Shown: one piece after another, positions 1-64,000 of the stretch
Layout of the letters: every line of letters starts with the position of its first letter
Position numbering within the stretch: the stretch's first letter is position 1
Assembly (NCBI GenBank): GCA_018824405.1
Contig: JAHJGO010000011.1
Coordinates: forward strand, 357,783 to 421,782
Source of the DNA: Gammaproteobacteria bacterium
Lineage (GTDB): Bacteria; Pseudomonadota; Gammaproteobacteria; Burkholderiales; Sulfuricellaceae
DNA length: 64,000 nucleotides
Direction: 5' to 3'
Notes under the pieces: generated by a model
The model's database searches: none
What the model was told of the DNA's origin: nothing
Seen by the model: only the letters and a program-made list of their open reading frames with translations
Program-made: the position numbers and the translations under genes

Positions 1-26
1 ATGCCAGTTTCAATCGAATTTTTTCC

Positions 27-644
27 ATGGCCCTCCTTCAACACGCGCAGTTTTATATTTCTGCTCATGATTTGTCCGATCTGCCGCCTCCGTTCGGCCG
101 CGAGGTGGCTTTTGCCGGTCGCTCCAATTCGGGCAAGTCGAGCGCTATCAACACGCTGTCCAATCGCAACCGGCTTGCATTTGTCAGCAAAACGCCGGGT
201 CGAACGCAGTTGATCAATTTTTTCAGCCTGGGAGAGGAGCGTTATCTGGTCGACCTGCCGGGCTATGGTTATGCCAAGGTGCCAGAAAAACTCAGGCTGC
301 ACTGGCGTTCCGTTCTGAGTGCCTATTTGCAAACCCGGTCTTCATTGTGTGGCTTGGTGCTCATCATGGATGCGCGCCGGCCCATGACAGATCTGGACCT
401 CCAGATGCTGGAGTGGTTTAAGCCTACGGGTAAACCTGTGCATGTGCTGCTGACCAAGTCAGACAAGTTGAGCCGCCAGCAGGCAACTTCCACACTGCGC
501 GTGGTGGAAAAAGATCTGCAGGCCGTTTATCCGGGCGCCAGCGTGCAACTGTTTTCCAGTCCCAAGCACCAGGGCATGGAAGAGGCGGAGCGAGTGATAG
601 GTAAGTGGCTCGAGCCTTCCCCGGAAGTATCGTCTCTGGCATAA
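27..644 (+). CDS. engB: Ribosome-biogenesis GTPase EngB/YsxC
   Basis: This 205-residue protein is a single-domain TrmE-Era-EngA-YsxC GTPase that helps assemble the 50S subunit in the cytoplasm. The P-loop GRSNSGKS lies at about residues 31-38, the G3 motif DLPGYGYA at about 77-84, and the G4 motif TKSD near 147. The length is normal for the family. The ATG at 27 gives the usual start 20-30 residues before the P-loop, but no strong Shine-Dalgarno is visible, and only 26 bases precede it in the window. It ends just before a hairpin that better suits the converging trpB-like gene. Confidence 0.95.
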
Positions 645-681
645 ATAAAAAGCCCCCAGCTAAAGGGGAAAAGCTGGGGGC
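641..681 (-). terminator. Rho-independent terminator of the trpB-like gene
   Basis: GCCCCCAGCT (652-661) and AGCTGGGGGC (672-681) form a perfect 10-bp stem with a 10-base loop. On the minus strand the stem is followed by TTTTTATTTAT, so it terminates the trpB-like transcript. On the plus strand the hairpin after engB has no U-run. A second small hairpin (706-711 with 723-728) lies between it and the end of the minus-strand gene. The rest of 645-811 shows nothing else. Confidence 0.8.
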
Positions 682-811
682 ACAGGCCTTAAAAGGATTA
701 AGGCACCCGCTCAGGGAGGAGAAGCGGGAGACGAACTGAATCGTCTGCTAATTCAGAGTAGACAGATCAAAAATTAGTTCCCGCTAATATTAAAATTTCC
801 ATCGCTCCAGC

Positions 812-2164
812 TCACCCCACCTTGGGCAGGCGATCCAGAGCGGCCTTGATGGCCTCCTCGGGATAGGCAAAATCCTCGAGCTTGCCGCTAAAATAGCTGT
901 CGTAGGCTCCCATATCAAAATGGCCGTGCCCCGAAAGATTGAAGAACAACGTCTTGGCCTCGCCCGACTCCTTGCAGCGCAACGCCTCGTCGATACAGGC
1001 GGCGATGGCGTGGTTGGATTCGGGTGCGGGAATGATGCCCTCGGAACGGGCAAAGGTAACGCCGGCCTGGAACGTGGAGAGTTGGTGCACTGCCACGGCT
1101 TCGACCAGCTTTTCGTGATAAAGCTGTGACACCAGCGCCGAATCGCCATGGTAGCGCAGGCCGCCAGCGTGGATGCCGGGCGGCATGAAATCGTGGCCAA
1201 GGGTGTACATCAGCGTCATTGGCGTCAGTTTGGCGGTGTCGCCGAAGTCATAGGCATAATGGCCGCGCGTCAGGGTCGGGCAGGAGGTGGGCTCAACCGC
1301 TACCAGACGCACGTTCTTGCCTGCCGCCTTGTCTGCAAGGAAGGGGAAAGCCACGCCACCGAAATTGGAGCCGCCACCGCAAGGGGCGAAAATCATGTCC
1401 GGATAGTCGCCGACTTTTTCAAACTGCTTTTTCGCTTCCAGGCCGATCACGGTCTGGTGCAGCAACACGTGGTTCAACACCGAGCCCAGAGCGTAGTTGG
1501 TATCGCCGCGCGATGCAGCGTCTTCCACGGCTTCAGAAATTGCCAGGCCGAGCGAGCCCTGGTTATTTGGGTCTTCTGCCAGTGCCGCACGTCCGGAATT
1601 GGTTTCCATGCTTGGGCTGGCGAACACTTCTGCACCCCAGGTCTGCATCATGGAACGGCGATAGGGCTTCTGGCCGTAGCTCACCTTGACCATGTACACC
1701 CGCACTTCCAGACCGAACATCTGGCCGGCCAGCGCCATCGAGCAACCCCATTGCCCGGCGCCGGTTTCAGTGGCGATGCGCTTGATGCCGGCTTCCTTGT
1801 TGTAATAGGCTTGGGCGATAGCAGTGTTGGGCTTGTGCGAACCCGCCGGAGAAACACCTTCATACTTGTAGTAAATCTTGGCCGGGGTGCCGAGCGCCGC
1901 TTCCAGGCGGTGGGCGCGGAACATGGGCGAAGGACGCCACAATTGGTAAATCTCGCGTACTTTTTCAGGAATCTCGATCCAGCGCTGGGCAGACATTTCC
2001 TGTTCGATCAGGCTCATCGGGAAGATGGCGGTCAGGGCTTCCGGACCGATCGGCTTGCCGTCGGGCCCTAGCGGCGGTGCCGGTGGGTTGGGCATATCGG
2101 CGACGACGTTGTACCAGTGTGTGGGGATTTCTGATTCGTCCAGCAGGATCTTGGTTTGCGACAT
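812..2164 (-). CDS. TrpB2-type tryptophan synthase beta-like protein (PLP enzyme)
   Basis: A 450-residue fold-type II PLP enzyme that would join indole and serine to tryptophan. The Schiff-base lysine is in GSHKPN (Lys111), and a glycine-rich phosphate-binding loop CGGGSNFGG follows. The N-terminus ([12 protein letters not shown], then PPLGPDGKP) and the length are those of the TrpB2 subfamily, which is longer than canonical TrpB (about 400) and is usually not encoded beside trpA. No trpA is nearby. A longer frame runs to 2233, but AAGGAG sits 8 bases before the ATG at 2164, so that start is preferred. TrpB2 activity without TrpA is known for some members; the role here is inferred. Confidence 0.9.
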
Positions 2165-2226
2165 GGTTTGAGCTCCTTTTTTTTGTGGTGAATTATGTGA
2201 AACATCATAGCCTGATTGATTTTTTA

Positions 2227-2256
2227 CTGCCAAGGCTTTGACAACTCGGCTATAAT
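2227..2256 (+). promoter_or_regulatory. Sigma-70-like promoter of fbp
   Basis: A perfect -10 TATAAT (2251-2256) is preceded at an 18-base spacing by CTGCCA (2227-2232), a 4/6 match to the -35. The start point would fall near 2263, about 30 bases before fbp. It lies in the 128-base divergent gap between the trpB-like gene and fbp. Confidence 0.5.
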
Positions 2257-2292
2257 TTAGAATTCGTTTATATTCTTAACTTAGGACAGAAC

Positions 2293-3300
2293 ATGCATAA
2301 CGGCACCACCATCACCCAGTTCATTATCGAGGAACAGCGCCACATTCAGGGCGCCAGCGGTGACTTCACTTCGCTTTTGAACGACATCATTACCGCGATC
2401 AAGGTGATTTCCAATGTCGTAAACAAGGGTGCGCTGATTGGCGTGATGGGTTCGGCCGGCTCGGAAAACGTGCAGGGCGAGACGCAGAAGGAACTGGACG
2501 TCATCACCAACGAAATCTTCATCAAGTCCAACGAGTGGGCCGGTCACCTGGCTGCCATGGCGTCGGAAGAAATGGATGATGTTTATCCGATTCCCGGGCA
2601 ATACCCGCGCGGCAAATATCTGCTGGTATTCGATCCGCTGGATGGCTCCAGCAATGTGGACGTAAATATTTCTGTCGGCACAATTTTCTCCATTCTGCGT
2701 TGCCCCGGCGAGTGCGCCACGCACCCTTCCGCCCAGGCTTTCCTGCAGCCCGGCGTGCAGCAGGTCTGCGCCGGTTATGCGCTGTACGGCTCATCCACCA
2801 TGCTGGTATTGACCAGCGGCCATGGCGTGAACGGCTTCACCCTGGATCGCGATATCGGCGAATTTATCCTCACCCACCCCAACATGACCATCCCGGCAGA
2901 TACGAAAGAATTCGCCATCAACGCTTCCAACCAGCGTTTCTGGGAGCCGCCAGTGCAGCGTTATGTGGAAGAAGCCCTGGCTGGCAAGACCGGCCCGCGC
3001 GGCAAGGATTTCAATATGCGCTGGGTGGCCTCGATGGTGGCGGAAGTACATCGCATCCTGATGCGCGGCGGCATTTTCATGTACCCCAAAGACACCAAGG
3101 ACCCTGCCAAGGCCGGAAAACTGCGCCTGCTGTACGAAGCCAACCCGATGTCCTTCATCGTCGAGCAGGCAGGCGGGGCTTCCAGCACCGGTCGCGAGCG
3201 CATCCTCGATGTTCAGCCGGATGGTTTGCACCAGCGCGTGCCTGTGATCCTGGGTTCGAAGAACGAAGTGGAAACGGTAATTTCCTACCACAAGGTCTGA
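2293..3300 (+). CDS. fbp: Fructose-1,6-bisphosphatase class I
   Basis: This 335-residue enzyme hydrolyses fructose 1,6-bisphosphate to fructose 6-phosphate and phosphate, for gluconeogenesis or the Calvin cycle. The metal and substrate motif FDPLDGSSN is at about residues 114-122, and the C-terminal [17 protein letters not shown] motif is intact, as is the N-terminal ITQFIIEEQ start typical of the class. AGGA precedes the ATG. It is a monocistronic unit: a promoter lies upstream and a terminator-like hairpin downstream. No Calvin-cycle partner is in the window, so an autotrophic role cannot be decided here. Confidence 0.96.
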
Positions 3301-3385
3301 ATCACGCTCTGGCCTTGAACGGGGCCAGGGTGACATCCCGCGCCGCGGTGTGATTTACGCTTTCGGTGCGATGGTGCCGCCAACA

Positions 3386-3425
3386 AAAATGCCGCTTGCC
3401 TTTCTCACGGGGCCAGCGGCATTTT
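3386..3425 (+). terminator. Hairpin after fbp, probable terminator
   Basis: AAAATGCCGCT (3386-3396) pairs perfectly with AGCGGCATTTT (3415-3425) around an 18-base loop; the U-run is short (TTTT then CC). A second hairpin (3307-3314 with 3323-3330) directly follows the fbp stop codon. Together they separate fbp from yqgE. Confidence 0.55.
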
Positions 3426-3467
3426 CCATGGATCATGGATGCTGGCGAATATGCCATAATATCGTCC

Positions 3468-4028
3468 ATGCAAAGCGTCGATCTCACCCACCATTTCCTC
3501 ATCGCCATGCCGGCGATGACAGACCCCTATTTCGCCAAGACCCTGACCTATATCTGCGAGCACAACGAACGCGGAGCGTTGGGCGTGGTGCTCAACCGCA
3601 AGATCGACCTTGATTTCAAGGCGTTGTTCGAACAGATCAATATCCCGCTAGATGCAGCAGAACTGGCTGGAATGCCGATTCACTACGGTGGACCGGTGCA
3701 GATGGATCGCGGTTTTGTGCTGCATCAGCCGGAAGGGGAATGGCAGTCGAGCCTTGCCATAGCAGAAGGCATTGCGCTGACCACCTCTAAGGATATTCTT
3801 GAAGCCGTGGGGCGTGGCGAAGGACCGGATAAGCTGTTTGTGACGCTGGGCTATGCAGGCTGGGATGCGGGTCAGCTTGAGCATGAGCTGGGGCAAAACG
3901 CATGGCTGACTGTGCCGGCAACGCCGCAGCTCATTTTTGACGAGCCAACCGAAACGCGTCTGGCTGCTGCGATGAATTTGCTGGGTGTTGATTTTGCCTC
4001 TCTGGCGGATGAAGCGGGTCATGCCTGA
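3468..4028 (+). CDS. YqgE/AlgH family protein (DUF179)
   Basis: A 186-residue member of the UPF0301/AlgH family. The conserved start ([12 protein letters not shown], then [14 protein letters not shown]) and the core NRKI...PIHYGGPV match the family. The frame is open further upstream, but the ATG at 3468 gives the normal family N-terminus; no clear ribosome-binding site is seen. It lies next to ruvX, as in many proteobacteria (yqgE-yqgF). Its molecular function is not established; AlgH was named as an alginate regulator in Pseudomonas. Confidence 0.93.
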
Positions 4029-4044
4029 AATGGTAATGAGTGAC

Positions 4045-4120
4045 GGGGAATGGGTGATGGGTGGGATTGGACGATGAGCGAGGGTTCTTCTCATCACCCA
4101 TCACCCATCACCCATTCCCC
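4045..4120. repeat. Heptad-repeat hairpin element at the ruvX start
   Basis: A perfect 19-bp inverted repeat (4045-4063 with 4102-4120) is built of 7-bp units of the form CCCATCA or, reversed, TGATGGG, with an extra unit at 4095-4101. It starts 17 bases after the yqgE stop codon and runs into the 5' end of ruvX, where it encodes a histidine/proline-rich segment (HHPSPITHSP). The same unit type occurs inside bioF. Confidence 0.85.
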
Positions 4121-4550
4121 GAAGCAAAGCACCACCGTGCTGGGTTTCGATTTCGGCCTCAAGCGCATCGGCGTGGCCGTGGGCGACCGGATGATCGGGG
4201 TGGCCCATCCCTTGCAGACTATCCATGGCGAAAGCAACGATCAGCGTTTTTCCGTTATTGAAACGCTGATCAAGGAATGGCAACCTGGCCTGCTGGTGGT
4301 GGGCCAGCCATTTCATATCGACGGCGGCGAGCATGACATGACCCTGCGCTGCCGGCGCTTTTCGCGCCAGCTCGAAGGTCGTTTCAACCTGCCGGTGGTG
4401 TTGGTCGATGAGCGTTTCAGCTCAAGTGCTGCGAGCCAGGATCTGCGCGAGGCCGGCATTACCGGCCGGCGCCAGAAGGAGATGCTGGATCAGGTCGCCG
4501 CGCAGCAAATTTTGCAGTCCTATCTGGATAATTCTGGAAGCGGAAATTAG
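4074..4550 (+). CDS. ruvX: Holliday-junction resolvase-like/pre-16S rRNA nuclease YqgF
   Basis: An RNase H-fold protein of the YqgF/RuvX family, linked to processing of the 5' end of 16S rRNA. The first catalytic strand is in LGFDFGLKRIGVAVGD, and the second acidic motif is VDERFSS. The start is uncertain. The ATG at 4074 has GGGA 7 bases upstream and gives 158 residues; another in-frame ATG is at 4050, and a GTG at about 4138 would begin directly at LGFDFG. With the first two starts the N-terminal extension is encoded by the hairpin repeat, so part of the reading frame start is probably derived from it. pyrR follows after 34 bases. Confidence 0.9.
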   Translation: MSEGSSHHPSPITHSPKQSTTVLGFDFGLKRIGVAVGDRMIGVAHPLQTIHGESNDQRFSVIETLIKEWQPGLLVVGQPFHIDGGEHDMTLRCRRFSRQLEGRFNLPVVLVDERFSSSAASQDLREAGITGRRQKEMLDQVAAQQILQSYLDNSGSGN

Positions 4551-4584
4551 CCGCTCCCTAATGAGAGTTACAGGAAAAAAATCT

Positions 4585-5085
4585 ATGCAATTACCTGACG
4601 CCGAGAAACTGGCGCAAGCCATGACGCAGCAAATCGAGCCTCTTCTGGGTGAAAACAGCGTGCTGGTGGGCATGCACACCGGCGGCGTCTGGCTGGCGGA
4701 GAAAATCCATGCCCTGCTGGGTCGGGAAATACCGCTGGGCACGCTCGACGTTTCCTTTTATCGCGATGATTTCAGTCAGTCCGGCCTGCACGCAGAAGTG
4801 GCGCCCTCGGATATTCCCTTTGATGTCACGGGGCGCGACATCATCCTGGTGGATGACGTGCTCTACACCGGGCGCAGCGTGCGTGCCGCAATGAATGAGC
4901 TGTTCGATTACGGTCGACCGGCAAGTATCATCCTGGCGGTGCTGGTGGATCGCGGCGGGCGCGAATTGCCGATCGCGGCCCAGGTGACAGGAGCAGTACT
5001 GGAGCTGGCGCCAGACCAGAATATCCAGTTGAATCGCGATCCGCAGGGGCAGCTAGCGCTCAGCCTGCGTCAAACAACCGTCTGA
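4585..5085 (+). CDS. pyrR: Bifunctional pyr operon regulator/uracil phosphoribosyltransferase PyrR
   Basis: A 166-residue type I phosphoribosyltransferase-fold protein. The PRPP-binding motif VDDVLYTGRSVRAA (residues about 90-103) is complete. It heads pyrR-pyrB-pyrC', 12 bases before pyrB. In Gram-positives PyrR attenuates pyr transcripts by binding RNA; in proteobacteria its role in this place is less clear. The ATG at 4585 is preceded by AGGA at good spacing; the frame is open upstream, including an ATG at 4561 that lacks a ribosome-binding site. No clear attenuator hairpin was found between ruvX and pyrR. Confidence 0.93.
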   Translation: MQLPDAEKLAQAMTQQIEPLLGENSVLVGMHTGGVWLAEKIHALLGREIPLGTLDVSFYRDDFSQSGLHAEVAPSDIPFDVTGRDIILVDDVLYTGRSVRAAMNELFDYGRPASIILAVLVDRGGRELPIAAQVTGAVLELAPDQNIQLNRDPQGQLALSLRQTTV

Positions 5086-5097
5086 CGGAGTCGTTCC

Positions 5098-6063
5098 ATG
5101 GCTTTTCTGAGTCGTAATCCACAGCTGAACCAGCACGGCGAATTGCAGCATTTGCTCACGATCGAGGGTCTGAATGCGGGGATGCTGCGGCATATTCTCG
5201 ATACGGCGGAATCCTTCGTCAGCGTATCGGAACGGGAAGTCAAAAAAATCCCGCTGCTGCGCGGAAAATCGATTTTCAACCTGTTTTTCGAACCCAGCAC
5301 GCGCACCCGAACCACCTTCGAAATCGCCGCCAAGCGGCTATCCGCCGACGTGATCAATCTCAATATCAATGCCTCGTCCCAGTCCAAGGGCGAAACCGTG
5401 CTGGATACCGTGGACAATCTTGCTGCGATGCAGGCCGACATGTTCATCGTGCGTCATGCCCAGTCGGGGGCGGCGCATTTTATTGCGGGCCATGTTTCAC
5501 CCCACATTCATGTCGTCAATGCCGGCGACGGTCGCCATGCTCACCCCACCCAGGGCTTGCTGGATATGTACACCATTCGGCACTTCAAGCAGGAGTTCCA
5601 TAACCTGCGCGTGGCCATTGTGGGCGACGTGCTGCACTCGCGCGTGGCGCGCTCCCAGATTCATGCCCTCACCACGCTGGGCGTCCCGGAAGTGCGGGTG
5701 ATTGCGCCCAAGACCCTGCTGCCGGCCCAGGTCGAGCGCCTGGGCGTTCAGGTCTATCACGACATGGCGCAGGGCCTGAAAGACGTGGACGTGGTCATCA
5801 TGCTGCGCCTGCAGAACGAACGCATGCGCGGCGCCTTGCTGCCCTCGGCGCAGGAATATTTCAAATCCTACGGCCTGACCCAGGACAAGCTGGCGCTCGC
5901 CAAGCCCGACGCCATCGTGATGCATCCCGGGCCGATGAACCGTGGGGTGGAAATTGATTCCGACGTGGCCGATGGGACGCAGTCTGTGATTCTGCCCCAG
6001 GTGACTTTCGGCATCGCGGTGCGCATGGCGGTGATGAGTATTCTGGCAGGGAGCAAGCAATGA
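5098..6063 (+). CDS. pyrB: Aspartate carbamoyltransferase catalytic subunit
   Basis: This 321-residue enzyme makes N-carbamoyl-aspartate from carbamoyl phosphate and aspartate, the committed step of pyrimidine synthesis. The carbamoyl-phosphate motif STRTRTTFE is near residue 66, HPTQGLLD near 151 and HPGPMNRG near 277. It overlaps pyrC' by 4 bases (ATGA). No pyrI regulatory gene is present. The layout is that of the Pseudomonas-type class A enzyme, where PyrB assembles with an inactive dihydroorotase homologue, which the next gene appears to be. Confidence 0.97.
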
Positions 6064-7334
6064 AAATTCATATTCGTGGCGGTCGTCTGATCGACCCGAA
6101 AAACAAGATCGATGCGCATCAGGATATTTTTATTGCCGCCGGCAAGATATTGGCTATAGGCGAAGCTCCTGGTGATTTTCACGCTGCCCGGGTGATTGAC
6201 GCCAACGGGCTGGTAGTGTGTCCGGGCCTGATCGATCTGTCCGCGCGCCTGCGCGAGCCCGGCCTGGAATACATGGCCACCCTGGAATCGGAAATGCACG
6301 CAGCGGTGGCCGGTGGCGTCACCAGTCTGGTGTGTCCCCCCGACACCGATCCGCCACTGGACGAGCCGGGACTGGTGGAAATGCTCAGGCACCGCGCCAA
6401 GAATCTTCACCAGGCCCGCGTGTTTCCTCTCGGGGCATTGACGCAGAAGCTCGAAGGCCAGCGCCTCACGGAAATGGCGGAACTGCATGATGCCGGCTGC
6501 ATCGCCTTCTCGCAGGCGGACGCGCCGCTGACCGATTCCAATGTGTTGCTGCGCGCCATGCAGTACGCCTCGACTTTTGGTTTTACCGTGTGGCTGCGCC
6601 CGCAGGATTCCTTCCTCGCCCGCGATGGCGTGGCACATGACGGCGAAGTCGCTTCGCGTCTGGGTCTGGCAGGGATTCCTGCCTGCGCGGAAAGTATTGC
6701 GATTGCCAGAATCCTGCTGCTGATGAAGGAAGTGGGTGCCAAGGTGCACCTGTGCCGGCTTTCCACCCGGGATGGTGTGGACATGGTGCGCGAAGCCAAG
6801 CGCCAGGGCTTGCCGGTGACTTGCGATATCGGGGTGCATCATGCGCACCTTTCCGAAATGGACATCGGCTATTTCAATTCGAACTGCCATGTGATTCCGC
6901 CTTTCCGCAGTTTGCGTGACCGCGATGCTCTGCGTGAGGGCCTGAAGGATGGCACGATAGACGCAATCTGCTCGGACCACGCGCCGGTTGATGATGACGC
7001 CAAGCTCCTGCCTTTTGCCGAATCCGAAGCGGGGGTGACCGGACTTGAACTGCTGCTCCCGCTGACGCTGAAGTGGGCCAGTGAAATGGGGGTTGAACTG
7101 CCCGTGGCGATCGCCAGGCTGACGACTGAACCCGCGCGGGTTCTCGGGCTTAACAAGGGCGTACTGGCACCAGGCCTCAACGCCGACCTGTGCATTTTCA
7201 ATCCGGACGAGTATTGGAAAGTGACCCCGCGCGCATTGAAAAGCCAGGGCAATAACACCCCCTTCCAGAACACGGAACTTGCCGGTAAAGTCAGATACAC
7301 CCTCGTTGAGGGGCATGTGGTATACGAATCCTGA
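6060..7334 (+). CDS. pyrX: Non-catalytic dihydroorotase homologue (PyrC'/PyrX)
   Basis: A 424-residue amidohydrolase-fold protein translationally coupled to pyrB. In active dihydroorotases the first metal ligands form D-x-H-x-H-x-R-x-P-G. Here the site reads [10 protein letters not shown] (residues 59-68), so both histidines are gone (Ser61, Arg63). The later DHAP motif continues as VDDD instead of the usual His. It should therefore not bind the binuclear zinc site. In Pseudomonas an inactive PyrC' is needed to assemble dodecameric aspartate carbamoyltransferase; the same structural role is inferred here. An active pyrC must lie outside the window. Confidence 0.9.
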
Positions 7335-7349
7335 AGTGGACGAAAGGGT

Positions 7350-7378
7350 CTTGAGTTTTTGCCACCAAGGCCCAATGT
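7350..7378 (+). promoter_or_regulatory. Sigma-32 heat-shock promoter of hsp20
   Basis: CTTGAG (7350-7355, 5/6 to CTTGAA) and CCCAATGT (7371-7378, 7/8 to CCCCATNT) are separated by 15 bases, within the sigma-32 spacing. It sits in the 95-base gap before hsp20. The matching sigma factor gene, rpoH, is at the other end of this window. Confidence 0.75.
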
Positions 7379-7429
7379 TAAAGAATGTCGTCGTAGCGTT
7401 TTTCTTTAATTTAATTAAGGAGATCCATC

Positions 7430-7873
7430 ATGGCAGATATTATTCGCAAAGACCCCTTCTCCCTTTCCCGCGTTGACCCTTTTAGCGACCTCGATGACCT
7501 GTTCAAGGGGTTTTTCGTCAGGCCCATGGCCTTCGAAGGCCAGACCCAGATGCAGATCAAGGTGGACGTCAAGGAAGACGACAAAACCTATACCATCCAC
7601 GCCGACATTCCCGGCGTGAAGAAGGAGGACATCCACGTCACCATCGACGGCAATCAGGTCGCCATCAGCGCCGAAGTGAAGAAGCAGAAGGAAGAGAAGG
7701 AAGGTGAGAAAGTGCTGCGTTCCGAGCGCTACTATGGCAAGGCGGCACGCAGTTTCACGCTGGGCCACGACGTGGATGAGGGCCAGGCGGAAGCCAGATA
7801 TGCAGATGGCGTACTCGAACTGAGCCTGCCCAAGAAAGTGGCAAACACCTCGAAAAAACTGACCATCAAGTAA
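7430..7873 (+). CDS. Small heat-shock protein, Hsp20/alpha-crystallin family
   Basis: This 147-residue holdase chaperone binds unfolding proteins in the cytoplasm. The alpha-crystallin domain spans about residues 40-135, with IPGVKKEDIHVTIDGN and the conserved GVLELSLPKK near its end. The N-terminal arm is short and phenylalanine-rich. AAGGAG stands 7 bases before the ATG. It is a single-gene unit with a sigma-32 promoter upstream and a strong terminator downstream, so heat-shock control is likely. Confidence 0.95.
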   Translation: MADIIRKDPFSLSRVDPFSDLDDLFKGFFVRPMAFEGQTQMQIKVDVKEDDKTYTIHADIPGVKKEDIHVTIDGNQVAISAEVKKQKEEKEGEKVLRSERYYGKAARSFTLGHDVDEGQAEARYADGVLELSLPKKVANTSKKLTIK

Positions 7874-7886
7874 TTTCCCTCCCTCA

Positions 7887-7920
7887 AATGAAAAGGCGGT
7901 CGGGGCCGCCTTTTCATTTT
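7887..7920. terminator. Bidirectional terminator between hsp20 and the OYE gene
   Basis: A perfect 13-bp stem, 7887-7899 with 7906-7918, has the six-base loop TCGGGG. The GC core is flanked by AAAA and TTTT, so it can end both hsp20 and the converging minus-strand reductase gene. Confidence 0.9.
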
Positions 7921-7938
7921 CTGGCGTAGCAATCCTGC

Positions 7939-9018
7939 TTATGCACTCAGGAAGGGATAGTCGGTATAGCCTTTTTCTTCACCGGTATAAAGCTTCTCAT
8001 AATCTGGGGCATTAAGTGAGGCGCCACGGCGGAAACGCTCGACCAGGTCCGGATTGGCCAGCAACAGGCGACCAAAGGCGATGGCATCGGCGGCGCCGGT
8101 TTTAATTGCCTCCTGTGCGCTCGCAAAGTTGTATTCATTGTTGCGGATCAGCTTGCCGCTGTAGATTGCGCGCAGGCTCTCGTAGTCGAATGGAATCCAC
8201 TGCTCTGCCGGAGCGCCCCCCATGCCCTGCAGCAGGTCGAGGAAGGCCAGCCCATAGCGGTTGAGCTGCTTCGTGACATACTCGAAAGTCTCCTGTGGAT
8301 GTTCGTCATGCAGGTCGTTGAACGGCGTGACGGGCGACAGGCGCACCCCGGCCCGGTCGCTGCCGATGGCGGCGCAGACGCCATCCAGAATTTCCAGCAG
8401 CAGGCGGGCGCGGTTCTCCTTGCCGCCGCCATAGGCGTCGGTGCGCTGATTGGTCGATGACCGCAGGAACTGGTCAATCAGGTAGCCGTTGCCAGCGTGA
8501 ATTTCAATGCCGTCAAAGCCAGCTTCCATGGCGTTTCTGGCAGCCTGCACATAGCTTGCGATCAGGCCGGGAATCTCGGTGGTTTCGAGCGCGCGGGGTG
8601 TCACATAGTCCTTCATCTCCCGCCCGGTGAAGACCTGCCCCGCCGGACGCAGCGCCGAGGGCGCCACCGGCGGCACACCCCCGGGCTGGAAGTCCGGGTG
8701 CGAGATACGTCCCACGTGCCAGAGCTGACACACAATCTTGCCGCCCGCAGCATGTACCGCCTGGGTGATTTTCTTCCAGCCGGCAATCTGTTCCGCTGTG
8801 TAAATCCCGGGAGTGCGCGGGTATCCATGGCCTTCTGGGCAGATTGGGGTGGCCTCGGTGATGATCAGGCCCGCCGAGGCGCGCTGGCGGTAATATTCCG
8901 CCATGAGATCGGTCGGCACGTTGCCTTCACCAGCCCGGCAGCGCGTCAGAGGGGACATCACGATACGGTTGGCCAGTTCGATGGCGCCGAGGCGCAGAGG
9001 GGCAAATAGATCTGTCAT
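7939..9018 (-). CDS. Old Yellow Enzyme family alkene reductase (NemA-like)
   Basis: A 359-residue FMN-dependent TIM-barrel reductase of alpha,beta-unsaturated carbonyls and related electrophiles. The substrate-binding pair is seen in EIHAGNGYLIDQFL (His and Asn, followed by the proton-donor Tyr), then STNQRTDAYGG. GGAG lies 8 bases before the ATG. It is followed divergently by nothing shared: pirin is on the same strand 54 bases upstream, so the two may be co-transcribed as a stress or electrophile-response pair. The physiological substrate cannot be told from the sequence. Confidence 0.92.
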   Translation of the reverse strand: MTDLFAPLRLGAIELANRIVMSPLTRCRAGEGNVPTDLMAEYYRQRASAGLIITEATPICPEGHGYPRTPGIYTAEQIAGWKKITQAVHAAGGKIVCQLWHVGRISHPDFQPGGVPPVAPSALRPAGQVFTGREMKDYVTPRALETTEIPGLIASYVQAARNAMEAGFDGIEIHAGNGYLIDQFLRSSTNQRTDAYGGGKENRARLLLEILDGVCAAIGSDRAGVRLSPVTPFNDLHDEHPQETFEYVTKQLNRYGLAFLDLLQGMGGAPAEQWIPFDYESLRAIYSGKLIRNNEYNFASAQEAIKTGAADAIAFGRLLLANPDLVERFRRGASLNAPDYEKLYTGEEKGYTDYPFLSA

Positions 9019-9072
9019 GTTTTGTCTCCATCAATTAATGTGGTTTTGAGCCGCCTGCGGTCACGAGCATGG

Positions 9073-9930
9073 TCAAACCAGCTCGCCGTTCTCGTAATCC
9101 CGGATGGCCTGTTCGATTTCTTCCCTGGTGTTCATCACGAAAGGACCGTGCTGAACGACAGCCTCGCCCAGAGGGCGTGCCGCAAGCAGGAGAAAGCCGG
9201 CCCCATCGGAGCCTGCTCTGGCCTCGATGCGCTCCCCGCGGGATAACACGCCGGCTTCATGTGCCAGCAGCGGAAGTTTTGCGGTGGAATCTCCAACCGC
9301 GAGTTCGCCCTGATATGGATAAAGGAAAGCGCTGTGCGTGGCCGGTACAGGGAGGGAAAAAAGGCTGCCAGCCGACAAACGAACATCGATGAATAATGGG
9401 TCGGTAGAGAGACCCTGCATTGGTCCGTGAGCCACTTTCCCTTCAATTTCGAGTGCCCCGGCGATAAGCTTTGCCGTGCCGCCTGTCGCCAGCGTCACGT
9501 GGGGAATCTCGTCTGGCTGGATATCGCGGTAAGCGGCCGGTTTCATTTTCTCTACCGCAGGCAGGTTGATCCATAGCTGGAAGCCGTGCAGGCGCCCGTT
9601 CTCCTGCTGCGGCATCTCGGAATGGATAATGCCGCGCCCGGCCGTCATCCACTGTACGCCGCCGCTTTTCAGGTCGCCCTTGTTTCCAAGGTGGTCCTGA
9701 TGCAGCATATGCCCCTCGAGCAGGTAGGTGACGGTTTCAAAACCGCGGTGGGGGTGCGAGGGAAAACCGGCCATGTAGTCGTCAGGGTTGTCGGACGACA
9801 TCTCGTCCAGCATCAGGAACGGATCGACGCGCTGGAATGGTGATTGGCCCAGGCTGCGTCGGAGTTTCACGCCTGCCCCATCGGATGCCGGGATTGAGCG
9901 GATAATTCGCTGCAGGCTGCGCGTGCTCAT
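9073..9930 (-). CDS. Pirin family protein (bicupin)
   Basis: A 285-residue bicupin. The metal-binding set typical of pirin is present: two histidines in PHPHRGFETVTYLLEG and the His/Glu pair of IIHSEMP. Bacterial pirins such as YhhW can act as quercetin dioxygenases, and others are regulators; the role here is unknown. The frame is open to 9984, but the ATG at 9930 has AAAGGA at suitable spacing and gives the usual family start. The OYE-type reductase lies immediately downstream on the same strand. Confidence 0.92.
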   Translation of the reverse strand: MSTRSLQRIIRSIPASDGAGVKLRRSLGQSPFQRVDPFLMLDEMSSDNPDDYMAGFPSHPHRGFETVTYLLEGHMLHQDHLGNKGDLKSGGVQWMTAGRGIIHSEMPQQENGRLHGFQLWINLPAVEKMKPAAYRDIQPDEIPHVTLATGGTAKLIAGALEIEGKVAHGPMQGLSTDPLFIDVRLSAGSLFSLPVPATHSAFLYPYQGELAVGDSTAKLPLLAHEAGVLSRGERIEARAGSDGAGFLLLAARPLGEAVVQHGPFVMNTREEIEQAIRDYENGELV

Positions 9931-10089
9931 GTTCTCATCCTTTCTGTATTGGCGGATCAACGAAAACGTTCGACATGAAATCACGCCTGATCGTTCCGTT
10001 TGCGCTCACTTCAGCCCTCTTGCCCGTTAAATGGGGATGTGTTGCGATTTTTCCAGTGTTGGAGTGCTTGCAGGAGTGGGCTGCGGTGA

Positions 10090-11684
<1,595 letters not shown>

Positions 11685-11695
11685 GGAAAAAAATC

Positions 11696-12271
11696 ATGGC
11701 GACCAAACCAGGTGAGCGCAAGCTCCAGATCTTGCAGGTACTGGCGGAAATGCTGCAGCAGCCGCAAGGGGAAAAGATCACCACCGCCGCGCTGGCGGCC
11801 AGGCTTGAAGTTTCGGAAGCCGCACTGTATCGCCACTTTGCCAGCAAGGCGCAGATGTTCGAAGGCCTGATCGAATTCATCGAGCAGAGCCTGTTCGGCA
11901 TCATCAACAAGGTTACCAGTGAGGAACAGAACGGAGCGAAACAGCTGGAAACCATGCTTTCCCTGCTGCTCGGTTTCGCGCAGAAAAATCCCGGCATGAC
12001 ACGTGTGCTGATCGGAGATGCGCTGGTGAACGAGAACGAGCGCCTGCAGGCACGCATCAATCAGGTTCACGACCGGCTCGAAGCCAGTCTTAAACAGGCG
12101 TTGCGTATCGCTGCAAGCCAGGGGGGACTGGGCATCAGCGCAGACCCGGCGGCTCATGCCAACCTGATCATGAGCTTTATCGTCGGGCGCTGGCAACAGT
12201 TCGCCAAGAGCGGCTTCAAGCGTGAGCCGATGGAATTCCTCGAAACCCAGAAAAAGATATTATTGGGCTGA
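11696..12271 (+). CDS. slmA: Nucleoid occlusion factor SlmA (TetR family)
   Basis: A 191-residue TetR-fold protein. The N-terminal helix-turn-helix (ITTAALAARLEVSEAALYRHFASKAQMFEGLIEFIE) is at about residues 27-62 and is the SlmA signature. SlmA binds chromosomal sites and disrupts FtsZ rings over the nucleoid. AAGGA precedes the ATG at 11696; upstream frame to 11498 is shadowed by the HAD gene. Its 3' end overlaps the converging moeB-like gene by 12 bases. Confidence 0.92.
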   Translation: MATKPGERKLQILQVLAEMLQQPQGEKITTAALAARLEVSEAALYRHFASKAQMFEGLIEFIEQSLFGIINKVTSEEQNGAKQLETMLSLLLGFAQKNPGMTRVLIGDALVNENERLQARINQVHDRLEASLKQALRIAASQGGLGISADPAAHANLIMSFIVGRWQQFAKSGFKREPMEFLETQKKILLG

Positions 12272-13024
12272 CACGTTCCCTGGACCGCACACCGGGCAGG
12301 CCAGGTCTTTTTTCAGCCTGATCTGGCGCCACTCCATGGACAGGCCATCGAGCAGTTGCAGGCGCCCGAGCAGCGGCTGCCCGATGCCGGCCAGGACTTT
12401 CAGGGCTTCTGCTGCTTGTGTCGCGCCGATGATGCCCACCAGCGGGGCAAACACCCCCATCACAGCACAACGCTCGCCTTCCTCTTCCACGTTTTCCGGA
12501 AACAGGCAGTGGTAACACGGGCTGTCCGGGCGACGCAAATCGAACACCGTGACCTGGCCGTCGAAACGGATTGCGGCGCCGGAAACCAGCGGTTTCTTGT
12601 GCTTGACGCAGGCGCGGTTGACGGCGTGGCGGGTGGTGAAGTTGTCGCAGGCGTCCACCACCACGTCGGACTGGGAAACCAGATGCGCCAGCTCTTCGTC
12701 CTCGACTCGATGCGGTATGGCTGTCACCCTGATTTCCGGATTGATTGCGGCCAGGGTGTGCTGAGCCGAGAGCGCCTTGTTGCTGCCGAGGGAGTGAGTG
12801 AAGTGAGCAATCTGGCGTTGCAGGTTGGTGAGGTCCACGCTGTCGCCGTCGCAGATGGTAATGTGGCCAACGCCGGCAGCGGCCAGATACAGCGCGATGG
12901 GTGAACCCAACCCCCCTGCCCCGATGACCAGGGCATGTGAGGCGAGCAGTTTTTCCTGGCCTTCGACACCGATCTGCGGCAGAAGGATATGTCGGCTGTA
13001 GCGCAGAAGCTGGTTGTCGTCCAA
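12260..13024 (-). CDS. moeB: HesA/MoeB/ThiF family adenylyltransferase
   Basis: A 254-residue E1-like enzyme that adenylates the C-terminus of a sulfur-carrier protein (MoaD, ThiS or similar). The nucleotide motif GAGGLGS is at about residues 36-42, and the zinc cysteines form CYHC and CPVC pairs. The start codon appears to be TTG at 13024, with AGGA about 10 bases upstream; no ATG or GTG lies nearby in frame. It is downstream of ctp on the same strand. Whether it serves molybdopterin or thiamine synthesis cannot be decided, so the symbol is provisional. Confidence 0.88.
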   Translation of the reverse strand: MDDNQLLRYSRHILLPQIGVEGQEKLLASHALVIGAGGLGSPIALYLAAAGVGHITICDGDSVDLTNLQRQIAHFTHSLGSNKALSAQHTLAAINPEIRVTAIPHRVEDEELAHLVSQSDVVVDACDNFTTRHAVNRACVKHKKPLVSGAAIRFDGQVTVFDLRRPDSPCYHCLFPENVEEEGERCAVMGVFAPLVGIIGATQAAEALKVLAGIGQPLLGRLQLLDGLSMEWRQIRLKKDLACPVCGPGNVSAQ

Positions 13025-13050
13025 GTGGGATGGTCCTTTTCCCGGCTTCC

Positions 13051-13123
13051 AACCTCCCTCAACCCCGCCTTCTCGGGGGGAAGTAGGACTCCCGCCCCTG
13101 CGAAGGGGAGGGACGGGGAGGGG
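13051..13123. repeat. C-rich/G-rich imperfect hairpin element between ctp and moeB
   Basis: The gap between ctp and moeB is filled by an imperfect inverted repeat. The left arm begins AACCTCCCTCAACCCC near 13051 and the right arm, ending at the ctp stop codon, reads CCCCTCCCCGTCCC on the opposite strand. Inside is a smaller hairpin CCCC-TGCGAA-GGGG (13095-13108). It abuts the stop codon of ctp, like the other repeats of this window. Confidence 0.65.
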
Positions 13124-14551
13124 TTAGCGGTTTTTCAGAATCTGCAGGCCCTTGAGCAGGTTCACAGCCTGGTTCAGCTGGTAATCGTTTTTAGAAACCA
13201 CTTCGCGCTCTCCGCTCGGGTTTTCATCCTTGCCCGCGCCTTTGTCCTTGTCCTTGTCCTTGGCCGGATCTTTCTTCGGCGCCTGTGGCTTGGGTGGGGC
13301 TTTGTCGGCCTTGCTATCCTGGCCATTGGTCAGATGGCGTTCAAGGTCCGCTTCGCGCAGATTGAATGCGCCATCTTTTTCCACGCCGTTGACCGTGGCT
13401 TCTTCCACCACGATATCGGGTGTGATGCCCTTGGCCTGGATGGAGCGGCCGTTTGGAGTGAAATAGCGTGCCGTGGTGAGCTTGATTGCTGTACCGTTGC
13501 CGAGCGGCAGCACGGTTTGCACCGAGCCTTTGCCGAAGGACTGGGTTCCCATGATGATGGCGCGCTTGTGGTCCTGCAACGCGCCGGCCACGATTTCAGA
13601 TGCTGAGGCCGACCCGACGTTGATCAGCACCACCATCGTGACATCTTTCACGCCTGCAGGCAGGTTTTTGAGGTAGTCACTTTCTTTGGCGCCACGCAGA
13701 TAATTTTCCTTGCTCGCGGTCAGCTTCATCTTCGCGTCTTCAGTGCGGCCTTCTGTATACACCACCAGTGCATTTTCCGGCAGGAAGGCGGCGGATACGC
13801 CTACTGCACCATTCAGCAGACCGCCTGGGTCGTTGCGCAGGTCGAGAATAAGACCCTTGAGGGGCTCCTTATTCTGTTTGTAAAGGTTGTCCAGTGCCGT
13901 AACCAGGTTTTCTCCTGTGTGTTCCTGGAACTGGGTAACCCGGACGTAGCCGAAACCGGATTCAAGCAGTTTGGATTTTACGCTCTGGATTTTGATAATG
14001 GCGCGTGTGAGGGTGAAGGTCAGTGCCTTGTTCTCGCCCTTGCGCATCACGGTCAGGGTGATCTGGGTATTGGGCTTGCCGCGCATGCGCTTGACTGCAT
14101 CATTGAGCGTCATGCCCTTGACCGGGGTGTCGTCCAGCTTGATGATCAGGTCGCCGCTCTTGAGCCCGGCATGAAAGGCCGGTGTATCTTCGATAGGTGA
14201 AACCACCTTGACGAAACCGTCTTCCATGCCAACTTCGATGCCTAGACCGCCGAATTCACCCTGGGTGCCAACCTGAAGATCCTTGAATGCGTCTGCGTCA
14301 AGATAGGCGGAATGCGGGTCAAGGCCGGAAAGCATGCCGTTGATGGCTTCGGTGATGAGCTTCTTGTCCTCTACCGGCTCCACATAATCGGACTTGATTT
14401 TGCCGAATATTTCGGCGAAGGCACGTAACTCCTCGACAGGCAGTGGTGTTTCCTTCGTTTTGTCAGCCACGGCGGAATAATTCAGGCTGAGCATCACACC
14501 GAGCAGGGCGCCCATGGCGATGAGGCCGAATTTTTGCAGTTTGCCGCGCAT
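13124..14551 (-). CDS. ctpA: Carboxy-terminal processing protease (S41)
   Basis: A 475-residue periplasmic serine protease. An N-terminal signal or anchor (residues about 5-30) is followed by a PDZ domain (about 90-175, with GGLGIEVG) and the S41 catalytic domain, with the serine in VGSASASEIVAGAL and the lysine in GTQSFGKGSVQ. The tail is rich in Lys, Asp and Pro and contains a KDKDKDK run from a 6-bp DNA repeat. GGAG 6 bases before the ATG at 14551 sets the start. It lies 26 bases after envC. In other bacteria such proteases trim peptidoglycan hydrolases, which fits this neighbourhood. Confidence 0.94.
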   Translation of the reverse strand: MRGKLQKFGLIAMGALLGVMLSLNYSAVADKTKETPLPVEELRAFAEIFGKIKSDYVEPVEDKKLITEAINGMLSGLDPHSAYLDADAFKDLQVGTQGEFGGLGIEVGMEDGFVKVVSPIEDTPAFHAGLKSGDLIIKLDDTPVKGMTLNDAVKRMRGKPNTQITLTVMRKGENKALTFTLTRAIIKIQSVKSKLLESGFGYVRVTQFQEHTGENLVTALDNLYKQNKEPLKGLILDLRNDPGGLLNGAVGVSAAFLPENALVVYTEGRTEDAKMKLTASKENYLRGAKESDYLKNLPAGVKDVTMVVLINVGSASASEIVAGALQDHKRAIIMGTQSFGKGSVQTVLPLGNGTAIKLTTARYFTPNGRSIQAKGITPDIVVEEATVNGVEKDGAFNLREADLERHLTNGQDSKADKAPPKPQAPKKDPAKDKDKDKGAGKDENPSGEREVVSKNDYQLNQAVNLLKGLQILKNR

Positions 14552-14577
14552 GCTTTTCTCCATTTGCATTTGATTTG

Positions 14578-15771
14578 TTAGCTTATTTTGCACCAGACCA
14601 GCGGGTCAAAAGGTCTGCTCTGATAGCGAATTTCGAAGTATAAACCGGTTTCCGGGTTGCCGCCGCTGTTTCCCGTGCTGGCGATCACATCACCGGCGCG
14701 GATCTCTTCACCTGTCCGCTTGAATATGGATTCATTATTGCCATACAAACTCATATAACCACCGCCATGGTCGACGATGAGCAGGTTGCCGAAACCGCGC
14801 AGCCAGTCCGCAAACACTACCCGTCCGCTGGCGATGGCGCGCACCTCCTGCGCTGCCGCAGTACGTATGAACAGGCCGCGCCATGGCGAACCGCTATCCT
14901 GTCGTGGAGTACCAAAACGCCCTGTGAGTTCCCCGCGCACCGGTAATTGCAGTTTACCTTTCAGCTGTGGAAACGAGGTTCCGGCAAAAGAAGCGTCCGG
15001 CACAACCGAATTGCGAGCAGCGGAGGATGGCCGTTCAATTTTTTTACTTGCCGTCTGCTGTTGTTTGGCAAGCCGTTCGATAAGCTGGGTCAGCCGCTTC
15101 TCATTACGCTGCAGGCGCGAAAGTTCGCTACGTTGCTGCCCGATCTGTTTTGCCAGTTGTGTAACCAGCTTTTTTTTCATCTGCTGCTGCGCAAGCAGTT
15201 TTTGCCTTTGCTTGTCCTGCTCGGTCTGATTTTGCGAAAGTTCGGCCTGCTTGGCTTCGGTTGCCAGGGTCAACTGGTGCAGTTTTTCGATATTGCCGCG
15301 CAAGTGTTCCAGCAGTTCGCCGCGCGCGCGCGCAAGATGGCTGTAGTAACGCAGTTGGCGCGTGGCCTGGCTGGGATCTTCCTGGTTGAGCAGGATCTTG
15401 AACTGATCTTGCTGGCCGGAGCGGTATTGCTGAAAAAGCAGGCGACCCAGCAAAACCTGTTCGGCATGGATGCGCTTGTCTACACCTGTTTTTTCCTGTT
15501 CCAGAGATTTGAGAGTGGTCTGTGTGGACTGCTGTTGCCGGGTCAGGTCGCGCAACGTACTGTTGATGCTGCTGATCGCCTGTTCAGAGCTTTTAAGCTC
15601 ATCTGCGGCATCGGCTTTTGCGTCCTCCTTGCTGTCAAGCTCTTTTTGCAGCGACTCGATGCGCCCGCGCAGTTCCTGAAGTTCCGGTTTGGGGGCGGCT
15701 GGAGCGTGTGTGCTCAGGCAGGTCAGTGCCAGTACGCCGGAACAGAGGATTTTCCTGAAACTGAAAATCAC
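14578..15771 (-). CDS. envC: Murein hydrolase activator EnvC
   Basis: A 397-residue periplasmic protein with a signal peptide (to about residue 25), a long coiled coil (about 28-240) and a C-terminal LytM/M23 domain (about 275-395). The LytM domain is degenerate: the motifs read VDHGGGYMSLYGNN and GLYFEIRY, so most zinc ligands are missing, as in EnvC proteins that activate amidases instead of cutting. EnvC is recruited by FtsEX, which is encoded at 62.0-63.6 kb. The start is GTG, overlapping the gpmI stop codon by 4 bases. Confidence 0.94.
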   Translation of the reverse strand: MIFSFRKILCSGVLALTCLSTHAPAAPKPELQELRGRIESLQKELDSKEDAKADAADELKSSEQAISSINSTLRDLTRQQQSTQTTLKSLEQEKTGVDKRIHAEQVLLGRLLFQQYRSGQQDQFKILLNQEDPSQATRQLRYYSHLARARGELLEHLRGNIEKLHQLTLATEAKQAELSQNQTEQDKQRQKLLAQQQMKKKLVTQLAKQIGQQRSELSRLQRNEKRLTQLIERLAKQQQTASKKIERPSSAARNSVVPDASFAGTSFPQLKGKLQLPVRGELTGRFGTPRQDSGSPWRGLFIRTAAAQEVRAIASGRVVFADWLRGFGNLLIVDHGGGYMSLYGNNESIFKRTGEEIRAGDVIASTGNSGGNPETGLYFEIRYQSRPFDPLVWCKIS

Positions 15772-17294
15772 ACGAAGGTGATCAATGGGTGCCCCCGCAT
15801 CTCCCGTGGCTGGGGCAGGTCCATCATTTTCAGCAGTGTCGGCGCGACATCTTCCAGGGCGCCGGTGTCCGCGATTTGTGCTGCCCGGCCAATATAAACA
15901 AATGGCACCAGGTTGAGCGTATGGGCCGTGTGGAAATCCTGCGTGCCTTCATCGAACATCTTTTCGGCATTCCCATGATCAGCGGTGATCAGCACTTCAC
16001 CTCCGGCTTCCAGCATTGCCGGTACAATTTTTCCAAGGCACTCGTCAATGGTTTCGATCGCCTTGATCGCAGCCTGCAAATTGCCGGTGTGACCAACCAT
16101 GTCGGGGTTGGCAAAATTGCAGACGATCGCGTCGTACTGACGGCTCTGAATCGCCTCGACCAGTTTTTCCGTCACCTCGTAGGCGCTCATTTCCGGCTTG
16201 AGGTCGTAGGTGGGCACATCGGGGGAAGGCACCAGGATGCGGTCTTCTCCCGGGTAGCAGGTTTCTTCGCCGCCATTGAAGAAGAATGTCACGTGGGCAT
16301 ATTTTTCGGTTTCCGCGATGCGCAACTGGCGCAGACCCTGGTCCGAGAGATACTCGCCGAGTCCGTTCCGGATGCGCTCCTGGGGAAATGCCACCGCAAC
16401 GTCAAAATCCGCGCTGTAAGCGGTCAAAGTGCAATAGGCGCAGAGCCTGGGTACATACTCGCGCTCAAAGGCGTCGAAATCCGGTTCGATCAGGGTGCGG
16501 GTCAGCTCGCGTGCGCGGTCGGAACGGAAATTCATGAATACCACACCGTCCCCATCCTTCATTTTTACCGGCTCGCCAATCACCGTGGCTTTGACGAATT
16601 CGTCGTTCTCATCGCGTGCATAAGCGTTGTACAAGCCTTCGATAGCGCTGCTGGCGCGAAATTCGGCGATGCCCTGGGTGAGCAGGTCGTATGCGGTTTT
16701 GACGCGTACCCAGCGGTGATCGCGATCCATTGCATAGTAACGACCAACGATGGTGGCTATCCTGCCGCTGCCAAGCTGGTCGATTTTGTCCTGCAGGTGC
16801 TGCAAGTAGATTTCCGCGCTCTTGGGCGGCGTGTCGCGACCATCCAGAAAGGCGTGAATATAAATATCCTTGATCCTGGCGCGAACGCCCATTTCGAGCA
16901 TGGCATGGATGTGCGTTTCATGGCTGTGCACGCCGCCATCCGAGAGCAGCCCAAAAATATGCAGCGCGCCGTTATTTTTCTTGATCGCTTCAACCGTGGC
17001 GGAAAGTTCGTGGTTGGTAAAAAAGGAACCGCTCTTGATGGCCATGTTGATACGCGAAATTTCCTGATAGACGACCCGGCCGGCGCCGATATTGAGATGG
17101 CCTACCTCGGAATTGCCCATCTGGCCCGCGGGCAGGCCTACGGCAGCCTCGGAGGCGTGAATCCTGGTGTGCGGATAGGCGGCCCAGAATTTGTCCCAAT
17201 TGGGTTTCTTTGCCAGAGCAACGGCATTATCCGGCCCGTTTTCACGGCAACCGAAGCCATCAAGAATCAAAAGTAGAACGGGTGTGGCATTCAT
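15768..17294 (-). CDS. gpmI: 2,3-bisphosphoglycerate-independent phosphoglycerate mutase
   Basis: This 508-residue glycolytic enzyme interconverts 3- and 2-phosphoglycerate using manganese. Visible motifs are LLILDGFG at the start, the phosphoserine site GQMGNSEVGH near residue 62, DGRDTPP, FMNFRSDRARELT, NFANPDMVGHTG and ITADHGNAEKM. The frame continues to a TTG at 17318, but the ATG at 17294 gives the standard start. It heads gpmI-envC-ctp; this order is common in proteobacteria. The divergent gap to the ArsR gene (116 bases) is AT-rich. Confidence 0.96.
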   Translation of the reverse strand: MNATPVLLLILDGFGCRENGPDNAVALAKKPNWDKFWAAYPHTRIHASEAAVGLPAGQMGNSEVGHLNIGAGRVVYQEISRINMAIKSGSFFTNHELSATVEAIKKNNGALHIFGLLSDGGVHSHETHIHAMLEMGVRARIKDIYIHAFLDGRDTPPKSAEIYLQHLQDKIDQLGSGRIATIVGRYYAMDRDHRWVRVKTAYDLLTQGIAEFRASSAIEGLYNAYARDENDEFVKATVIGEPVKMKDGDGVVFMNFRSDRARELTRTLIEPDFDAFEREYVPRLCAYCTLTAYSADFDVAVAFPQERIRNGLGEYLSDQGLRQLRIAETEKYAHVTFFFNGGEETCYPGEDRILVPSPDVPTYDLKPEMSAYEVTEKLVEAIQSRQYDAIVCNFANPDMVGHTGNLQAAIKAIETIDECLGKIVPAMLEAGGEVLITADHGNAEKMFDEGTQDFHTAHTLNLVPFVYIGRAAQIADTGALEDVAPTLLKMMDLPQPREMRGHPLITFV

Positions 17295-17357
17295 AACGAA
17301 GTGGACTTTATTTATCAATCATGGGCACAATGTGATGTATCATTTTATTATGTTTTA

Positions 17358-17373
17358 TTAATGCACGCATTAA
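17358..17373. promoter_or_regulatory. Palindromic operator candidate of the ArsR regulator
   Basis: TTAATGC-AC-GCATTAA is a perfect palindrome with 7-bp arms, 38 bases before the arsR-type gene, in the AT-rich divergent gap with gpmI. Size and place suit an autoregulatory ArsR site; binding is inferred. Confidence 0.5.
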
Positions 17374-17410
17374 ACTTATTCCAAACCTCCCGCAAAGCGA
17401 TGATGTTTTC

Positions 17411-17731
17411 ATGTTGAATTTTGATCAGGTCGCATTGATAGATAAAGACGAGCATATTGAGCAGGCATCGCGGGCGATGAAGGCGATGTCTCACCCACTG
17501 CGTCTGAAGATTCTGTGCGTGCTGGGTGACCGTGAAATCAGCGTGCAGGAGATCGTCGACAGTGTCGGCACCTCACAAAGCAATATTTCCCAGCATCTGG
17601 CTATCCTGCGTGACAAAGGCGTGCTGCGCACGCGCAAGGATGCCAACCGCGTTTTCTATCGTGTGGGTGATACCCGCACCTTGAAGCTGATCAGCATGAT
17701 GCGGGATGTTTTCTGCGGTTTTACCAAATAA
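17411..17731 (+). CDS. ArsR-family regulator with a SqrR/BigR-like cysteine pair
   Basis: A 106-residue winged helix-turn-helix protein. The recognition region is VGTSQSNISQHLAILRDKGVL, then the wing RKDANRVFYRV. It lacks the ELCVCDL metal site of arsenic or zinc sensors. Its only cysteines are Cys36 (RLKILCVLG) and Cys102 (MRDVFCG), 66 residues apart. This matches in place and spacing the Cys41/Cys107 pair of the persulfide sensor SqrR and the related BigR. Persulfide or redox sensing is inferred. It stands divergent from gpmI and upstream of an RND efflux pair, which it may control. Confidence 0.85.
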   Translation: MLNFDQVALIDKDEHIEQASRAMKAMSHPLRLKILCVLGDREISVQEIVDSVGTSQSNISQHLAILRDKGVLRTRKDANRVFYRVGDTRTLKLISMMRDVFCGFTK

Positions 17732-17747
17732 TATTGCCAGTCCGCCG

Positions 17748-17768
17748 GGGCCTGAATTTGTAAGGCCC
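17748..17768 (+). terminator. Weak hairpin after the ArsR gene
   Basis: GGGCCT (17748-17753) pairs with AGGCCC (17763-17768) over a 9-base loop, followed by only TT. It may be a weak terminator or attenuator between the regulator and the efflux genes. Confidence 0.3.
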
Positions 17769-17836
17769 TTACCCGCTTGTAATCTGTTCAGGCTGCCATT
17801 ATCTTGTAGGCATTGTCTACACGCGGAGTTTGCGCT

Positions 17837-18874
17837 GTGCTGAAATTTCCCCTCGCACTCCTTGGAGTGCTTTTCCTTGCCCCCGCCGCCGAGGCTGCCC
17901 TGCCTTTTGCCACCGCGCCGGTACAGTATCGTGAAGTTGACCAGGCTTATTCAGCCGAAGCCATAGTGGAGGCCGTGGATCAGGCCACAATAGCGGCCCA
18001 GATCACAGGGCGCGTGGTTGAAGTGGCATTCGATGCCGGCGATGTGGTCAAAAAAGGCCAGGTGCTGGTGCGCATTGACGAAAGCGAAGTGCGTCAGATA
18101 GTGGCGGGCAGTGAAGCCCAGGTAGCTCAGGCACAGGCCAATCTCCAGAATGCCCGTCTTGCCTATGAACGCAGCAAGCAACTGCTGGCGCAAAAGTTTG
18201 TCAGCCAGGCGGCAGTGGATAAATCCCTGGCTGATTTCAGATCTGCTGAAGCGCAGTTGAAGTCGGCTCTGGCGATGGTCGGGCAGACCTCGGCAACCAA
18301 GAGCTTTGCGACTATCGTTGCACCCTACGACGGGATCGTGGCTGTTCGCCAGGTGGAACTGGGTGAAATGGCTAGCCCCGGAAAGGCACTCATGACGGTT
18401 TTTTCCCCCAAGGGACTGCGTGTGGTGGCGAGTATTCCCCAATACAAACTGGCACAGGTACGCCAGTCGCTGCGCGCCCAGGTGGAATTTCCCGAGCTGA
18501 AACAGTGGATAGCAGGCACTCGCGTCACGATCCTGCCCGTAGCGGATGTGCGTACCCATACCACGCGCGCTAGGGTGGATCTGCCTGCTGATTTGAAAGG
18601 TGTTTATCCAGGCATGTTCGCCCGCGCGCATTTTTCCATCGGGCAAGCGCAGAAACTCCTGATTCCGTCCTCAGCGGTGGTGCATCGCAGCGAAGTGGCT
18701 GCAGTTTACGTGGTGGACGCAAAAGGGCAGATCCGCTTCCGTCAGGTGCGTATCGGCGGACCGGTCGGGGAGAGCGAGGTGGAAATCCTGTCCGGTCTGG
18801 TGCAGGGCGAGCAGGTGGCGACAGAGCCGATCAAGGCGGGCATGGCCTTGAAGGGTGCGAAAGGAAAGGAGTAA
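17837..18874 (+). CDS. RND efflux periplasmic adaptor (membrane fusion protein)
   Basis: A 345-residue HlyD/MdtA-type adaptor linking an RND pump to an outer-membrane channel. A signal peptide (MLKFPLALLGVLFLAPAAEA) is followed by the lipoyl half-motifs (IAAQITGRVVEVAFDAGDVVKKGQ), a helical hairpin and a beta-barrel. The start is the GTG at 17837 with CGGAG 9 bases upstream; the TTG further up has no such site. The pump gene follows after 3 bases. No outer-membrane factor gene is present, so a TolC-type protein from elsewhere must complete the system. Confidence 0.9.
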   Translation: MLKFPLALLGVLFLAPAAEAALPFATAPVQYREVDQAYSAEAIVEAVDQATIAAQITGRVVEVAFDAGDVVKKGQVLVRIDESEVRQIVAGSEAQVAQAQANLQNARLAYERSKQLLAQKFVSQAAVDKSLADFRSAEAQLKSALAMVGQTSATKSFATIVAPYDGIVAVRQVELGEMASPGKALMTVFSPKGLRVVASIPQYKLAQVRQSLRAQVEFPELKQWIAGTRVTILPVADVRTHTTRARVDLPADLKGVYPGMFARAHFSIGQAQKLLIPSSAVVHRSEVAAVYVVDAKGQIRFRQVRIGGPVGESEVEILSGLVQGEQVATEPIKAGMALKGAKGKE

Positions 18875-18877
18875 GGG

Positions 18878-21800
18878 GTGACCATGCAAGAGCCAAACTC
18901 CTCACTTCTTGATCCCTCATCCGAAAAAATGGGGATTTCCGGACGTACCGCCAGATTTTTTCTGACCTCTCAGATGACGCCGCTGATTGCGCTCATCGCT
19001 TTCCTGCTCGGCCTGTTCGCAGTGCTGGTCACGCCACGCGAGGAAGAACCGCAAATCAACGTCACCATGGCCAATGTATTCATCCCCTTCCCCGGCGCCT
19101 CTGCCAGGGATGTGGAGAATCTGGTCGCGACGCCGGCCGAGCAGGTGTTGTCGCAGATTTCCGGCGTTGAGCATATCTATTCCGTGTCACGCCCCGGCAT
19201 GGCCATCCTTACCCTGCAGTACAAAGTGGGCGAGGACCGCATCCAGGCCCTGGTGCGCCTGTACGATACGGTGCAGTCCAAGCGCGACTGGATTTCGCCC
19301 AACCTGGGTGTGCTCGAACCTATTATCAAGCCGGTAGGCATTGATGATGTCCCCATCGTGGCCCTGACCCTGTGGACGGCCGATCCAGGGCGTGGTGAAT
19401 ATGAACTGGAGCAGATCGCGCATGCGGCCGAAATCGAACTGAAACGCATCCAGGGGACGCGCGAGGTGAATACCATCGGCGGACCCAGGCACGTCGTGCG
19501 GGTACTGATGGATGCGGAACGCATGAAGTCGCATCAGATTTCCGCCCAGGATATCCGCGATGCGCTGCAGGTGAGCAATGCTTCCCAGCCATCGGGCAAG
19601 CTGGTGGACAACAACCAGGAAATCCTGGTGCAGACCGGTACTTTTCTTTCCTCCGCGGCAGACGTGCGGCAACTGGTGGTGGGCGTGCAGGACAGGTATC
19701 CGGTATTCATGAGCGACGTGGCCCGGGTGGTCGATGGGCCGGACCAGTCGGAGCGTTACGTCTGGCTCGGCACAGGACCCGCAGCCAAGCATCTGGGTAT
19801 CAGCCAGCAGGGTGAATTTCCTGCGGTGACGCTGGCAATTTCCAAGAAACCGGGCGAGAACGCAGTGGATGTTGCCAACCGGGTAATCCGGCGCATCGAT
19901 CAATTGCATGGCAGCGTGATTCCAGATGGCGTGACGGCCACGGTGACGCGTAATTACGGGGCGACCGCCAACGACAAGGCGGTGAAACTGATCGGCAAGC
20001 TGATTTTTGCCACGGCATTTGTGGTTCTGCTGGTGCTGTTCGCCCTGGGCCGGCGCGAGGCACTGATTGTCGGCGTGGCAGTCATGCTGACACTGGCTGC
20101 AACCTTGTTTGCTTCATGGGCGTGGGGCTTTACCCTCAACCGGGTGTCGCTGTTCGCGCTGATTTTTTCCATCGGCATTCTGGTGGATGACGCCATCGTG
20201 GTGGTCGAGAACATTCACCGCCGACGTGAGCTGGACAAGCATAAATCACTGGACCAGGTTATTCCCGAAGCGGTCGACGAGGTGGGCGGCCCCACTATTC
20301 TGGCGACCTTTACCGTGATCGCCGCACTGCTGCCCATGGCCTTTGTTACCGGCCTGATGGGGCCCTACATGAGCCCGATCCCCATCAATGCCAGTATCGG
20401 AATGGTGATCTCGCTGGCCATCGCTTTCATCATCACCCCCTGGCTCGCGCTCAGGCTGCTGAGCCACAAGCACGACGCGCCCAGCCACAGCGAACTGGGT
20501 GCAGAGTCGCGCTTGCAGACTTTCTTTCAGCGCCGGCTGACCCCTTTTCTGCGTCGCGAGCAGGGTGGCAAGAATCGCGCCAAACTATGGCTGGCGGTAT
20601 TGGGCATGATCGTCGTGGCCATGCTGCTGGCGGTGGTGAAACTGGTGGTTCTCAAAATGTTGCCTTTCGACAACAAATCGGAATTTCAGGTGGTGGTGGA
20701 CATGCCGGTGGGTACCCCGCTGGAGCAGACTGCGCGCGCCATGCGCGAAATTGGCCAGTATCTGGCCACCGTGCCGGAAGTGACCGACTACGAGGCATAT
20801 GTAGGTACGGCGGCGCCGATCAATTTCAATGGACTGGTGCGCCAGTATTATTTGCGCGCCAGTCCGGAGATGGGCGATATCCAGGTCAATCTGGCGGACA
20901 AGCATCAGCGCGAACGCAAGAGCCATGAAATCGCCCAGGCGGTGCGGGTGCCGATCGAAAAAATCGCCGAAAAGTACCAGGCCAATGTGAAAGTGGTCGA
21001 GGTGCCACCCGGACCGCCGGTGATGTCGCCGATCGTGGCGGAAGTCTATGGACCGGATTACGAAGGCCAGATGGAAGTGGCGAAAAAGGTGGGAATGGCT
21101 TTTGCCAGAACGCCGGATATAGTCGCCATCGATGACAGCATCGAGGAAGTGTCGCGCAAGCTGGTTTTGCATGTGCTGCAGAGCAAGGCGGCTCTGATGG
21201 GCGTGGCACAGAAAGACATTGTGGCGGTGATGAAAATGGGCCTGACCGGGGAAGACGTGACCCCGGTACACACCGGTGAATCCAAATATGAAATCCCGGT
21301 TCGTGTGACTTTGCCGCCAGAGCGCCTGAATAATCTGGACGAACTGCTCAAACTGACGGTCCGCGCTCGTGACGGCACTCTGGTCCCGCTCTCGGAGTTG
21401 GTGGAAGTGTCATCCGGCATCGCAGAGAAAACCATTTACCACAAGAACCTGCTGCCGGTGGTTTATGTTTTCGGCGACATGGCCGGCAAACTGGATAGCC
21501 CGCTCTATGGCATGTTCGATATCCGCTCTTTGACCAATGGTGTGAAGCTGCACCAGGGTGGCACACTGGGCGACTACTTCATCAAACAGCCGGATGACCC
21601 CTACGCGGAATACGCGGTGAAATGGGATGGCGAGTGGCAGGTGACCTATGAAACCTTCCGCGACATGGGCATCGCTTACGCCGTGGGTCTGGTGCTGATC
21701 TATCTGCTGGTGGTGGCGCAGTTCAAGTCTTATCTGGTGCCGCTCATCATCATGGCGCCGATTCCGCTCACCATTATCGGCGTGATGCCGGGTCATGCCC

Positions 21801-22144
21801 TGTTCGGCTCGCAGTTTACCGCGACCTCGATGATCGGCATGATCGCACTGGCCGGGATTATCGTGCGCAACTCCATTCTGCTGGTGGATTTCATCAACAT
21901 GCAGGTGGCCGAAGGCATGGCTTTCCAGGAAGCGGTCATCAATTCCGCCGCTACGCGCGCCAAGCCAATCATACTTACGGGCCTGGCTGCCATGCTGGGC
22001 GCGCTGTTCATTCTTGATGACCCAATTTTCAACGGGCTGGCAATTTCCTTGATTTTTGGTATCTTCGTCTCCACCTTGCTAACGCTGGTGGTGATCCCGG
22101 TGCTGTATTATGCGGCGATGTACCGCAAGCTGGAAAAGGCTTGA
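18878..22144 (+). CDS. RND-family efflux transporter permease
   Basis: A 1088-residue inner-membrane proton antiporter of the HAE1-like RND type. The first membrane segment is near residues 33-53, the proton-relay motif GILVDDAIVVVENIHR falls in TM4, and the second half ends with paired membrane segments (YAVGLVLIYLLVVAQF onward). Two large periplasmic loops are present. Start is GTG 18878 or ATG 18884; both have plausible ribosome-binding sites. The substrate is unknown. The link to an ArsR sensor upstream and a rhodanese downstream hints at sulfur or thiol stress, but the 107-base gap with a repeat weakens the link to the rhodanese. Confidence 0.93.
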   Translation: MTMQEPNSSLLDPSSEKMGISGRTARFFLTSQMTPLIALIAFLLGLFAVLVTPREEEPQINVTMANVFIPFPGASARDVENLVATPAEQVLSQISGVEHIYSVSRPGMAILTLQYKVGEDRIQALVRLYDTVQSKRDWISPNLGVLEPIIKPVGIDDVPIVALTLWTADPGRGEYELEQIAHAAEIELKRIQGTREVNTIGGPRHVVRVLMDAERMKSHQISAQDIRDALQVSNASQPSGKLVDNNQEILVQTGTFLSSAADVRQLVVGVQDRYPVFMSDVARVVDGPDQSERYVWLGTGPAAKHLGISQQGEFPAVTLAISKKPGENAVDVANRVIRRIDQLHGSVIPDGVTATVTRNYGATANDKAVKLIGKLIFATAFVVLLVLFALGRREALIVGVAVMLTLAATLFASWAWGFTLNRVSLFALIFSIGILVDDAIVVVENIHRRRELDKHKSLDQVIPEAVDEVGGPTILATFTVIAALLPMAFVTGLMGPYMSPIPINASIGMVISLAIAFIITPWLALRLLSHKHDAPSHSELGAESRLQTFFQRRLTPFLRREQGGKNRAKLWLAVLGMIVVAMLLAVVKLVVLKMLPFDNKSEFQVVVDMPVGTPLEQTARAMREIGQYLATVPEVTDYEAYVGTAAPINFNGLVRQYYLRASPEMGDIQVNLADKHQRERKSHEIAQAVRVPIEKIAEKYQANVKVVEVPPGPPVMSPIVAEVYGPDYEGQMEVAKKVGMAFARTPDIVAIDDSIEEVSRKLVLHVLQSKAALMGVAQKDIVAVMKMGLTGEDVTPVHTGESKYEIPVRVTLPPERLNNLDELLKLTVRARDGTLVPLSELVEVSSGIAEKTIYHKNLLPVVYVFGDMAGKLDSPLYGMFDIRSLTNGVKLHQGGTLGDYFIKQPDDPYAEYAVKWDGEWQVTYETFRDMGIAYAVGLVLIYLLVVAQFKSYLVPLIIMAPIPLTIIGVMPGHALFGSQFTATSMIGMIALAGIIVRNSILLVDFINMQVAEGMAFQEAVINSAATRAKPIILTGLAAMLGALFILDDPIFNGLAISLIFGIFVSTLLTLVVIPVLYYAAMYRKLEKA

Positions 22145-22220
22145 TAAACCACGGGGTACACGGGGGTATGGGGAAATCAGAACAGAAAAACCCCGTGCTC
22201 CCCGTGTGCCACGTGGTTAA
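22145..22220. repeat. G-rich hairpin element between the RND gene and the rhodanese gene
   Basis: An imperfect inverted repeat begins one base after the RND stop codon. The left arm (22147-22173) contains CCACGGGG and CACGGGG units and a TATGGGG; the right arm (22191-22218) reads the complement with about 9-base periodicity (CCCCGTGCT, CCCCGTGTG). Most positions of the arms pair. It is followed by the ribosome-binding site of the rhodanese gene. Confidence 0.75.
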
Positions 22221-22251
22221 GATGTTTTAATGCTTTAAGGAGTATCGGATA

Positions 22252-22665
22252 GTGCAATTCATTCAGAATAATCTTGGCCTGGTGGCCCTGGTCATCATCA
22301 GCGGCTTGATGCTGTTCTGGCCCATGATCAACCGGCGTATTTCCGGGATCAAGGAAGTCGGCGCGATGGAAGCGACCCAGCTCATCAATCATCACGATGC
22401 GCTGATTCTCGATGTGCGCGAGGACCAGGAATACGCTGGCGGACACGCCCCGAATTCCAAGCATATCCCTCTGCGCCAGCTGTCTGGCCGCATTCAGGAA
22501 CTGGAAAAATTCAGGGACAAGCCGATCATTGCAATCTGCCGTAGCGGCGCGCGCTCCGGCCACGGCTGCAGCATGCTGCGCAAAAACGGTTTCGAGCAGG
22601 TTTACAATCTGAGCGGTGGGATGTCAGCCTGGCAGCAGGCCAACATGCCGGTTGAACGGAAATAG
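22252..22665 (+). CDS. Membrane-anchored rhodanese-like protein (YibN-like)
   Basis: A 137-residue protein with an N-terminal membrane segment (about residues 6-24) and a single rhodanese domain. The active-site loop is CRSGARS, with the catalytic Cys that would carry a persulfide. The start is GTG at 22252 with AAGGAG upstream. It begins rhodanese-grxC-trxC-secB-gpsA, the same order as yibN-grxC-secB-gpsA of enterobacteria with trxC added. The domain faces the cytoplasm by the positive-inside rule (RR after the segment). Substrate is unknown. Confidence 0.9.
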   Translation: MQFIQNNLGLVALVIISGLMLFWPMINRRISGIKEVGAMEATQLINHHDALILDVREDQEYAGGHAPNSKHIPLRQLSGRIQELEKFRDKPIIAICRSGARSGHGCSMLRKNGFEQVYNLSGGMSAWQQANMPVERK

Positions 22666-22689
22666 ATCGTTTTATTCAAAGGAAGATAA

Positions 22690-22947
22690 ATGCCTAACAT
22701 AACCATGTACTGTACCGGTGTGTGCCCCTACTGCACCATGGCTGAGAAGCTGCTGCAAAAAAAAGGCGTGACCGAAATCAACAAGATTCGCATTGATGTT
22801 GAAGAGGGCCGCAAGGAAGAAATGATGGAAAGAACCGGGCGGCGCACCGTGCCCCAGATCTACATCGGCGATTTCCACGTCGGCGGCTTTGACGACCTTT
22901 CCGCGCTTGACGTGGAAGGCAAGCTGGATCCGCTTCTGGCAGCGTGA
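22690..22947 (+). CDS. grxC: Glutaredoxin 3
   Basis: An 85-residue glutaredoxin with the dithiol active site CPYC (residues 12-15) and the glutathione-binding TVPQIYIGDFHVGGFDD region. It reduces protein disulfides and glutathione mixed disulfides in the cytoplasm. It lies 24 bases after the rhodanese gene and 4 bases before trxC, so the three thiol genes are almost certainly one transcript. An extra Cys8 precedes the active site. Confidence 0.95.
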   Translation: MPNITMYCTGVCPYCTMAEKLLQKKGVTEINKIRIDVEEGRKEEMMERTGRRTVPQIYIGDFHVGGFDDLSALDVEGKLDPLLAA

Positions 22948-22951
22948 CGTC

Positions 22952-23371
22952 ATGAATATCGTCTGCCCTGAATGCCAGTCGATCAATCGCGTACCGGATG
23001 AGCGTCTGGGCCAGAATCCGAAATGCGGCAAATGCGCAGCACCGTTGCTGGATGGGAAACCGCTTGAATTGACGGCGGCAAATTTTGGCCGCTTTGTGGC
23101 CAAAAGCGAGATGCCGCTGGTGGTGGACTTCTGGGCGCCGTGGTGCGGACCGTGCAAAATGATGGCGCCGGTTTTCAGTCAGGTTGCCGCCGAATTCAAG
23201 ACCCGCTTCCGTTTCGTCAAGGTCAATACCGAAGTCGAGCAGACCTTGGCGCAACAGTTTTCCATCCGTAGTATTCCTACCCTGGCCATATTCAAAAATG
23301 GCACAGAAGTGGACCGGGTTGCCGGCGCCATGGATGCAGGCAAGCTCAAAAACTGGTTGCTGCAGCACTAA
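22952..23371 (+). CDS. trxC: Thioredoxin 2 (zinc-finger thioredoxin)
   Basis: A 139-residue thioredoxin with the extra N-terminal zinc module of TrxC: Cys5/Cys8 and Cys25/Cys28. The thioredoxin active site WCGPC is at residues 64-68, followed by the cis-proline IPTLAIF. The ATG at 22952 begins directly at the zinc module; the longer frame overlaps grxC. In E. coli trxC belongs to the OxyR response; here it stands with grxC and a rhodanese, consistent with cytoplasmic thiol repair. Confidence 0.94.
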   Translation: MNIVCPECQSINRVPDERLGQNPKCGKCAAPLLDGKPLELTAANFGRFVAKSEMPLVVDFWAPWCGPCKMMAPVFSQVAAEFKTRFRFVKVNTEVEQTLAQQFSIRSIPTLAIFKNGTEVDRVAGAMDAGKLKNWLLQH

Positions 23372-23438
23372 AACCGTTTTTGGAGTCCATTTCAGGGGCA
23401 CTTCGCGTTACAATTCCCCTTTTTTCAGAGGTTTTCTC

Positions 23439-23906
23439 ATGAGTGAAGAACAAGAAAAGGTGGTTTTTGGCATCGAAAAAATCTATGTCAAGGATCTTTC
23501 GCTGGAAATTCCCAATGCACCGCAGATTTTCCTGGAACAGGGAACGCCGGCGATCAATGTGGAATTCCACACCAAGGCCGAGCAACTGGGTGAAGGTGTC
23601 TACGAGTCAGTACTTACCGTCACAGTGACTTCCAAGCTGGCCGAAGGCGACAAGACGGTCTTTCTGGTGGAGGCCGCGCAGGCAGGCATTTTCCGCGTCA
23701 GTAATGTGCCGCAGGAAGATATCGAGCCGCTGCTCGGAATTGCCTGCCCCAACATTCTTTACCCCTACGTCCGCGAAGCTGTTTCCGACATGGTGACGCG
23801 CGCAGGTTTCCCGCCAGTCGTGCTGCAGCCAATGAATTTTGAATCGGTTTACCAGCATCAGAAGCAGATGCAGGCGGATCAGAATCAACCCGCAACGACA
23901 CATTAA
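23439..23906 (+). CDS. secB: Protein-export chaperone SecB
   Basis: A 155-residue tetrameric chaperone that keeps preproteins unfolded and passes them to SecA. Family hallmarks include FGIEKIYVKDLSLEIPNAP near the N-terminus, the central GIFRVSN and the acidic IEPLLGIACPNILYPYVRE stretch. AGAGG precedes the ATG at 23439; upstream frame is a shadow of trxC. It follows trxC after 67 bases. Confidence 0.96.
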   Translation: MSEEQEKVVFGIEKIYVKDLSLEIPNAPQIFLEQGTPAINVEFHTKAEQLGEGVYESVLTVTVTSKLAEGDKTVFLVEAAQAGIFRVSNVPQEDIEPLLGIACPNILYPYVREAVSDMVTRAGFPPVVLQPMNFESVYQHQKQMQADQNQPATTH

Positions 23907-23922
23907 TATTGAGCTTAGAAAA

Positions 23923-24369
23923 ATGGTTAGCCGGCACCGGATAGGTTTATTGCTGCTGGCTAGCGTTTTTTCCTCCTCTGCCTGGGCGCTGGAATTCCGT
24001 TCTATTCTCAGTGACCGAACAGTGATGTACGACACCCCCTCCCTGCGTGGCAAGAAGCTTTATCTTGCCAGCCGTTACTATCCGGTTGAAGTGATCGTCA
24101 GTCTGGAGCATTTTGCCAAGGTGCGCGATGTGGCTGGAGAACTGGCGTGGGTGGAAAAGAAGCGACTTAGCGAAAAACGCATGGTGCTGGTGAATGTATC
24201 GCTGGCTGATGTCCGTCAGGCGGCAGATGAAAATGCCGCACTTGTTTTTCAAGCAGAACGCAATGTCGCCCTGGAGTTGCTTGAATATACCAACACCGGA
24301 TGGCTCAAGGTGAGACATCCGGATGGTGCGACCGGCTTTGTGCGGATTTCCCAGGTGTGGGGCACATGA
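23923..24369 (+). CDS. Exported bacterial SH3-domain protein
   Basis: A 148-residue protein with a signal peptide ending at about residue 22 (LLLLASVFSSSAWA) and one or two SH3-like beta repeats (RSILSDRTVMYDTPSLRGKKLY, then NVALELLEYTNTGWLKVRHPDGATGFVRISQVWG). The second carries the typical W-x-K-V-R...G-x-V signature. Such domains bind peptidoglycan or peptides. It overlaps gpsA by 4 bases and follows secB closely; betaproteobacteria often carry this gene here. The precise role is unknown. Confidence 0.85.
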   Translation: MVSRHRIGLLLLASVFSSSAWALEFRSILSDRTVMYDTPSLRGKKLYLASRYYPVEVIVSLEHFAKVRDVAGELAWVEKKRLSEKRMVLVNVSLADVRQAADENAALVFQAERNVALELLEYTNTGWLKVRHPDGATGFVRISQVWGT

Positions 24370-25358
24370 AAATTGCCGTGCTTGGCGCTGGTGCCTGGGG
24401 TACCGCGCTGGCAGTTAGCCTGGCAGGGCGTCATGAGGTGAGTTTGTGGGCGCGCAGCGCTGTTCAGGTGGCGGAGATGGCCTCATCCCGCCGCAACTCG
24501 CGCTATCTGCCAGATATTTCGCTTCCATCCTCCCTCCATTTCGAATCAAATTTTGCAGCATTGCTTGGCCCTGCCGAGTTGGCGCTTGCTGTCGTGCCCA
24601 GTAGCGGTTTGCGTATGTTATTGCGCGATGTCAATGTGCTGGCGCCAGGCGTCCCCGTAGTTTGGGCCTGCAAAGGATTCGAGGAGGGAAGCCGCAAGCT
24701 TCCGCATCAGGTGGCAAGCGATGAACTCAACCCGGATACGCCTCGCGGCGTACTTTCCGGGCCGAGTTTTGCGCGTGAAGTGGCGCTGGGTTTGCCCACC
24801 GCCCTGACGCTGGCCTCGCTGGACGAGATGTTTGCACACAGGGTGGCACTGGCTTTGCATAGTCATCATCTGCGTGTTTATGCCAGCAAGGACATCATGG
24901 GCGTGGAGCTTGGCGGGGCGGTCAAGAACGTGCTGGCAATTGCCGCCGGCATTTCCGACGGCATGGGCTTTGGCCACAATGCCCGCGCGGCCCTGATCAC
25001 CCGCGGCCTGGCTGAAATCACCCGGCTCGGACTGGTGCTTGGCGGACGACAGGAAACCTTCATGGGTCTGGCCGGCATGGGCGACCTGATCCTGACCTGC
25101 ACCGGCGATCTGTCGCGCAATCGTCAGGTTGGCCTGCAACTGGCGCAGGGGAAATCGCTGGCACACATTCTCGGCGGCCTCGGTCATGTTGCCGAAGGCG
25201 TCAATACCGCTCGCGAAGTGCTGAGTCTGGCGCAGCAGCACAAGGTCGAAATGCCCATTACCGAGGCGGTATATCAGGTGCTATATCAGGATTTGTCGCC
25301 GCGCACGGCAGTGGAAAGCCTGCTCAACCGCGTGCCCAGCGCAGAATTCAAACACTAA
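24366..25358 (+). CDS. gpsA: Glycerol-3-phosphate dehydrogenase [NAD(P)+]
   Basis: A 330-residue enzyme reducing dihydroxyacetone phosphate to sn-glycerol 3-phosphate for phospholipid synthesis. The nucleotide motif GAGAWGTALA is at residues 7-16, and the catalytic lysine is in GGAVKNVLAIAAG, followed by NARAALITRGLAE. The ATG at 24366 overlaps the SH3 gene's stop codon; this defines the start despite a longer open frame. It overlaps the converging trmL by 4 bases. Confidence 0.96.
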   Translation: MKIAVLGAGAWGTALAVSLAGRHEVSLWARSAVQVAEMASSRRNSRYLPDISLPSSLHFESNFAALLGPAELALAVVPSSGLRMLLRDVNVLAPGVPVVWACKGFEEGSRKLPHQVASDELNPDTPRGVLSGPSFAREVALGLPTALTLASLDEMFAHRVALALHSHHLRVYASKDIMGVELGGAVKNVLAIAAGISDGMGFGHNARAALITRGLAEITRLGLVLGGRQETFMGLAGMGDLILTCTGDLSRNRQVGLQLAQGKSLAHILGGLGHVAEGVNTAREVLSLAQQHKVEMPITEAVYQVLYQDLSPRTAVESLLNRVPSAEFKH

Positions 25359-25819
25359 ATGCCGCCATCGAACCCGTTCTGCCGCCACGCTTCATAAATC
25401 AGGACGGCTGCTGAGTTGGACAAATTCAGGCTGCGGCTGGCAGGCTGCATCGGCAAACGAATGCGCTGCTCAGGTGTAAAGTTTGCCAGTATTTCTGCCG
25501 GCAGTCCCCGGCTTTCAGGCCCGAAAACGAATACATCCCCTGCCAGAAAATTCACGTCGGTATAACGTGTCGCACCCTTGGTCGTGATCGCGAAAACGCG
25601 TCGCCCGCCAAAATGTGCCATGCAGGTCGCCCAGTCCGGATGAACCTTGAGCGTGGCGTATTCGTGATAATCCAGGCCGGCGCGTTTCAGTTGCTTGTCC
25701 TCCAGCGTAAAGCCAAGCGGCTCAACCAGGTGCAGCGCGGTGCCGGTATTGGCGCAGAGGCGGATGACATTGCCCGTGTTGGGTGGAATTTCCGGTTCGA
25801 AAAGCACGATTTCAAACAA
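25355..25819 (-). CDS. trmL: tRNA (cytidine/uridine-2'-O-)-methyltransferase TrmL
   Basis: A 154-residue SPOUT methyltransferase that modifies the wobble base of tRNA-Leu isoacceptors. It shows PEIPPNTGNVIRLC, FGPESRGLP and the knot motif SLNLSNSAAVLIYE. The start appears to be a TTG at 25819 (FEIVLFEPEIPPN after the first residue) with AGGA about 10 bases upstream; the open frame runs to 25894 without a better site. Length matches the E. coli protein (157). Confidence 0.92.
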   Translation of the reverse strand: MFEIVLFEPEIPPNTGNVIRLCANTGTALHLVEPLGFTLEDKQLKRAGLDYHEYATLKVHPDWATCMAHFGGRRVFAITTKGATRYTDVNFLAGDVFVFGPESRGLPAEILANFTPEQRIRLPMQPASRSLNLSNSAAVLIYEAWRQNGFDGGI

Positions 25820-25911
25820 TTTCTTGTGTCCTGGTAGGAAAAACGTTAATTTAACACTATCAATGAGATGTGTTTCACTTATGACAAATAACATGAGAAA
25901 TCGGAGCGGCG

Positions 25912-27615
25912 ATGGCCAAACCTGAGAAAATACGGCTTGGCGAGGTCTTGATCCAGCAGGGTCTGCTCACGGAAGATCAGCTAAAACAGGCACTGGCCGA
26001 ACAGAAAAGCAGCGGGCGCAAGCTGGGCCGTATATTTATCGAAAATGGCTTCGTCACCGAAGAAGGCATTGCCGAGGCGATTGCGCGCCAGTTGCAGATC
26101 CCTTTCATCAATCTCAAGTTTTACAATGTCGACACAGAGCTGGTCAACAAGCTGCCTGAAACCCAGGCGCGTCGATTCCGTGCGCTGGTGTTGGAGGATA
26201 AAGGAGCAACTCTGCTGCTCGGCATGGCCGATCCTTCCGACCTGTTTGCCTACGATGAACTGGCTCGCCTGCTCAAGCGCGACATCGATCTTGCCGCCGT
26301 AGCGGAAAGCCAGTTGCTGCAAACCATCGACCGCGTGTATCGCCGCACCGACCAGATCAGTGGCCTGGCCCAGGCGCTGGAAGAAGAACTGGGCGACACC
26401 GTGGTGGATTTTGGTGGTCTCGGCGCTACTACCAATCTGGAAGAGGCGCCGGTCGTCAAACTCCTGCAGACCATGTTCGAGGACGCCACCCAGGTGCGCG
26501 CTTCCGATGTACATATCGAACCGCAGGAAGCAAAGCTGCAGATCCGTTTCCGTATTGACGGCGTGCTGCACCTGCAAACCGAGGCCGACAACAAGATTGC
26601 CGCCGCCCTGGTGCTGCGTCTCAAGCTGATGTCCGGCCTGGATATTTCCGAGAAACGCCTGCCCCAGGATGGCCGCTTCAATATCAAGGTGCGCGGGCAG
26701 TCGATCGACGTGCGTATCTCATCCATGCCCACCCAGCATGGCGAATCGGTGGTAATGCGTCTGCTCAATCAGAGTGGCGGCATTCTGACGCTAGACAAGC
26801 TGGGCATGCCGCCAGAAATGCTGGAGCGGTTCCGTAAGATTCTCCATCGCCCCAATGGCATGGTGCTGGTCACGGGGCCGACCGGTTCCGGCAAGACCAC
26901 CACCTTGTATTCCGCCCTGGCGGAACTGAACTCGATCGAGTCCAAAATTCTCACCGTTGAAGATCCGGTGGAATATCGCCTGCCCGGCATCAACCAGGTG
27001 CAGGTGAACGAAAAAATCGACCTGTCCTTCGCCCGTGTGTTGCGCTCTACGCTGCGCCAGGACCCTGACATCATCCTGGTGGGCGAAATCCGCGACCAGG
27101 AAACCGCTCAAATCGGCCTCCGGGCTGCCATGACCGGCCACATGGTGCTTTCCACCCTGCACACTAACGACGCTATCAGTACGCCTATCCGTCTCATCGA
27201 CATGGGCGTGCCACGTTTCATGGTAGCGACTTCCTTGCAGGTGGTGCTGGCTCAACGCCTGGTGCGCCTGATCTGCGAGAGTTGCACAGAAACCTATACG
27301 CTCAAGCCCTACGAACATGAGTGGATGCGCCTTGAGCTGAAGGATGCCGTGGACCAGCATTCATACAGACACGGTCGAGGCTGCACCAACTGCAACGGTA
27401 CAGGCTACCAGGGTCGCATGGGTGTTTACGAGATGCTGGAAATGAATTTCGAAATGGTCGAAGCGGCCAACCACCATGATCCGCAGCACTTCATGAAAAT
27501 GGCGCGTCAGCAGCTGGCAGGGAAAACCCTGCGCAGTCAGGCCGTGGGGGAGGTGCTCAAGGGGCGGACGACCGTGGCGGAAGCAATGCGAATCAGCAAT
27601 CAGTTTGAAGACTAG
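25912..27615 (+). CDS. mshE: MSHA pilus assembly ATPase MshE (c-di-GMP-binding)
   Basis: A 567-residue GspE/PilB-type ATPase that powers pilus extension. The N-terminal MshEN domain has two tandem copies of the c-di-GMP motif: RLGEVLIQQGLLTEDQLKQ from residue 8 and KLGRIFIENGFVTEEGIAE from about 37. Walker A GPTGSGKTT is at about 322, the Walker B region DPDIILVGEIRD at about 384, and zinc cysteines CESC and CTNC at about 455 and 491. GGAG precedes the ATG. It begins the msh locus; a four-helix gene cassette separates it from mshG. Confidence 0.95.
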   Translation: MAKPEKIRLGEVLIQQGLLTEDQLKQALAEQKSSGRKLGRIFIENGFVTEEGIAEAIARQLQIPFINLKFYNVDTELVNKLPETQARRFRALVLEDKGATLLLGMADPSDLFAYDELARLLKRDIDLAAVAESQLLQTIDRVYRRTDQISGLAQALEEELGDTVVDFGGLGATTNLEEAPVVKLLQTMFEDATQVRASDVHIEPQEAKLQIRFRIDGVLHLQTEADNKIAAALVLRLKLMSGLDISEKRLPQDGRFNIKVRGQSIDVRISSMPTQHGESVVMRLLNQSGGILTLDKLGMPPEMLERFRKILHRPNGMVLVTGPTGSGKTTTLYSALAELNSIESKILTVEDPVEYRLPGINQVQVNEKIDLSFARVLRSTLRQDPDIILVGEIRDQETAQIGLRAAMTGHMVLSTLHTNDAISTPIRLIDMGVPRFMVATSLQVVLAQRLVRLICESCTETYTLKPYEHEWMRLELKDAVDQHSYRHGRGCTNCNGTGYQGRMGVYEMLEMNFEMVEAANHHDPQHFMKMARQQLAGKTLRSQAVGEVLKGRTTVAEAMRISNQFED

Positions 27616-27618
27616 GCG

Positions 27619-27645
27619 TTAGCTTTCAGCCTTCAGCGGTCAGCT
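27619..27645 (+). repeat. Left inverted repeat of the four-helix cassette
   Basis: It begins 4 bases after the mshE stop codon. The units AGCTTTC, AGCCTTC and AGCGGTC repeat at 7-base steps from 27621, with a partial fourth unit after 27641. Confidence 0.8.
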
Positions 27646-27660
27646 TCTGGTGGGGGCTGA

Positions 27661-28020
27661 GTGAGGGATTTTCGTGATCTTGCAGTTTGGGGTAAGGCGC
27701 ACCAGTTGACGCTGGCTGTATATCGGGAAACGAGCACTTTCCTCGTTGCCGAGATATATGGATTGACCAGCCAGGCGCGGCGTGTTGCTGCTTCTGTTCC
27801 GGCGAATATTGCCGAGGGCTGCGGAAGAAATGGAGGCGCTGATTTTGCGCGATTTCTCCAAATTGCGTTGGGTTCAGCAAGTGAACTCGAATACCATTTG
27901 TTGCTAGCGCGTGACTTGGGATATTTGAACGTTGCACGTCACGAAACCATGCAAGTCGATACTGTGGAAGTGAAGAAAATGCTTACATCCTTGATTCAAA
28001 AGCTGAGAGCTGATAACTGA
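27661..28020 (+). CDS. Four-helix-bundle protein (23S rRNA intervening-sequence family)
   Basis: A 119-residue helical protein of the S23/IVP-type four-helix-bundle family (TIGR02436-like). Hallmarks are FRDLAVWGKAHQL near the start, LTSQARRVAASVPANIAEG at about residues 36-54 and the ending pattern SASELEYHLLLARDLGYL. The start is GTG at 27661 after a G-rich run. Its last codons (Lys-Leu-Arg-Ala-Asp-Asn and stop) lie inside the right-hand repeat, so gene and repeat are physically one unit. No function is established for the family. It has no evident link to pilus assembly. Confidence 0.88.
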   Translation: MRDFRDLAVWGKAHQLTLAVYRETSTFLVAEIYGLTSQARRVAASVPANIAEGCGRNGGADFARFLQIALGSASELEYHLLLARDLGYLNVARHETMQVDTVEVKKMLTSLIQKLRADN

Positions 28021-28034
28021 TGGCTGAAAACTAA
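28008..28034 (-). repeat. Right inverted repeat of the four-helix cassette
   Basis: Units AGCTGAT, AACTGAT and GGCTGAA run at 7-base steps, inverted relative to the left copy; a further unit AGCTGAG lies at 28001-28007. It contains the stop codon of the four-helix gene and ends 2 bases before the mshG ATG. Confidence 0.8.
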
Positions 28035-28036
28035 AC

Positions 28037-29266
28037 ATGCCATTTTTTTCCTACAAAGCCCGAAATGCCCGCGGCGACCTGATCGAGGGTATACAGGAAG
28101 GCCCGGATAGTGCGGCGATAGCTGACATGCTGTTCAATGGCGGGATGACGCCTGTCGAGATCAGCGTTTCCGCCAAAGGGCCGGGCGCGCAGGGCGAAGG
28201 CCTGCTGCAGCGCCTGCAGCAGCAGAAGATTACGGCCATCGATGTCATGCTGTTCTCGCGCCAGATGTATACGCTGCTCAAGGCTGGTGTGCCCATCATG
28301 CGCGCCCTGGCTGGCTTGCAGGAGTCGACGCATAACAACAGCATGAAGAAAGTGCTGCGGGATATGCGCGAGAGCCTGGACAGCGGGCGCGAGCTTTCGG
28401 CCGCGATGCGGCAACATCCCGAAGTGTTCAGCCCGTTTTACATCAGCATGGTGCGGGTGGGCGAGGCGACCGGCATGCTGGAGGAAATTTTCCTGCGCCT
28501 GTTCCATTACATCGAATTCGAGAAATCGACCAAGGACAAGATCAAGGCGGCAATGCGCTATCCCACATTCGTCGTCATTGCAATGGCCGTGGCGATGGCT
28601 ATTATCAATCTGTTTGTGATCCCGGCTTTTGCCAAGGTGTACAAGGGATTCAATGCCGAATTGCCGATGATGACCAAGATACTGATTGCCAGTTCGGATT
28701 TTACCGTGCAGTACTGGCCGCTCATGCTCATGCTTCTGGCGGGAGCGTTTTACGGTTTTCGGCTGTATGTTGCCACCCCCGTGGGGCGATACTGGTGGGA
28801 CAGACTCAAGTTGCGCCTGCCGGTGGTGGGAAGCATTATCGAGAAGGCCACGCTCTCGCGCTTTGCCCGCAGTTATGCGCTCACCAGTCGCAGCGGCATA
28901 CCCATTGTGCAGGGCCTGAACGTTGTGGCACAGGTTGTGGACAACGATTTCATCGCCAAGAAAATTGACAATATCCGCGAAGGGGTGGAGCGTGGCGACA
29001 GTATTTTGCGAACCGCCTCGGCTTCAGGCGTGTTCACTCCAGTGGTGCTGCAAATGGTCGCGGTAGGCGAGGAAACCGGCGAACTGGACGATCTGATGCA
29101 GGAAATCGCTGAAATGTACGAGCGCGAGGTGGCGTACGAAGTGGACAACCTGTCCGCCAAGATCGAACCCATCCTGATTGTCGGCCTGGGGGTTCTGGTG
29201 CTGATTCTGGCGCTGGGCGTATTCCTGCCGATATGGGATCTGGGCAAAGCGGCACTGCCCAGGTGA
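28037..29266 (+). CDS. mshG: MSHA pilus inner-membrane platform protein MshG
   Basis: A 409-residue GspF/PilC-family protein with two T2SSF domains (about residues 70-190 and 270-395) and three membrane segments (about 170-190, 220-240 and 378-398). It forms the platform on which MshE acts. The two glycine-glutamate motifs VRVGEATGML and VAVGEETGEL mark the duplicated domains. The ATG at 28037 follows directly on the cassette's right repeat and has no recognisable Shine-Dalgarno, perhaps because the insertion displaced it. It overlaps the next prepilin gene by 4 bases. Confidence 0.95.
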   Translation: MPFFSYKARNARGDLIEGIQEGPDSAAIADMLFNGGMTPVEISVSAKGPGAQGEGLLQRLQQQKITAIDVMLFSRQMYTLLKAGVPIMRALAGLQESTHNNSMKKVLRDMRESLDSGRELSAAMRQHPEVFSPFYISMVRVGEATGMLEEIFLRLFHYIEFEKSTKDKIKAAMRYPTFVVIAMAVAMAIINLFVIPAFAKVYKGFNAELPMMTKILIASSDFTVQYWPLMLMLLAGAFYGFRLYVATPVGRYWWDRLKLRLPVVGSIIEKATLSRFARSYALTSRSGIPIVQGLNVVAQVVDNDFIAKKIDNIREGVERGDSILRTASASGVFTPVVLQMVAVGEETGELDDLMQEIAEMYEREVAYEVDNLSAKIEPILIVGLGVLVLILALGVFLPIWDLGKAALPR

Positions 29267-29790
29267 GGTACCGGCAGGCCGGCTTCAGCTTGCTGGAATT
29301 GGTGGTGGTGGCAAGCATTCTTGCCATTTTTGCCGGCATTTTGCTCAATCGTATGCTTTATTATCAGGAGGTGGCCGAGAAAATGAACATGGAAACGACC
29401 GCCGGCACTTTGAGAAGCGCGCTGCTCTTGAAAATTGCGGAATACATGACCACTGGCCGGACCATTGAATACGAGCAGATTGCGCAAGAGAATCCGATGG
29501 ACTGGCTGGAAGTCAAGCCGCCCAATTACGTTGGCGCTTTCAGTGGGTCGCCGCCGGAAGGGGCTTCGTCCGGTAGTTGGTATTTCGATCTATCCAGTCG
29601 AATACTGGTGTACCGGATTGGCAGCGGGCGATATTTTTTGCCGGATAGCCATAACCTGAAGCAGGTGCGGTTCCGTCTGGTGCTGTCTTACAGTGGAATT
29701 CAAGGCGACGGAGCCATAAGGGATTCCCCTATGGTAGCATCGGGTATTACACTGTCGGTTATTGAGCCTTATCGCTGGCTTTTGCCATAG
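29263..29790 (+). CDS. MshF-like type IV prepilin protein
   Basis: A 175-residue protein with a short prepilin leader cut before Phe: RYRQAG/FSLLELVVVASILAI, and the Glu at position 5 of the mature chain. The GTG at 29263 overlaps the mshG stop (GTGA) and gives a normal 7-residue leader; an ATG at 29233 in the same frame would give a longer one. The body is not recognisable beyond the pilin helix. Its place between mshG and the major pilin genes is that of mshF. Confidence 0.75.
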   Translation: MRYRQAGFSLLELVVVASILAIFAGILLNRMLYYQEVAEKMNMETTAGTLRSALLLKIAEYMTTGRTIEYEQIAQENPMDWLEVKPPNYVGAFSGSPPEGASSGSWYFDLSSRILVYRIGSGRYFLPDSHNLKQVRFRLVLSYSGIQGDGAIRDSPMVASGITLSVIEPYRWLLP

Positions 29791-29918
29791 GTGACTGGCA
29801 TGGAATGTGCTCGTGGTTTTCAGTGACTGAACTGCACGGCGTATTCAAGTTTGGCTTTCAAGCGCCGCTAAATCAATGACAGACTCATTTTTGAGCTTGG
29901 AATTAAAAGGAAAAGATA

Positions 29919-30464
29919 ATGATGAACAGAAAACAGATGGGTTTTACCCTGATCGAGCTGGTGGTCGTGATTACAATCCTGGGCATTCTTGCGGCAATCG
30001 CACTGCCTAAATTTACCAATCTTCAACGTGACGCGCGCATTGCCAAGCTTAATGGCGCCAGAGGTGCGGTTGGTGCGGCAGCGGCCTTGGTGCATGGCAC
30101 TTTTCTGGCGCGTGGCGGTGTCGCTGATCCCGTCGGTTCCACCCCCTGTGTGGGAACCAATGCCTTGAATGGCACCTTGTGTACAGAATCCGGCCTCATT
30201 CAACTTGCCAACGGCTACCCTGCCAGTGCGACTGCACTGGGCGCCGCCAATCCCGGGATCATTGGCGCGGCGGGCTTGGTTTCAGTGTTCAGCCCGACTC
30301 TGGCACAGTTGAATGTGGAAGGATTTAACGTGACAGTGGGCGCCACAGCCTCAATCCAGGCCACAGGGGGGAGCAATGCAGCAAACTGCTCGTTCACCTA
30401 TGCTGCCCCCGCTGTGGTAGGCGCCGCGCCTGCGATTGGTGCGACGGTCACCACTGGCTGCTGA
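29919..30464 (+). CDS. mshA: MSHA major pilin-type protein MshA
   Basis: A 181-residue type IVa-like pilin. The prepilin peptidase site is [32 protein letters not shown]. Alanine/glycine-rich mature body, with cysteine pairs near residues 70-80 and at the C-terminus (NCSFTY...TTGC) that could form disulfides. A strong AAAAGGAAAAGA site stands before the double ATG at 29919/29922. A 128-base gap precedes it and probably holds its promoter, though none is clear. With mshB it forms a pilin pair followed by a terminator. Confidence 0.88.
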
Positions 30465-30502
30465 CAGGTTCTGTAAATTTCTCAAATTCAAGAGGTGTAA
30501 TA

Positions 30503-30970
30503 ATGAAAGTCCAAAAAGGTTTTACCCTGATCGAACTGGTGGTAGTAATTGTGATTCTTGGCATTCTTGCCGCCACTGCGTTGCCAAAATTCATTGATCT
30601 GGCCGGTGATGCGCGCGGTGGTGTTGTGCGGGGCGTGGAAGCTTCGATGCGTGGCGCGAACACCATGCTTTACGCCAAGGCAGCAGCTAAAAGCCAGTTG
30701 GGCGCAACGGGTAGTGTGACCACGAATGGTGTGACGGTTGCTCTTGTCTATGGTTATGCTCAGGATGCGGTGGAACTTAAAAAAGTGCTGGACCTGAGCC
30801 CTGCGGCTGATTTTACAACAGCCGCAACTGGCGGATCGCTGACTACGGACGCCGGGTTGATTCGTCACAACGGCGCGCCAACGCCCGGTGTTACCTGTGC
30901 GGTAAGCTATAAGGCTGCGACCTCGGCAACCGTTTCGGCTGAATACGCAGCGGATGTCAGCGGCTGCTAA
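30503..30970 (+). CDS. mshB: Second MSHA pilin (MshB/MshA-like)
   Basis: A 155-residue prepilin with leader [30 protein letters not shown], nearly identical to MshA over the N-terminal helix but with a different body. Cysteines lie in GVTCAVSY and at the last residue. AAGAGG lies before the ATG. It may be a major pilin paralogue or the minor pilin MshB; the name follows position. A terminator follows at once, so mshA-mshB can be made in excess over downstream genes. Confidence 0.82.
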   Translation: MKVQKGFTLIELVVVIVILGILAATALPKFIDLAGDARGGVVRGVEASMRGANTMLYAKAAAKSQLGATGSVTTNGVTVALVYGYAQDAVELKKVLDLSPAADFTTAATGGSLTTDAGLIRHNGAPTPGVTCAVSYKAATSATVSAEYAADVSGC

Positions 30971-30993
30971 GCGCGAATCATAATTAGCGCACC

Positions 30994-31024
30994 AGGGGGA
31001 GGGTAGGCTTCCCCCTTTTCTTTT
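30994..31024 (+). terminator. Terminator after the mshA-mshB pilin genes
   Basis: AGGGGGA (30994-31000) pairs with TCCCCCT (31010-31016) over a 9-base loop and is followed by TTTCTTTT. Partial read-through would set a low level of the minor pilin genes that follow 14 bases later. Confidence 0.8.
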
Positions 31025-31037
31025 GCAGAGGCGGAAA

Positions 31038-31541
31038 ATGAACTGGTGCAGAAGAGACGTGAGAAAATCGAATGGGGCAACCATGAGCGGTTTTACGCTT
31101 GTGGAACTGGTCGTCACCCTGATTATCGTCGGCGTTCTGGCCGCGTTTGTCGCGCCACGTTTTTTCGGCACCCATGGCTTCGAGGAGCGCGGTTTCCACG
31201 ATGAAACGCTGTCTGCTCTGCGTTATGCGCAAAAGGCCGCAATCGCCCAGCGGCGGCAGGTGTGTGCCGAATTTCCGGATGACAAGACAGTCAGGCTCCG
31301 GATTGCGACTGCGAACCCCGGAGCCTGTAATGCAAATCTGGCTGGGCCGGATGGCACACCCTATGTCGTCGATGCTACGGCGGACACCAAATACCGCAAT
31401 GCTGACGTCAAATTTTCAGCGGTGCCTGCCACCACCATTACTTTTGATCCGCTGGGCAGGCCCAATGCTGCATCAACGATCAGCGTGGCGAACCTGACTG
31501 CGCTTATAACAGTGGAGGCCGAAACCGGCTATGTTCACTGA
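31038..31541 (+). CDS. mshC: Minor prepilin MshC
   Basis: A 167-residue type IV minor pilin. The cleavage site is ATMSG/FTLVELVVTLIIVGVLAAFVAPRFF. The ATG at 31038 (GAGGCGG upstream) gives a charged leader containing RRDVRK; an ATG at 31083 would leave only three residues before the cut and is less likely. GspH-like features such as ALRYAQKAAIAQRRQV follow the helix. It overlaps mshD by 11 bases. Confidence 0.85.
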   Translation: MNWCRRDVRKSNGATMSGFTLVELVVTLIIVGVLAAFVAPRFFGTHGFEERGFHDETLSALRYAQKAAIAQRRQVCAEFPDDKTVRLRIATANPGACNANLAGPDGTPYVVDATADTKYRNADVKFSAVPATTITFDPLGRPNAASTISVANLTALITVEAETGYVH

Positions 31542-32097
31542 TTCGACCTCAAGATGCCAGTCTGGAATATCGCTGATCGAGGTGATCGTGTTCATCGTCG
31601 TGGTCAGCGTGGGGGTGGTCGGCCTGATGTCTGTTCTCAGCAGTTCGATGAAGCACAGTGCCGATCCAATGCTGCGAAAACAGGCGCTGGCGGTGGCGGA
31701 AGCCGTGCTCGAAGAGGTGACGCTGATGCCTTTTACCGATTGCGATCCGGATGGATATGACCCGGCCACCGGAACTTGCACTCAAGTGGAAGCAATCGGT
31801 AAAGAACCTTTCGAAGATCGAAATACTGTTGCCACGCCATTAGACAATGTGAACGATTACGACGGATTTACCCTTGCTGGCGGCGCCGGGACGGATATCG
31901 GCGGGAGTGTCACCGTTCCGACTGGCTATGATGCAACCGTGACGGTGGCGCAGGATGCGTCGTTAGGGGTTGCAGGTGCATTCCTGCCGGCAGCGGATGT
32001 GTTGCGCATCAGCGTCACGGTCGTTTATTTTGGCGGGAACGACAGCATCACGCTGGAAGCTTATCGCACCCGCTATGCGCCAAGTGACATGCCATGA
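31531..32097 (+). CDS. mshD: Minor prepilin MshD
   Basis: A 188-residue minor pilin with the cleavage site SRCQSG/ISLIEVIVFIVVVSVGVVGLM, where Ile replaces Phe at position 1 as often in MshD/PilV-type proteins; Glu5 is kept. The body has the KQALAVAEAVLEEVTLMPF helix extension. Translation overlaps mshC by 11 bases, and mshO follows after 16. Confidence 0.85.
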   Translation: MFTDSTSRCQSGISLIEVIVFIVVVSVGVVGLMSVLSSSMKHSADPMLRKQALAVAEAVLEEVTLMPFTDCDPDGYDPATGTCTQVEAIGKEPFEDRNTVATPLDNVNDYDGFTLAGGAGTDIGGSVTVPTGYDATVTVAQDASLGVAGAFLPAADVLRISVTVVYFGGNDSITLEAYRTRYAPSDMP

Positions 32098-32113
32098 TGA
32101 ATTCTCGACGGCC

Positions 32114-32935
32114 ATGATTAAATTTCAACGCGGTTTTACCCTGGTCGAAGCCGTGGTGGCGATTGTCATCACCGGGATCGTCGCGGCCATGGTCAGCATG
32201 TTCATCCGTGTCCCGATCCAGCAATACATGGATGCGGAATCTCGTGCTGCCATCACCGATGTAGCCGATACCGCCCTGCGCCGGGTCGGGCGCGACCTGC
32301 GGCTGGCGCTTCCCAATAGCGTAAGGGTGGATCTAAGCGGGAAATACATCGAGTTTTTAATGACCAGCGGAGGCGGGCGTTATCTGGCAGAGGATGATGG
32401 AGTTGCGGTCGGCAATGTCCTGGATTTCATGGATGGAACTAAGATGACCTTCGACGTGCTTGGCCCTGTGCCCTTGAACGTGGCAGGCAATGATATCGTG
32501 GTCTATAACCTTGGCCCCGGCATCACCCCGGCTGATGCCTATGACTGCGGCACCAGCTGCAATCGGGCTGCCATATTTGGGGTCGCCGGAAATACGCTGA
32601 CCATGGCGTCCAATCCGTTTGCCGCGCAACCCGCCGACCAGAAAATGCGCTCGCCCAGCCACCGTTTTCAGGTTGTAACCGGCCCGGTGAGCTACGGCTG
32701 CGCGGGCGGCACGCTGACGCGCTACTCCGGATATGCGATAGCCGCAGCACAGTCGACCACGCCGGGGGGCACGGCATCCGTGCTGGCAACGGGTGTAACG
32801 GATTGCTCCTTTTCCTATGCGCCGCTGGTCAATCAGCGCAGCGCACTGGTTGGTTTGTGGATACAGTTGCAAAACGCAGCAGGAGATGAATTTATTACCC
32901 TGTTCCATCAGGTACACGTGGATAACTCGCCATGA
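32114..32935 (+). CDS. mshO: Minor prepilin MshO
   Basis: A 273-residue minor pilin with leader MIKFQRG/FTLVEAVVAIVITGIVAAMVSMFIRVPIQQY. The mature part resembles PilW/GspJ-type proteins, with ITDVADTALRRVGRDLRLALPNSVR after the helix and four cysteines. The long open frame upstream belongs to mshD's shadow; the ATG at 32114 is the only one giving a proper leader. It overlaps mshP by 4 bases. Confidence 0.87.
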   Translation: MIKFQRGFTLVEAVVAIVITGIVAAMVSMFIRVPIQQYMDAESRAAITDVADTALRRVGRDLRLALPNSVRVDLSGKYIEFLMTSGGGRYLAEDDGVAVGNVLDFMDGTKMTFDVLGPVPLNVAGNDIVVYNLGPGITPADAYDCGTSCNRAAIFGVAGNTLTMASNPFAAQPADQKMRSPSHRFQVVTGPVSYGCAGGTLTRYSGYAIAAAQSTTPGGTASVLATGVTDCSFSYAPLVNQRSALVGLWIQLQNAAGDEFITLFHQVHVDNSP

Positions 32936-33357
32936 ACGTGCGCCACCGTCATTCCTCATCCGGGTTCGCGCTGGTCAATGCGATCTTCCTGCTGCTGCTG
33001 ATGGCCGGGCTCGCTGCGCTGGTCGCCAATTTCTCCGCCTCCCAGCATGCCGGTTCGGCCATGGATGTGCAGGGTTCGCAGGCCTATCAGGCGGCGCGTT
33101 CAGGCATCGAGTGGGGCGTGTATCAGCAATTGAGAAGTGCTTCATGTGCCGCCCAGACATCATTTACGCCAGCCGCGCCGACCCTGAGCGCTTACCGGGT
33201 CACGGTGGTTTGTACCAGGTTTGCGGGCGCGACTGCGGATCTGGATGTTTACCAGATTGAATCGACCGCCTGCAATCAGCCGGACGGCGCAGGGAACTGC
33301 CCCGGAACGGCGGGCGGCGCGCATTATATCGAACGGCAGTTGCAGGTGACCTTGTGA
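32932..33357 (+). CDS. mshP: MSHA biogenesis protein MshP
   Basis: A 141-residue PilX/GspK-like minor component. The N-terminal segment is SSG/FALVNAIFLLLLMAGLAALVANFSASQ, in which the usual Glu5 of pilins is replaced, as is typical for MshP. The QGSQAYQAARSGIEWGVYQQLR helix follows. ATGA overlap with mshO and 18 bases to mshQ place it firmly in the minor-pilin operon. Confidence 0.87.
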   Translation: MNVRHRHSSSGFALVNAIFLLLLMAGLAALVANFSASQHAGSAMDVQGSQAYQAARSGIEWGVYQQLRSASCAAQTSFTPAAPTLSAYRVTVVCTRFAGATADLDVYQIESTACNQPDGAGNCPGTAGGAHYIERQLQVTL

Positions 33358-33375
33358 GTGTGATGGAGAGCCAGA

Positions 33376-36300
33376 ATGATTGAACCTTCCATGAAGTTCA
33401 GGCAGTGGTCTTCAGACCCGCTTCCGTCTTTTCCGGAGGTGCTGCGGAAGCTTGTGCAGTTGTTTTTCATCCTGGTGGCGTGGGGTTGTCTGGCTTTAAT
33501 CTCCAGCAACGCGCATGCAGCCAGAACCATCAATTCCGTGACGCTGAACGGCGGGGCAGTTGTAACCGTTGCTCCTGGCGCAGCCATTACTGCCGATATC
33601 AATGTCACTACGAGCGGTGGCGATAATAGGTGGAGGTCAACGGGCTGGCGAATCTCGACTAGCGCGCCAGGGACAGTGACCTGCGAAAACCATGGAAATT
33701 ACAATAATTCCGGAACCTATAACGAGACATTCAGTGTCACGGCTCCCGCAGCGCCCGGCACTTACAATGCATACTTTATTGCCTATGATGACAATTCCTG
33801 CAGCAGCGGGGCTTCCGGGGCATATACACTGGTTAGCGCTGTCATTGTTGTTCAGCCGCCGCCATCCGTTGTTTCCATAAGCCGCGCCAGTTTTGACCCG
33901 ACTACGGCGAACACGTCAGTTTTGTGGACCGTATTATTCGATAGCGCCGTAACCGGGGTAGATTCAGCAGATTTTGTGCTGGTTCAGGCTGGAGGCGCCG
34001 CTGGCGCCAGTATCGTATCCGTTACCGGCAGTGGGACCAGTTGGACGGTCACGGCAAATACCGGCACGGGTGCGCCGGGGTCATTGCGGCTCGATCTGGT
34101 CGATAATGACACAATCGTCAGTGGCGGCCTTCCGCTGGGGGGCGCAGGCCTTGGTAATGGCAATTTCAGTGGAGAGACTTACACTCTGCTGACCCTTGTT
34201 TGCACGGGTGCCTACCCTCAGATATTTTGCGACGACTTCGAGCGATCCAACCCGGGGACGGTGGGCAACGGCTGGACGGTAACGCCTGCCAATGTGACCA
34301 ACTGCACAGGAGCCGCCGGAAATACGGGTTGCTCCGGGATCGATTCGGATATCCCTCCCTGGACGACCTATGCCAATCCCCGTCCCAACTCGACACGCGC
34401 AATGTTTACCCGCTGGAGCATTGTGTCAACGGACAGCCCGGTTGTTAACCTGGCAGGGCGTCCCGCCGCCATCCTCAGCTTCTGGATACGGCGCGGGATG
34501 GATACGTTCAGCGAGTGTCCGGAAGCGGTAGGCGAGAATTATCTGGTGCAATATCTGGCCAGCGACAATACCTGGAAAATTCTGGCGCAATATCCGTCCA
34601 GCCCTTCGGCCGCATTATGCGATGGGGAGATCTTCACGCCGGTGATCCAGTTGCCGCCCGATGCACTCCATGCCGGCTTCAAATTGCGTTTCTATCAACC
34701 CAGCGGCAGCGGTAAAACCGGTTCCGGCGGCGCGCCGGGCGTGGTCGGCTATGACTACTGGCACATGGATAACGTGATCATCAGCGAGGCGCCGGCCAGC
34801 AGCTATGTCGGTGCATTCTGCGACAACTTCGAGGGCGGACTCAGCCGCTGGAGCATTACCTCGGAAGGCGCGCCAACAGGTTCCACTATCGGTGATGCCC
34901 GACTGGGCACATCTGACTATAAGTCTGCGAACACTGAACTGGACATGCGCTGGGGTTATGTGGCGGTATCCACCTTGCGCACCGACATGACGGGGGTGAG
35001 CGGCAGTATCGACTACTGGGTAAAGAGCGGGGGTGGCACAACGAATCGCGCTCCCGATACCAATGAAGATCTGGTGGTGGAGTATTACAACAGCGCGGGT
35101 GCCTGGTCACAACTGGCAAGATATTTTGCAGACGGTAATACGACCAGCACCGTATACGACGCCAGTCATGTGATGCCTGCGGATGCCAAGCATCCGGGCT
35201 TCCGCTTGCGTTTCCGGCAGCTTGCCGGCAGCGGTTATGATCGGGATTACTGGCATGTGGATGATGTCTGCGTTGGCACCATCGTGCCGATAGCGGATCT
35301 TTCCATGACCATGACGCGGACAGGCCCGCTGGTTCCCGGCACGAATATTTCCTATGCGCTGAACGTAACCAATAACGGGCCGGGTACGCTGTCCGGTTCG
35401 CTGCAGGTGATTGATACGCTTCCGGCAGGCTTGAGTTATGTTTCGGCTTCCGGAACCGGCTGGTCGTGCAGCGCAAATGCGCAGATCGTCACTTGCGGAT
35501 GGACGGGAACGCTGCCCAATGGGGCGACTGCGCCGGCGCTGACCTTGACGGCTGCCGTTGCCCTGAATGCGAGCGGCACGCTTACCAATACGGCAACGGT
35601 GACCGGGACGGTGATTGACAACGTCCCAGCCAACAATACTGCGGTCAATACAGGTAACGTCATCGTTGCAACCCTGATTGCCGAGTATCGCCTGGAAGAA
35701 CCGGTATGGAACGGCACTTCGGGTGAGCTGAAAGATACTGCGGGCTACGCTGGCGGCCCCTTCAATGGCAATGCTATCGGCACTCCCAACCCCGCGCCTG
35801 CACTGGCCAGCCCGGCACGCCCCGGCAATCCCGGCACCTGCGGCTATGCCACCATGCCCGGCCCAAGAGCCAATGGTGGCGCATTCACCATTTCCGGCCT
35901 GCCCGTTTCCAGCGCTGCCGGAGCCAAAACCAGCGTGGCCTTCTGGATGTACTGGGATGGCACCGACAGTGTCATGCCCATCGGCTGGCATCTGCATGAC
36001 TTGTGGCTGCAGGGCGGTTCTTTCGGCTTCAATACGGCCAATAGCGATATTTACGGCATTTCTTCCGCAGGTCTAGCCAATGGCTGGCATCACGTGGTGG
36101 CAGTATTCACCAACGGTAGCGTGACATCCAATCAGCTTTATATCGATGGCGTCAATCAGGCGCTTACTCAGCGCCAGAGTACGCCCAATCTTGCAACCGC
36201 CGTGGTGAGTTCCACTCTGCAGATAGGCGGGTGGACGCAAGATACCAGTTATCGTTTTACGGGACGCATCGATGAGGTGATGGTTTACAGGGATGCGCTG

Positions 36301-38730
36301 GTGCAGGCCGATGTCACGGCGCTGTACAACGATACCCATGCCTGTGTGGCGGCAGTGGACCATTATGAATTGTCCTTGCCAACGAGCAGCATTGCCTGTC
36401 TCTCTTCCGCCGCCACGGTAACGGCCTGCGCCAACAACAGCAGCCCATGCACCAGTCCGTCCACTGCCGTCAACGGGCAGACAGCCACCCTGGCCACAAA
36501 TGGCGGGGCTTTGGGGTCAGCTACGGTGACCTTCAATGCTGCCGGGGTGGCCAGCACCACATTGAGCTATCCGACTTTGACGGTCGATCCTACTACCGTC
36601 ACAGTCACTTTGTCCGGCGAACAGGTCACCGCCATCAACCCCAGAAAATGCTGCCCGGACGGCGCAAACTGTGTGGTGGCAAACAGCTGTTCCACAATTT
36701 TCAATACGGCGGGCTTCATTTTCTCCGACACGCTGGACGGTGCCGTGGCGACCATCCCCACCCAGGTGGCAGGAACTTCGGCGGGCACGCATTACTTGCG
36801 TTCGGTACGCTCAAGCAGCACAACCAAGGCATGCGAGGCCGGGTTGACCGGCGCGCAAACCGTCAGCCTTGCCTATGAGTGCAATAATCCCGCAACGTGC
36901 TATTCCAGCAATCTGATGAGCGTGAACGGGGGCACTGCCACGACTATCGCACGCAACGACAATGGCAGCGTGACGAGTTTCAGTTCGGTCAACATGACTT
37001 TCGATGTCAACGGCAATGCGCCGTTTACCTTCGTTTACAGCGATGTGGGGCAGGTCAAGCTGCATGCGAGGAAAACCCTGACGGCTGACGCCACCAAAAC
37101 ACCGCCTGTTGTGGCCGCTACTTTGACGGGTACGTCCAACGCCTTTGTAGTCAAGCCTTTCGGGTTTGAATTGTCTGACATCAAGCAGACCGCTTCGCCG
37201 AATCTGGTCAATCCCGGAGCGGCGGATGCAACCGGCAGCAAATTCGTGAAGGCGGGCGAGGCGTTCTCTGTCACAGCTACTGCAGTGACTTCAACCGGGA
37301 GCACGGCTTTTAGCTATGGCCGGGAAACCAGCGCTGAAGGATTAAAGCTGACTTCAGCGCTGGTTGGCGGACTGGGATTGACCAATAACCCGGCCCTGGC
37401 CAATAACACTGCATTCGGCACATTCAGCAATGGCGTTGCGACAGGGACGACTTTCAGCTGGAACGAGGTCGGCATTATCAAGCTTACCCCAAGTGTTGGC
37501 GACGGAGATTATCTTGGTGTCGGCGATGTATCAGGCCCAATCAGCGGCAATGTCGGGCGCTTTTATGCGGGGCAGTTTGTGCTCTCTGACGGAGCGATCG
37601 GGAATCGCGCCGACATCGTGAAGGCGGGCTCAATCACGGCAGGTTCAAGCACCCTTGCGCTTGCTTCCGCTGCGGGCGTACAAGTGGGGGATGAGCTCAA
37701 GATTGTGGGCGCGGGTACGGCCGGCACCTTGCTTTCGACTACTGCGGCTGCAGTGAGCGCTGACGGCTTGACCATCACGCTGGCGGCAGCCGCATCCACC
37801 ACGGCGGCGGGCGCGCCTGTGTATATCGGCAAGTTCACTTACATGGGCGAACCGATGGACGTTGTGTTCACCCTGACAGCCAAGGCTGTGGATGGAACGA
37901 CGACGCTGCAAAACTACACCTGGTCGGCAACGCCGGCGAATCAGTTCGCCAAGCTCAATCCGCAGGCGGCGGTCACTGCCGGATCTGGCGGCCCTCTTGG
38001 TCTGGGTGCGGTAAACAGCGCTGCTACCCGTACCCCGTTTCCACCTTGCGGGGCGACGCCGGCTCACCCCTGCCTGACACCGTCACTGGCAACAGGCACT
38101 TTCTCGGGCGGTTTGGCAAATGTCAAAGTCCCTATCACGCTTTACCGGGGCACTGTGCCAACGGATCCCTATGCATTGCTGGATATAGGGGTTGCGCCCC
38201 TGGATAGCGATGGGGTGATTATGTCCGCCTATGATCTGGATACGGTAAATGTGGTGGCCGCAGCCAGCAATCATGCCAAGGTTGGCAGCAGCGAAGCTCG
38301 CTTCGGGCGCTTGATCATGTCCAATGCCCATGGGTCCGAACAACTGAAGCTGCCGATCCCGATTGAAGTTCAATATTGGGGTGGACAGTACTGGAAACAG
38401 ACTACCGGAGATAACACTACCGAAGACCACACTACAGCCATTGTCCAGGGCAATATCAAACTTAGCAATGCAGGTGTAACCATTGACAGCATTACGTCAA
38501 AAGGGAATGGAAAATGGATTTTATTGCTCAACAAACCTTCATTGGCAATTAACACTTTGGTATGTGTCGATCTGGATAATGGTGTGACAGGAGATTTGAC
38601 CTGCCAGGCCACGACGCCGCTGTCCATGCCGTATTTACAGACTGGTTCGGCATATGACAAAGATCCGGTGTCACGCGCCACTTTCGGTATTTTCAAAAGT
38701 CGTTTTATATATTTGAGGGAAATGTATTGA
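33376..38730 (+). CDS. mshQ: MshQ-like giant extracellular protein of the pilus locus
   Basis: A 1784-residue secreted protein. A signal peptide ends near residue 48 (SSNAHA). An Ig-like repeat follows (about 160-270), then two similar modules beginning IFCDDFE (about 280) and AFCDNFE (about 480), each ending in YDYWHMDNV/RDYWHVDDV. Next are a DUF11-type repeat (about 638-760), a LamG/concanavalin-like domain (about 768-988) and the conserved C-terminal MshQ region (about 994-1784). It is a plausible pilus-tip adhesin, like PilY1 in role but not sequence; this is inferred. It ends the minor-pilin operon. Confidence 0.88.
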   Translation: MIEPSMKFRQWSSDPLPSFPEVLRKLVQLFFILVAWGCLALISSNAHAARTINSVTLNGGAVVTVAPGAAITADINVTTSGGDNRWRSTGWRISTSAPGTVTCENHGNYNNSGTYNETFSVTAPAAPGTYNAYFIAYDDNSCSSGASGAYTLVSAVIVVQPPPSVVSISRASFDPTTANTSVLWTVLFDSAVTGVDSADFVLVQAGGAAGASIVSVTGSGTSWTVTANTGTGAPGSLRLDLVDNDTIVSGGLPLGGAGLGNGNFSGETYTLLTLVCTGAYPQIFCDDFERSNPGTVGNGWTVTPANVTNCTGAAGNTGCSGIDSDIPPWTTYANPRPNSTRAMFTRWSIVSTDSPVVNLAGRPAAILSFWIRRGMDTFSECPEAVGENYLVQYLASDNTWKILAQYPSSPSAALCDGEIFTPVIQLPPDALHAGFKLRFYQPSGSGKTGSGGAPGVVGYDYWHMDNVIISEAPASSYVGAFCDNFEGGLSRWSITSEGAPTGSTIGDARLGTSDYKSANTELDMRWGYVAVSTLRTDMTGVSGSIDYWVKSGGGTTNRAPDTNEDLVVEYYNSAGAWSQLARYFADGNTTSTVYDASHVMPADAKHPGFRLRFRQLAGSGYDRDYWHVDDVCVGTIVPIADLSMTMTRTGPLVPGTNISYALNVTNNGPGTLSGSLQVIDTLPAGLSYVSASGTGWSCSANAQIVTCGWTGTLPNGATAPALTLTAAVALNASGTLTNTATVTGTVIDNVPANNTAVNTGNVIVATLIAEYRLEEPVWNGTSGELKDTAGYAGGPFNGNAIGTPNPAPALASPARPGNPGTCGYATMPGPRANGGAFTISGLPVSSAAGAKTSVAFWMYWDGTDSVMPIGWHLHDLWLQGGSFGFNTANSDIYGISSAGLANGWHHVVAVFTNGSVTSNQLYIDGVNQALTQRQSTPNLATAVVSSTLQIGGWTQDTSYRFTGRIDEVMVYRDALVQADVTALYNDTHACVAAVDHYELSLPTSSIACLSSAATVTACANNSSPCTSPSTAVNGQTATLATNGGALGSATVTFNAAGVASTTLSYPTLTVDPTTVTVTLSGEQVTAINPRKCCPDGANCVVANSCSTIFNTAGFIFSDTLDGAVATIPTQVAGTSAGTHYLRSVRSSSTTKACEAGLTGAQTVSLAYECNNPATCYSSNLMSVNGGTATTIARNDNGSVTSFSSVNMTFDVNGNAPFTFVYSDVGQVKLHARKTLTADATKTPPVVAATLTGTSNAFVVKPFGFELSDIKQTASPNLVNPGAADATGSKFVKAGEAFSVTATAVTSTGSTAFSYGRETSAEGLKLTSALVGGLGLTNNPALANNTAFGTFSNGVATGTTFSWNEVGIIKLTPSVGDGDYLGVGDVSGPISGNVGRFYAGQFVLSDGAIGNRADIVKAGSITAGSSTLALASAAGVQVGDELKIVGAGTAGTLLSTTAAAVSADGLTITLAAAASTTAAGAPVYIGKFTYMGEPMDVVFTLTAKAVDGTTTLQNYTWSATPANQFAKLNPQAAVTAGSGGPLGLGAVNSAATRTPFPPCGATPAHPCLTPSLATGTFSGGLANVKVPITLYRGTVPTDPYALLDIGVAPLDSDGVIMSAYDLDTVNVVAAASNHAKVGSSEARFGRLIMSNAHGSEQLKLPIPIEVQYWGGQYWKQTTGDNTTEDHTTAIVQGNIKLSNAGVTIDSITSKGNGKWILLLNKPSLAINTLVCVDLDNGVTGDLTCQATTPLSMPYLQTGSAYDKDPVSRATFGIFKSRFIYLREMY

Positions 38731-38756
38731 CTTCAAATCGGAATTTAAAAAACCAA

Positions 38757-38783
38757 TTGACAACAATAGGTTATTCATTTAAC
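38757..38783 (+). promoter_or_regulatory. Possible promoter of the mshI-N operon
   Basis: A perfect -35 TTGACA (38757-38762) lies in the AT-rich 82-base gap after mshQ; the best -10 (TTTAAC, 38778-38783, spacing 15) is weak. An 8-bp inverted repeat AACCAATT/AATTGGTT (38751-38758 and 38800-38807) brackets it and could be a regulatory site. Confidence 0.35.
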
Positions 38784-38812
38784 TTCAAGCAAATTGTTTA
38801 ATTGGTTCACTT

Positions 38813-39754
38813 ATGCCATTTTTTTCACGAAAAAAACTGGAACCCGGCTGGATGGCCGTGCAGTTCACGCCTGATCAGGTGTGCCTGGCTCACGTGCGTC
38901 GCATAACGGATAACAAGCCGCTGGTGAGCTTTTGTGCGGTATTGAAGGCGGATTCGACAGACAGGAAGGTGTTGGAAAATATCGGCAAGGATGCCCAGCT
39001 CAGCCGTTTCCGCTGCACGTTTGCATTGAATTCCGGCGAATACCAGATGCTGGTAGTCGAGGCGCCAAATGTGCCCGCAGCCGAACTCAAAACGGCAGTG
39101 CGCTGGCGGATGAAGGGTTTGCTGGATTTTCCGGTAGAGGACGCCACTATTGATGTGCTGGATATCCCTGCGGACAAAAATGCCCCTTCCCGCAACCGCT
39201 CCCTGTACGCTGTAGCGGCGCGTAACGATATTATTCGCAATCGCATGGAGGCGTTTGATACCGCGAAACTGCCAGTTACCGTGATCGACGTGCCTGAGTT
39301 GGCGCAGCGCAACATTGCCGCATTGCTGGAGGAGCCGGGACGCGGCATGGCCCTGTTGTCGTTCAATGAGAGCGGTGGCTTGCTGACCTTTACCTTTGGC
39401 GGAGAATTGTATTCCTCGCGCCACATCGATATCCCGCTTTCCCAGTTGAGTCAGTCGGATAGCGAGCAGCGTCAGCGACAGTTCGACCGCATTACGCTCG
39501 AACTGCAGCGCTCAATGGACAGCTTCGAACGTCAGTTCAGCTTTATCACCCTGAACCGCCTGGTGCTTGCGCCTCTGCCCCCGGAAGTCAATCTGGAGGA
39601 CTATTTGGCCACAAATCTGTATGTGCCGGTGTCGACCATGAATCTGGACGAAATGTTCGATTTTTCGACGGTTTCCGGCGTGGGTGCGGTGCAGCGACAG
39701 GAGTGTTTTCTTGCGCTGGGTGCGGCGTTGCGTTCTGAGGACGTGATGTCGTGA
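38813..39754 (+). CDS. mshI: MSHA biogenesis protein MshI (PilM-like)
   Basis: A 313-residue actin-fold PilM-type cytoplasmic protein of the pilus assembly platform. It opens with MPFFSRKKLEPGWMAVQF and carries AAELKTAVRWRMKGLLDFPVEDATIDV, typical of the family. It has no obvious Shine-Dalgarno. It heads the second msh operon and overlaps the next gene by 4 bases (GTGA). Confidence 0.9.
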   Translation: MPFFSRKKLEPGWMAVQFTPDQVCLAHVRRITDNKPLVSFCAVLKADSTDRKVLENIGKDAQLSRFRCTFALNSGEYQMLVVEAPNVPAAELKTAVRWRMKGLLDFPVEDATIDVLDIPADKNAPSRNRSLYAVAARNDIIRNRMEAFDTAKLPVTVIDVPELAQRNIAALLEEPGRGMALLSFNESGGLLTFTFGGELYSSRHIDIPLSQLSQSDSEQRQRQFDRITLELQRSMDSFERQFSFITLNRLVLAPLPPEVNLEDYLATNLYVPVSTMNLDEMFDFSTVSGVGAVQRQECFLALGAALRSEDVMS

Positions 39755-40386
39755 GCCAGCAGATCAATCTATTCAACCCTGATTTTTGCAAGCGACGCGA
39801 GCTTTTTACCGCGCTGATGCTTGCACAGGCTCTTGCAGTCCTGCTGCTGGTGCTGGTTGGTGCCTATTCCTACCAGTTTTACCAGCTGCAAACTTTCAGT
39901 AAACAAGCCAGTGAACTAACGGCGCAAGTGGAGAAGGAAAGGCTCAGACTGGTGCAGGTGTCAGGCGAATATGCGCCGCGCCCCAGGAGCGTTGCTCTGG
40001 AAAAACAAATCAGTGAACTGGAGCAGCAACTCAAGGGCGAAGAGGCTGTCCTCGATGTTTTGCAGGGTGGCAGTCTGGGTAATACACAAGGGTATTCTGG
40101 ATATTTGCGTGCCTTTGCCCGCCAAATTGTGAACGGCTTGTGGTTGACGGATTTCAGCATCAGGGGGGCAGGCAAGGATATGGTAATCGGTGGACGCACC
40201 ATGCGGCCTGAACTGGTGCCGACATACATCCAGCGCTTGAACCAGGAGACAGTAATTCAGGGTGGCAGCTTTACTGCTCTGGAAATGCAGCCGCCTAAGG
40301 CTGCGTTCGGGGCTGATGGCAAACCGGCGCAAGTGCCGAACTACCTTGAATTCAGGCTGGGCGTGGCGGTGGAGTCGGGCAAATGA
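39751..40386 (+). CDS. PilN-like assembly protein (MshI2-type)
   Basis: A 211-residue bitopic protein: short cytoplasmic start QINLFNPDF, the PilM-binding INLFNP motif, one membrane segment (about 21-45), a coiled coil and a ferredoxin-like periplasmic domain. The INLFNP motif marks it as the PilN equivalent that binds MshI. The start is GTG at 39751, coupled to mshI. It overlaps mshJ by 4 bases. Confidence 0.88.
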   Translation: MSQQINLFNPDFCKRRELFTALMLAQALAVLLLVLVGAYSYQFYQLQTFSKQASELTAQVEKERLRLVQVSGEYAPRPRSVALEKQISELEQQLKGEEAVLDVLQGGSLGNTQGYSGYLRAFARQIVNGLWLTDFSIRGAGKDMVIGGRTMRPELVPTYIQRLNQETVIQGGSFTALEMQPPKAAFGADGKPAQVPNYLEFRLGVAVESGK

Positions 40387-41078
40387 AACAGCAATGGCAA
40401 CAGCTTGCGGCAAAACTGGATACGCGCAATCAGCGCGAACGGGCGCTGATTTTTTTCATGGTAATTGTGGTAGTGGGCAGTCTGGTAAACGCTTTATGGA
40501 TCGACCCCCTGCTGGCCAGAAAAAAGAAAGCCATGCAGGAGGTTATGTCGCAGCAGGAGCAGTTGCAGACTTTAAGTAGCCAGATCCAGGTGATCATGAG
40601 CGGCGGAAAGCCGGACCCGGATGCGCCTTTCCGCGTTCAGTTGGCGGGGCTGGAACAGAAACTGTCGCAGAGCCGCGCGGCGCTGCAGGAGGTACAGCAA
40701 AACCTGGTGCCGCCAGACAAAATGGCGCGATTGCTTGAGGATGTGCTGACGCAGAACCGCAAGCTGAAACTGGTGGCACTCAAAACGCTTCCTGTCAGTG
40801 ATGTGCTGGATATGTCCGAGGGCGTATCGAATCAGTCTCAGGCAGGGCAGTCCAAGGAAGAGCTTAAATCTGCCGCCCCCGCGATATATAAACATGGGGT
40901 TGAGATAACCGTAAGCGGAAATTACGCTGAACTGACTCACTATCTCGATACCCTTGAAAAGCTGCCGTGGCGTATGTTCTGGGGCAAGGCCGAGATGCAT
41001 GTCGAGGAGTATCCGCGCGTGACCCTGACAATTACGCTGTATACGCTGAGCATGGACAAGACATGGCTAAACGTCTGA
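40383..41078 (+). CDS. mshJ: MSHA biogenesis protein MshJ (PilO-like)
   Basis: A 231-residue bitopic protein with one membrane segment (about residues 19-40), a coiled coil and a PilO-like periplasmic domain (GVEITVSGNYAELTHYLDTLEKLPWRMFW). It would pair with the PilN-like protein to build the alignment complex between the inner membrane and the secretin. It overlaps mshK by 16 bases. Confidence 0.9.
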   Translation: MKQQWQQLAAKLDTRNQRERALIFFMVIVVVGSLVNALWIDPLLARKKKAMQEVMSQQEQLQTLSSQIQVIMSGGKPDPDAPFRVQLAGLEQKLSQSRAALQEVQQNLVPPDKMARLLEDVLTQNRKLKLVALKTLPVSDVLDMSEGVSNQSQAGQSKEELKSAAPAIYKHGVEITVSGNYAELTHYLDTLEKLPWRMFWGKAEMHVEEYPRVTLTITLYTLSMDKTWLNV

Positions 41079-41470
41079 TCGCGAGTATTTTCACCCTTAT
41101 AATGTGTTGGTCGGTGCCTTTGGCTCTGGCCGAGGCATTGCCGGATCCTACGCGCCCACCTTTAGAGGCGGGTTTGGCTGAAGGGGTTGCTGTTGTACCA
41201 AGCGGTCCTGTGCTGCAATCAGTGAAGATTGCACCAGGACGCCGAATGGCGGTGATCAGTGGGCAGCTTCTGGCGGAAGGCGATAAATTCGGGGAGTTAA
41301 AATTGATCAGAATCGCTGAGGGCGATGTGGTTTTGTCCGGTCCGGAAGGACAACAGACACTCAGGCTTTTCCCCGAGGTGGAGAAGCATATGGCGCTTCC
41401 GCCGCAAGGACAGCCTCTGAAAGCGCAAAAAAGCAAACCGAAACGTAAAACTGAACAAAAGGCACCATGA
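41063..41470 (+). CDS. mshK: MSHA biogenesis protein MshK (PilP-like)
   Basis: A 135-residue exported protein: signal peptide to about residue 23, the PDPTRPP motif common to MshK and related proteins, and a small beta domain (VLQSVKIAPGRRMAVISGQLLAEGD) of the GspC/PilP homology type that contacts the secretin. The tail is Lys/Gln-rich. The ATG at 41063 lies in the mshJ end. It overlaps mshL by 4 bases. Confidence 0.85.
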   Translation: MAKRLIASIFTLIMCWSVPLALAEALPDPTRPPLEAGLAEGVAVVPSGPVLQSVKIAPGRRMAVISGQLLAEGDKFGELKLIRIAEGDVVLSGPEGQQTLRLFPEVEKHMALPPQGQPLKAQKSKPKRKTEQKAP

Positions 41471-43320
41471 TGCATAATGCATATTTAGGGCTGTTAATCC
41501 TGATTCTGGCCGGATGCTCGGCAATACCTGCAAAGCAGGGTACGACTTTTGACCAGATCAGCGACGAATTGAATAAAGCCGGACAGGATCGAGTCAAGCC
41601 AGCGCAGGCCGACGTGGTGGGCGCGGCGCTATTGCCCCCGCTCCGCATCGAAATGCCCAAGGATGGTGGAAAACCGCTGGAGCAGCGTTTTGACCTGATA
41701 GTCAGCAATGCGCCGGCCAGTCAGGTGTTCATGGGTATCGTGGATAGTACGCGCTACAGCATGCTGGTGCACCCGGACGTGACTGGCACGATCTCCGTCC
41801 ATTTGAAAGATGTTACGGTCTTCGAAGCGCTGGACGCAATTCGTGAAATATATGGTTACGAGTACAAGCTTGAGGGTAAGCGAATCTACATCCAGCCGCT
41901 ATCCATGCAAACGCGAATTTACAAGGTCAATTACCTGATCGGGCGCCGTAGCGGAAGCTCTGATACCCGGGTGCATTCGGGTTCCGTCAGCAGTGCGCTT
42001 CCACCTACCACTGGCACCGGGACAACATCGACAACCGGTGGCTCTACTTCATCCACGCAGGATGGAAGCACGATTAATACCACCACTCGCAATGATTTCT
42101 GGGCCGATCTGGAAGATTCGGTACGCACGGTGATCGGGTGCAAAATGCCGACACGTTCGGGCAGTTCATCCGCTGCTGGCGGAGCTCAGGCAACTCGGCA
42201 GGTTGAGACCGTGTCTGGTAGGGGCATCGAAGGCTGCGACGGCGGACGTAGCGTGGTGGTGAATCCGCAGTCCGGAATGGTGGTGGTACGCGCCGAGCCG
42301 GGTCAGCTTCGCGACGTGTCGGCATTCCTCAGTGCCTCGCAGATTTCGGTGGAGCGCCAGGTGATCCTGGAGGCCAAGATTATCGAAGTTGAGTTGAGCG
42401 ATGGTTATCAGGCCGGGGTCAACTGGGCCGGCATAGCCAATCTCGGACGTACGTCCGTGGCACTGGGCCGCTCGTCTGGCGGATTTGTCGCCAATTCCGG
42501 AGATAACACTGGTGTGCAACTGACGACCTCGATTCTGGATAGCAATGGCTCGCCTGTTAACCCCAATTCAACACTTGATGGCATCAACGTCAACCCGCTC
42601 TTGACAGCGGCCAACGGAGTATTTGGCTTTGCGGTGGCAAACCAGAATTTCGCCTCCCTGCTGGAATTCCTGCAGACCCAGGGCAACGTGCAGGTTCTCT
42701 CCAGTCCGCGTATCGCCACATTGAACAACCAGAAAGCGGTGCTGAAAGTCGGTATTGACGAGTTTTTTGTGACCAACGTGACCACCACGACCACAACGGG
42801 AACTGCGACTACCAGCACGCCCTCGGTAACGTTGCAGCCTTTCTTCTCGGGCATTGCTCTGGATGTGACGCCGCAGATTGACGAGAACAACAATATCACT
42901 TTGCATATCCACCCCACTGTAAGCAAGGTAACTACGGTAAACAAGGTGGTCGATCTCGGCTCGGGTGGCTCCATGAATTTGCCGCTGGCCTCCAGCAATG
43001 TGTCTGAAACCGATAGCATCGTGCGCGCTCAGGATGGCCAGATTGTAGCAATCGGCGGCCTGATGAAGCAAACCATGGGCGAGAGCCGCTCCCAGATTCC
43101 GGGTGTGGGTGACGCGCCGATCTTTGGCTCGCTGTTCCGCCAGACAGGGCAAAGTTCGGTTAAAAAAGAACTGGTGATTCTCCTCAAGCCCACCGTAATT
43201 CAGGACGATGGCAGCTGGCAACAGGATATTCTTGACAGTCAGCGGCGTATTCAGAAAATGGATCGCGGCTTCTCCTTCGGAGGTCGGGCCGAGGTCTTTG
43301 GGGTCGGAGCTGAAAAGTAG
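41467..43320 (+). CDS. mshL: MSHA pilus secretin MshL
   Basis: A 617-residue outer-membrane secretin with a lipoprotein signal (LILAGCS). An STN/N0-type domain (about 85-145) is followed by a Ser/Thr-rich linker (about 170-205), a secretin N-domain and the C-terminal secretin pore with VQVLSSPRIATLNNQKA and IVAIGGLM...VPGVGDAPIFGSLFR-type motifs (here IPGVGDAPIFGSLFRQ). It is the channel through which the pilus leaves. An ATGATG pair allows two starts. Confidence 0.94.
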   Translation: MMHNAYLGLLILILAGCSAIPAKQGTTFDQISDELNKAGQDRVKPAQADVVGAALLPPLRIEMPKDGGKPLEQRFDLIVSNAPASQVFMGIVDSTRYSMLVHPDVTGTISVHLKDVTVFEALDAIREIYGYEYKLEGKRIYIQPLSMQTRIYKVNYLIGRRSGSSDTRVHSGSVSSALPPTTGTGTTSTTGGSTSSTQDGSTINTTTRNDFWADLEDSVRTVIGCKMPTRSGSSSAAGGAQATRQVETVSGRGIEGCDGGRSVVVNPQSGMVVVRAEPGQLRDVSAFLSASQISVERQVILEAKIIEVELSDGYQAGVNWAGIANLGRTSVALGRSSGGFVANSGDNTGVQLTTSILDSNGSPVNPNSTLDGINVNPLLTAANGVFGFAVANQNFASLLEFLQTQGNVQVLSSPRIATLNNQKAVLKVGIDEFFVTNVTTTTTTGTATTSTPSVTLQPFFSGIALDVTPQIDENNNITLHIHPTVSKVTTVNKVVDLGSGGSMNLPLASSNVSETDSIVRAQDGQIVAIGGLMKQTMGESRSQIPGVGDAPIFGSLFRQTGQSSVKKELVILLKPTVIQDDGSWQQDILDSQRRIQKMDRGFSFGGRAEVFGVGAEK

Positions 43321-43329
43321 TGAGCTGAC

Positions 43330-44187
43330 ATGTATCGGGAATTTTTTGGACTCAGAGAACGGCCCTTCGGCATAACCCCCGATACCAGTTACTTTTTTGC
43401 CTTCACCAGCTACCAGGAAGCGCTGAATACCCTGCTGGTGGCGGTCCGGACCGGTGAAGGGTTTATCAAGATTACTGGCGAGGTGGGAACGGGGAAGACC
43501 CTGCTGTGCCGAAAATTTCTGGCCAGTCTGGGAGGCGATTTTGTCACAGCCTACATTCCTAATCCTTACCTTGAACCTCGTACCCTGCTGATGGCTGTTG
43601 CGGAAGATCTCCGCATCACGGTAGAGGCCACGGCCGACCAGCACCACCTGCTCAGAACCCTGACTCTCGGCCTGCTGAATTATGCGCGCAATGGCAAGCG
43701 CGTAGTTCTATGCCTGGACGAAGCTCAAGCAATGCCGCTGGAAACAATGGAGGCATTACGCCTGCTTACCAACCTCGAAACCGAAAAGCGCAAGCTGCTG
43801 CAGATCGTGCTGTTCGGCCAGCCTGAACTGGACGACAAGCTGGATCAGGCGTCTGTTCGCCAGCTCAAGCAGCGAATCAGCTTTCATTATCGACTGGGCG
43901 AACTGGGCAGCGCTGAACTTGAAGCCTACGTGGCGCACCGGCTTGCCATTGCAGGCTATGCGGGTGAAAAACTGTTTACAAAAAATGCGATGCGCCTGCT
44001 ATACCGTGCCAGCGGCGGAGTGCCAAGACTGGTCAATATTCTTGCCCACAAGGCAATGTTACTGGCCTATGGGCAAGGAAGGATACTGGTCGAGGCGGTA
44101 CATGTTCGTGCGGCAGTGGCGGACACCCCCGCTGCCCGCCGTCTCGGCTGGTGGTGGCTGATTCCCAGCCTCGGCATACGTGGGTAG
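43330..44187 (+). CDS. mshM: MSHA biogenesis ATPase MshM (ExeA-like)
   Basis: A 285-residue AAA+ ATPase. The ExeA-type start MYREFFGLRERPFGITPD is followed by Walker A GEVGTGKT (about 52-59) and Walker B VVLCLDEAQ (about 125-133). Unlike ExeA it has no C-terminal peptidoglycan-binding domain. It may help assemble the secretin. mshN follows after 3 bases. Confidence 0.92.
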   Translation: MYREFFGLRERPFGITPDTSYFFAFTSYQEALNTLLVAVRTGEGFIKITGEVGTGKTLLCRKFLASLGGDFVTAYIPNPYLEPRTLLMAVAEDLRITVEATADQHHLLRTLTLGLLNYARNGKRVVLCLDEAQAMPLETMEALRLLTNLETEKRKLLQIVLFGQPELDDKLDQASVRQLKQRISFHYRLGELGSAELEAYVAHRLAIAGYAGEKLFTKNAMRLLYRASGGVPRLVNILAHKAMLLAYGQGRILVEAVHVRAAVADTPAARRLGWWWLIPSLGIRG

Positions 44188-44190
44188 AAA

Positions 44191-45264
44191 ATGAGTCTGA
44201 TCAATCAAATGCTGCAGGATTTAGAGCAGCGCAAGCTCAATGAGGGCGCAACTGCCGCGCAGATACGTGCAGTAGGCAAGCCTGGTGGGTGGTCGGCAAG
44301 GTCTTGGGGATGGTTGTTTTTTATTCTGCTGGCCGTGGCCGCTGGCACGGCTTTCTGGATTTTTGGCGTGCCGGCTGAACAAGCCATGCAGCCAACCCCG
44401 TCCCCCACAATAGTGAGCGCGCCGCCAGTGGCAGCCCCGGAACCAGTACCTCAGATTGAGGAAACGCCATCAGTGATGCAACTGGCTTCCGAGCTGAGCT
44501 TCGTGCCATCCTCTCCGCCTGCTGGGCAGGAAATCAAAGTCGCTCCACCCGCCGTGCTTGCCCCGGTAAAACAGGAGGCTTCACCGTCCCCTGTGCTTGA
44601 AAAGCCGCAACCGGTCGTGGCCGAGATAAAAAGACCAGCTGTTGCAGTAGAGGCGCCCCAGCCAGCCGATATCAGCAAGGAAATTCGCCAGCCCAACCCG
44701 CATCAAAGAGCCGAAAATTTGTATCGGCAAGCGTATGCCAGTCTGCAGCAGGGTCGTATGGGCGAAGCGGAAGAGAGTTTGCGCCAAGCGCTTCAACTTG
44801 AACCGCGTCATGCCGCCGCGCGGCAGGCGCTGGCCGCGCTGCTGGTGGAATCGCGCCGCCTGGATCGCGCCGAACAAGTGTTGCAGCAAGGTTTGGAGCT
44901 GCAACCGGGAAATACCGGTTATGTCATGATGCTGGCGCGGATTCAGGTTGAACGAGGTGACGCGGCAACGGCCCTGTCGACCTTGCAACGCAATGCCCCG
45001 GCCAGTGAAAGCGCGGAATATCACGGCTTCTTGGCCGCATTGTTGCAGCGCAGCGAGCGTCACAAGGAAGCCATCGATCATTACCTTGTTGCACTGCGCG
45101 CCAACTCCACAGCCGGACCCTGGCTGCTGGGTCTGGGGATTTCGCTGCAAGCAGACGGCCAGGCAGGCAAGGCTGCTGAAATCTTCCGCCGCGCCCGCCA
45201 GAGCGACTCCCTGTCTCCGGAATTACGGGCATTTGCAGAGCAGAGGCTGAAGCAACTGCAATAA
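44191..45264 (+). CDS. mshN: MSHA biogenesis protein MshN (TPR protein)
   Basis: A 357-residue bitopic protein: cytoplasmic MSLINQMLQDLEQRK motif, a membrane segment (about 35-55), a Pro/Val-rich linker (about 65-165) and a TPR region (about 170-355: AENLYRQAYASLQQGRMGEAEESLRQAL and repeats). The N-terminal motif also occurs in GspB/ExeB-type partners of ExeA, so a complex with MshM is likely. It is the last msh gene; a heptad hairpin begins at the base after its stop codon. Confidence 0.9.
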   Translation: MSLINQMLQDLEQRKLNEGATAAQIRAVGKPGGWSARSWGWLFFILLAVAAGTAFWIFGVPAEQAMQPTPSPTIVSAPPVAAPEPVPQIEETPSVMQLASELSFVPSSPPAGQEIKVAPPAVLAPVKQEASPSPVLEKPQPVVAEIKRPAVAVEAPQPADISKEIRQPNPHQRAENLYRQAYASLQQGRMGEAEESLRQALQLEPRHAAARQALAALLVESRRLDRAEQVLQQGLELQPGNTGYVMMLARIQVERGDAATALSTLQRNAPASESAEYHGFLAALLQRSERHKEAIDHYLVALRANSTAGPWLLGLGISLQADGQAGKAAEIFRRARQSDSLSPELRAFAEQRLKQLQ

Positions 45265-45322
45265 AGCTATCAGCGGTCAGCAAGAGCAAGCTGGTTTGGC
45301 TGAAGACTGACAGCTGACAACT
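45265..45322. repeat. Gene-less heptad hairpin between mshN and comF
   Basis: 17-base arms 45265-45281 and 45306-45322 form an imperfect inverted repeat (13 of 17 pairs) made of the 7-bp units found around the four-helix cassette (ATCAGCG, GTCAGC; reversed CTGACAG). It starts right after the mshN stop and its right arm reaches into the comF stop codon. It may also act as a terminator for the two converging operons. Confidence 0.75.
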
Positions 45323-46034
45323 ACTTCCCAACCGTCCGTGCCACCACCCAGGCGCTGATTTCCGCCGCACCCTGTTTTCGCAGGGTGAGGGCCAGCTCAT
45401 GCAGGCTGGTGCCCGTGGTCATGACGTCATCCAGAATGGCGACATGCTTTCCGCTCAGATTGACAACACTGGAAAAAGCGCCACGCACGCTTTTGGCCCT
45501 TTCTTTCCACGGCAGACCTACTTGAGGTGGCGTGGCGCGGATGCGTTCTGCGCCCTGGGAGAGAAGGGGTAACTCAAGCTGCCCAGCCACGATCTTCGCC
45601 AGTTCCAACGCCTGATTGAAGCCTCGTTCACGCAGGCGAGAGGGATGCAGCGGCATCGGAATCAGTACATCAGGACTGGGAGCGGATTGGGCTCTTTTAG
45701 CTAGCTCCGCACCCAAAAAGGATGCAAGGGCGAGTTGATGCCGGTATTTCAGTTCCTGAATCAGGATATCCAGTGGAAATTCATAGCGCAGTGGCGCAAT
45801 CGTTCGATCAAAAGAGGACGGATTTTTCAAACAATGGCCGCAGGTCATGGCATCTGTTGTAGGCACAGCGCAGCGCGGGCAGTGTGGACCATGGTGCCAG
45901 GGGAGGCCGGCTTTACAGGCTGGGCAGAGCGCTGCTTCGTATCCTCGGGAGCCGCACAGCAGGCAGCAATGAGGAAGCAGATTCTGCGCAATATTTGTGC
46001 AGCCGTTCAGAATGGATGCCCTATAATTTGACAA
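45321..46034 (-). CDS. comF: ComF family phosphoribosyltransferase-like protein
   Basis: A 237-residue ComF/GntX-type protein. An N-terminal zinc module carries CCLLCG, CPAC, CPRC and CGHC. The C-terminal phosphoribosyltransferase domain has VAILDDVMTTGTSLHE (PRPP loop). ComF aids DNA uptake in competent bacteria; it is widespread beyond them. The only early in-frame start seen is TTG at 46034, with no clear ribosome-binding site, so the N-terminus is uncertain. It lies divergent from the bio operon, a common betaproteobacterial arrangement. Confidence 0.88.
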   Translation of the reverse strand: MSNYRASILNGCTNIAQNLLPHCCLLCGSRGYEAALCPACKAGLPWHHGPHCPRCAVPTTDAMTCGHCLKNPSSFDRTIAPLRYEFPLDILIQELKYRHQLALASFLGAELAKRAQSAPSPDVLIPMPLHPSRLRERGFNQALELAKIVAGQLELPLLSQGAERIRATPPQVGLPWKERAKSVRGAFSSVVNLSGKHVAILDDVMTTGTSLHELALTLRKQGAAEISAWVVARTVGK

Positions 46035-46056
46035 GTCAGCCGTAATCTCTGATTAT
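46028..46056 (+). promoter_or_regulatory. Promoter of the small membrane protein-bio operon
   Basis: TTGACA (46028-46033, perfect -35) and GATTAT (46051-46056, 4/6) are 17 bases apart; the start point would be near 46063. No BirA-type operator was recognised. Confidence 0.5.
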
Positions 46057-46090
46057 TCGGGCCATTTTATCACTTGTGTATACCGACGGT

Positions 46091-46477
46091 ATGGACCATA
46101 AAAAGATCATCAGCGCTGACCAGCAGCGCTTTTCAGCCCGGATATTCAACCTCGCCAGCATGATCGCGGTACTGATCCCGCCTGTGTTGATGATCTGGAT
46201 TGCGGCATCGATTTTTGCCTATGCATCGGTTGCTCATCATCCCAACCCCAGGGTGGTGCATTACAATCGTTTTGCCGGTTACCGCTTTTACGGTGTGGCA
46301 GGAGCCATGGTGGTATTCGGCCAGCCGATATACGGCTTGTTTAATAATTGGCATGGTCTGCTGGCAGTCTGGGCCATTCTCGCACTGGTTGTTCTTCCCT
46401 GGGGTATTCGCGATCTGTTGAGAGTGCAGCGGGAAAATTGGCAGGATATGGAAATCGAGGTGAATACACATGAATAA
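46091..46477 (+). CDS. Small inner-membrane protein upstream of bioB, unknown function
   Basis: A protein of about 128 residues with three hydrophobic segments (about residues 22-43, 66-82 and 88-107) and a charged C-terminus. The ATG at 46091 is taken; a GTG at 46076 in the same frame is possible. It overlaps bioB by 8 bases, so it is translated with the bio genes. I do not recognise the family. A role in biotin synthesis or precursor transport is only a guess from position. Confidence 0.7.
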
Positions 46478-47441
46478 TGCAGCAGACCTGAAGCAGGTAG
46501 CAAAGTCGCCCTGGACCGTGGCAGAAATCGAGCACCTGTTCTCGATGCCATTCAACGACCTGATATTCAAGGCGCACACGATACACCGCGAGCACTTCGA
46601 CCCCAACGAAGTGCAGGTGAGCACGCTGCTTTCCATCAAGACCGGCGGCTGTTCCGAGGATTGCGGCTACTGCTCGCAATCGGCGCATCATGAAACCCCG
46701 GTCGAACGCGAGCCGCTGATGAAGCTGGACGAGGTGATAGCCGCGGCCAGCAAGGCCAAGGAAACGGGCGCCACACGCTTCTGCATGGGTGCCGCGTGGC
46801 GTGGGCCGAAGCAGAAAGATCTCGAGCCCGTGCTGGAAATGGTGCGCGCAGTCAAGGCCATGGGCCTGGAGACCTGCGTCACGCTGGGCATGCTCAAGGA
46901 GGAGCAGGCGGATCAACTCCGGGATGCCGGACTCGACTACTACAATCACAATCTCGACACCGCGCCGGAATTCTACGGCCAGGTGATCACCACCCACACC
47001 TACCAGGATCGCCTCGATACCCTCGGCCGGGTGCGCAAGGCCGGAATCAAGGTTTGCAGCGGCGGCATTATCGGCATGGGCGAATCGCGCACCCAGCGCG
47101 CAGCCCTGATCGCCCAGCTGGCCAATCTGGATCCGGTGCCCGAATCCGTGCCGATCAACATGCTGGTGCAGGTTGAGGGGACGCCGATGAAGAATGCGGA
47201 AAGCCTGGACCCGCTGGAATTCGTGCGCACCGTCGCGGTCGCGCGCATCACCATGCCGAATAGCCTAGTGCGCCTTTCCGCCGGTCGCGGCGAGATGCCG
47301 GACAGCGTGCAGGCGCTGTGTTTCCTGGCCGGCGCCAATTCTATTTTTTACGGCGAAAAACTGCTCACCACCGGCAATCCCGACACTGATTCCGACCAGG
47401 CACTGTTCAATAAACTGGGAATCCGCGCAATGGCGGCGTGA
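46470..47441 (+). CDS. bioB: Biotin synthase
   Basis: A 323-residue radical SAM enzyme that inserts sulfur into dethiobiotin. The [4Fe-4S] motif is CSEDCGYC (CxxxCxxC) near residues 61-68, and the [2Fe-2S] region includes the conserved Cys of CVTLGML and the Arg of [14 protein letters not shown] precedes the ATG. It is the first biotin gene of bioB-F-H-C-D; bioA is absent from the cluster. Confidence 0.97.
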
Positions 47442-47451
47442 GCGCCATTTC

Positions 47452-48621
47452 ATGTCATTTCCCCATTTTACGGAAGACTTGCAGCAGCGCCGCGAACAGG
47501 GCCTGCTGCGCCATCGCCGCATGCTGGAAGGCCCGCAGGGTGCCCACGTGCGGGTGGATGGAACCGATCTTCTATCTTTCTGCAGCAACGATTATCTCGG
47601 TCTCGCCAACCATCCGGCGCTGATCGAAGCCGCCTGCCAGGGCGCAGAACAGTTTGGCGTGGGTGCCGGCGCATCTCATCTGGTAAGCGGCCACACGCTT
47701 GCGCACCAACAACTGGAAGAGGCGCTGGCGGCATTTTCCGGCTTGCCCGCTGCGCTGCTGTTTTCCACCGGCTACATGGCCAATCTGGGTGTGGTTACGG
47801 CGCTTCTGGGGCGTAATGACGCGATTTTCGCCGACAAGCTCAACCATGCTTCCCTGAACGATGCCGCCCTGCTTTCCCGCGCCAGCTTCACGCGCTATGC
47901 GCATCTGGATCTGGCCGCGCTGGAAAACCAGCTGGTCACATCGAGGGCACGCCGCAAGCTGGTGGCAAGCGATGCCGTATTCAGCATGGATGGCGATCTG
48001 GCGCCAGTGCTGGAACTGCTGGCCCTGTGCGAAAAATACAATGCCTGGCTATTGCTGGATGATGCTCACGGCTTCGGCGTGCTGGGAAAAAATGGACGCG
48101 GCATTCTGGATCATTACCCATTACCCATTTCCCATTTCCCATTCCGCCTGATCTACATGGCTACGCTGGGCAAAGCAGCAGGCGTATCCGGCGCTTTCAT
48201 AGCCGGTGCGCAGGAATTGATCGACGGCCTGGTGCAGAATGCGCGCACCTATATCTATACCACTGCCACGCCACCCATGCTGGCATCGGCATTGCAGGCA
48301 AGCCTGCGCATCATTTCCGCTGAAGTCTGGCGGCGTGAGCGGCTGAGCCAGCTGATTGCACAATTGCACCATGGCCTGAAACTCCAGCGCTGGCAGCTCA
48401 TGCCTTCGGAAACGCCGATCCAGCCGCTGCTGATCGGTTCCAGCAAGGAGGCCGCGGCAGTAAGCCAGGCCTTGCAGCAAAAAGGAATTCTGGTGCCGGC
48501 GATACGCCCCCCGACTGTGCCGCAGGGCACCGCGCGGCTGCGCATTTCGCTTTCCGCAGCGCACTGCCGGGAGGATGTCGAACAGCTGCTCGATGCCCTG
48601 CATCAACTGGAGCGGCAATGA
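47452..48621 (+). CDS. bioF: 8-amino-7-oxononanoate synthase with a repeat-encoded insertion
   Basis: A 389-residue PLP enzyme condensing pimeloyl thioester and alanine. It shows the SNDYLGLANHP start, GAGASHLVSGH, LDDAHGFGVLG and the PLP-lysine region LIYMATLGKAAGVSGAF. Between GRGILD and RLIYM, where homologues have a short loop, residues 221-231 (HYPLPISHFPF) are encoded by a 7-bp repeat array (48114-48145) in frame. The catalytic residues are kept, so the enzyme may still work. It overlaps bioH by 4 bases. Confidence 0.93.
   Translation: MSFPHFTEDLQQRREQGLLRHRRMLEGPQGAHVRVDGTDLLSFCSNDYLGLANHPALIEAACQGAEQFGVGAGASHLVSGHTLAHQQLEEALAAFSGLPAALLFSTGYMANLGVVTALLGRNDAIFADKLNHASLNDAALLSRASFTRYAHLDLAALENQLVTSRARRKLVASDAVFSMDGDLAPVLELLALCEKYNAWLLLDDAHGFGVLGKNGRGILDHYPLPISHFPFRLIYMATLGKAAGVSGAFIAGAQELIDGLVQNARTYIYTTATPPMLASALQASLRIISAEVWRRERLSQLIAQLHHGLKLQRWQLMPSETPIQPLLIGSSKEAAAVSQALQQKGILVPAIRPPTVPQGTARLRISLSAAHCREDVEQLLDALHQLERQ
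48114..48145 (+). repeat. Heptad repeat array inside bioF
   Basis: Four 7-bp units, TTACCCA twice then TTTCCCA twice, with a partial fifth (TTCC), lie within the coding sequence. The unit resembles that of the hairpin at the ruvX start. Here no inverted second arm is present. Confidence 0.85.
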
Positions 48622-49379
48622 GCCTGCATGTCGAGATTACGGGTGCTGGGCCGGATCTCGCCCTGATCCACGGCTGGGGCATGCACGGCGGCATCTGGGA
48701 CGGCGTGCGTGCTGATCTGGCGCATCATTTTCGGGTACATGCCCTGGATCTGCCGGGCTACGGCACCAGTGCCACGTGCCAGCCTTACAATCTGGACGTC
48801 TTGGTGCAGGCGGTGGCCGAGGCCCTGCCGTCTGCAATCAATGTTATAGGGTGGTCAATGGGCGGACTGGTGGCGCAACGCTGGGCGCTGGATCAGCCGC
48901 AACAGGTTCAACGCCTGATGCTGGTCGGTTCCTCACCCTGTTTTGTGCAGCGCAGTGACTGGACAAGCGGCATTGACCCAGTCATTTTACAAACTTTCGC
49001 GCACGATCTGGATCAGGATTACGCCGGTACATTGCTGCGCTTCCTGTCCTTGCAGGCGCGCAATGGCGAGAGCTTGCGCACCGTGATGAAATACCTGCGC
49101 ACCGCCCTTTTCGCCAAGGGGCGGCCCAGTGCCGCGGTGCTGAAAGCGGGGCTGAACGTGCTGCTCGATACGGACCTGCGCAAAGACGCAGGTAATTTCA
49201 GAATGCCGCTGGCGATTGTGCATGGCGAACGCGACATGCTAGCTCCGGTGGCGGCTGCGCAGTGGATGGCAACTCAGGCAGCAGGCGCGCGGCTGGACGT
49301 GATCCCGGGTTGTGCACACGCGCCTTTTTTATCTCATCCTGAAGTCTTTGTGCGGGTGGTAATGGAGTTTTTTCAGTGA
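48618..49379 (+). CDS. bioH: Pimeloyl-ACP methyl ester carboxylesterase
   Basis: A 253-residue alpha/beta hydrolase that removes the methyl group from pimeloyl-ACP methyl ester, the last step before bioF. The nucleophile elbow is GWSMGG (about residues 77-82), the acid is in HGERDMLAP, and the histidine is in GCAHAPFLSHPE. ATGA overlap with bioF and GTGA overlap with bioC. Confidence 0.94.
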   Translation: MSLHVEITGAGPDLALIHGWGMHGGIWDGVRADLAHHFRVHALDLPGYGTSATCQPYNLDVLVQAVAEALPSAINVIGWSMGGLVAQRWALDQPQQVQRLMLVGSSPCFVQRSDWTSGIDPVILQTFAHDLDQDYAGTLLRFLSLQARNGESLRTVMKYLRTALFAKGRPSAAVLKAGLNVLLDTDLRKDAGNFRMPLAIVHGERDMLAPVAAAQWMATQAAGARLDVIPGCAHAPFLSHPEVFVRVVMEFFQ

Positions 49380-50260
49380 CAGATGCTTTTCTCATTGACA
49401 AGCGTCAGGTGCGGCGTTCATTCGAACGGGCGGCGGCAAGTTATGACCAAGTCGCGGTATTGCAGCGCGCGGTGGCCGACCGAATGGCGGAGCGCCTGCA
49501 ATTCATCAAGCACCAGCCGACCCGCATTCTCGATGCGGGTTGCGGAACGGGTTACGCACGCCCCTTGCTGCAGGGGCATTATGCCGATGCACGGCTGATT
49601 TCCCTGGACCTTGCCCTCGGTATGTTGCGCGTGGCGCGTGGCGTCCGTCCATGGTGGCAAAAAATGCTGCCGGGAAACTTCGCAGCTGGCGCCTATGTCT
49701 GTGGCGACCTTGAAGCGCTGCCGCTGCAATCCGGCTGCGTGGATATGCTGTGGTCAAGCCTGGCGCTGCAGTGGTGCAATGATCTGGACTTGACGTTCAG
49801 AGGTATGCGCCGTGTGCTGGCGCCCAATGGCTTGCTGATGTTCAGCACTTTCGGCCCGGATACCCTGAGGGAATTGCGCAATGCATTCAGCCAGATCGAC
49901 GGCTACAGCCATGTCAGCCGCTTTCAGGATATGCACGATATCGGTGACGCCCTGATGCGGGCAGGGTTTGCCGATCCGGTCATGGATGTGGAGCATTTCA
50001 CCCTGACCTACGATACTGCATCCAGCCTGATGCGCGACCTCAAGGCGCTGGGGGCGCATAACGCCACGCAGGGGCGGCGCCAGGGGCTGGCGGGCAAGGG
50101 TGCGTGGAAGCGCATGGAATCCGAATATGAAAAGCTGCGCCAGGACGGCAAGCTCCCCGCCACCTATGAAGTGATCTACGGCCACGCCTGGGCGCCGAAC
50201 CAGTTGCCGGATGGGAGGCAGGTGGTTCAGATGCCGTCCCCTCGCCAGCGGGGAAGATAA
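49376..50260 (+). CDS. bioC: Malonyl-ACP O-methyltransferase BioC
   Basis: A 294-residue SAM-dependent methyltransferase that starts pimelate synthesis by methylating malonyl-ACP. Motif I is ILDAGCGTGYARPLL near residue 50, and the post-motif SLALQWCNDL is typical of BioC. The start is GTG at 49376. The last residues (MPSPRQRGR) are encoded by a small C/G hairpin (50237-50241 with 50250-50254) and extend past the usual end. Its stop codon overlaps the bioD ATG by one base. Confidence 0.94.
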   Translation: MTDAFLIDKRQVRRSFERAAASYDQVAVLQRAVADRMAERLQFIKHQPTRILDAGCGTGYARPLLQGHYADARLISLDLALGMLRVARGVRPWWQKMLPGNFAAGAYVCGDLEALPLQSGCVDMLWSSLALQWCNDLDLTFRGMRRVLAPNGLLMFSTFGPDTLRELRNAFSQIDGYSHVSRFQDMHDIGDALMRAGFADPVMDVEHFTLTYDTASSLMRDLKALGAHNATQGRRQGLAGKGAWKRMESEYEKLRQDGKLPATYEVIYGHAWAPNQLPDGRQVVQMPSPRQRGR

Positions 50261-50952
50261 TGGCAGCACCCTTTTCTCCCAGGGGCGTATTTGTAACCGG
50301 GACGGATACCGATGTCGGCAAAACTCTGATTGCCTGCGCGTTGCTGCATGCCTGGCGGGCTGCCGGAAAGACTGCGATAGGCATGAAGCCGGTAGCCGCC
50401 GGCTGTGAAATTCAGGCTCAAGGTTTGATCTGCGGCGACGTGACCGCGCTATGCCAATCCTCCAGCGTGCAGGCGCCTGTTAAATTGGTCAACCCCTACG
50501 CCTTCGAGCCTCCTGTGGCGCCACATATTGCAGCTGAGGAATCTGGTGTCACCATTGAACTGGAACGCATCCACGCCGCTTTTCTGACGCTGGCCGAATG
50601 CGCCGAAATTGTCGTTGTCGAGGGGGCTGGCGGTTTCAGAGTTCCCTTGAATCTGCACGAGGACAGTGCCGATCTGGCTCGTAAACTAGGTTTGCCGGTG
50701 GTGCTGGTGGTGGGGATGCGACTGGGCTGCCTGAATCACGCTCTGCTCACGGCAGAAGCCATTCGCGCGCGTGGCCTGACGCTCGCCGGATGGGTGGCCA
50801 ACCGCATTGATCCGGATATGCTGCACTACGAATCAAATCTGGCTGCACTAAGGGAGCGCATCGGGGCGCCGCTGCTGGGTGTGGTTAAGTACGAAGCCGT
50901 GCCGGATCCGGCCAGAGTCTCGCAATACCTGCTTTTGCCAGAAATTGAATAG
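50260..50952 (+). CDS. bioD: Dethiobiotin synthetase
   Basis: A 230-residue P-loop ligase that closes the ureido ring of dethiobiotin using ATP and carbon dioxide. Walker A is GTDTDVGKT (about residues 11-19); VEGAGGFRVPL is the second family motif. It overlaps bioC by one base and ends the operon. No terminator is evident in the 71 bases before the Rrf2-family gene. Confidence 0.95.
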   Translation: MAAPFSPRGVFVTGTDTDVGKTLIACALLHAWRAAGKTAIGMKPVAAGCEIQAQGLICGDVTALCQSSSVQAPVKLVNPYAFEPPVAPHIAAEESGVTIELERIHAAFLTLAECAEIVVVEGAGGFRVPLNLHEDSADLARKLGLPVVLVVGMRLGCLNHALLTAEAIRARGLTLAGWVANRIDPDMLHYESNLAALRERIGAPLLGVVKYEAVPDPARVSQYLLLPEIE

Positions 50953-50971
50953 TTGCAATCCTTGGTGATTC

Positions 50972-50987
50972 AGGATAGCGCCATCCT
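50972..50987. promoter_or_regulatory. Palindromic operator candidate upstream of the Rrf2 gene
   Basis: AGGAT-AGCGCC-ATCCT (5-bp arms, 6-base centre) lies 36 bases before the Rrf2-family gene, where an autoregulatory site would be expected. No matching -35/-10 pair is clear. Confidence 0.35.
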
Positions 50988-51023
50988 TTACAAATTTTCG
51001 GATTCCGTCATAATAATGCGGTC

Positions 51024-51479
51024 ATGATACTCTCCCGAACCAGTCAATACGCTATACAGGCGCTGATTTACATCGCTACACAACCGCCTGGCGAACCTGT
51101 ACTCAACCGCGAAATCGCCGCACATCTGGGCGTTCCATCGGCCTATCTTGCAAAAATCATGCAAAACCTGTGCAAAGGCAACCTGCTCAATTCCTTTCGC
51201 GGTCGCCTGGGCGGTTTTTGTCTGCGCGAAGGTGCGGAAAAGACCGATCTGATGCAGGTGCTTGTGCTGACAGAGGGCAAGGGTTTTACGGATGATTGCG
51301 TGCTTGGACTGAAAGTTTGCAGCGACGAAACCGCTTGCCCCATGCATGTGCGCTGGAAACCGATCAAGGAAAAGGTTGTTAGCATGCTGAATGAGCAGAC
51401 TCTGGAAAAACTGGCCGAGGCTGTCCAAAGCGGAAATTACCGAATCACCGATCTGCCTCACGCGGTACTCGGAGTTTAA
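51024..51479 (+). CDS. Rrf2-family regulator with a probable iron-sulfur cluster
   Basis: A 151-residue winged-helix protein (MILSRTSQYAIQALIYIA, then the recognition region GVPSAYLAKIMQNLCKGNLL). Cys92, Cys99 and Cys105 (DDCVLGLKVCSDETACPMH) match the cluster ligands of NsrR and IscR in place and near spacing, so it probably senses nitric oxide, oxygen or cluster status. It stands 6 bases before the FNR-type gene and next to the cbb3 operon. Whether it is NsrR-like or another subtype cannot be decided here. Confidence 0.88.
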   Translation: MILSRTSQYAIQALIYIATQPPGEPVLNREIAAHLGVPSAYLAKIMQNLCKGNLLNSFRGRLGGFCLREGAEKTDLMQVLVLTEGKGFTDDCVLGLKVCSDETACPMHVRWKPIKEKVVSMLNEQTLEKLAEAVQSGNYRITDLPHAVLGV

Positions 51480-51485
51480 TCATCC

Positions 51486-52256
51486 ATGCTTGCCACAACT
51501 TCATCACTCAAACGAATCAAGATTGCCAAGTCTGTGGACGATCCATGCTTCCCGATAGCCTGCTCGGACTGCGGGATATACAACCTGTGCAAAGCCGTGG
51601 GCGGAGAAGCCGACCTCAGCCTCCTTAATACCCTGGTAAAAAACCGCCGCACCTACAAACGCGGCGAACACCTGTTTTCCGTTGGTGAACCTTATCGTGC
51701 AGTATTCGCGATCCGTACCGGGTCAGTGGAAACTTCAGTGCTGACCGATGACGGGCGAGTTCAGGTAACGGGTTTCCATATTGCCGGAGAGTTGATGGGC
51801 CTCAACTCTTTCGTCGCCAATCGCTATAACTGTGAAGCGCGGGCTCTTGAAACTACCAGCGTCTGCGAGGTGCCGTTCGAGCGATATGAAGAACTGGTGA
51901 AAACAATACCGGGTCTTCAGCATCAGATGCTGAAAATAATGAGCATGGAAATCAATCATCACCAGGAAATGATGTTGCTTCTCGGCAAGAAAAGAGCAGA
52001 GGAGCGGCTTGCCAGTTTCTTGCTCAATCTTTCCCGGCGTCTTAAATGCCACGGCCAATCCGACTCGGAGCTCAAGCTCAGCATGTCGCGCAGCGATATC
52101 GGAAATTATCTGGGGCTGGCTGAAGAGACCGTGTGTCGCGTCATTTCCCGTTTTGAGGAAGAATCCTTGATTTCCACACAGCGCCGCATCGTGCGTCTAA
52201 ACAATCTGGACCGGTTGCAGGCGATTTCAAAAGGCATCCCCGCCAACCCGAAGTAA
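51486..52256 (+). CDS. fnr: FNR-type oxygen-responsive transcription regulator
   Basis: A 256-residue Crp/Fnr regulator. The N-terminal cluster cysteines Cys26, Cys29 and Cys35 (C-x2-C-x5-C) and Cys127 (in SVCEVPF) match E. coli Cys20, 23, 29 and 122, so an oxygen-labile [4Fe-4S] cluster is expected. A cNMP-fold domain is followed by the helix-turn-helix SRSDIGNYLGLAEETVCRVISRF. The recognition helix reads ETVCR where E. coli FNR has ETISR: Glu and Arg are kept, Ser is Cys217. It lies just upstream of ccoNOQP, whose promoter has a matching box. Confidence 0.93.
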   Translation: MLATTSSLKRIKIAKSVDDPCFPIACSDCGIYNLCKAVGGEADLSLLNTLVKNRRTYKRGEHLFSVGEPYRAVFAIRTGSVETSVLTDDGRVQVTGFHIAGELMGLNSFVANRYNCEARALETTSVCEVPFERYEELVKTIPGLQHQMLKIMSMEINHHQEMMLLLGKKRAEERLASFLLNLSRRLKCHGQSDSELKLSMSRSDIGNYLGLAEETVCRVISRFEEESLISTQRRIVRLNNLDRLQAISKGIPANPK

Positions 52257-52318
52257 TGGGTTAAACCGCGCTATCATCGCGCTTCTACCGCTTTGCCCGG
52301 TTAAAAAACAGTGCAAAG

Positions 52319-52360
52319 TTGACATTAGTCAGTGTTTTTTTTGGCGTTTACGGCTATATT
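52319..52360 (+). promoter_or_regulatory. FNR/FixK-type activated promoter of ccoNOQP
   Basis: TTGAC-ATTA-GTCAG (52319-52332) matches the TTGAC-N4-GTCAA box at 9 of 10 positions. TATATT (52355-52360) is a good -10 with no -35. With a start near 52367 the box centre is at -41.5, the class II activator position. Confidence 0.75.
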
Positions 52361-52561
52361 GTGTGGCTGCGTACGCCCAGTTCGAATATGAATGCCGGCG
52401 AGCCAATTTTATCAATAAAAATCATATTAAAGATGTCGGGGTCGGGCGAGTTTTGAGGCTTGGCCCTTGTCTTGACCTGGCTGGCAATTTGTCCGCCAGG
52501 AAGGTCGACGTGCCGTTACTGTGGCGCTGTGGCTTGCTTCAAAATCTACAAGGAGAAGGTT
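52361..52561 (+). other. Long 5' leader of ccoN, no gene seen
   Basis: The 305-base gap 52257-52561 holds the FNR-type promoter and then about 195 bases of presumed leader. Open frames across it (for example 52363-52575) lack a ribosome-binding site and run into ccoN in another frame. AAGGAGAAGG just before 52562 is the ccoN ribosome-binding site. No clear riboswitch or hairpin was recognised. Confidence 0.5.
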
Positions 52562-54010
52562 ATGGCGGCAGTTGACGTCGCGGGTACCGAGCAATATAAC
52601 TTCGATATTGTCCGGAAGTTTACGATCATGGCCCTGGTGTGGGGAGCAGTCGGCATGCTCGTGGGGGTGTATATCGCTTCCGAGCTGGCATGGCCATTTC
52701 TCAACTTTGATTCGCCATATATCACGTTTGGCCGCCTGCGCCCGGTACATACCGGTGCCGTGATTTTCGGCTTTGGCGGTAGCGCCTTGTTCGCCACTTC
52801 CTATTATGTGGTGCAGCGTACTTGTCAGGCGCGCCTGTTCGGCGACGGCATGGCAAGTTTCACTTTCTGGGGTTGGCAGGCTGTCATCGTGCTGGCCGCA
52901 CTCAGCTACGTGATGGGATACAGCCAGGGTCGCGAATACGCGGAAATGGAATGGCCCATCGATCTGCTGATCGAAGTGGTGTGGGTCACTTACCTGATCG
53001 TCTTTGTGGGCACACTCATGAAGCGCAAGCAACCACACATCTATGTGGCCAACTGGTTCTACCTTTCCTTTATTCTGGCAACCGCCCTGCTGCATACCTT
53101 CAACAACCTGGCAGTACCGGTCAGCCTGTTTACCCTCAAGTCCTACAGCCTGTTCGCGGGTACGCAGGATGCAATGACGCAATGGTGGTATGGCCATAAC
53201 GCAGTGGGTTTCTTCCTGACCGCGGCCTTCCTCGGCATGATGTACTATTTCGTGCCCAAACAGGCCGGCCGTCCGATCTATTCCTACCGCCTGTCCATCG
53301 TGCACTTCTGGGCGCTGTCCTTCCTCTACATGTGGGTGGGCGCGCACCACCTGCACTGGACCGCGCTGCCAGACTGGACCTCCACCCTGGCTGCAACCTT
53401 CTCCATCATGTTGCTGCTTCCCTCATGGGGCGGCATGATCAACGGCATCATGACGCTGTCAGGGGCCTGGGACAAGCTGCGCACCGACCCCATCATGCGC
53501 TTCATGATCGTGGCGCTTTCGTTCTACGGTATGTCCACCTTTGAAGGCCCGATGATGTCGCTGAAGGATGTGAATGCCCTGTCGCATTACACCGACTGGA
53601 CAGTGGGTCACGTGCACTCCGGCGCTTTGGGTTGGGTGGCGATGATTACCTTTGGTTCCATGTACCATCTGATCCCCAAGTTGTGGGACACCAAGATGTA
53701 CAGCGAAAAGCTCATCAACATTCACTTCTGGTTGGCGACTATCGGTACTTTGCTGTACATCACGGCGATGTGGATTTCCGGCATCATGCAGGGCCTGATG
53801 TGGCGTGCTTTTGATGACTTTGGAAACCTGCAGTATTCCTTCGCAGAATCTGTGGCTGCCATGCATCCCTTCTACGCGATGCGTGCGATTGGCGGCATGT
53901 TCTTCCTGACCGGCATGTTGCTGATGTTGTTCAATACTTACATGACTATTCGTCAGAGTAATAGCCAGGGTTCGAAGCTGGAAGTGAACCCAGCCAACGC
54001 GGTTGCATAA
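52562..54010 (+). CDS. ccoN: cbb3-type cytochrome c oxidase subunit I
   Basis: A 482-residue heme-copper oxidase catalytic subunit with 12 expected membrane helices. Heme and copper ligand histidines are seen in [31 protein letters not shown] and [10 protein letters not shown]. It reduces oxygen to water with very high affinity and pumps protons. The longer frame to 52460 is unsupported; AAGGAG stands before the ATG at 52562. It heads ccoNOQP. Confidence 0.97.
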
Positions 54011-54078
54011 GTTAGCATCGGGAGCAGGCGGACGGCACAGCCGACCGTTTGGAGCAATGGATTTAAGCGAGAAATAAT

Positions 54079-54822
54079 ATGTTCAATTTCAAACATGAAT
54101 GGATTGAAAAAAACGTTGGCCTCATGCTGATCGCGACCATGATCGCCATCAGTATCGGTGGTCTGGTCGAAATTGCACCGCTGTTCTTCATCAAGGAGAC
54201 AGTAGAAAAGGTGGATGGTGTGCGGCCCTATACGCCGCTGGAATCCCGTGGCCGTGACATTTACGTCCGTGAGGGCTGCTACTTGTGCCACTCACAGATG
54301 ATTCGTCCGTTCCGTGACGAAGCGTTGCGTTATGGCCACTACTCGCTGGCAGCTGAATCCAAGTACGACCACCCGTTCCAGTGGGGGTCCAAACGCACTG
54401 GACCGGATCTGGCCCGTGTGGGTAACAAGTATTCCAATGACTGGCATGTGCAGCACCTGATCGATCCGAAATCCATGGTTCCGCCATCCGTGATGCCGCG
54501 TTACCCATGGCTGATGACTACGGCGCTGGATTATTCCGATATGGCTGAACGCCTCATGGCGCTACGCCAGGTCGGAGTGCCTTACTCCCTGACACAGGGC
54601 GAGTACGATAGAAACGTCAAGGATTTCGGTGCCGAAGTGGCTCAAACGCTGCATATCCCGGATGCCCAGAAGAACCTGATCGCGCAGGCTCAAGCCGGGA
54701 ATTTTGACGGCGATCGCAGCAATGTTAGTGAAATGGATGCGGTAGTGGCTTACTTGCAGGTTCTGGGTACTATGGTGGACTTCAGCAAGTACGACAATGA
54801 CGAGTTTGTCAAATTCCGCTAA
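54079..54822 (+). CDS. ccoO: cbb3 oxidase monoheme cytochrome c subunit II
   Basis: A 247-residue membrane-anchored c-type cytochrome. One N-terminal helix (about 13-35) and one heme-binding site [13 protein letters not shown] (CxxCH at about residues 67-71), with later methionines for the sixth ligand. It passes electrons to CcoN. It follows ccoN after 68 bases. Confidence 0.97.
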
Positions 54823-54836
54823 TTTAAGGTGGTCGA

Positions 54837-55025
54837 ATGGAATGGTTGCAATGGTTTTCCAGGGAAGAAAATACTAAGCCGCTCGCGTTGCTGATTTTTT
54901 TTATCACTTTCTGCCTGATATTGATTTATGTGTTTGGCAGCAAGAAACGCGGCGAACGCCTGGAGTCCCACAAGGATATACCGTTCCTCGATGAGGATTC
55001 AGATACAAAGGAAGCAAAAGAATGA
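54837..55025 (+). CDS. ccoQ: cbb3 oxidase subunit CcoQ
   Basis: A 62-residue protein with one membrane helix (about residues 16-34) and a charged tail. CcoQ stabilises the oxidase complex. AAGGTGG precedes the ATG. It overlaps ccoP by 4 bases (ATGA). Confidence 0.92.
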   Translation: MEWLQWFSREENTKPLALLIFFITFCLILIYVFGSKKRGERLESHKDIPFLDEDSDTKEAKE

Positions 55026-55939
55026 GTCAGCAAAAACCGCAAACCGTACAAACCACCGGCCACGTCTGGGATGAGGATCTGCAGGAGTATAACAACCCGC
55101 TTCCATCCTGGTGGCTGATGGGTTTCTACGCCTCGGTGATCATGTCCATCATTTACTGGATGATTTATCCTGCCTGGCCGGTCGGCAAAAATTTCACAAC
55201 CGGCTTCAGCACGGTGACCTACGTCAACGACAAGGGCGCGGAGAAATCCTCACACTGGAATACCCGTGCACAGTTGATGAAGGACATGAACGATGCAGAG
55301 AAGATGCAGAAACCCTACTTTGACAAAGTTACTGCAACGCCCTTCGAGCAGATTGCCAAGGATCCCGAGTTGACGGCATTTGTGAACTCAGCTGGTAAGG
55401 CTATCTTTGCTGATAACTGCGCGCCATGCCATCAGGCAGGCGGACAAGGGAAAATAGGATTTTTCCCCAATCTGACAGACGATGACTGGCTCTACGGTGG
55501 CTCGCACGACAAGATACAGGAAAGCATAAGCAAGGGACGCATGGGCTACATGCCGGCGTTCAAGGAAGTTCTTAACAATGAACAGCTGGATAACCTGGCG
55601 AACTATGTCGCATCGCTTTCCGGCGAAAAAGCGGATTCCGCCAAGGTCAAGGCAGGCGATGCGTTGTTTCATGGCGCCGCCGCTGCCTGTTACTATTGCC
55701 ACGACAATAGTGGCAAGGGGCGCCAGATCATCGGATCCGCCAATCTGACTGACAAGATCTGGTTGTGGGCAGATGTACCGGCGCAGGAGAATGCCGAGAA
55801 AAAAATCGAGGTAATCAGGCAGGTGATTGCAAACGGATTGAGCCGTGGCGTGATGCCGTCCTGGGATGAGCGTCTCAAGCCGGAACAGGTCAAGCTTCTG
55901 ACTGCATACGTGCATGGTCTGGGCGGCGGCTCTAAGTAA
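55022..55939 (+). CDS. ccoP: cbb3 oxidase diheme cytochrome c subunit III
   Basis: A 305-residue membrane-anchored diheme cytochrome. The FixP_N region (VWDEDLQEYNNPLPSWWLMGFYASVIMSIIYWM) holds the helix, and hemes bind at CAPCH (about residue 133) and CYYCH (about 223). It receives electrons from soluble cytochrome c. A strong terminator follows, so ccoNOQP is one unit. Confidence 0.97.
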   Translation: MSQQKPQTVQTTGHVWDEDLQEYNNPLPSWWLMGFYASVIMSIIYWMIYPAWPVGKNFTTGFSTVTYVNDKGAEKSSHWNTRAQLMKDMNDAEKMQKPYFDKVTATPFEQIAKDPELTAFVNSAGKAIFADNCAPCHQAGGQGKIGFFPNLTDDDWLYGGSHDKIQESISKGRMGYMPAFKEVLNNEQLDNLANYVASLSGEKADSAKVKAGDALFHGAAAACYYCHDNSGKGRQIIGSANLTDKIWLWADVPAQENAEKKIEVIRQVIANGLSRGVMPSWDERLKPEQVKLLTAYVHGLGGGSK

Positions 55940-55968
55940 CTAAATATTAGGATATCCTGATATACTAT

Positions 55969-55998
55969 GGGCCCGCCTTGAGCGGGCCCTTGTCTTTT
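55969..55998 (+). terminator. Terminator between ccoP and ccoG
   Basis: GGGCCCGC (55969-55976) pairs perfectly with GCGGGCCC (55982-55989) over a 5-base loop, followed by TTGTCTTTT. It separates structural from assembly genes; the ccoG group then depends on read-through or a weak promoter not recognised here. Confidence 0.85.
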
Positions 55999-56011
55999 CA
56001 GGAAAATTGAC

Positions 56012-57439
56012 ATGGCAGATCAGGAAACTTCACAGCTTTACCAGAAACGCATACCCATTTTCACGCGCTCGGTGAAGGGTAAATTCCGCACTTTCAAGTG
56101 GGCCACCATGGCGCTGGCGTACGGTGTTTACTTCCTGTTGCCCTGGCTGCCGTGGCAGCGAGGGCACGAGGCGCCATCGCAGATGGTGCTGTTCGACTTG
56201 CCGGGGCGCAAATTTTATCTTTTTGATCTGGTTGTATATCCACAGGATATATTCTGGCTTTCTCTTTTGCTCTTCATCGCCGGCGCGCTTTTATTCTTCG
56301 CCACCGGACTGATCGGGCGCGCCTTCTGCGGATACTATTGCTTCCAGACCTTGTGGACTGATGCGTTCATCGCGATCGAAAATCTTGTCCAGGGTGAGAG
56401 GCCTGCGCGCCAGCGCCTCTACAAACAGCCATGGAACACCGAAAAGATCTTCAAAATAACACTTACGCACACTTTGTGGCTGCTGCTGGCATTCTGGACA
56501 GCGCTCACCTTTGTGCTCTATTACGGTTATGCGCCCGAACTGATCGTACGTTTCATGACCGGGGAAGCGCCGAACGTGGCCTACTTCTCGGTACTTGTGT
56601 TAACAGCCACAACCTATGTGGCTGCGGGCTGGGCGCGCGAGCAAGTATGTCTCTATATGTGCCCTTATGCCCGCTTCCAGGGCGTGATGTATGACCCGGA
56701 GACGCTTGCGGTTGCCTACGATAAACGACGTGGGGAGGGTGAAGCCGGGCGGGCCGTTCCGCGTGCCGGTCTAAGAACACAGGAAGAACGCAAGGCCAAG
56801 GGACATGGGGACTGCATCGATTGCAAGCTGTGTATCCAGGTCTGCCCTACCGGGATTGATATTCGTAACGGTTTGCAATACCAGTGCATCGCATGTGGAT
56901 TGTGTATCGATGCCTGCAACAACATGATGGATTCCATGAATTACCCGCGTGGCCTGATTCGTTACGACTCAGAAGCGAATCTGGCATTGCCCGTGCCATC
57001 CAAACCCAGATTGCACTGGAAAAGTTTCAAGATCATTGGCTGGGGAATAGCTCTCGTGATCTTCACTGCCGCGCTTGTTATCAGCGTAGGGCACCGTAGC
57101 AGCCTGGATGCTGCAGTACAGCAGGTACGTCAACCGCTGTTCGTTACTCTGTCGGATGGAAATATTCGCAACCGGTATCAGGTGAGAATCACCAATAAGT
57201 CCGTCGAAGATGAAGTGTATTTGATAGACGTACGAGGTTTGCCGGCGGGAGCTCTGGATATGGGCAATTTCAGCGAGGTGAAAGTGCATGCAGGCAAGAG
57301 TCTCCTCCTCCAGGCTGGTGTATCTCTGTCGCCAAAACTGGCTGAAAGCACACATAATTTCAAATTTGTCGTGACACCAAAAAGCCAACCTGATCAGTCG
57401 CTGCAGCTGGAAACGCGATTCGATTACAAACACGAATGA
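56012..57439 (+). CDS. ccoG: cbb3 oxidase assembly cupric reductase CcoG
   Basis: A 475-residue polytopic membrane protein with two [4Fe-4S] motifs (CIDCKLCIQVCP and CIACGLCIDACN, about residues 269-308). About five helices and a C-terminal periplasmic Ig-like domain complete the RdxA/FixG/CcoG pattern. It reduces copper for the oxidase's CuB site. It follows the ccoP terminator and is 7 bases before fixH. Confidence 0.95.
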   Translation: MADQETSQLYQKRIPIFTRSVKGKFRTFKWATMALAYGVYFLLPWLPWQRGHEAPSQMVLFDLPGRKFYLFDLVVYPQDIFWLSLLLFIAGALLFFATGLIGRAFCGYYCFQTLWTDAFIAIENLVQGERPARQRLYKQPWNTEKIFKITLTHTLWLLLAFWTALTFVLYYGYAPELIVRFMTGEAPNVAYFSVLVLTATTYVAAGWAREQVCLYMCPYARFQGVMYDPETLAVAYDKRRGEGEAGRAVPRAGLRTQEERKAKGHGDCIDCKLCIQVCPTGIDIRNGLQYQCIACGLCIDACNNMMDSMNYPRGLIRYDSEANLALPVPSKPRLHWKSFKIIGWGIALVIFTAALVISVGHRSSLDAAVQQVRQPLFVTLSDGNIRNRYQVRITNKSVEDEVYLIDVRGLPAGALDMGNFSEVKVHAGKSLLLQAGVSLSPKLAESTHNFKFVVTPKSQPDQSLQLETRFDYKHE

Positions 57440-57446
57440 GATAAAA

Positions 57447-58235
57447 ATGTTTCAGACTCTATTTGGCGGCGCAGTACTGATTGTTGTGATCTTCTATGTG
57501 CTGCGCGCGTTTGGGGTCAGCAACTACTGGCGTGGCGTTATCAGCGGAACTGTTTCTGTGACTGCCTATCTTGCGCTGAGTATTGGCCAGTGGCCGGGCG
57601 GTGATGTGGTTTCAATGCACATGGCAGTATTTCTAGCTACTGCCACGGTATTAACATTGATTGAAGGGCGTAAACCGGGCACTGCAAAGCGCCTGCACTG
57701 GGGTCCGAAGGTAATCATTGGCTTTTTCCTGGTGCTGTTTGTCATTGATGGCGCATTGCTGATGATCTCCGGCCAGGGCGTTCCGCCAGTAGTGGCGAAG
57801 TGGCTGTTGCCTCCCGCCAAGAATTCTTCAAACCCGCCGCACACGGCTTTTTCCGGCGTGGTGTCCCATGGCGAGGAAGCGGCCAAGACAATCAGTCAAT
57901 TCATGAAAAACGCCGAGAAGCAGCACAAACTGGGATGGGCCGTCACAACCACTGGTCTGGACAAACTCAGGCAGGGGGGCGGTTCCACCGTTTCAGTGAC
58001 TGTACTAGACGTAAAATCACAGCCACTGAAGGACGCAACTGTAAAGATTGCCATCGCCCGGCCTGGCCTCACTAGGCCGGAACAGCTTGCCGAATTGCTT
58101 GAAACGAATCCCGGAGTTTATCGAGGAGAGTTGACGATTAATCTGCCTGGGATGTGGGTGGCGGCACTTCAGGTGCAACGAGGTAGCGATCGCTTCGAGC
58201 AGCAACAGCATGTAGAGGTCATCGCAGCACAATGA
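57447..58235 (+). CDS. FixH/CcoH-like protein with an extra membrane domain
   Basis: A 262-residue protein. The C-terminal half (about 160-262: KLGWAVTTTGLDKL, then VTVLDVKSQPLKDATVKIAIARPG and YRGELTINLPGMWVAALQVQRG) is a FixH-type domain. Typical FixH has one N-terminal helix and about 150-170 residues; here four membrane segments precede the domain (about 5-20, 30-46, 53-70 and 86-104). This looks like a fusion or lineage-specific extension. It lies between ccoG and ccoI, the normal fixGHIS order, and overlaps ccoI by 4 bases. Confidence 0.82.
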   Translation: MFQTLFGGAVLIVVIFYVLRAFGVSNYWRGVISGTVSVTAYLALSIGQWPGGDVVSMHMAVFLATATVLTLIEGRKPGTAKRLHWGPKVIIGFFLVLFVIDGALLMISGQGVPPVVAKWLLPPAKNSSNPPHTAFSGVVSHGEEAAKTISQFMKNAEKQHKLGWAVTTTGLDKLRQGGGSTVSVTVLDVKSQPLKDATVKIAIARPGLTRPEQLAELLETNPGVYRGELTINLPGMWVAALQVQRGSDRFEQQQHVEVIAAQ

Positions 58236-60649
58236 GCAGTGATGCAGCATGCTTTCATTGCGGCCTGCCAGTGCCGCAGGAAACCGATTTCAAGCTTGAA
58301 ATTGAAGGCATAGAGCGATCTATGTGTTGTCTGGGCTGCCAGGCCGTCGCTCAGGCAATTGTCGAAAACGGCTTGCAGGAATATTATCGCCACCGTACTG
58401 CGATGCCTGCAACCGGACATGAATTAATTCCCGCCGAATTGTCCAAACTTGCGCTTTACGACCACCCAGAAATCCAGAAAAGCTTTGTCATCGAAAATGA
58501 TCCGCACATCAAGCAGGCATCGTTGATTCTTGAGGGTATCACCTGTGCAGCCTGTGTCTGGCTAAACGAGCGGCATCTGCAGCAATTGGCAGGCGTCAAA
58601 GCGGTTCAGGTGAATTACGCTAACCACCGCGCTCGTATCAGCTGGGATGAGCGGGAAATTCAGCTCTCCAGGATTCTCAAGGAAATACAGCTGCTGGGCT
58701 ACAATGCCCATCCCTACAACGCCCTGAAGCAGGAAGAGCTGCGGCGCAAGGGGCGCAGCCGCGACATCAGGCGCATTGCCGTTACCGGACTTTCTGCTGC
58801 TCAGGTCATGATGCTGGCCGTAGCCTTGTATGCAGGCGCCGCCCTGGGCATGGATGAAAGTACGGCACATCTGTTGCGCTATGTAAGCCTGCTACTGACA
58901 CTGCCTGTGTTTCTGTACACCGCGGTGCCATTTTATATAAGTGCCGGGCACGCAATAAAATCTCGCTACCTGAACATGGATGTTCCGGTGAGTCTGGCAA
59001 TCATCACCGCCTTTGCTGGCAGTGTGTGGATCACACTGCGAGGAGATGGAGTTGTCTACTACGACGCCATTACCATGTTTACCCTGTTTCTGCTTTCCAC
59101 CCGGTTTCTGGAGCGCAATGCGCGGGAAAAATCTGTAGAAGCAACGGAAAACCTGCTCAAACTGGTTCCCGCCATGGCGCTACGACTGCGAGATGGCCAA
59201 CAGGAAGTGGTGGCAGTTCTGGATCTGGTGGCGGGGGACATCATCCTGGTTAAACCAGGCGAAGCAGTTGCTGCTGATGGCGAAGTGGCTGCAGGCATTA
59301 GTAGTGTCGACGAGGCTTTATTAACCGGTGAAAGTCGCGCCGTTCAGAAGGAGATTGGCGATTTGGTTATTGCAGGCAGCATCAACCTCGAAGGGCCGCT
59401 TGAAGTACGCGTAACCGGGATTGGTGAAAATACGGTTCTGGCCGGGATTGTACGGTTACTGGATAGAGCGGTTGCGGAAAAGCCTCGTCTGGCTCTACTT
59501 GCGGACCAGATCGCGGAGCGTTTTACTTATGTGCTACTGGCACTCACCCTGGCTGTCGCGCTTGCATGGTGGTGGCATGATCCGGACATGGTGCTTGAAA
59601 TCGTACTGGCGGTACTGGTTGTCACCTGTCCCTGTGCACTTTCCATCGCCGCCCCGGCGGCCTTTGCAGCGGCCGGATCGCATCTGCTCAAACAGGGCAT
59701 TCTGCTGACCCGCGGCCACGCGCTGGAAACCCTGGCGAAGGTCACGCATGTCGTTTTCGATAAAACGGGCACCCTGACCTTCGGCAAACCTAAACTGAAT
59801 CAGGTGTTGCCGTTTGGCACTTTGGATGCTCACGCCTGCTTGCGCCTGGCTGCCAGTCTGGAACAGGCATCGGAACATCCACTGGCGCAAAGCTTTCTGG
59901 AGCGAATAGGCAGAAATGAGTTGCACTCGGTGACAGAAGCTCAAAATTTTCCAGGCAAAGGTGTGACTGGGCTGATCGCCGGCCAGCGCTATACCCTTGG
60001 CAATCGAATGCTTTCCCCGCTAACGCTGGTGCAGGAAGATCGCACCCTAGATGTTGCGCCTGGGGCAACCATGGTATGGCTTTGCGACGAACAGAAGGTC
60101 CTGGCTGCATTCGAGATTTCGGATGAATTGAGGCCAGATGCAAAAGGACTGATCGATGAACTAAAATCGCACGGATTGGCCGTATCTATTCTGAGCGGCG
60201 ATTCCAATCAGGCAGTGCAGCATTTTGCAGACAGACTGGGAATCACGGATTACCAAGGCGCACTGCACTCTGAAGACAAGTTATCGGCTATGAAAGCCAT
60301 GCAGGCCGGAGGAGCCGTGGTGGCGATGGTTGGAGATGGCGTCAACGATGCGCCAGTATTGGCGGGGGCAGACGTATCACTGGCCATGGGTGGGGGCACC
60401 CAGGTAGCTCGTGCCAGCAGCGACATCGTGCTGCTGTCGGAAAAGCTGCCTGATATCTGGCGTGCCCTGCGGGCAGGACAATCTACCATGACTGTGATGC
60501 GGCAAAATTTCGTCTGGGCAGCAGGCTATAATTTACTTGCCCTGCCATTTGCGGCCATGGGTTATATTCCGCCTTGGCTGGCTGCGCTGGGCATGTCAGT
60601 CAGTTCTCTGGTTGTTGTGCTGAATGCCCTGCGCTTACGGCAAATTTGA
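58232..60649 (+). CDS. ccoI: Copper-exporting P-type ATPase for oxidase assembly (CcoI/FixI)
   Basis: An 805-residue P1B-type ATPase. The CcoI/FixI-specific N-terminal cysteine region (CFHCGLPVP, CCLGCQAVA) is followed by an HMA domain with GITCAACVW, eight helices with the CPC ion site in VVTCPCALS, the phosphorylation motif DKTGTLTFG and the hinge GDGVNDAP. It moves Cu(I) across the membrane for CcoN assembly. The N-terminal cysteines distinguish it from CopA. Confidence 0.95.
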   Translation: MSSDAACFHCGLPVPQETDFKLEIEGIERSMCCLGCQAVAQAIVENGLQEYYRHRTAMPATGHELIPAELSKLALYDHPEIQKSFVIENDPHIKQASLILEGITCAACVWLNERHLQQLAGVKAVQVNYANHRARISWDEREIQLSRILKEIQLLGYNAHPYNALKQEELRRKGRSRDIRRIAVTGLSAAQVMMLAVALYAGAALGMDESTAHLLRYVSLLLTLPVFLYTAVPFYISAGHAIKSRYLNMDVPVSLAIITAFAGSVWITLRGDGVVYYDAITMFTLFLLSTRFLERNAREKSVEATENLLKLVPAMALRLRDGQQEVVAVLDLVAGDIILVKPGEAVAADGEVAAGISSVDEALLTGESRAVQKEIGDLVIAGSINLEGPLEVRVTGIGENTVLAGIVRLLDRAVAEKPRLALLADQIAERFTYVLLALTLAVALAWWWHDPDMVLEIVLAVLVVTCPCALSIAAPAAFAAAGSHLLKQGILLTRGHALETLAKVTHVVFDKTGTLTFGKPKLNQVLPFGTLDAHACLRLAASLEQASEHPLAQSFLERIGRNELHSVTEAQNFPGKGVTGLIAGQRYTLGNRMLSPLTLVQEDRTLDVAPGATMVWLCDEQKVLAAFEISDELRPDAKGLIDELKSHGLAVSILSGDSNQAVQHFADRLGITDYQGALHSEDKLSAMKAMQAGGAVVAMVGDGVNDAPVLAGADVSLAMGGGTQVARASSDIVLLSEKLPDIWRALRAGQSTMTVMRQNFVWAAGYNLLALPFAAMGYIPPWLAALGMSVSSLVVVLNALRLRQI

Positions 60650-60663
60650 GAGAATACAATCGC

Positions 60664-60846
60664 ATGAACTCTATCCTGATATTTTTGCTTGGCTTGGCCG
60701 CGTTCATGGTCATCGTGGCCGGAATTGGCATTTTCTGGGCCATCCGGAGTGGGCAGTTCGAGGATATGGAAGGCCCCGCACAGCGCATTCTGATGGATGA
60801 TGACGATCCCAGAATACCGCGCAGAACGTTGAAAGAAAACAAATAA
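60664..60846 (+). CDS. ccoS: cbb3 oxidase maturation protein CcoS
   Basis: A 60-residue protein with one membrane helix (about 4-26) and the family pattern FWAIRSGQFEDMEGPAQRILMDDD. CcoS is needed for cofactor insertion into cbb3 oxidase. The ATG at 60664 lies 14 bases after ccoI; an upstream open frame is a ccoI shadow. Confidence 0.93.
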   Translation: MNSILIFLLGLAAFMVIVAGIGIFWAIRSGQFEDMEGPAQRILMDDDDPRIPRRTLKENK

Positions 60847-60885
60847 TAATTTAGAATATGTTTAAAATCATTTGGAGCAATTGCA

Positions 60886-60984
60886 ATGGCAAACCTGTTT
60901 ACTAAAGAAAACCTGCCGATGACGGTGGTTATCGCCCTGATTGTCTGGTCCTGGATCAGTTTCCTGTCTGTTATCCTGTCCTGA
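60886..60984 (+). CDS. 32-residue membrane microprotein after ccoS
   Basis: A short frame beginning MANLFTKENLPMTVVIALIV and ending at the TGA 60982-60984, immediately before a strong terminator. GGAG stands 9 bases before its ATG, and residues about 12-31 form one hydrophobic helix. It is co-directional with the cco genes, 39 bases after ccoS. Small single-helix subunits (CcoM, for example) are known in some cbb3 oxidases; similar involvement is a hypothesis. I do not recognise a family. Confidence 0.65.
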   Translation: MANLFTKENLPMTVVIALIVWSWISFLSVILS

Positions 60985-61003
60985 CTAGGGAGTAAAGAAC
61001 AAT

Positions 61004-61041
61004 AAAAAAGGCGCTGTGTAACATAACACAGCGCCTTTTTT
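61004..61041. terminator. Strong bidirectional terminator between the cco locus and rpoH
   Basis: A perfect 16-bp stem, 61004-61019 with 61026-61041, consists of GGCGCTGTGT plus an A6/T6 extension over a 6-base loop. It terminates both the cco transcript and the converging rpoH transcript. Confidence 0.93.
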
Positions 61042-61073
61042 ATGTGGCGGCATGTGCCGCCTTAAAGAATGGA

Positions 61074-61925
61074 TCAATTTTCTCCGATCAACACTTTCAT
61101 TTTCTGCATGGCTTTTTGTTCTATCTGGCGAATACGTTCGGCAGATACTCCATATTCCGCTGCCAGCTCATGCAAGGTCGCACCGCCATCTTCCTGCAGC
61201 CAGCGCGCTTCGATTATGCGGCGGCTACGCTCATCCAGACTCGACAGCGCAGCACTTAGCCCTTCACTATGGCGTCTCGCGGTATCTTCCTGCTCAAGCT
61301 GTACGGCGGGTTCGGCATTAGGGTCAACCAGATAGGCAATCGGGCTGAAGCTGTCATCTTCATCCGAATTGTTTCCTTCCAGATTGATATCCTTACCAGT
61401 GAGGCGAGTCTCCATCTCAACCACTTCTTCTGGTTTGACACCCAGCTGGCGTGCCATGGTCTGAACTTCATCGTGGTTCAGTGTGCCCAGGCTCTGTTTC
61501 AGGCTGCGCAGATTAAAGAACAGCTTGCGCTGTGCCTTGGTGGTGGCAATTTTGACCAAACGCCAGTTGCGCAGAATGAATTCATGAATTTCGGCCTTGA
61601 TCCAGTGGACGGCGAAAGAAACCAGTCTCACACCCCGATCCGGGTCAAAGCGTTTGACGGCCTTCATCAGGCCAATGTTGCCTTCCTGAATCAGATCCGC
61701 CTGTGGCAGGCCATAGCCAAGATAACCACGGGCAATGCTCACTACTACGCGCAGATGCGACATGACCAGCATACGCGCAGCTTCCACGTCGTTGTCGTGC
61801 TTCAAACGCATGGCGTAGTCATGCTCCTCTTCAGGCGTCAGAAGCGGTACCGCCCTGATGGACTGAATGTAGCCTTCGAGACTGCCCACTGAATTCGGAA
61901 CAGGAAAAGTTAGAGCATTAGTCAT
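61074..61925 (-). CDS. rpoH: RNA polymerase sigma-32 factor
   Basis: A 283-residue heat-shock sigma factor. It has region 2 (DLIQEGNIGLMKAVKRFDPDRGVRLVSFAVHWIKAEI), the RpoH box QRKLFFNLR, and a region 4 helix-turn-helix (ATLHELAAEYGVSAERIRQIEQKAMQKM). AAGGAG lies 10 bases before the ATG at 61925; the frame extends to 61949. It follows ftsX, giving the conserved ftsE-ftsX-rpoH order. A likely target in the window is hsp20 at 7.4 kb. Confidence 0.97.
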   Translation of the reverse strand: MTNALTFPVPNSVGSLEGYIQSIRAVPLLTPEEEHDYAMRLKHDNDVEAARMLVMSHLRVVVSIARGYLGYGLPQADLIQEGNIGLMKAVKRFDPDRGVRLVSFAVHWIKAEIHEFILRNWRLVKIATTKAQRKLFFNLRSLKQSLGTLNHDEVQTMARQLGVKPEEVVEMETRLTGKDINLEGNNSDEDDSFSPIAYLVDPNAEPAVQLEQEDTARRHSEGLSAALSSLDERSRRIIEARWLQEDGGATLHELAAEYGVSAERIRQIEQKAMQKMKVLIGEN

Positions 61926-61949
61926 AAATTGGTTTCTCCTTACAAACAT

Positions 61950-61958
61950 ATCTTAGCA
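61950..61958 (-). promoter_or_regulatory. Possible extended -10 promoter of rpoH
   Basis: On the minus strand TGC-TAAGAT (61958-61950) resembles an extended -10 element, with the start just before the ribosome-binding site. No good -35 is seen. The remaining bases to ftsX (61959-62031) are otherwise featureless. Confidence 0.3.
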
Positions 61959-62031
61959 CTCGGTAAGTGAGAGTGATAGTACAGTAAAAAGTTCAGGTAT
62001 TAAAGCCGCTGAAGAAAATCGGTGGGGTTGT

Positions 62032-62934
62032 TCAGTGGTGCGAGCGTTGAAAATGACGCAGAAAGTGGCTCACTGCGATATAAGCGCCCACCCAGCCCAG
62101 AATGGCAGAGAACCCCAGCAATGCAGCCGCATCGGCCAAGGCCAGACCTTCCAGCTGGAAATTTGAGCCATAGAGGTTGCTGAGTCTGGTTACGCTGAGA
62201 TTCAATAACTGAGCGCCGAGAGTGATAATGCCCCAGCCTGCCAGGCCGCCAAGCAATCCCTGAAGTGCGCCGTGGTAAAGAAAAGGCAAGCGAATGAAAC
62301 GGTCCGTGGCTCCGATAAGCTTGCTGACTTCAATTTCATCGAGTCGAGTGAGAATCTGTAAACGAATAATGTTTCCCATGCCGGCAACCAGGCCAAAAGC
62401 CAGCAAGATGGCAAGCATGAAAGTCAGTTGCTGGCCGAGATCCAGCATGGCATTCAAACGCCTGGCCCAGGCCGAGTCGAGCTCCGCAGCTTCCACTCCC
62501 GGCCACTGAGAAATTTCGAGGCGTAGTTTATCCAGCTGGTCGGCATCATTATCCCTGGCGGTAATGATAAAGGCGTCAGGCAGGGGGTTGTTCGGAAGCC
62601 CGGCAGCGAGATCGCCGAGTCCGTTGCTGGCAGAAAGCTCCTTGAGTGCCTGGTCGCGGCCGACAAAACGAAAAGTTTTTATTTCGGCGTGGCGTTTGAG
62701 TTTCTGCTCAATCTGGTTTTGTCCATTTTTGCCTGACTCCGGCTTTAGAAACAAGCTGATCTGAGCTTGCGTTTCGAGCGAACTGCTGGCTTGACCAAGG
62801 TTTGATAGTAGCAAATAAAGTCCAGCTGGCAGACTGAGGGCGATGCCCATGACACTGATCGTTACCAGTGTTGCCAGCGGCGTGCTGACGAAACGTCCCA
62901 GAGTTCCCATCAGGGTGCGCCAGTGGCGGCTCAT
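62032..62934 (-). CDS. ftsX: Cell-division ABC transporter permease FtsX
   Basis: A 300-residue membrane protein with four helices (about 22-42, 170-200, 222-245 and 265-290) and a periplasmic loop between the first two. FtsX with FtsE transmits ATP hydrolysis to EnvC and so activates septal amidases; envC is encoded at 14.6-15.8 kb. It overlaps ftsE by 4 bases. Confidence 0.95.
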   Translation of the reverse strand: MSRHWRTLMGTLGRFVSTPLATLVTISVMGIALSLPAGLYLLLSNLGQASSSLETQAQISLFLKPESGKNGQNQIEQKLKRHAEIKTFRFVGRDQALKELSASNGLGDLAAGLPNNPLPDAFIITARDNDADQLDKLRLEISQWPGVEAAELDSAWARRLNAMLDLGQQLTFMLAILLAFGLVAGMGNIIRLQILTRLDEIEVSKLIGATDRFIRLPFLYHGALQGLLGGLAGWGIITLGAQLLNLSVTRLSNLYGSNFQLEGLALADAAALLGFSAILGWVGAYIAVSHFLRHFQRSHH

Positions 62935-63584
62935 GCTGTCAGGGCTCCATGCTGCAAATGCAAGGTGCGCTCGCCAAAACGCTCTATCAGGCGCTCGTCA
63001 TGGGTAACGATGATTACGGTGACTCCGACCTGATTGAATGACTTGAACATTTCAAAAATCTCGCTGGCGTAAGCGCTGTCAAGATTGCCTGTAGGCTCGT
63101 CCGCCAGAAGGATGGAGGGACGGTGGACAATCGCGCGGGCAATACACAGGCGTTGCTGCTCACCGCCGGAAAGCGCAATCGGCATGGCCTTCTCGCGTTC
63201 CAGCAGTCCGACCTTGTCAAGAGCGGCGCGCGCACGCTTGCCGGCTTCGTTACGATCAAAACCGGTAATTTCGAGCGGCAGCATGACGTTGTTGAACACA
63301 TTGCGGTCGTAGAGCAGCTTGTGATCCTGGAAAATCAGGCCGAAATTGCGGCGCAGAAATGGCACTGCCGCGGGACGCAATTGGCTCAGATTCTGTCCGT
63401 TGATAATGATGCTGCCACTGCTGGGCGGCTCGATGGCCGCAATCAGATTGAGCAAGGTGCTCTTGCCCGCGCCGGAATGGCCGGTGACGAACACCATCTC
63501 GCCTTTTTCGATGGAGAAGCTGATGTCCTTGAGTGCTTCGTAGCCACCGGGGTAGCGCTTGCATACCTGGCTCAGGGTGATCAT
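62931..63584 (-). CDS. ftsE: Cell-division ATP-binding protein FtsE
   Basis: A 217-residue ABC ATPase: Walker [10 protein letters not shown] (about 36-44), signature LSGGEQQR (about 140-147), Walker [13 protein letters not shown] and the switch histidine in IIVTHDERL. It partners FtsX at the division septum. It lies 38 bases after the trpE stop codon on the same strand. Confidence 0.97.
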
Positions 63585-63622
63585 GCGGCGATTCTAGCCA
63601 TCGACCGTGCCGCATTGGTAAA

Positions 63623-64000
63623 TCATATTTCTTCTGCGTCCAGTCCGTTCAGCGCCAGTTCGGCTGCCCGTAGCACGGCACGCGCCTTGTTGCGGGTTTC
63701 TTCCCATTCGCTTTGCGGCACGGAATCAGCCACCACTCCGGCACCGGCCTGCACGAACAGGGTGCCGTCCTTGATCACGGCGGTGCGAATCGCAATCGCT
63801 AGATCCATGTCGCCGTTGTACCCGAGATATCCTACTGCACCGCCATAGATACCGCGTTTGGTCGGTTCCAGTTCGTCGATGATTTCCATGGCGCGCACCT
63901 TCGGGGCACCGGACAAAGTACCTGCGGGGAAGGTTGCACGCAGCACATCCAGTGCCGAGACACCCGGCTTGCGCTGTCCTTCGACATTGGAAACGATGTG
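63623..64000 (-). CDS. trpE: Anthranilate synthase component I, C-terminal part
   Basis: The last 125 residues of a chorismate-binding enzyme; the 5' part is beyond the window edge. HIVSNVEG, the [24 protein letters not shown] block and [25 protein letters not shown] are TrpE hallmarks and argue against PabB. It makes anthranilate from chorismate and glutamine-derived ammonia. Downstream is ftsE, so trpG is not directly 3' of it here. Confidence 0.93.

What the first reader, a model, noticed from the sequence alone, without database searches (positions are those of the whole stretch)
27619..28034. Gene cassette with heptad terminal inverted repeats between mshE and mshG
The two ends are 27-bp inverted repeats (22/27 identical) composed of 7-bp units, and they sit 3 bases from the mshE stop and 2 bases from the mshG start. 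The right repeat encodes the end of the four-helix-bundle protein, so gene and repeat form one unit. mshE and mshG are normally adjacent, so this looks like a clean insertion of a small element without a transposase. Such a unit could move with help from an outside enzyme or through the four-helix protein itself.
Basis: partly seen in the sequence, partly recalled or inferred. Interest (0 to 1): 0.8.

Follow-up and report, generated by a model that had tools for sequence, protein, structure and literature searches.

The report
Transposase-less mobile four-helix-protein gene cassette
A tiny gene wrapped in mirror-image arrays of a 7-letter DNA word has slipped between two pilus genes; the same gene-plus-heptads unit, each with its own matching word, occurs across some 18 bacterial and archaeal phyla and inside ribosomal RNA genes, which points to a widespread, little-noticed kind of mobile element with no known moving enzyme.

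Summary
The 416-bp unit between mshE and mshG has 27-bp inverted ends (22/27) built from heptads TCAGCNN and encodes a PF05635 four-helix protein (IVP), the protein of 23S rRNA intervening sequences (IVS). It is a mobile cassette: some relatives have an empty 8-bp spacer, others a different IVP element, or an unrelated GxxExxY gene with 9-bp-unit ends, at the same spot. About 19 gene-less sites with the same heptads lie elsewhere in the genome, nearly all in operon spacers; four of five spacers compared are empty in some relative. Of 113 IVP genes from about 18 phyla, 52-64% have period-7 repeats beside them (controls 0-3%) and 70% matching inverted flanks (controls 1-3%). The heptad word differs between elements, agrees between the arms of one element, and tracks the protein rather than host phylum. 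An IVP inside Azospirillum 23S rRNA has the same anatomy, so rRNA IVS and operon elements look like one family. The IVP gene is under purifying selection and has the Avd fold. No transposase or reverse transcriptase found explains movement. I infer that the IVP pentamer reads the heptad hairpin and that insertion is linked to transcription; that is untested.

The parts
27619..27645 (+). left terminal inverted repeat, heptads TTAGCTT-TCAGCCT-TCAGCGG-TCAGC
   Evidence: sequence; 22/27 complementary to right arm; the same heptad triplet at about 20 places in this genome, reversed control 0
27661..28020 (+). four-helix-bundle protein gene (PF05635 23S_rRNA_IVP / TIGR02436), GTG start, 119 aa
   Evidence: dN/dS 0.21 against the G005 orthologue; fold as 2gsc and Avd
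28008..28034 (+). right terminal inverted repeat, heptads in reverse complement (GCTGANN); encodes the last codons of the protein
27619..28034 (+). whole mobile unit; folds as one long hairpin (RNA z = -3.6); empty site in G001 and G002
25912..27615 (+). mshE, left host gene
28037..29266 (+). mshG, right host gene
45264..45322 (.). gene-less hairpin of the same heptad family, just after a stop codon; likely a satellite of the same element

Best explanation
This is an intervening-sequence (IVS) type mobile element sitting in a messenger-RNA operon instead of in 23S rRNA. It is one unit: left heptad array, gene for the IVP four-helix protein, inverted heptad array. Shown: the unit is present or absent between relatives; it occurs in many phyla with the heptad word matched to the protein lineage; the same genome holds gene-less hairpin copies; the protein is conserved by selection. 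Inferred: the IVP pentamer binds its own heptads in the folded hairpin (RNA or single-stranded DNA) and so carries itself and gene-less copies to new places in transcribed DNA, host enzymes doing the cutting and joining. Also inferred: after insertion the transcript's stem-loop can be removed by RNase III, as in rRNA IVS, and the heptads supply start and stop signals, so that the operon keeps working and the insertion is tolerated.
For: Empty and filled sites at mshE-mshG and four other spacers. About 20 heptad sites in the genome, reversed control 0; gene-less hairpins fold far better than shuffles, z -3.4 to -8.5; 17 of 18 sites lie in spacers and, by reading, all 17 between co-directional genes. 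113 IVP loci: period 7 at 52%/64% of flanks against 3%/0% distal control; inverted flanks 70% against 3%/1%. The two arms of one element match (0.16 against 0.51 between elements) and heptads track protein distance, r 0.37, 0 of 2000 permutations; for pairs from different phyla only, r 0.35, 0 of 2000. At least 4 TCAGC cores in 13 of 24 loci whose protein is at least 52% identical to this one, in several phyla, and in 0 of 110 others. An IVP inside 23S rRNA of Azospirillum has GACRGAN inverted heptads; the Coxiella IVS has tandem GACAGAT heptads and RNase III excision (PMC4990558). IVP gene sense to its neighbours in 147 of 154 calls. dN/dS 0.04-0.21. GxxExxY genes: same anatomy with unit 9 or 10, never 7, so repeat period goes with the encoded protein. 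Avd fold.
Against: No movement was observed, no target duplication found, no integrase identified. G002 and G007 carry many TCAGC hairpins but no PF05635 gene, so hairpins persist without it. Coding on the sense strand and operon location can also result from selection. IVPs at a given spacer are often each other's nearest relatives within the order, so many elements are inherited for long times and movement must be rare. The NN letters of the two arms do not match beyond chance, so pairing is only partly selected.
Confidence: 0.6

Rival explanations
1. Retro-movement: the element's RNA is copied back into DNA by a reverse transcriptase working in trans, with IVP playing the part that Avd plays beside the reverse transcriptase of diversity-generating retroelements.
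For: IVP has the Avd fold, TM about 0.8 to 4dwl and to the DGR ribonucleoprotein; homology of PF05635 and Avd already noted in PMC10053308; sense orientation and rRNA/operon locations suit an RNA route.
Against: No RVT_1 in G000, nor in G002, G005, G006, G007, although G005 is a complete genome with 126 heptad-triplet matches. The helper would have to be in another host or be lost.
Confidence: 0.2
2. DNA MITE moved in trans by a host transposase, for example a Y1/RAYT enzyme that recognises hairpins, the IVP gene being a passenger.
For: Gene-less hairpins with inverted ends resemble REPIN and MITE elements; Y1_Tnp genes exist in G000 and in 12 of 14 relatives.
Against: The two Y1 genes of G000 lie on contigs without heptad sites; G006 and G013 have IVP elements but no Y1; no target duplication; the heptad word tracks the IVP protein, which a passenger would not explain.
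Confidence: 0.13
3. A domesticated regulatory device: the hairpins are post-transcriptional control sites of operons and IVP is the RNA-binding regulator.
For: Location in operon spacers next to stop and start codons, strong hairpins, purifying selection; a regulatory role was proposed for TAACTGA heptads (PMC4679880).
Against: Presence differs among close relatives at the same spacer and different words or the GxxExxY unit replace each other; the unit also sits in 23S rRNA; in most IVP loci the heptads are around the gene itself.
Confidence: 0.12
4. Not mobile: heptads grow by replication slippage next to old genes, and the gene-repeat link is chance.
For: Heptamers are the commonest 5-11 nt repeats in bacteria (cited in PMC4679880); some arrays are perfect and long (L165, L248).
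Against: Slippage does not make inverted arrays on both sides of one gene family in many phyla, nor empty sites, nor copies with variable NN letters.
Confidence: 0.03

Closest known systems
23S rRNA intervening sequences (IVS) with the S23p/IVP ORF (Leptospira, Coxiella, Brucella)
   Same: Same protein family, similar size (Coxiella 428 nt), inverted ends forming a long stem, tandem heptads beside the ORF (GACAGAT in Coxiella, PMC4990558); the Azospirillum 23S copy read here has inverted heptads on both sides
   Different: Here the unit lies in a protein operon, carries another heptad word, and the genome holds gene-less copies; RNase III processing not shown
Heptamer repeats of Xanthomonas and Nostoc (GGGANTN; PMC4692102) and of Beggiatoaceae (TAACTGA; PMC4679880)
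   Same: 7-bp units with some free letters, intergenic, often in inverted pairs (70 pairs in X. campestris)
   Different: Those reports name no gene and no mechanism; the passages searched do not mention IVP. That they belong to IVP elements is a prediction, not tested here
REPIN/RAYT elements
   Same: Short hairpins from inverted units, many per genome, mobilised in trans
   Different: RAYT is a Y1 enzyme; here the linked gene is a four-helix protein without known catalytic activity, and the units are tandem heptads
Avd of diversity-generating retroelements
   Same: Same fold and probably pentamer
   Different: No reverse transcriptase or template/variable repeat with the element; no RVT_1 in this genome
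GxxExxY (PDDEXK_3) gene units
   Same: Small gene flanked by inverted tandem repeats, including at the very same mshE-mshG spacer
   Different: Unrelated, nuclease-fold protein; repeat unit 9 or 10 bp, never 7

Membership tests
IVS element (rRNA intervening sequence) | Encodes PF05635 IVP protein | tested here: met
   E 4.9e-35, above cut-off
IVS element (rRNA intervening sequence) | Complementary ends forming a long terminal stem | tested here: met
   22/27 arms; fold z -3.6, ends paired
IVS element (rRNA intervening sequence) | Lies within an rRNA gene | tested here: not met
   between mshE and mshG; the related unit L249 does lie in 23S rRNA
IVS element (rRNA intervening sequence) | Excised from the transcript by RNase III without ligation | not testable with these tools
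   needs RNA work
MITE / DNA transposon with target duplication | Target-site duplication | tested here: not met
   none seen at six spacers, within the limits of short divergent spacers
REPIN-RAYT | Cognate Y1 transposase flanked by the same repeats | tested here: not met
   Y1 genes on contigs without heptads; G006 and G013 lack Y1
DGR with Avd | Reverse transcriptase in the locus or genome | tested here: not met
   no RVT_1 in G000
DGR with Avd | Avd fold | tested here: met
   TM about 0.8 to 4dwl and 8ub7, Foldseek E 0.04-0.16, probability 1.0

The most novel reading that the evidence does not exclude
A categorically new class of mobile elements: a small protein without transposase or polymerase activity reads a tandem, fixed-period repeat code in the hairpin ends of its own gene (7 bp for IVP, 9-10 bp for GxxExxY) and thereby spreads itself and gene-less copies; rRNA IVS, cyanobacterial and Xanthomonas heptamers and the TAACTGA repeats are all products of it.
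Probability: 0.35. Interest if true: 0.92.

Novelty: new variant of a known kind. Interest (0 to 1): 0.83.

Why it matters
If right, it gives one origin to several unexplained things: what the orphan IVP/S23 protein family is for, how rRNA intervening sequences spread, and why 7-bp repeats outnumber other 5-11 bp repeats in bacterial genomes. It also supplies testable protein-repeat pairs in many phyla and a second family (GxxExxY) with another repeat period as a built-in control.

Tried and rejected
Rfam on 40 IVP loci: none in rRNA. NN letters of the two arms as a sign of fold-back copying: no excess match, 375 of 1000 shuffles as high. Y1 and reverse transcriptase as movers: not consistently present. 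Anti-phage defence: no PADLOC hit. Phage records: no IVP match; 34 IMG/VR contigs hold a relative but were not studied. One origin of all mshE-mshG elements: five rows fall apart in the tree (0% of bootstraps together) but the AU test is borderline, p 0.057, so independent insertion is likely, not proven. My automatic neighbour-strand caller left many cases undecided and miscalled some sites, which I corrected by reading. Literature linking IVP genes with heptads outside rRNA: none; subscription papers are not covered.

Full report
What is there. Between mshE (25912-27615) and mshG (28037-29266) lies a unit of 416 bp, 27619-28034. Its ends are 27-bp inverted repeats, 22 of 27 paired, made of heptads: left TTAGCTT TCAGCCT TCAGCGG TCAGC, right the reverse complement with TCAGC, TCAGT and TTAGT cores. 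An ORF of 119 aa, 27661-28020, fills the middle and ends in the right repeat. It is PF05635 (23S rRNA-intervening sequence protein, E 4.9e-35) and TIGR02436. Chance does not make this: inverted matches of 22/27 are absent from five shuffled windows, and the heptad pair pattern occurs 4 times against 0.24 expected.

It is an insertion. In the same genus G001 and G002 have only about 8 bp between the mshE stop and the mshG start, and many more distant genomes have a similarly short gap. G005 has the orthologous element (84% DNA). G004 and G003 have a diverged IVP element with the same heptads (G003's gene has lost an internal stretch), G018 one with TCAGT heptads, and the Methylobacillus locus L083 again one between mshE and mshG. 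In a tree these IVPs are interleaved with IVPs from other phyla, though one origin is not firmly rejected (p-AU 0.057). G006 and G007 carry an unrelated GxxExxY gene there, flanked by CCCCGTG-type repeats.

The genome holds gene-less relatives. The triplet TCAGCNNTCAGCNNTCAGC has 56 matches with up to one mismatch in about 20 places, reversed control 0. Most are hairpins of about 60-90 bp without a gene, folding 3.4 to 8.5 standard deviations better than shuffles (ten tested). Seventeen of 18 sites examined lie in spacers a few bases from a stop codon or start codon, and by reading their neighbours all 17 are between co-directional genes; one lies inside a long ORF. At five spacers relatives were compared: those before hscB and between gspE-gspF, fabH-fabD and purH-purD are empty in some relatives; the same spacers can hold hairpins of a different word in others (G006 and G007 at hslV-hslU, G006 at fabH-fabD). 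Gene names here are my reading of the sequence. No target duplication is visible, but spacers are short and diverged.

It is general. In 113 IVP loci, 33 from this bacterial order and 80 named ones from about 18 phyla including archaea, period-7 runs lie upstream in 52% and downstream in 64%, against 3% and 0% in regions some 450-700 bp away; periods 8 and 9 are rare, and 14 is the multiple of 7; matching inverted flanks occur in 70% against 3% with exchanged partners and 1% in distal controls. The heptad word varies (TCAGCNN, CTCACGC, CCCCTAG, TCAATCC, GTGACRA and more), but the two arms of one element agree as reverse complements (distance 0.16 against 0.51; direct orientation 0.50). Words follow protein similarity (Mantel r 0.37, 0 of 2000), also for pairs from different phyla alone (r 0.35, 0 of 2000), and at equal protein distance being in the same phylum makes little or no difference. 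The 80 named loci are the nearest relatives that the scan returned, so they are not a random sample.

rRNA IVS belong here. In a plasmid of Azospirillum lipoferum an IVP lies inside 23S rRNA (RF02541) with GACRGAN heptads upstream and inverted heptads downstream. For the Coxiella IVS, heptads GACAGAT, a 28-bp stem and RNase III cleavage are published (PMC4990558). The published view was that such elements may be transposition remnants; operon copies and gene-less satellites were not described in what I could search.

A second family is a control. Of 28 GxxExxY (PF13366) loci in relatives, 86% have inverted flanks (0% distal, 14% exchanged), with unit 9 or 10 and never 7. Two unrelated genes with the same anatomy and some of the same spacers, but different periods, suggest that the encoded protein sets or reads the repeat.

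The protein. AlphaFold2 gives a confident four-helix bundle (pLDDT 96.5); nearest structures are 2gsc (a homopentamer according to PMC4990558; TM 0.93), 2rld, then Avd (4dwl) and the DGR ribonucleoprotein (TM about 0.8). dN/dS is 0.04-0.21 in seven pairs, so the protein is used. Its gene runs with its neighbours in 147 of 154 calls.

How it works. Shown: insertion, spread, word-protein matching, selection on the protein. Inferred: binding of the heptads by IVP, movement through a hairpin form at transcribed places, tolerance by RNase III trimming and by start/stop codons in the heptads (for example IVP stop overlapping the next start, L165, L168, L172). Against IVP as sole mover: G002 and G007 have many hairpins and no IVP gene. 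Against known movers: no RVT_1 in G000, G002, G005, G006, G007, no Y1 in G006 and G013, and no heptads on the contigs of the two Y1 genes of G000.

Known and new. Known: the IVP family, rRNA IVS, heptads in one IVS, Avd homology (PMC10053308), IVP genes in cas loci (PMC3936711; seen here between cas6 and cas4), heptamer repeats without a gene (PMC4692102, PMC4679880). New as far as the searched library shows: the cassette anatomy outside rRNA in many phyla, word-protein matching, gene-less satellites with empty sites, and the parallel GxxExxY class. I file it as a new variant of the IVS kind; the criterion of lying in rRNA is not met, so it is IVS-like by protein and anatomy rather than an IVS in the strict sense.

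Noticed in passing
L022 and L023 (mshE-mshG of G007, G006); L216-L244: GxxExxY (PF13366) genes flanked by inverted tandem repeats of 9 or 10 bp: a second cassette family, with a gene-less hairpin of the same kind at hslV-hslU of G007.
   Followed up: partly
window 45264-45322: Gene-less TCAGC heptad hairpin directly after a stop codon.
   Followed up: yes
L052 near 1465-1491 (G000:C19:71765-71790): Heptad array inside a long open reading frame, apparently in frame.
   Followed up: no
L165, L168, L169, L172, L181: The right heptads seem to form the N-terminus of the next gene (rfbA-like), whose start codon overlaps the IVP stop (ATGA).
   Followed up: no
L245 and L248: IVP genes between cas6 and cas4 on cyanobacterial plasmids, with long repeat arrays upstream.
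   Followed up: partly
G012, G013, G014, G021: Long direct arrays of TCAGCAC, unlike the hairpins with variable NN letters; possibly another type.
   Followed up: no
L059: An IVP gene with inverted repeats of period 9 (ACATTCACG) instead of 7.
   Followed up: no
L250-L283: 34 IMG/VR contigs encode IVP relatives; not checked whether they are truly viral.
   Followed up: no
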